Origin: an uncultured Bacteroidia bacterium
Lineage (GTDB): Bacteria; Bacteroidota; Bacteroidia; Bacteroidales; UBA932
Length of the DNA: 11,298 bases
NCBI GenBank assembly: GCA_902766985.1
Contig: CACXFP010000259.1
Location: 1-11,298, forward strand
Direction of reading: 5' to 3'
A model generated the notes under the pieces. That model did no database searches. It had not been told where the DNA came from and saw nothing but the letters and a program-made list of their open reading frames with translations. Shown here piece by piece: positions 1 to 11,298 of this stretch. The first letter of the stretch is position 1, and each line of letters opens with the position of its first letter. A program made the translations under genes and the position numbers.

Positions 1-1
1 C

Positions 2-160
2 GACGGCCTATATAATACACTCACTGATAGCGGAATAATAGTAAGAAACCGTTCAAGGGTCAAAGGTTGCGAAGGTTGTCTGAGGGTCACCGTCGGAACT
101 CCGGCCGAGAATGACAGGCTGATTTCCATCCTGAAGGATCCCCTTTCACCAGATGCCCTT
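2..160 (+). other. hisC: HisC C-terminal domain segment of the fusion
   Basis: This is the end of the PLP-dependent histidinol-phosphate aminotransferase. The stretch with GIIVRNRS, the [12 protein letters not shown] block and ENDRLISIL matches the usual HisC C-terminus, where the arginine of LRVTVG binds the substrate phosphate or carboxylate. In a stand-alone HisC the protein would stop a few residues after this point; here translation runs on into HisB. Confidence 0.8.
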
Positions 161-763
161 CCACCTGTCTTCATTCCCGGGGAAAGGCATGTGGTCATCT
201 CACGGGAGACAAAGGAGACTAAGGTAAAGATTGACCTCAATCTGGACGGCCAGGGAGGTAACTGCTGCATCGACACAGGTTTGAAATTCTTCGACCACAT
301 GCTGGAGCAGATTCCCCATCACGGAGGAATCTCGCTGGACATCAAGGCGGATGGTGACCTGGAAGTGGATGAACACCACACTGTTGAAGATGTCGGAATC
401 GTCCTGGGAGAAGCGATATCCCGTGCCCTCGGATCGAAAGCCGGCATAGAAAGATACGGTTTCGTCCTGCCTATGGATGAATGCGAGGCCATGGTGCTCA
501 TCGACCTCGGAGGAAGGATAGATTTCAAATGGGACGTGGAATTCACGAGAGAATATGTAGGCGACGTTCCTACGGAGATGTTCCGCCATTTCTTCCAGTC
601 CGTCTGCAACGGAGCCAAATGCAATCTCCACATCAAGGCGACAGGAGAGAATAACCACCACAAAGCGGAGGCCGTCTTCAAGGCATTCGCAAGAGCTTTG
701 AGGATGGCTGTGTCCAGGAGCCGTTTCCCTTATGAACTACCATCCAGCAAAGGCCTCCTATAA
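2..763 (+). CDS. hisB: HisC-HisB fusion (5' partial): C-terminal histidinol-phosphate aminotransferase joined to imidazoleglycerol-phosphate dehydratase
   Basis: The frame is open from the window edge to the TAA at 761-763. Codons from 2 read the end of a HisC ([23 protein letters not shown] then ENDRLISIL), followed by a linker of roughly 20 residues rich in proline, then a complete IGP dehydratase domain from about GTG 191 (190 residues; family usual length about 195). IGPD motifs seen: [24 protein letters not shown] and [16 protein letters not shown], which hold the metal-binding histidines and acids, and the typical C-terminus [13 protein letters not shown] makes imidazole-acetol phosphate, which HisC then transaminates, so the two domains catalyse consecutive steps. 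There is no stop codon between them. A GGGGAAAGG run before GTG 191 could allow separate internal initiation of HisB. No HAD histidinol-phosphatase domain precedes IGPD, unlike the bifunctional HisB of enterics and many Bacteroides. The HisC catalytic lysine lies outside the window. Confidence 0.9.
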
Positions 764-781
764 CATAAAGCCTCGCTTTAA

Positions 782-1390
782 ATGATTGCCATAATAGACT
801 ATAATACAGGAAATCTGAAATCTATAGAAAACGCACTGGGGCGACTGGGGGCGGAGTATGATGTAACCTGCGATGAGATGGTCATACGCTCCGCAGACAG
901 GGTGCTCTTGCCCGGTGTCGGAGAAGCATCATCAGCGATGGAAAATCTCCGTCGGACCGGACTTGACAAGGTGATTCCAACTCTCTCAGTTCCCGTCCTG
1001 GGAATCTGCATAGGCATGCAGCTGATGTGCCTGCACAGCGACGAGGGCGATGTGGACGGGTTGGGCGTTTTCCACAGCCGCGTGCGCAGGTTCTCTCCCG
1101 AAGACTCTTCGCCGGAAGAACGGATCAAGATTCCTCATGTCGGCTGGAACAGCGTCTCAGCCGCAGCCTCTCCCCTATTCCGCGGAATCCCGGACGGAGC
1201 CTGGTTCTATTATGTCCATTCATTTTATGCCGAGACCTGTGCTGACACGATTGCATCCACGACATACGGCAAAAGGGATTTCAGCGCTTCACTGCGCCGC
1301 GGTATTTTTTTCGGGGTGCAGTTCCACCCGGAAAAAAGCGGGGCAACAGGTTCCAGACTCCTGTCTAACTTCTTAAGCATGAGCCTATGA
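782..1390 (+). CDS. hisH: Imidazole glycerol phosphate synthase, glutamine amidotransferase subunit HisH
   Basis: Class I glutamine amidotransferase of 202 residues. It hydrolyses glutamine and channels ammonia to HisF, with which it forms the heterodimer that makes IGP and AICAR. The start MIAIIDYNTGNLKSIENAL is the standard HisH N-terminus. The nucleophile elbow GICIGMQ places the cysteine at residue 76, and the GVQFHPEKSG motif supplies H182 and E184, so the catalytic triad is complete. The oxyanion-region motif LLPGVGEASSAM is present. The ATG lies 18 nt after the hisB stop, and its own stop overlaps the hisA start by 4 nt (ATGA), which suggests translational coupling. Confidence 0.96.
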   Translation: MIAIIDYNTGNLKSIENALGRLGAEYDVTCDEMVIRSADRVLLPGVGEASSAMENLRRTGLDKVIPTLSVPVLGICIGMQLMCLHSDEGDVDGLGVFHSRVRRFSPEDSSPEERIKIPHVGWNSVSAAASPLFRGIPDGAWFYYVHSFYAETCADTIASTTYGKRDFSASLRRGIFFGVQFHPEKSGATGSRLLSNFLSMSL

Positions 1391-2109
1391 TCAACATTAT
1401 TCCAGCCATAGACATTTCGGGCGGAAAATGCGTCAGGCTCACCAAGGGCGACTACTCCCGCAGCAAGACCTACTTCGAGGACCCTGTTCAGGCCGCATCT
1501 CTTTTTGAAGACTGCGGAGTACGGAGGCTCCACCTGGTGGATCTTGACGGGGCAAAGGCGGCCTCGCCGGTTAATCTGGATGTACTCGAAAGGATTGCTT
1601 CGAAAACGAATCTTGAAATCGAATTCGGAGGTGGCCTGAAATCAAGGGATTCCATCAAATCAGCATTCGGTTCCGGTGCAGGATATGCCATCTGCGGCAG
1701 CATCGCGGTATCTTCTCCTGAGATATTTCGAGAATGGATCGGAGAATTCGGGGACAGGATTATCCTCGGCGCAGACCACAGGAACGGGTTTGTCGCCGTA
1801 AACGGCTGGCTGGATGACACAAGGACGTCGGTTGAAAGCCTCATTTCCATTTCCCCGGGGCTCAGGACCGTCATCTGCACTGACATCTCCCGTGACGGGA
1901 TGCTCCAGGGAACCGATGCAGGTTTTTATACATCCCTGCAGGACAGATTCCCGGAGACAGATATCATCGTAAGCGGAGGTATCTCGTCCACGGAAGACAT
2001 TATGGCTTTAGACAGATTGGGACTACGCGGAGTAATCGTTGGAAAGGCGATCTATGAAGGCAGGATTAATCCAGAAGACATTAAAAAGTTGATCTATCAT
2101 GCTGTCTAA
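1387..2109 (+). CDS. hisA: ProFAR isomerase HisA
   Basis: Phosphoribosylformimino-5-aminoimidazole carboxamide ribotide isomerase, 240 residues, a (beta/alpha)8 barrel doing an Amadori rearrangement before HisF. Seen: [15 protein letters not shown] with the catalytic aspartate D9, FGGGLKS in the first phosphate site, ILGADHRNG with the second catalytic aspartate D130, [12 protein letters not shown], and IIVSGGISS in the second phosphate site. Length is usual for the family. It starts in the 4-nt overlap with hisH and ends in an 11-nt overlap with hisF. Confidence 0.96.
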
Positions 2110-2854
2110 GAGGATAATTCCCTGCCTGGACGTAAAGGACGGGAGGACTGTAAAAGGTATTAATTTCGTGAATCTCCGCGATGCAGGAGATCCTGTGGAG
2201 CTAGGCGCCCGCTATGCAGCGGAGGGAGCCGACGAGCTGGTCTATCTGGATATAAGCGCATCCCACGAAGGCCGAAGGACGTTCACAGGCCTGGTAACCA
2301 GGATATCCGAGGCCATCGACATACCTTTTACGGTCGGAGGCGGTATATCCTCTGAAAAAGATGCCGGAAGGCTCCTGGATGCAGGCGCAGACAAGATTTC
2401 CGTCAACACAGCCGCTGTCGATGATCCGGACCTCATCACCAGGATTGCATCCAGGTTCGGTTCCCAGTTTATCGTCTGCGCCATTGACGCTAAGATGGTT
2501 GACGGAATATGGAAGGTAACGACCCACGGGGGCAGGAACCTCACGGACAAGGAATTATTCAGCTGGGCGAAAGAGGCCCAGGAGCGCGGTGCCGGAGAGA
2601 TCCTGTTCACCTCGATGGACCATGACGGGAGCAAAGCCGGCTATCCCTGCCGTACCTTCGAGCGGCTGTGTTCGTCCCTGGACATTCCCGTCATAGCCTC
2701 CGGAGGGGCCGGGAGCATAGAAGACATAGCCAAGGTCCTCACGGAAGGCAAGGCGGACGCCGCCCTCGCCGCCAGCATATTCCATTACGGAGAAATATCG
2801 GTTCAGGAACTCAAGAAGGCCCTCGCATCAAGGGGCATCCCGGTCCGGTTGTAG
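2099..2854 (+). CDS. hisF: Imidazole glycerol phosphate synthase cyclase subunit HisF
   Basis: Cyclase partner of HisH, 251 residues, (beta/alpha)8 barrel. It uses ammonia from HisH to turn PRFAR into IGP and AICAR, the latter feeding purine synthesis. The catalytic aspartates are D11 in [12 protein letters not shown] and D130 in [11 protein letters not shown]. The phosphate sites FTVGGGISS and VIASGGAGS are present, as is the [14 protein letters not shown] loop. It overlaps the end of hisA by 11 nt, so the two are probably translationally coupled. Confidence 0.97.
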
Positions 2855-2887
2855 AAGTTTTATTTTTTGAAAAGGTTTATCAGCATT

Positions 2888-3490
2888 ATGGAATTCAAGG
2901 ATTTAAATACATCTAAAGACTCTACCGGACTCGTTCCGGCAATCATCCAGGACTCCCGCACACTCAAGGTACTCATGCTGGGCTATATGAACGAAGAAGC
3001 CTTTGACAAGACGGTTTCATCCGGCCTTGTGACCTTCTACAGCAGGGACAGGGGCTGCATCTGGACAAAGGGAGAGACCAGCGGCAACTACCTGCATCTG
3101 GTTTCAATGTCGGCCGACTGCGACAACGACACCCTCCTGGTCAAGGCCGTTCCAGACGGACCTGTCTGCCACCTGGGCACGCAGACATGCTGGAAAGACA
3201 CTCCTGAATCGGAAGGGTTCATCAGGGAGCTTGAAGGCGTAATCCAGACCCGCCACAAAGAAATGCCTGAAGGAAGCTACACTACCAGCCTCTTCTCGTC
3301 AGGGGTCAACAGGATGGCCCAGAAAGTCGGGGAAGAAGCCGTCGAAACCGTCATCGAGGCCATGGCCGGCAATCACGAAAGACTTGTCTACGAGTCCTCA
3401 GACCTGATTTACCACCTCCTCGTGCTCCTCACTTCCCAAGACATCTCAATATCCGACCTCGAAAAAGAACTTCTCTCGAGGCATCGGTAA
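2888..3490 (+). CDS. hisIE: Bifunctional phosphoribosyl-AMP cyclohydrolase / phosphoribosyl-ATP pyrophosphohydrolase HisIE
   Basis: Fused HisI-HisE, catalysing the second and third steps of histidine synthesis. I start it at ATG 2888 (200 residues, beginning MEFKDLNTSK); a TTG at 2867 would add 7 poorly supported residues. HisI domain, about 14-105: MLGYMNEEAF, IWTKGETSGN, the metal-binding SADCDNDTLL (D77, D79, D81) and the zinc cysteines C78, C94 and C101. HisE domain, about 111-200: EGVIQTRHKEMPEGSYTTSLF and VGEEAVETVIEA with paired glutamates E149-E150. It is the last gene of the cluster, 33 nt after hisF. I see no intrinsic terminator between its stop and the tRNA promoter, so transcripts may run on to the terminator at 3630. 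Confidence 0.95.
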   Translation: MEFKDLNTSKDSTGLVPAIIQDSRTLKVLMLGYMNEEAFDKTVSSGLVTFYSRDRGCIWTKGETSGNYLHLVSMSADCDNDTLLVKAVPDGPVCHLGTQTCWKDTPESEGFIRELEGVIQTRHKEMPEGSYTTSLFSSGVNRMAQKVGEEAVETVIEAMAGNHERLVYESSDLIYHLLVLLTSQDISISDLEKELLSRHR

Positions 3491-3503
3491 TTTTGCACGG
3501 TAT

Positions 3504-3534
3504 TTTTGATTTGACCAGATTTTTAGTATCTTTG
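3504..3534 (+). promoter_or_regulatory. Bacteroidetes-type promoter for tRNA-Gly
   Basis: TATCTTTG at 3527-3534 is a perfect match to the Bacteroidetes -7 element TAnnTTTG. TTTTG at 3504-3508 lies 18 nt upstream as a plausible -33 element. Transcription would start close to 3541, just before the tRNA 5' end at 3545. Confidence 0.7.
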
Positions 3535-3544
3535 TACCTGTCAA

Positions 3545-3617
3545 GCGGAATTAGCTCAGTTGGTAGAGCGTTGGCTTCCCAAGCCGAAGGTCGCGAGTCC
3601 GAGCCTCGTATTCCGCT
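3545..3617 (+). tRNA. tRNA-Gly (anticodon CCC)
   Basis: Full cloverleaf of 73 nt. The acceptor GCGGAAT pairs perfectly with ATTCCGC. D arm GCTC-AGTTGGTA-GAGC. Anticodon arm TTGGC-TTCCCAA-GCCGA gives CCC, reading GGG glycine codons. T stem GCGAG/CTCGT. Discriminator T73, with no full CCA encoded. The T loop reads TCCGAGC, so the normally invariant U55 (pseudouridine) is C in this copy; everything else looks functional. Confidence 0.93.
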
Positions 3618-3629
3618 CACCTGCCTCCG

Positions 3630-3652
3630 ATGCCTTTCGGGGGCATTTTTTT
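3630..3652 (+). terminator. Rho-independent terminator after tRNA-Gly
   Basis: ATGCC/GGCAT stem with a 7-nt loop, followed by a run of seven T. It ends the tRNA transcript and probably the histidine operon read-through as well. Confidence 0.75.
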
Positions 3653-3693
3653 GTATACGGAATCCGGTCACAAACCATTATTAGTTCTAGGCG

Positions 3694-3715
3694 GGCGGGA
3701 CATTTTCCTACCGCC
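3694..3715. repeat. GGCGG/CCGCC hairpin in the convergent intergenic region
   Basis: A 5-bp GC inverted repeat with a 12-nt loop lies between the tRNA terminator and the tandem hairpin repeats. It has no T-run on the - strand, so it is not a clear terminator. It may close the 3' end of the lipoprotein transcript. The rest of 3653-3693 shows nothing recognisable. Confidence 0.35.
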
Positions 3716-3777
3716 TTGCCACGAAAACACTCTAAGGAGCACCACATTGTTTTCGTGACAGGTTTTTCGCGATCTCT
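3702..3777 (-). repeat. Tandem hairpin repeat, unit R1
   Basis: Read on the - strand the unit is AGAGATCGC, then GTCACGA, a stem, TCGTGGC and AAAATG. The stem CACGAAAACA/TGTTTTCGTG (3720-3729 with 3748-3757) is a perfect 10-bp inverted repeat. It is paralogous to unit R2, and the inner stem bases differ between the units on both arms at once. It lies in the 3' region of the lipoprotein gene. Function unknown; it could be a structured 3'-UTR element or a REP-like repeat. Confidence 0.6.
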
Positions 3778-3779
3778 GC

Positions 3780-3853
3780 CCATTTTCTCGCCACGACGCC
3801 CACCACAAGGTCTTTTAGTGTGCGTCGTGACAAGGCTCTTTCATGCGATCTCT
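3780..3853 (-). repeat. Tandem hairpin repeat, unit R2
   Basis: Second unit, starting 3 nt after the lipoprotein stop codon on the - strand. It shares AGAGATCGC, GTCACGA, TCGTGGC and GAAAATG with R1. Its stem is CACGACGC/GCGTCGTG (3792-3799 with 3822-3829), extended by CAC/GTG after one mismatch. The loops of both units contain TGTGGTG. Confidence 0.6.
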
Positions 3854-3856
3854 TTA

Positions 3857-4216
3857 TTAATTCTTTGTCAGAACCATTCCTGGGAAAGTCATTTTATCTC
3901 CGGTGACAGTTCCATTAAGAGCAACCGGCACATTCTCCAGGTTTACAAATGATAAAGTAACTATCGGATGATCGTACACATAGTCACCACTGACCTTGTC
4001 CTCTTCCGTCCCATCAAAATCATAAGAAGTTATTACCATAGTGAAAGTGTTCTTATGGAATTTCAGGACATAGGTTTCCGTCCAATCATTTCCAGATTCA
4101 ACGCCGCCCCACTCAGTCCCGTTCAGGGAGTGACTCTCCCCTTTCCCGCAGGAAGACAAGCAAACGACAAACAAGACAGCCGCAATGGCGGCAACGATGC
4201 AAAAAGTCTTTTTCAT
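3857..4216 (-). CDS. Small lipoprotein, lipocalin-like
   Basis: 119 residues with a signal peptide: KK at the start, a hydrophobic core (IVAAIAAVLFVVCL), then the lipobox LSSC with C23 as the lipidated cysteine. The mature part begins with a charged stretch and then LNGTEWGG, followed by alternating beta-type segments (ETYVLKFHKNTFTM, GDYVYDHPIVTLSF, LNGTVTGDKMTFPGM). This resembles small lipocalin-like Bacteroidetes lipoproteins, with unknown ligand. ATG 4216 is preceded by an A-rich leader and a promoter at 4263-4298 of the same type as the RNA-ligase promoter. Its 3' end runs into the R2/R1 hairpin repeats. Any role in the ligase system is uncertain; shared regulation is the only link. Confidence 0.8.
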   Translation of the reverse strand: MKKTFCIVAAIAAVLFVVCLSSCGKGESHSLNGTEWGGVESGNDWTETYVLKFHKNTFTMVITSYDFDGTEEDKVSGDYVYDHPIVTLSFVNLENVPVALNGTVTGDKMTFPGMVLTKN

Positions 4217-4262
4217 TTTTTTAGTTGTTTAAACAGTTAATGGCTTTGTTTCTTTTTAACAA

Positions 4263-4298
4263 CAAAACTAACTACGGGTTGCTCCAAGACGTGGGACA
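4263..4298 (-). promoter_or_regulatory. Shared-type 36-bp promoter, lipoprotein unit
   Basis: On the - strand: TGTCCCA, 4 nt, TTGG, 1 nt, GCA, 9 nt, TAGTTTTG (-7 element, 4270-4263). The spacing is identical to the promoters at 7515-7550 and 8015-8050. Predicted start is near 4256, giving a leader of about 40 nt before ATG 4216. Confidence 0.7.
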
Positions 4299-4314
4299 CA
4301 ATGAAAGAATCAGA

Positions 4315-4348
4315 GAAATAATACAACACCCTGGCCGAAGCCAGGGTG
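4315..4348 (-). terminator. Terminator-like hairpin at the end of the ligase operon (paralogue of 7567-7600)
   Basis: Stem CACCCTGG/CCAGGGTG (8 bp, 9 with the C-G closing a CGAA loop on the + strand), followed on the - strand by TTGTATTATTTC. It closely matches the hairpin at 7567-7600; one stem base pair is changed on both arms. Like that copy, it sits just upstream of a promoter of the shared type. Confidence 0.65.
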
Positions 4349-4356
4349 AGGCGCGG

Positions 4357-4377
4357 TCCCTGTGCCGGGCCGCTATA
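4357..4377 (-). ncRNA. GC-rich hairpin GCGG...CCGC in stretch C
   Basis: On the - strand GCGG-C-CC pairs with GG-A-CCGC (7 positions, one mismatch), loop about 7 nt. It is directly followed by the CCTCACCC terminator hairpin. The adjoining GGACCGCKCC is also found before the terminator of array A, so the two 3' ends share an origin. Confidence 0.4.
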
Positions 4378-4430
4378 GTCCAAGAGCCCGGTCGGGCAGG
4401 AGGGCACATCTGGTGACCGACCCTTTGGAC
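4378..4430 (-). ncRNA. Two-segment hairpin in stretch C
   Basis: On the - strand GTCCAA (4430-4425) pairs with TTGGAC (4383-4378), and inside it GGTCGG (4422-4417) pairs with CCGACC (4395-4390), with an apical loop of about 21 nt containing CCAGATGTGCC. There is no TTCRA T-loop, so it is not an obvious member of the tRNA-like family. It follows the zinc-ribbon remnant exactly where array B follows the intact zinc-ribbon gene, so it may be a diverged counterpart. Confidence 0.4.
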
Positions 4431-4453
4431 AAATCCAGGCACTTATAGCCGGC

Positions 4454-4516
4454 TTAATCGGCCACCATCATCTGTACCACATGGTCGCGGAAGTTGGGAT
4501 CTCTCGTAACAAACCA
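4454..4516 (-). pseudogene. 3' remnant of a second zinc-ribbon gene
   Basis: A 20-codon open fragment ending NFRDHVVQMMVAD-stop, preceded in frame by TGA codons. It aligns with the C-terminus of the intact zinc ribbon at 5851-6063 (DFQDHVKQIMLVD-stop). DNA similarity continues through the stop codon into GATTAAGCC and then TGGATT. The rest of the gene, including the zinc-binding cysteines, is gone. It lies between DUF4419 and the hairpins of stretch C and suggests a past duplication of a zinc-ribbon plus RNA unit. Confidence 0.6.
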
Positions 4517-4538
4517 TCATCATAGGGTAAATAGCTTT

Positions 4539-5657
4539 TCAATTTTCAATATTTCTGCATACAAACCAGCCTACCTTTGCCTCTAAAGCTAGATTGTCAT
4601 CCTCTGATAGACCGACGATGCCAGAATACAAATCCATATTGTACTGCTCGATAATATTTTTCCCGTCTGAGACTTGAAACTTAATGGGAACAGATACTAT
4701 TTCAGGAGGCATTGTTGAATCAAACAAAACCTTTCTCTGTATTTGGCAGGACTGTCCTTCTGGAAATAACCGAAGAATCCAACCATCCATACTGGATAGT
4801 TTTCCTCCAAAATAGCCGCAATGACGGCGTTGTAATTCTTGTGGCCGATAACGCTTGACAATACTTTTCCAAAATGTTTTCCTAGGATTACCTTCTGCAG
4901 CACTGACGAATTCTTTAAGAACATATGATAGTTTGCGAATCCAGGCATTCACTCCGTATTTCGCAAGTTTCTTTGCCTTTAAATAGACCTTTTTCCAATC
5001 TTCTGGTGTCCCCTTAAGTGTTATAGATGGAATACCGCAGATATATCCACCATACACATAATCAAAATAAGGTTTGACAGTATCCATAAGAGTAATTTGA
5101 GAAGCCACTTTTTCTACTGTTCCTGTTGTTGTAAAATCAGCAGTAATCACGGCAGACAAGTCTGCTTTAGTGCTTTTAGATATCTCTTCTGCAAACTTCT
5201 GAACAATTCGATCCCAATCTGCATTATCGGGATCATAATATACGCTATCAACTGTAATTATTGCAACATCTTCGTGGTCCACAAACAAATGGCGAAGTTT
5301 TTCGGCATTCTCGCGGATGTACCGATTGAATCCCTGACATATAAGAAGCCAAATGACATCCGGGGAAAGGATGACTGGACGGTGGCACCCATACGCTCGT
5401 CCCATCATTTGAAAAAAAGGATCTTGTTGATAATAAAGAATCCTATCGGAATCACTGAAACTTATATGGCACAACGATACTTTATCGCTTGTATCACCAT
5501 GTCTGTTAATGTGATAGAAAGCAAGTTTTTCGGCAGGGAGATTCCAATATAATTTGCGGTCATCAAGTGTGAGATTCTCGTCCACCTCGAAGCAGATTAC
5601 TCCATTTTCTTTATTTAGAATACGACAGAATCTCTGATTATCATAACTAAGTTCCAT
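4539..5657 (-). CDS. DUF4419 family protein
   Basis: 372 residues, soluble. Family-like blocks in order: LSPDVIWLLICQGFNRYIRENAEKLRHLFVDHE at about 97-129; an FTTTGTVEKVASQITLMDTVKPYFDY segment at about 175-200; CGIPSITLKGTPEDWKKV at about 207-224; and DGWILRLFPEG near 291-301. The combination (aspartate-tryptophan-rich helices, TTT, CGIPS.TL.G...DW, GWI..LFP) is what I know as DUF4419, a family without a proven activity found in bacteria and fungi. It is the last protein gene of the ligase operon, 26 nt after a tRNA-like RNA on the same strand. Its codon use seems more AT-rich than the ligase and HIRAN genes. A role with RNA is only inferred from its neighbours. Confidence 0.8.
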   Translation of the reverse strand: MELSYDNQRFCRILNKENGVICFEVDENLTLDDRKLYWNLPAEKLAFYHINRHGDTSDKVSLCHISFSDSDRILYYQQDPFFQMMGRAYGCHRPVILSPDVIWLLICQGFNRYIRENAEKLRHLFVDHEDVAIITVDSVYYDPDNADWDRIVQKFAEEISKSTKADLSAVITADFTTTGTVEKVASQITLMDTVKPYFDYVYGGYICGIPSITLKGTPEDWKKVYLKAKKLAKYGVNAWIRKLSYVLKEFVSAAEGNPRKTFWKSIVKRYRPQELQRRHCGYFGGKLSSMDGWILRLFPEGQSCQIQRKVLFDSTMPPEIVSVPIKFQVSDGKNIIEQYNMDLYSGIVGLSEDDNLALEAKVGWFVCRNIEN

Positions 5658-5683
5658 ATCTATGATGTTTTATAATTTGATGG

Positions 5684-5757
5684 GGAGCACGGAGGACTCG
5701 AACCTCTCCTCCCGACTCACGTCCAGTTTGTTCCATATACACTGGCATCTGTGCTCC
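5684..5757 (-). ncRNA. tRNA-like RNA B1
   Basis: Acceptor-like helix GGAGCAC/GTGCTCC, 7 perfect base pairs. T arm with loop TTCGAGT (5702-5696) and stem AGAGG/CCTCC (outer A-C mismatch). After the acceptor comes AGATG, then hairpin CCAGT-GTATATGGAACAA-ACTGG in place of the D arm, then a mini-hairpin GAC-GTGA-GTC with a GNRA loop in place of the anticodon arm. About 74 nt. No seven-base anticodon loop exists, so it should not decode. It lies 26 nt before the DUF4419 start inside the operon. A2 and A1 share the AGAYRCC and ATAT..GGAACAA features. CCA follows the helix directly. Confidence 0.65.
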
Positions 5758-5762
5758 TGTTC

Positions 5763-5835
5763 TGGATTGGGTAGGATTCGAACCTCCGATATAGCCACCT
5801 AATGATGCCTCCCGCTCCCGTGCGACCATCAATCC
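5763..5835 (-). ncRNA. tRNA-like RNA B2 (tRNA-derived, anticodon arm lost)
   Basis: Exactly 73 nt, and it fits standard tRNA numbering: acceptor GGATTGA/CCAATCC (one A-C mismatch at 7-66), T8, D arm with 3 of 4 pairs and G18-G19, A15 with C48, T stem GGAGG/CCTAC (one mismatch), T loop TTCGAAT, G53-C61, A73. The anticodon arm is broken: two of five pairs mismatch, a third is G-T, and position 33 is A instead of U. It lacks the AGAYRCC and GGAACAA motifs of the other members. It begins 15 nt after the zinc-ribbon stop and is 5 nt from B1. It could be a decayed tRNA or a tRNA-derived functional RNA. Confidence 0.55.
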
Positions 5836-5850
5836 ATATTTGCCGTTGGC

Positions 5851-6063
5851 TTAATCGACCAGCATTATCTGTTTAACATGATCTTGAAAGTCCGTATCAT
5901 TCACCGACATCCGGTGGCCGCATTTGGGGCAATAGTCTGGCTCATCCTCATTCCTGGACTTTGGGAGTTTCACGCCTTCAACCAGTTCCTTGACGAAGGC
6001 TCCTTTCACGATTTGAAAGGACTGTCCGCATTTGGTACAGATTACGTTATACACATGTGCCAT
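5851..6063 (-). CDS. Small zinc-ribbon protein
   Basis: 70 residues with two CxxC knuckles: C9-x-x-C12 (VICTKCGQSF) and C45-x-x-C48 (YCPKCGHR). It is likely a single zinc-ribbon fold with a 30-residue central insert and an acidic tail (DTDFQDHVKQIMLVD). No enzyme motif is seen; such ribbons usually bind nucleic acid or protein. It is co-directional with the HIRAN gene 32 nt upstream and is followed by tRNA-like RNAs. A truncated paralogue of its C-terminus lies at 4454-4516. Confidence 0.8.
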   Translation of the reverse strand: MAHVYNVICTKCGQSFQIVKGAFVKELVEGVKLPKSRNEDEPDYCPKCGHRMSVNDTDFQDHVKQIMLVD

Positions 6064-6095
6064 AGTACTGAGAATAAACTGTTTTACCTTACTGA

Positions 6096-6455
6096 TTACT
6101 GTCTGTTCTCCTGCTGCTGCTTCTTGACGAATACGCTTACTTCAACCTGCTGCTCGGGGTGGACATCAGGAGTGATCCTCGTGATGCGGACATCGTAGAT
6201 ATCCTCAAGACCCATGTCTAGGTACTTGGAGATATCGTGGTTCGAGCCGCGGGGGATGAACCCAAGCTTGTACTCGCCGTAGTAGATAGCTACGGCATAA
6301 GGGTCGAAGCGGTTGTCTTCCTCTCTGACCAGTTCCAGCTTGGTTCCGATCTTGAGGTGTTCGAAGGCTTCGCAGCCTTCCCAGTAGCCGAAACCGGCGA
6401 TGTGGAAATTGTCCAGATGGACCTTCTTGATGGGCTTTTGCTCTTTGTTTCTCAT
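6096..6455 (-). CDS. HIRAN domain protein
   Basis: 119 residues, essentially one HIRAN domain (about 13-85): FHIAGFGYWEG, then LKIGTKLELVREEDNRFDPYAVAIYY, then KLGFIPRGSNHDISKYLDMG. In HLTF and Rad5-type proteins HIRAN binds free 3' ends of single-stranded DNA; stand-alone bacterial HIRANs are of unknown substrate. The final 25 residues are a charged, glutamine-rich tail. The ATG lies 22 nt after the RNA ligase stop, so it is in the same operon. End recognition next to an end-joining enzyme is a reasonable inference. Confidence 0.88.
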   Translation of the reverse strand: MRNKEQKPIKKVHLDNFHIAGFGYWEGCEAFEHLKIGTKLELVREEDNRFDPYAVAIYYGEYKLGFIPRGSNHDISKYLDMGLEDIYDVRITRITPDVHPEQQVEVSVFVKKQQQENRQ

Positions 6456-6477
6456 AAGGCGTCTTTTTTTAATGAGT

Positions 6478-7491
6478 TTATATGTTTGCTTTCTGGATCA
6501 GCTTGGCAGACATCCTGGCGAGTTCCTTCTTGAGGGCCTTCTGTTCGGCATTTTCCAGTTCGTCGAACGAGACGGCATTCTCCTTCATGAAATCATCGAA
6601 CACGTCTTTGGCATAGAGGCCGGTCAGCTTCCCGAAGTCGTTCGGCATCTTTACCTCACCGATGTGACTGATGACATTGTCCAGCCTGGGCTCCGTGATA
6701 TAAGTCGCCAGGACGGCCATGAGGTTCTTCATCTCTTCACTGTAATGTGCCGTCGGATCAATAGCGGGGCGAGGACCCTTTCGCGCCCGTTTCTCCGCGA
6801 ACCGGGAATTCTTGCTCTTGATGAGGACCCTGGCCCCGGTCGTCAGATACATCGGGGCAACAGGCCTTATCACGATCCCTTCGCAGATGTTATCCTTGAT
6901 CGGAGGTAATCCGAGCCACTCAGGTATATGGGTGATGAATGCATTGGGATGCGTCAGGCATTCTTCCAGGCTTCCGGTAAAAAGGGTCCTTGCGTAAAGG
7001 AATCCATGCTTCTCGAAAAGGGTGTTCGTTTCCTCGACCGGCAGGAAGCGTCCTTCGTCTTCGGACTGGATGTAGATATCGAATCCATAGAAATCATGTC
7101 CCGGGCAATAATAGATTCCTTTCTGGACGAGCTTCACGTTCTTGACCTGCTTGACTTCCGGGTGCGGATAACTGCCGCCGAACAGTTCGCCGAAGATGTT
7201 AACCTGTACCGCTCCAGGATACTGACCCATCGCATCCTTTGCCAGCGCCAGGATATTGTTGCGGTAGGTGTCCACCAATTCTCCGTAATCGTAGAAGACT
7301 TCTCCATTCTCGATCACGGCAGTCATTTTGGCGAATACGATTTCCGTTCCGTCGCACAGGAAACTAGCATTCGCACCATGCACCTTTTCCTGTACTACAT
7401 ACTTCAGATCCCGGGGCATTTGAGTGCGGACCTTGCCGACAAACTCCTCATCAAAGGAGTTTTCAATTGAGTTGTACTTCTTGAAAATCAT
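6478..7491 (-). CDS. T4 Rnl2-type ATP-dependent RNA ligase
   Basis: 337 residues from ATG 7491, close to T4 Rnl2 (334). The start MIFKKYNSIENSF parallels the MFKKYSSLENHY start of T4 Rnl2. Nucleotidyltransferase motifs: I, EKVHGAN with K36 as the adenylated lysine; IIIa region, NIFGELFGG and FYGFDIY; IV, EGIVIRP; V, VLIKSKNSRFAEK. The Rnl2-specific C-terminal domain is present (LATYITEPRLDNVISHIGEV...PNDFGKLTGLYAKDV). Rnl2 enzymes seal 3'-OH/5'-phosphate nicks, preferably in duplex RNA. The open frame extends upstream to 7581, but that part crosses the promoter at 7515-7550, so ATG 7491 is preferred; it lies about 17 nt after the predicted transcript start. First gene of the ligase-HIRAN-zinc ribbon-RNA-DUF4419 operon. 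No end-healing kinase or phosphatase is visible. Confidence 0.93.
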   Translation of the reverse strand: MIFKKYNSIENSFDEEFVGKVRTQMPRDLKYVVQEKVHGANASFLCDGTEIVFAKMTAVIENGEVFYDYGELVDTYRNNILALAKDAMGQYPGAVQVNIFGELFGGSYPHPEVKQVKNVKLVQKGIYYCPGHDFYGFDIYIQSEDEGRFLPVEETNTLFEKHGFLYARTLFTGSLEECLTHPNAFITHIPEWLGLPPIKDNICEGIVIRPVAPMYLTTGARVLIKSKNSRFAEKRARKGPRPAIDPTAHYSEEMKNLMAVLATYITEPRLDNVISHIGEVKMPNDFGKLTGLYAKDVFDDFMKENAVSFDELENAEQKALKKELARMSAKLIQKANI

Positions 7492-7510
7492 GGCTGTGGT
7501 AATTGTTTCT

Positions 7511-7537
7511 GGTGCAAAGGTCGTGTGAGGTTGCACC
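7511..7537. promoter_or_regulatory. Inverted repeat over the ligase promoter (candidate operator)
   Basis: Perfect 7-bp inverted repeat GGTGCAA-N13-TTGCACC. One arm overlaps the GCA of the shared promoter motif and the other overlaps the -7 element and approaches the transcript start. The other two shared-type promoters lack the second arm. The geometry fits a dimeric regulator; the nearby WYL protein is a candidate. Confidence 0.5.
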
Positions 7538-7550
7538 AAAATGTGGGACA
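7515..7550 (-). promoter_or_regulatory. Shared-type 36-bp promoter, RNA ligase operon
   Basis: On the - strand: TGTCCCA (7550-7544), 4 nt, TTGG, 1 nt, GCA, 9 nt, GACCTTTG (7522-7515). The -7 element departs from TAnnTTTG at its first base (G for T), so this promoter may be weaker and regulated. Predicted start is near 7508, a short leader before ATG 7491. Confidence 0.7.
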
Positions 7551-7566
7551 GGGTGAAAGATTCTAT

Positions 7567-7600
7567 GAAAAAATACAACACCCCGGCCGAAACCGGGGTG
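7567..7600 (-). terminator. Terminator hairpin at the end of array A
   Basis: Stem CACCCCGG/CCGGGGTG (8 bp), followed on the - strand by TTGTATTTTTTC. It ends the array A transcript directly before the ligase promoter. It is paralogous to the hairpin at 4315-4348 with a compensatory C-G for T-A exchange in the stem. Confidence 0.75.
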
Positions 7601-7640
7601 AGGAGCGGTCCGACCCCGTCTCCGGTAAGACGAACCTTGA

Positions 7641-7715
7641 ATTAGGGTGGCCGATTTGCACGGCTGCCGACCATTTCAGGACGCTCGGTTCTATACATCT
7701 GGGATCTACCCTAAT
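7641..7715 (-). ncRNA. tRNA-like RNA A3 (diverged member)
   Basis: Closing helix ATTAGGGT/ACCCTAAT, 8 perfect pairs, extendable by two more (G-T, G-C). AGATCCC follows the 5' strand, matching the AGAYRCC position of the other members except for C at R. The T-arm equivalent is GCCG-TGCAAAT-CGGC (7664-7650), a 7-nt loop keeping T54, C56, A57 and A58 but with G for T55. The middle has ATGTATAGAACCGAG, a weakened form of ATAT..GGAACAA lacking the GG, and a possible CCGA/TCGG stem. About 75 nt. Confidence 0.5.
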
Positions 7716-7728
7716 CCCTTCAGGTTTC

Positions 7729-7770
7729 GCTGCTAAAGAATCATCCCGATAGGGGCTGTTCTTCTCCAGC
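7729..7770 (-). ncRNA. Extended three-segment hairpin between A2 and A3
   Basis: On the - strand GCTG/CAGC, then AAGAA/TTCTT, then CCC/GGG stack in one interrupted stem with a 5-nt apical loop. It is preceded by a smaller ACACC/GGTGT hairpin (about 7771-7788). It does not look tRNA-like. It is part of the array A transcript and may be a spacer, a processing signal or a separate RNA. Confidence 0.4.
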
Positions 7771-7791
7771 ACACCACCTCTTTGGTGTTTT

Positions 7792-7876
7792 GGAGCGCGA
7801 AGGGATTCGAACCCCTTCCTTCCCCGGTCTGGCGACCGACTCCTCTTGTTCCGACATATGAAGGTATCTACGCTCC
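7792..7876 (-). ncRNA. tRNA-like RNA A2
   Basis: Acceptor-like helix GGAGCGT/GCGCTCC (6 Watson-Crick pairs plus T-G), followed by A at the discriminator position. T loop TTCGAAT (7811-7805) on stem AGGGG/CCCTT. AGATACC follows the 5' strand and opens a CCTT/GAGG stem whose loop contains ATATGTCGGAACAA. Then comes hairpin CGGTC-GCCA-GACCG, five perfect pairs but only a 4-nt loop, at the anticodon-arm position. About 85 nt, the longest member. It starts 11 nt after A1. Confidence 0.65.
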
Positions 7877-7887
7877 TTTCAGGAATC

Positions 7888-7959
7888 AGTGCGGTGGGGT
7901 TGAACCACTCATTCTCACACAGAGCCGAATTGTTCCACAAATATATCGGTGTCTGCACC
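7888..7959 (-). ncRNA. tRNA-like RNA A1
   Basis: Closing helix GGTGC/GCACT (5 pairs, terminal G-T), shorter than in the other members. T loop TTCAACC (7904-7898) on stem AGTGG/CCACC with an outer A-C mismatch. AGACACC follows the 5' strand; stem CCGA/TCGG (7949-7946 with 7928-7925) carries a loop with ATATTTGTGGAACAA. Mini-hairpin CTC-TGTGT-GAG stands at the anticodon-arm position. First RNA of the array, about 49 nt after the predicted transcript start. Confidence 0.6.
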
Positions 7960-8014
7960 TTTCCCCTTACTCTTAAATGGGAGTTTCTTTAAAGTAACTT
8001 CCGTATTCTGAGAA

Positions 8015-8050
8015 CAAAACTAGAACAAGAGTGCCCCAAATCATGGGACA
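8015..8050 (-). promoter_or_regulatory. Shared-type 36-bp promoter, array A
   Basis: On the - strand: TGTCCCA (8050-8044), 4 nt, TTGG, 1 nt, GCA, 9 nt, TAGTTTTG (8022-8015). Same spacing as the ligase and lipoprotein promoters. Predicted start near 8008. No credible protein gene lies between here and the terminator at 7567, so this roughly 440-nt unit appears to be purely non-coding. Confidence 0.7.
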
Positions 8051-8056
8051 CCCTCT

Positions 8057-8083
8057 AAAAAAATTTTCTCTTTTGAAAAAAGA
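8057..8083 (-). terminator. Weak AT-rich terminator after the PUA-like gene
   Basis: Stem TCTTTT/AAAAGA with a 3-nt loop, followed on the - strand after GAAAA TT by a T-run. It lies just after the stop of the 8088-8570 gene and immediately before the array A promoter. Confidence 0.4.
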
Positions 8084-8087
8084 AGTA

Positions 8088-8570
8088 TTATTTAACAGCT
8101 TCTAGATGCTTCTTCCACAAAACCTCAATCCTAGCGGCGATTTCGGGAGCCACTTCGACACCGGCTTTGCCTTTGGACCACATTACTTCTGGGATGGCGT
8201 CGATCAGAACATTGGTTTTAAGGACCTTGTCGGAGGAGGGGTTGACAACAGAGTCCCAACGCATATCCATATAATAAACCTTACGTCCTTGACCAGACCA
8301 GTCTTCGTCCACATAAGGGTCTGAGGTGAATGTGCCAACACCTATGATGCCGGTGGGTTTCTCATAGCCGATGCGAATAAAGACGAAACGGTCGCCTTTG
8401 TGGGCTTTCTCATGTTCCAGGATACTCCAGTTGAAAAAGTCCGGAGAACGGTCCCAGTCATCAGCTTCCGTATAGACGTCTTTGCCTTCCGAAAAGTCGA
8501 AATCATCAAGGAATCGGTCCAGCTTGTAGCTGGAGAAAAAGGGATTCCAGTAAAGAAGGAATGTTGCCAT
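8088..8570 (-). CDS. PUA/EVE-like domain protein
   Basis: 160 residues. FLLYWNPFFSSYKLDRF at the start, then WSILEHEKAHKGDRFVFIRIG, GIIGVGTFTSDPYVDEDWSGQGRKVYYMDMRWD and a C-terminal helix IEVLWKKHLEAVK. The order (YWNP, a GDR-F-F-RxG strand, G-I-GxGxxxSDP, then a strand ending near RWD) resembles EVE/ASCH proteins of the PUA-like fold, which bind modified bases in DNA or RNA. I recognise the fold type by pattern only. It starts 17 nt after the WYL gene and is probably co-transcribed with it. It could be a reader of modified nucleic acid in the neighbouring RNA-repair or restriction functions; this is inference. Confidence 0.65.
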   Translation of the reverse strand: MATFLLYWNPFFSSYKLDRFLDDFDFSEGKDVYTEADDWDRSPDFFNWSILEHEKAHKGDRFVFIRIGYEKPTGIIGVGTFTSDPYVDEDWSGQGRKVYYMDMRWDSVVNPSSDKVLKTNVLIDAIPEVMWSKGKAGVEVAPEIAARIEVLWKKHLEAVK

Positions 8571-8587
8571 GGTTATTGATGTTTACG

Positions 8588-9499
8588 TTATTGATACAGG
8601 TCAAGTGCAGCTTTGTGCAACTGCTTGATGTCTTCGGCCAGATTGGCTGGCTCCAGGACCTTGATGGCCGCCCCCCGGGCAAGCAGCGGGCTGAAGAAGT
8701 CGGCCGTAGGCCTGAGAGTGAGTTCGAAATCGCTGAATTCTGCGCCGGTTTCAATCTCCTTCTGGCTATGGTGCAGTGGGAGATCCCGGAGGTAATTGGC
8801 TTCCTTGCCAAAAGCGCGGATGACCACACGCTGCACAGGAACCTCCTCGTCGCGGACAATGCCGTAGCAATCGCGGAACCATCCGGCCGGATCAAAATCC
8901 TTCTCGTATTCAAACTTCTCGTCAGTTACTTCTATAGACAAGATGCGGTCGAATGCCAGAGCGAACAGGTAGGCCGTAGGCTCCGGGAGCTTGACCAGGG
9001 CATACCAGCGCTTGTTGAACAGCTTGACAAAATACGGGTCAAGTTTCATGGATGTTTTGGAGGCATCGGTGCCATACCGCTGATAGCTGATCCGGACGCG
9101 TACGCCGCGTTTCATGGCGTCGATGAACTTGTGCAGGTTGTCGCCGGCGGAAGGGATGGCTTCCAGCAGGATGCGGTCATGGACTCTCCGGTTCTCGGAC
9201 AACAGGCCGCTTACTGACATAGTGGAGAACATCCAGTTCTGAATGGTATCCTCCCCCAGAACCTCCTCATTGTAAATATAATAGCGGAATCCATCCTTCT
9301 TGTCGCACTCGATGATGATTCCAAATATGTCAAGAATGGCATCACGATGCCGGTTGAACGTGCTGCGGGCAATCGGTATGCCTTCGCTCATCTCGGTATC
9401 AACCCATTTCCGGTTGATTTCCTCAAGAGAGAGCTTTCCGAACCGGTGAATGACGTTCACCAACCAGATATACTGTTGGAAAAGGGTGTAGGTTTTCAT
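8588..9499 (-). CDS. WYL-domain transcriptional regulator
   Basis: 303 residues. N-terminal winged helix-turn-helix-like region (1-78: LVNVIHRFGKLSLEEINRKW, ARSTFNRHRDAILDIFGI, then a YYIYN wing). Linker helices to about 130. WYL domain about 131-200 (RVRISYQRYGTDASK, then DPYFVKLFNKRWYALVKL with RWYAL at 164-168, then LFALAFDRILSIE). A C-terminal WCX-like part follows (PVQRVVIRAFGKEANYLRDLPLHHSQKEI). WYL domains often sense nucleic acids or nucleotides and control defence or damage-response operons. The overlapping 218-codon frame on the + strand is a shadow. No clear TAnnTTTG is seen before it, so it may be read from the upstream nuclease unit. Candidate controller of the three shared-type promoters. 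Confidence 0.85.
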   Translation of the reverse strand: MKTYTLFQQYIWLVNVIHRFGKLSLEEINRKWVDTEMSEGIPIARSTFNRHRDAILDIFGIIIECDKKDGFRYYIYNEEVLGEDTIQNWMFSTMSVSGLLSENRRVHDRILLEAIPSAGDNLHKFIDAMKRGVRVRISYQRYGTDASKTSMKLDPYFVKLFNKRWYALVKLPEPTAYLFALAFDRILSIEVTDEKFEYEKDFDPAGWFRDCYGIVRDEEVPVQRVVIRAFGKEANYLRDLPLHHSQKEIETGAEFSDFELTLRPTADFFSPLLARGAAIKVLEPANLAEDIKQLHKAALDLYQ

Positions 9500-9584
9500 C
9501 GGATTGTGGTCTAATTCTTTTAAAGTTTCAGTTTATCAGGCGGTTTTAGGTCTTGGTCAGAACGAGGGGTAGGCATGAGACACT

Positions 9585-10520
9585 TTAAGGCATTAGTTCT
9601 TCTATTTTTACTTTATCAGCAATTCGCCTATATATATGGACGTATTCCTTATTGTCGCAATCATTGGTCAACTCAAACACTCCAATGAACTTAATACACG
9701 GCTTTCCATAATAGTCCCTCATCCGCATAAAAACTATGCGCTTGTAATCAATGTCAAGCAAAGGGTCAAAAGGGTGGTTCGATTTTTCAATCAATAATGT
9801 AAGATCGTCTGAGAGAGTGTTCTCGTATCCCATCTTACCGTTGCGAACCTTTCCGCTCTCATCTTTTTCCGCCAAAATAGGCACCCATAATTTGTATCTA
9901 TCGTTGAGGCGGTAATAACACCTCTGAAGAGATTTGGCATCGGAGCCTTTAGCCTTTCCGGACCTCCTGCCGCCACACATATTGTATATTTCTGTTATAG
10001 AAGGATAACTGATTTCGTCAGAAATACTAAACACTCCTTTTCTCAAGACCTCTTCCTTTCGTTCTTTGTATGTCAGCCACTTAAGAGGGGCATTTTCGAC
10101 AATCTTGTCCTTGATTATGTCAACGACCTTGTCAATGTCGGCAACAATATCCTCATATGACCTCTTATTGCCCTCTTTATCAAAGATGGAAATACGAAAC
10201 TCTTCGCATTCTATTGCAGTTCGGATATCTTCCCCACGCACAATATCACGTGCCTTTTGCACTTCTCCCATATGGTGTCTTTCATCAACCTCGACACCAT
10301 ATTTAAGCTGAGGAAAATATAAATCAAGAAGATAGTAGCATCTTTGGTCCCTCGGATTCTTCACATACTGCTGCGTGACAGGCATAAGTTCGCTTTCTCC
10401 AACCTTGGTGTAGATGGCGTTGACAATAAAGTTTTCATATGCCTTTCCCGTCGTGCGTACATTAAACATGTAGGCGATGTGGTCCAGATGTTCGCTCAGA
10501 TTGTAGTTATTCTTTTCCAT
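9585..10520 (-). CDS. Putative Vsr/PD-(D/E)xK-like nuclease, possibly a modification-dependent endonuclease
   Basis: 311 residues. N-terminal half: AYENFIVNAIY (E29), then YLLDLYFPQLKYGVEVDERHHMGE with D66, E78, D80, E81 and H82-H83. This acidic pair plus histidines in strands resembles Vsr-like or PD-(D/E)xK nuclease cores, which cut DNA. C-terminal part: YKRIVFMRMRDYYGKPCIKFIGVFEL and VHIYRRIADKVKI, a pattern found at the end of SRA-like or other restriction-associated modules. Together this suggests a restriction enzyme that reads modified DNA, like the AbaSI/PvuRts1I type, but I cannot prove the SRA fold by eye. It lies 29 nt after a small ORF and 85 nt before the WYL gene, all in one direction. 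Confidence 0.5.
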   Translation of the reverse strand: MEKNNYNLSEHLDHIAYMFNVRTTGKAYENFIVNAIYTKVGESELMPVTQQYVKNPRDQRCYYLLDLYFPQLKYGVEVDERHHMGEVQKARDIVRGEDIRTAIECEEFRISIFDKEGNKRSYEDIVADIDKVVDIIKDKIVENAPLKWLTYKERKEEVLRKGVFSISDEISYPSITEIYNMCGGRRSGKAKGSDAKSLQRCYYRLNDRYKLWVPILAEKDESGKVRNGKMGYENTLSDDLTLLIEKSNHPFDPLLDIDYKRIVFMRMRDYYGKPCIKFIGVFELTNDCDNKEYVHIYRRIADKVKIEELMP

Positions 10521-10549
10521 TGTACTTGCAGATATTATTTATCGACCAT

Positions 10550-10735
10550 TCATGGCAAGACGGAGATGAAGGGTTTGTGGAACAGGACGCTATCAAGAAT
10601 GACATTCCCTTTTTCGATTTCGCAGAGTTCCTTCCTGACTTCTTTCAATTCTGATGCGCTAAGGTCTTCAGGTTTCCATCCGAAAGACTCGATATACTCT
10701 TTTTCTGTCATAATCACCATCTTTTTGATCATCAT
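10550..10735 (-). CDS. Small hypothetical protein
   Basis: 61 residues from ATG 10735, which begins 1 nt after the stop codon of the upstream lipoprotein, suggesting translational coupling. An internal start at 10711 (MTEKEYIESF) would give 53 residues. It has a charged helical middle (LSASELKEVRKELCEIEKGN) and no recognised domain. Its position directly before the nuclease gene hints at a shared operon. Confidence 0.5.
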   Translation of the reverse strand: MMIKKMVIMTEKEYIESFGWKPEDLSASELKEVRKELCEIEKGNVILDSVLFHKPFISVLP

Positions 10736-10736
10736 T

Positions 10737-11192
10737 CTATTCGGGAATTAAAATGCATAATCCAGAAACCTCATAATGGTCAAGGTATGAGCTACCATCA
10801 CTCGTCGTGATAAAATAAGCAGTACTCCTGAAATTTGAGAGTCCGTTAGCGCCAAGTTCATGAGCTTTATTATATGCTAATTCCATCAATTCTTCCGATG
10901 TGATAGATTCTACATAAACATTAGATGTATCATTACTATAAATACCATCCTCAAATTTCTTTTCCCTTTTTGGTGCTTTTGACTTCGGAAGGATTGCAGG
11001 ATAGACATTGATTGAGAGTTCCCCAAGTGAAGTATACTGTCCAGGATAAGATTCCGGACTGATGAAAAAACCCCTTTCAACATATGGGCGAAAATCAAGA
11101 AAAGATGTATGCACAGTCCTTCCCCTGTACTGAACAGAGCAACCGACAGCAACAAGGATTGTAATTAAAAATACAAAAACACGTTTCATCAT
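10737..11192 (-). CDS. Hypothetical lipoprotein
   Basis: 151 residues from ATG 11192 (a second ATG follows directly). Signal peptide MMKRVFVFLITILVAVGC with lipobox VAVGC and C18 as the lipidated cysteine. The mature part contains FLDFRPYVERGFFISPESYPGQYTSLGELSI and the helix ELMELAYNKAHELGANGLSNFR, reminiscent of small proteins with an AxxLGAN turn such as YbjQ-like folds. The end is a beta segment (HYEVSGLCILIPE). Function unknown. It is followed without a gap by the small ORF. Confidence 0.7.
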   Translation of the reverse strand: MMKRVFVFLITILVAVGCSVQYRGRTVHTSFLDFRPYVERGFFISPESYPGQYTSLGELSINVYPAILPKSKAPKREKKFEDGIYSNDTSNVYVESITSEELMELAYNKAHELGANGLSNFRSTAYFITTSDGSSYLDHYEVSGLCILIPE

Positions 11193-11201
11193 TCCATTGT
11201 T

Positions 11202-11297
11202 TTATACAAAGGTATCCAATCTCATCTGAGTCCTATTATTTGGAGCCAATCGAAATGCAATTCCATTGATTTTATTCAATTCTGATAGTGTTTTTGG
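11202..11297 (-). CDS. C-terminal fragment of an upstream gene (partial at window edge)
   Basis: Open for 31 codons from the window edge to TAA at 11204-11202. The tail reads ELNKINGIAFRL then MRLDTFV, which looks protein-like. Its stop is 9 nt before the lipoprotein ATG, typical of an operon. It is too short to identify. A TACCTTTG box at 11214-11207, matching TAnnTTTG, overlaps its last codons and could instead be the lipoprotein promoter. Confidence 0.4.
   Translation of the reverse strand, partial: PKTLSELNKINGIAFRLAPNNRTQMRLDTFV
11207..11214 (-). promoter_or_regulatory. Possible -7 element for the lipoprotein unit
   Basis: TACCTTTG on the - strand matches TAnnTTTG exactly, but I find no well-spaced -33 element. 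A start near 11200 would leave a leader of under 10 nt. Confidence 0.35.
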
Positions 11298-11298
11298 A

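Follow-up and report, generated by a model that had tools for sequence, protein, structure and literature searches.

What do clusters of tRNA-shaped RNAs do beside an enzyme that mends RNA? The question is raised by an operon in the window, by which we mean the whole stretch of 11,298 nucleotides analysed here; the bacterium that carries such clusters next to the enzyme is of the gut type. The operon is real and runs in the order WYL regulator, p160, RNA array A, Rnl2 ligase, HIRAN protein, zinc ribbon, array B and DUF4419 protein. Its protein genes and putative control elements are the following.

8588..9499, minus strand: WYL (WYL+WCX) transcription regulator, 303 aa (Pfam WYL 30.7 bits, WCX 30.1 bits)
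8088..8570, minus strand: p160, 160 aa, with an EVE/YTH (PUA-like) fold (AlphaFold2 pLDDT 93.5)
8032..8050, minus strand: putative operator TGTCCCATGATTTGGGGCA ahead of array A (genome pattern search)
8015..8022, minus strand: -7-like box TAGTTTTG of the array A promoter (sequence reading)
7579..7600, minus strand: terminator-like hairpin closing array A (CACCCCGG/CCGGGGTG, then a T-rich run; direct reading)
7532..7550, minus strand: putative operator TGTCCCACATTTTGGTGCA ahead of the ligase operon (genome pattern search)
6478..7491, minus strand: Rnl2-type RNA ligase, 337 aa (TIGR02307, 203.8 bits, cutoff 197.15)
6096..6455, minus strand: HIRAN protein, 119 aa (PF08797, 46.7 bits)
5851..6063, minus strand: zinc-ribbon-like protein, 70 aa (weak matches to many zinc-ribbon families)
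4539..5657, minus strand: DUF4419 protein, 372 aa (PF14388, 221 bits)
4454..4492, minus strand: remnant of the 3' end of a second zinc-ribbon gene (FRDHVVQMMVAD, then stop; direct reading)
4327..4348, minus strand: second terminator-like hairpin, within a duplicate of the end of array A (82% over 83 nt)
4280..4298, minus strand: putative operator TGTCCCACGTCTTGGAGCA ahead of a lipoprotein-like gene, 3857-4216 (genome pattern search)

Most protein assignments made in an earlier, sequence-only reading of this DNA held. The WYL and WCX domains, HIRAN and DUF4419 were all matched, and the ligase, HIRAN, DUF4419 and WYL+WCX genes do share one strand. The ligase is full length, as had been claimed: it exceeds the curated TIGR02307 cutoff, scores 70.9 bits against 27 for T4_Rnl2_C, combines a nucleotidyltransferase part with the Rnl2 C-terminal domain, and keeps the residues EKVHG, NICEG and K.KN across 13 aligned sequences. 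For the zinc ribbon only the likeness stood, none of the 25 families listed of the 41 matched being above cutoff. Two features had been overlooked. One is the p160 gene between the WYL gene and array A, which has 163 homologs; 44 of the 50 PDB rows listed for p160 were YTH-domain chains (best E 1.7e-4), and a PDB sequence search with its profile returned a single chance row. The other is the zinc-ribbon remnant in 4217-4538, an interval that also partly duplicates the end of array A; FRDHVVQMMVAD is comparable to FQDHVKQIMLVD, which with its stop forms the end of gene 5851-6063.

The proposal of a shared promoter type can be made more exact: a common putative operator ends 9 nt ahead of TAGTTTTG, GACCTTTG and TAGTTTTG, the -7-like box being assigned by the consensus TAnnTTTG. 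This operator is genome-specific. Allowing up to 2 mismatches, it has three copies in the draft genome, all at the window locus, where they precede array A, the ligase operon and the lipoprotein-like gene; the reversed pattern, used as a control, gave one match. The exact operator did not occur outside the window locus in the first set of fetched loci, and at 2 mismatches the ligase loci gave only noise.

The RNAs themselves are listed below.

7888..7959, minus strand: tRNA-like RNA A1 (97.3 bits with model R1, of which it is a seed)
7792..7876, minus strand: tRNA-like RNA A2, closing stem GGAGCGT/GCGCTCC (R1 22.7 bits, E 0.0013, not an R1 seed)
about 7639..7716, minus strand: predicted RNA A3, 9-bp closing stem GATTAGGGT/ACCCTAATT (fold z -1.62)
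5763..5836, minus strand: tRNA-like RNA B1 (78% over 67 nt to array element E4 of genome G342, E 1.5e-7)
5684..5757, minus strand: tRNA-like RNA B2, closing stem GGAGCAC/GTGCTCC (R1 79.4 bits, an R1 seed)

A1, A2 and B2, taken here as 7888-7959, 7794-7874 and 5686-5755, form one structured family. Each has a closing (acceptor-like) stem and, at the D-arm position, a hairpin whose conserved loop contains GG; a variable hairpin and a T-arm complete the fold. Aligned with four relatives, they keep pairing in 88 of 88 base-pair cells, in a model-fitted alignment in which 4 of the 7 rows are model seeds or represent an RNA already used as a seed. Both sides change in 9 of its 13 pairs, a figure matched by 1 of 500 shuffles, and double changes occupy 24 cells, which none of 500 shuffles reach; with the partners slid, pairing falls to at most 55.2%. 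Relatives of A1 occur in G438, G263 and phage L155/L121, and B2 is 74% identical over 57 nt to a phage RNA in L269. B1, which scores 16.7 against a tRNA cutoff of 29, has a counterpart in another species of the same genus (G342), and its closing stem covaries. The arrays claimed from the sequence alone stand as far as A1, A2, B2 and B1 are concerned, whereas A3 and pieces located within 7718-7790 and 4350-4450 remain predictions, because no believable homologs of them were found.

Model R1 matched 43 of 300 genus genomes at E<=0.5 but only G000, G438 and G263 at E<0.01; six of the weaker matches, inspected individually, contained nothing tRNA-like. The pattern GGAACAA...GGTTC matched 13 of these genomes, with A1-like RNAs in two (G000, G438), and at least 120 stretches in viral contigs; among those listed, L121 alone resembled A1 by eye, the others being close to ordinary tRNAs or chance, and the matches in L153 and L154 looked like chance. 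A blastn search of phages and plasmids with A1 gave no match. In viral contigs the B1 core had 27 matches, none with a T-arm, and the E2 core had none. With the array as query, 17 of 300 genomes matched at E<=0.05, of which G342 alone was followed as real; the match in G236 lies inside an open-reading-frame-like stretch, and those of 24 nt in G370, G410 and G475 run across an artificial junction in the query.

We then asked who the partner of these RNAs may be. In the sequence-only reading they were proposed as ligase guides, scaffolds or substrates; as a conserved partnership this is unsupported, because homologous ligase loci lack the RNAs, an outcome that the reading itself had named as refuting. 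Searched with model R1 only, 80 Bacteroidales GTDB loci (of 241 confirmed relatives, many on short contigs) gave a best E of 0.41 and no convincing match, and on these loci we rejected the idea that the ligase anchors the RNAs; nor was a convincing array RNA seen in any of 12 same-family ligase loci. A window-like HIRAN gene lay near the ligase in 1 of the 80 loci and WYL-like genes in 4. In L168 the WYL gene matches closely over its first third (65%, residues 7-97) but lies ~5 kb away, and an operator search there gave nothing beyond noise. No ligase was found in viral contigs. Three protein clusters, putative metallophosphoesterases as judged by motif, were common neighbors of the ligase (in 22, 19 and 4 of the 80 loci).

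Two further links of the RNAs are stronger than that to the ligase. In G342, whose WYL protein is 77% identical to that of the window over 303 aa, WYL, p160 and a similar operator are followed by an array containing the B1 counterpart and other RNAs. More generally, p160 is a frequent WYL neighbor. A HIRAN gene with a product 88% identical to the window HIRAN follows the operator in G215, a lipoprotein-like gene (read by eye) does so in G385, and PARG_cat_microb and a vWA-like protein are encoded beside the same operator in G359. The ligase is absent from the remaining WYL-p160 stretches that were read.

A different protein recurs beside the RNA family. In two distinct phage contigs (L155, L269) and one bacterial genome (G263), a single family RNA lies 3' of the gene for a small protein, A7, and converges on it tail to tail; one pair was found starting from the RNA and another starting from the protein. 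A7 resembles a BECR-fold RNase: it is found fused to a MuF-like part, and the best solved matches of its model (the top VIA rows) are RelE and CdiA-CT toxin entries, at low Z. The A7 domain stands behind a MuF-like part in L155 (PF04233 at 29.5 bits, 0.1 below the cutoff of 29.6) and in G237, and is solo in L269; MuF fusion and solo occurrence in phages are the settings of PBECR domains. Foldseek found no PDB match to the domain at E 0.001 and three in BFVD at E<=0.001, with labels of little use, weaker rows being named nuclease or PolyVal. A PDB sequence search with the A7 profile returned nothing. The A5 profile had no match among 295 genomes from the order, a result without weight because the sample included no known carrier. 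Behind the four genes scanned, the longest gene-strand stems measured 16 (L297), 13 (L269), 10 (L155) and 7 (L266), compared with 400 random windows of which 3 reach 16, 11 reach 13 and 75 reach 10. The stem in G263 contains G-U pairs that can form on the RNA strand alone.

How, then, should the arrays be read? A functionless origin, as decayed tRNA genes or mobile-element debris, would suit the evident rearrangement (the zinc-ribbon remnant and the duplication) and the nearby chromosomal tRNA-Gly, at 3545-3618 the only tRNA that ARAGORN called in the window. ARAGORN called none in the arrays, whose RNAs do not form a cloverleaf with an anticodon arm. The fully kept pairing, the double changes and the promoter- and terminator-like signals make this origin barely credible, and for A1, A2 and B2 it is largely refuted, while A3 and the 4350-4450 stretch may be such debris. 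It is also very unlikely that the RNAs guide the Rnl2 ligase or serve as its substrates: array A stops just ahead of the ligase promoter, the ligase operon encloses array B and both share the operator, but the 80 ligase loci and the ligase-free WYL-p160 stretches speak against such a role, and the RNA has a different, recurrent partner in A7.

More can be said for the RNAs as stable, Y-RNA-like scaffolds or cofactors of a ribonucleoprotein of the locus, bound by p160, the zinc ribbon or HIRAN and acting as ligase sensors or tethers. The p160 fold is that of a reader of RNA or modified bases, p160 often adjoins WYL, and the array comes after p160 in both the window and G342. However, the A1 class occurs in phages and G438, where the compared stretches (L152, L266, L297) lack homologs of window proteins, in phages it sits beside another protein, and the two arrays differ in content, so that we regard this role as unlikely. 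A purely local effect of the convergent RNA on its partner gene, as a bidirectional terminator or type I-like antisense, with the arrays as leftovers, would account for the terminator-like closing stem and T-run and for an RNA 3' end that meets the stop codon of the gene. Yet conservation between contexts extends beyond the stem to loops and T-arm, and arrays without an A7 gene still keep compensated stems plus a dedicated promoter and operator; such an effect is quite unlikely to be the whole explanation.

We favor the last guess of the sequence-only reading, that the RNAs are decoys against anticodon nucleases, because the RNA converges on an RNase-like gene in two phage contigs and one genome, and because WYL, p160 and a similar operator are followed by an array a second time. 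That closely related phage RNAs lie tail to tail with likely RNA-cutting toxin genes suggests that the RNA clusters are ready-made antidotes. We give about an even chance that the arrays consist of orphan RNA antitoxins, acting as tRNA decoys against RNases that are injected or imported, and that the ligase expressed together with them mends the cut RNA. Having a tRNA-like fold without anticodon function, such RNAs would have as their native partners the BECR-fold RNases carried by phages or elements. Placed behind the RNase gene and running against it, with a promoter of its own, the RNA would block the tRNA-binding site and so keep the producing cell safe. The anatomy and the partnership are demonstrated, whereas the antitoxin action is an inference, which presupposes that the A7 partner is an active RNase and that an array RNA can inhibit it. 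In the host, the WYL regulator would sense damage or invasion and, presumably by binding the operator, switch on the decoy collection; through the second operator copy it would also switch on the Rnl2 ligase and accessory proteins. The ligase may mend the same damage, sealing RNA that escapes decoy protection.

Type III toxin-antitoxin systems (ToxIN, CptIN, TenpIN), in which a structured non-coding RNA restrains an endoribonuclease toxin, would be similar. Their RNA is a series of pseudoknot repeats that precedes the toxin gene within one operon, a terminator standing ahead of that gene (PMC5086642). In contrast, L155, G263 and L269 have no tandem-repeat RNA upstream in a toxin operon, but a single tRNA-like RNA that has a promoter of its own and converges from the 3' side, and there are orphan mixed arrays in addition. 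The Salmonella rsr-yrlBA-rtcBA locus, with YrlA RNA, likewise combines an RNA ligase and a tRNA-like RNA under a ligand-sensing regulator. However, its components are RtcB, RtcR/CARF and the Ro-like Rsr, whereas the window has Rnl2 and WYL, and no TROVE (Ro) domain was found among the 10 window proteins scanned. Rfam contains a YrlA family; the arrays matched no Y RNA family, and no array RNA matched Rfam above the gathering score. MuF-PBECR polyvalent phage proteins, resembled by the MuF-like A7 proteins, are predicted injected RNases (PMC5512222), and the main text of that paper does not mention a non-coding RNA partner. WYL- or Nudix-regulated ADP-ribose-glycohydrolase systems with ARPP and HIRAN share WYL, HIRAN and PARG-like cargo with the loci described here, but the text of PMC9503650 does not mention tRNA-like or noncoding RNA, Rnl2 or DUF4419.

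PBECR-type domains are found in phage head and polyvalent proteins, and the portions of the literature used here leave unstated how they are restrained in the producer cell. If our reading is true, a tRNA-shaped RNA made directly behind the gene would be that restraint, and RNA-repair islands would gain a second arm: decoys would prevent damage before the ligase mends it. The idea of a tRNA-like RNA as a competitive tRNase inhibitor reportedly goes back to Hughes et al. 2020; a defined protein–RNA pair makes it directly testable, and a covariance model is available for finding further pairs. Somewhat more tentatively, with chances a little short of even, Bacteroidales may maintain arrays of tRNA-shaped RNA antitoxins that are inducible and swappable: a library of nucleic-acid antidotes to injected BECR-type tRNases, assembled from phage toxin-antitoxin RNA pairs and tied to RNA repair via one WYL operator. 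The phage pairs themselves would then be an undescribed toxin-antitoxin type.

The gene run of the window lies on the minus strand of contig C259, part of a draft genome of 1.7 Mb in 297 contigs (completeness 88.5%), and reads as follows:

9499-8588, minus: WYL regulator gene, first in the run
8570-8088, minus: gene of p160 (160-aa EVE/YTH-fold protein), between the WYL gene and array A
between the p160 and Rnl2 ligase genes, minus: array A
7491-6478, minus: Rnl2 ligase gene, passing the TIGR02307 cutoff
6455-6096, minus: HIRAN gene, 3' of the ligase gene
6063-5851, minus: zinc-ribbon-like protein gene, between the HIRAN gene and array B
between the zinc-ribbon-like and DUF4419 genes, minus: array B
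5657-4539, minus: DUF4419 gene, followed by a 3' stretch
4216-3857, minus: lipoprotein-like gene, last in the run, beyond the 3' stretch

Directly upstream of the WYL gene (9585-10520, minus) lies a PvuRts1I-like methyl-directed restriction enzyme with an SRA domain (74.6 and 62 bits in Pfam; mREase_II in PADLOC). The HIRAN protein (6096-6455, minus) matches the PADLOC candidate PDC-M03B at 56.4 bits. Positions 4217-4538 hold a part-duplicate of the end of array A, comprising a terminator-like hairpin, an operator and a zinc-ribbon remnant, a sign that the locus has expanded by duplication.

The array of RNAs picked out by the sequence-only reading is real, and A1, A2 and B2 belong to one family. 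We built a model, R1, from A1, B2 and two copies outside the window; its structure has an acceptor-like closing stem, a hairpin at the D-arm position with GGAACAA in a long loop, and a T-arm. R1 recovered A2, absent from its training set, in the window with 22.7 bits. In an alignment of seven RNAs (A1, A2, B2 and those of genomes G438 and G263 and phage contigs L155 and L269), which was fitted to the model and therefore leans towards structure, four of the seven rows representing RNAs already used as seeds, pairing was kept in 88 of 88 cells and nine of 13 pairs showed two-sided changes (24 such cells). The corresponding shuffle means were 75.5%, 5.4 pairs and 7.5 cells, and sliding the partner strand left pairing at 55.2% or less. 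Within the arrays, Rfam returned no family at threshold and ARAGORN called no tRNA. Single-fold z-scores of seven window pieces were mixed (0.34 to -2.57); most of array A, folded as one strand, gave -2.94.

Outside the window, the RNA has a partner gene, whose product is a probable RNase. Among 300 genus genomes, R1 detected A1-like RNAs at E < 0.01 in G000, G438 and G263, and one more came from a pattern scan, in a Mu-like phage (contigs L121 and L155, counted as one since they share the RNA and near-identical genes). In both the phage and G263, the RNA lies just behind a gene, on the opposite strand, and the gene products share a domain with 39% identity. In the phage, this domain is C-terminal in a MuF-like head protein (PF04233, 29.5 bits, cutoff 29.6); in G263 it stands as a solo protein of 198 aa. 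From the protein side, viral contigs yielded L269, whose protein is named in the source as from Prevotella sp. tc2-28; R1 places its RNA on the opposite strand, 7 nt past the stop codon (58.7 bits, E 6.9e-14). The closing stem of this RNA is made of other, compensated base pairs and stretches as far as the stop codon. Using 22 members of the family as a profile, we reached one more protein, in G237 (E 4.6e-5). Over 270 aa it shares 44% identity with the MuF-like protein of the phage (E 2e-76), and phage contig L343 carries the same domain and RNA as G237. The G237 gene, too, has a convergent RNA behind it, with promoter-like TATATTTG, and a closing stem of 16-18 bp; its minimum-energy structure resembles a tRNA (z -4.33, 0/200), and it belongs to another sequence class (12.1 bits, E 0.76 with a second model, R2). 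The longest gene-strand stems behind the four genes are 16, 13, 10 and 7 bp; in 400 random windows, a rough control only, 16 was reached by three, 13 by 11 and 10 by 75, so that the stem scan alone supports two of the four genes.

In G438, positions 1-4000 of locus L152 (contig C3) form an island of small promoter-terminator RNAs with an orphan A1 copy:

519-1043: CdiA_C gene (1.9e-9, above cutoff)
2059-2520: LPD3-like gene (0.0063, below cutoff)
near 1822-1864 and 2578-2622: two similar RNAs (80%)

By eye, a further small RNA of the promoter-terminator kind can be seen behind each gene, encoded on the opposite strand, and each of these RNAs has a short gene-less relative in the island (80% over 45 nt; 88% over 24 nt). 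An 83-nt repeat (77%) surrounds both gene starts, and a partial third copy (1221-1264) stands without a gene. These pairings are leads only.

The operator, a 19-nt site, occurs three times in the window's draft genome at up to two mismatches, always at this locus and each time with a TAnnTTTG-like box 9 nt beyond its end; the reversed control pattern matched once. The unit it belongs to recurs in one related species. A DNA search of the 300 genomes with the remaining array sequence matched B1 to contig C48 of G342 (78% over 67 nt), where WYL (77% identical), p160 (68%) and palindrome-like CTGTCCCATGATATGAGACAG precede an array of at least four elements, E1 to E4. E4 is the B1 counterpart, its closing stem differing by compensated changes, and E3 is also scored by R2 (16.9 bits, E 0.026). 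This 3.9-kb contig ends at the array, so that the presence of a ligase cannot be read from it.

The modeled p160 structure (pLDDT 93.5) matched YTH chains in 44 of the 50 PDB rows listed; other rows included PSPTO5229 and PH1033, which we take to be EVE proteins. YTH domains are readers of modified bases. Counting its own genome and distant paralogs, p160 is present in 10 of 300 genomes. Six further stretches (L310-L315) comprise three with WYL and p160 (L310, L311 and L312, the last with WYL cut), L313 with WYL and a p160 paralog, and two with the paralog only; none has a window-like ligase. With genes partly named by eye, the operator precedes HIRAN in L311, L312 and L313 and also a vWA-like gene in the first and last of these; in L310 it lies ahead of a lipoprotein-like gene. 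L313 also has an E2-like RNA. At 4191-9602 of L313 (G359:C105), the operator stands beside PARG_cat_microb, vWA-like, DUF1653, WYL (split, two frames), HIRAN, p160 paralog and HD-like genes, a set suggesting a wider WYL regulon. A possible further RNA, seen by eye, lies behind a gene inside the WYL-p160-HIRAN locus of L312 (G215:C84, 5780-5900), with a 9-bp closing stem ATCGAAATA/TATTTCGAT.

The sequence-only reading had chosen the right broad field, but it had placed the ligase at the center, paired with the RNAs, and had named relatives lacking them as evidence against that pairing. In an alignment of 13, the window ligase retains the conserved motif residues. These 13 ligases retrieved 241 relatives from GTDB contigs, and in the best 80 of the 241 loci (1.13 Mb) R1 found no convincing match (best E 0.41), nor did it in 12 same-family loci (a set without L014 and L015). 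With window proteins as queries, HIRAN appeared in one and WYL in four of these best 80, where metallophosphoesterase-like genes, recognized by motif, were common neighbors. By the refuting condition that the sequence-only reading had set itself, these results count against a conserved pairing of ligase and RNA. Here, the ligase looks like an accessory.

The idea of a tRNA-like RNA as a competitive inhibitor of a tRNase has prior art in Hughes et al. 2020. In a review of type III toxin-antitoxin systems (PMC5086642), the RNA consists of pseudoknot repeats that lie ahead of the toxin; the word 'tRNA' does not occur there. Neighborhoods of WYL, HIRAN and glycohydrolase have already been described (PMC9503650), in a text that lacks the terms 'tRNA-like' and 'noncoding RNA'. 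No description of a tRNA-like antitoxin RNA system was found in the literature searched, which was mostly open access.

We judge the most economical reading to be an RNA antitoxin, orphan arrays and a ligase under the same operator. A phage-carried protein, a putative BECR RNase, would be restrained by the RNA as antitoxin. Host genomes may gather such RNAs without the toxin gene, as suggested by the putative RNase family (A7) matching only G263 and G237 of the 300 genomes, with G000 listed without a match and G438 presumed to be in the same sample, both being incomplete drafts. The gathered RNAs would be expressed as arrays from a promoter controlled, presumably through direct binding, by WYL. 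In the window, an Rnl2 ligase operon stands behind a further copy of the operator that precedes array A, so that one signal might elicit both decoys and repair, the latter on a substrate that we infer. The interest of the system rests in the phage RNase–RNA pairs, as we predict them to be, and in the orphan arrays.
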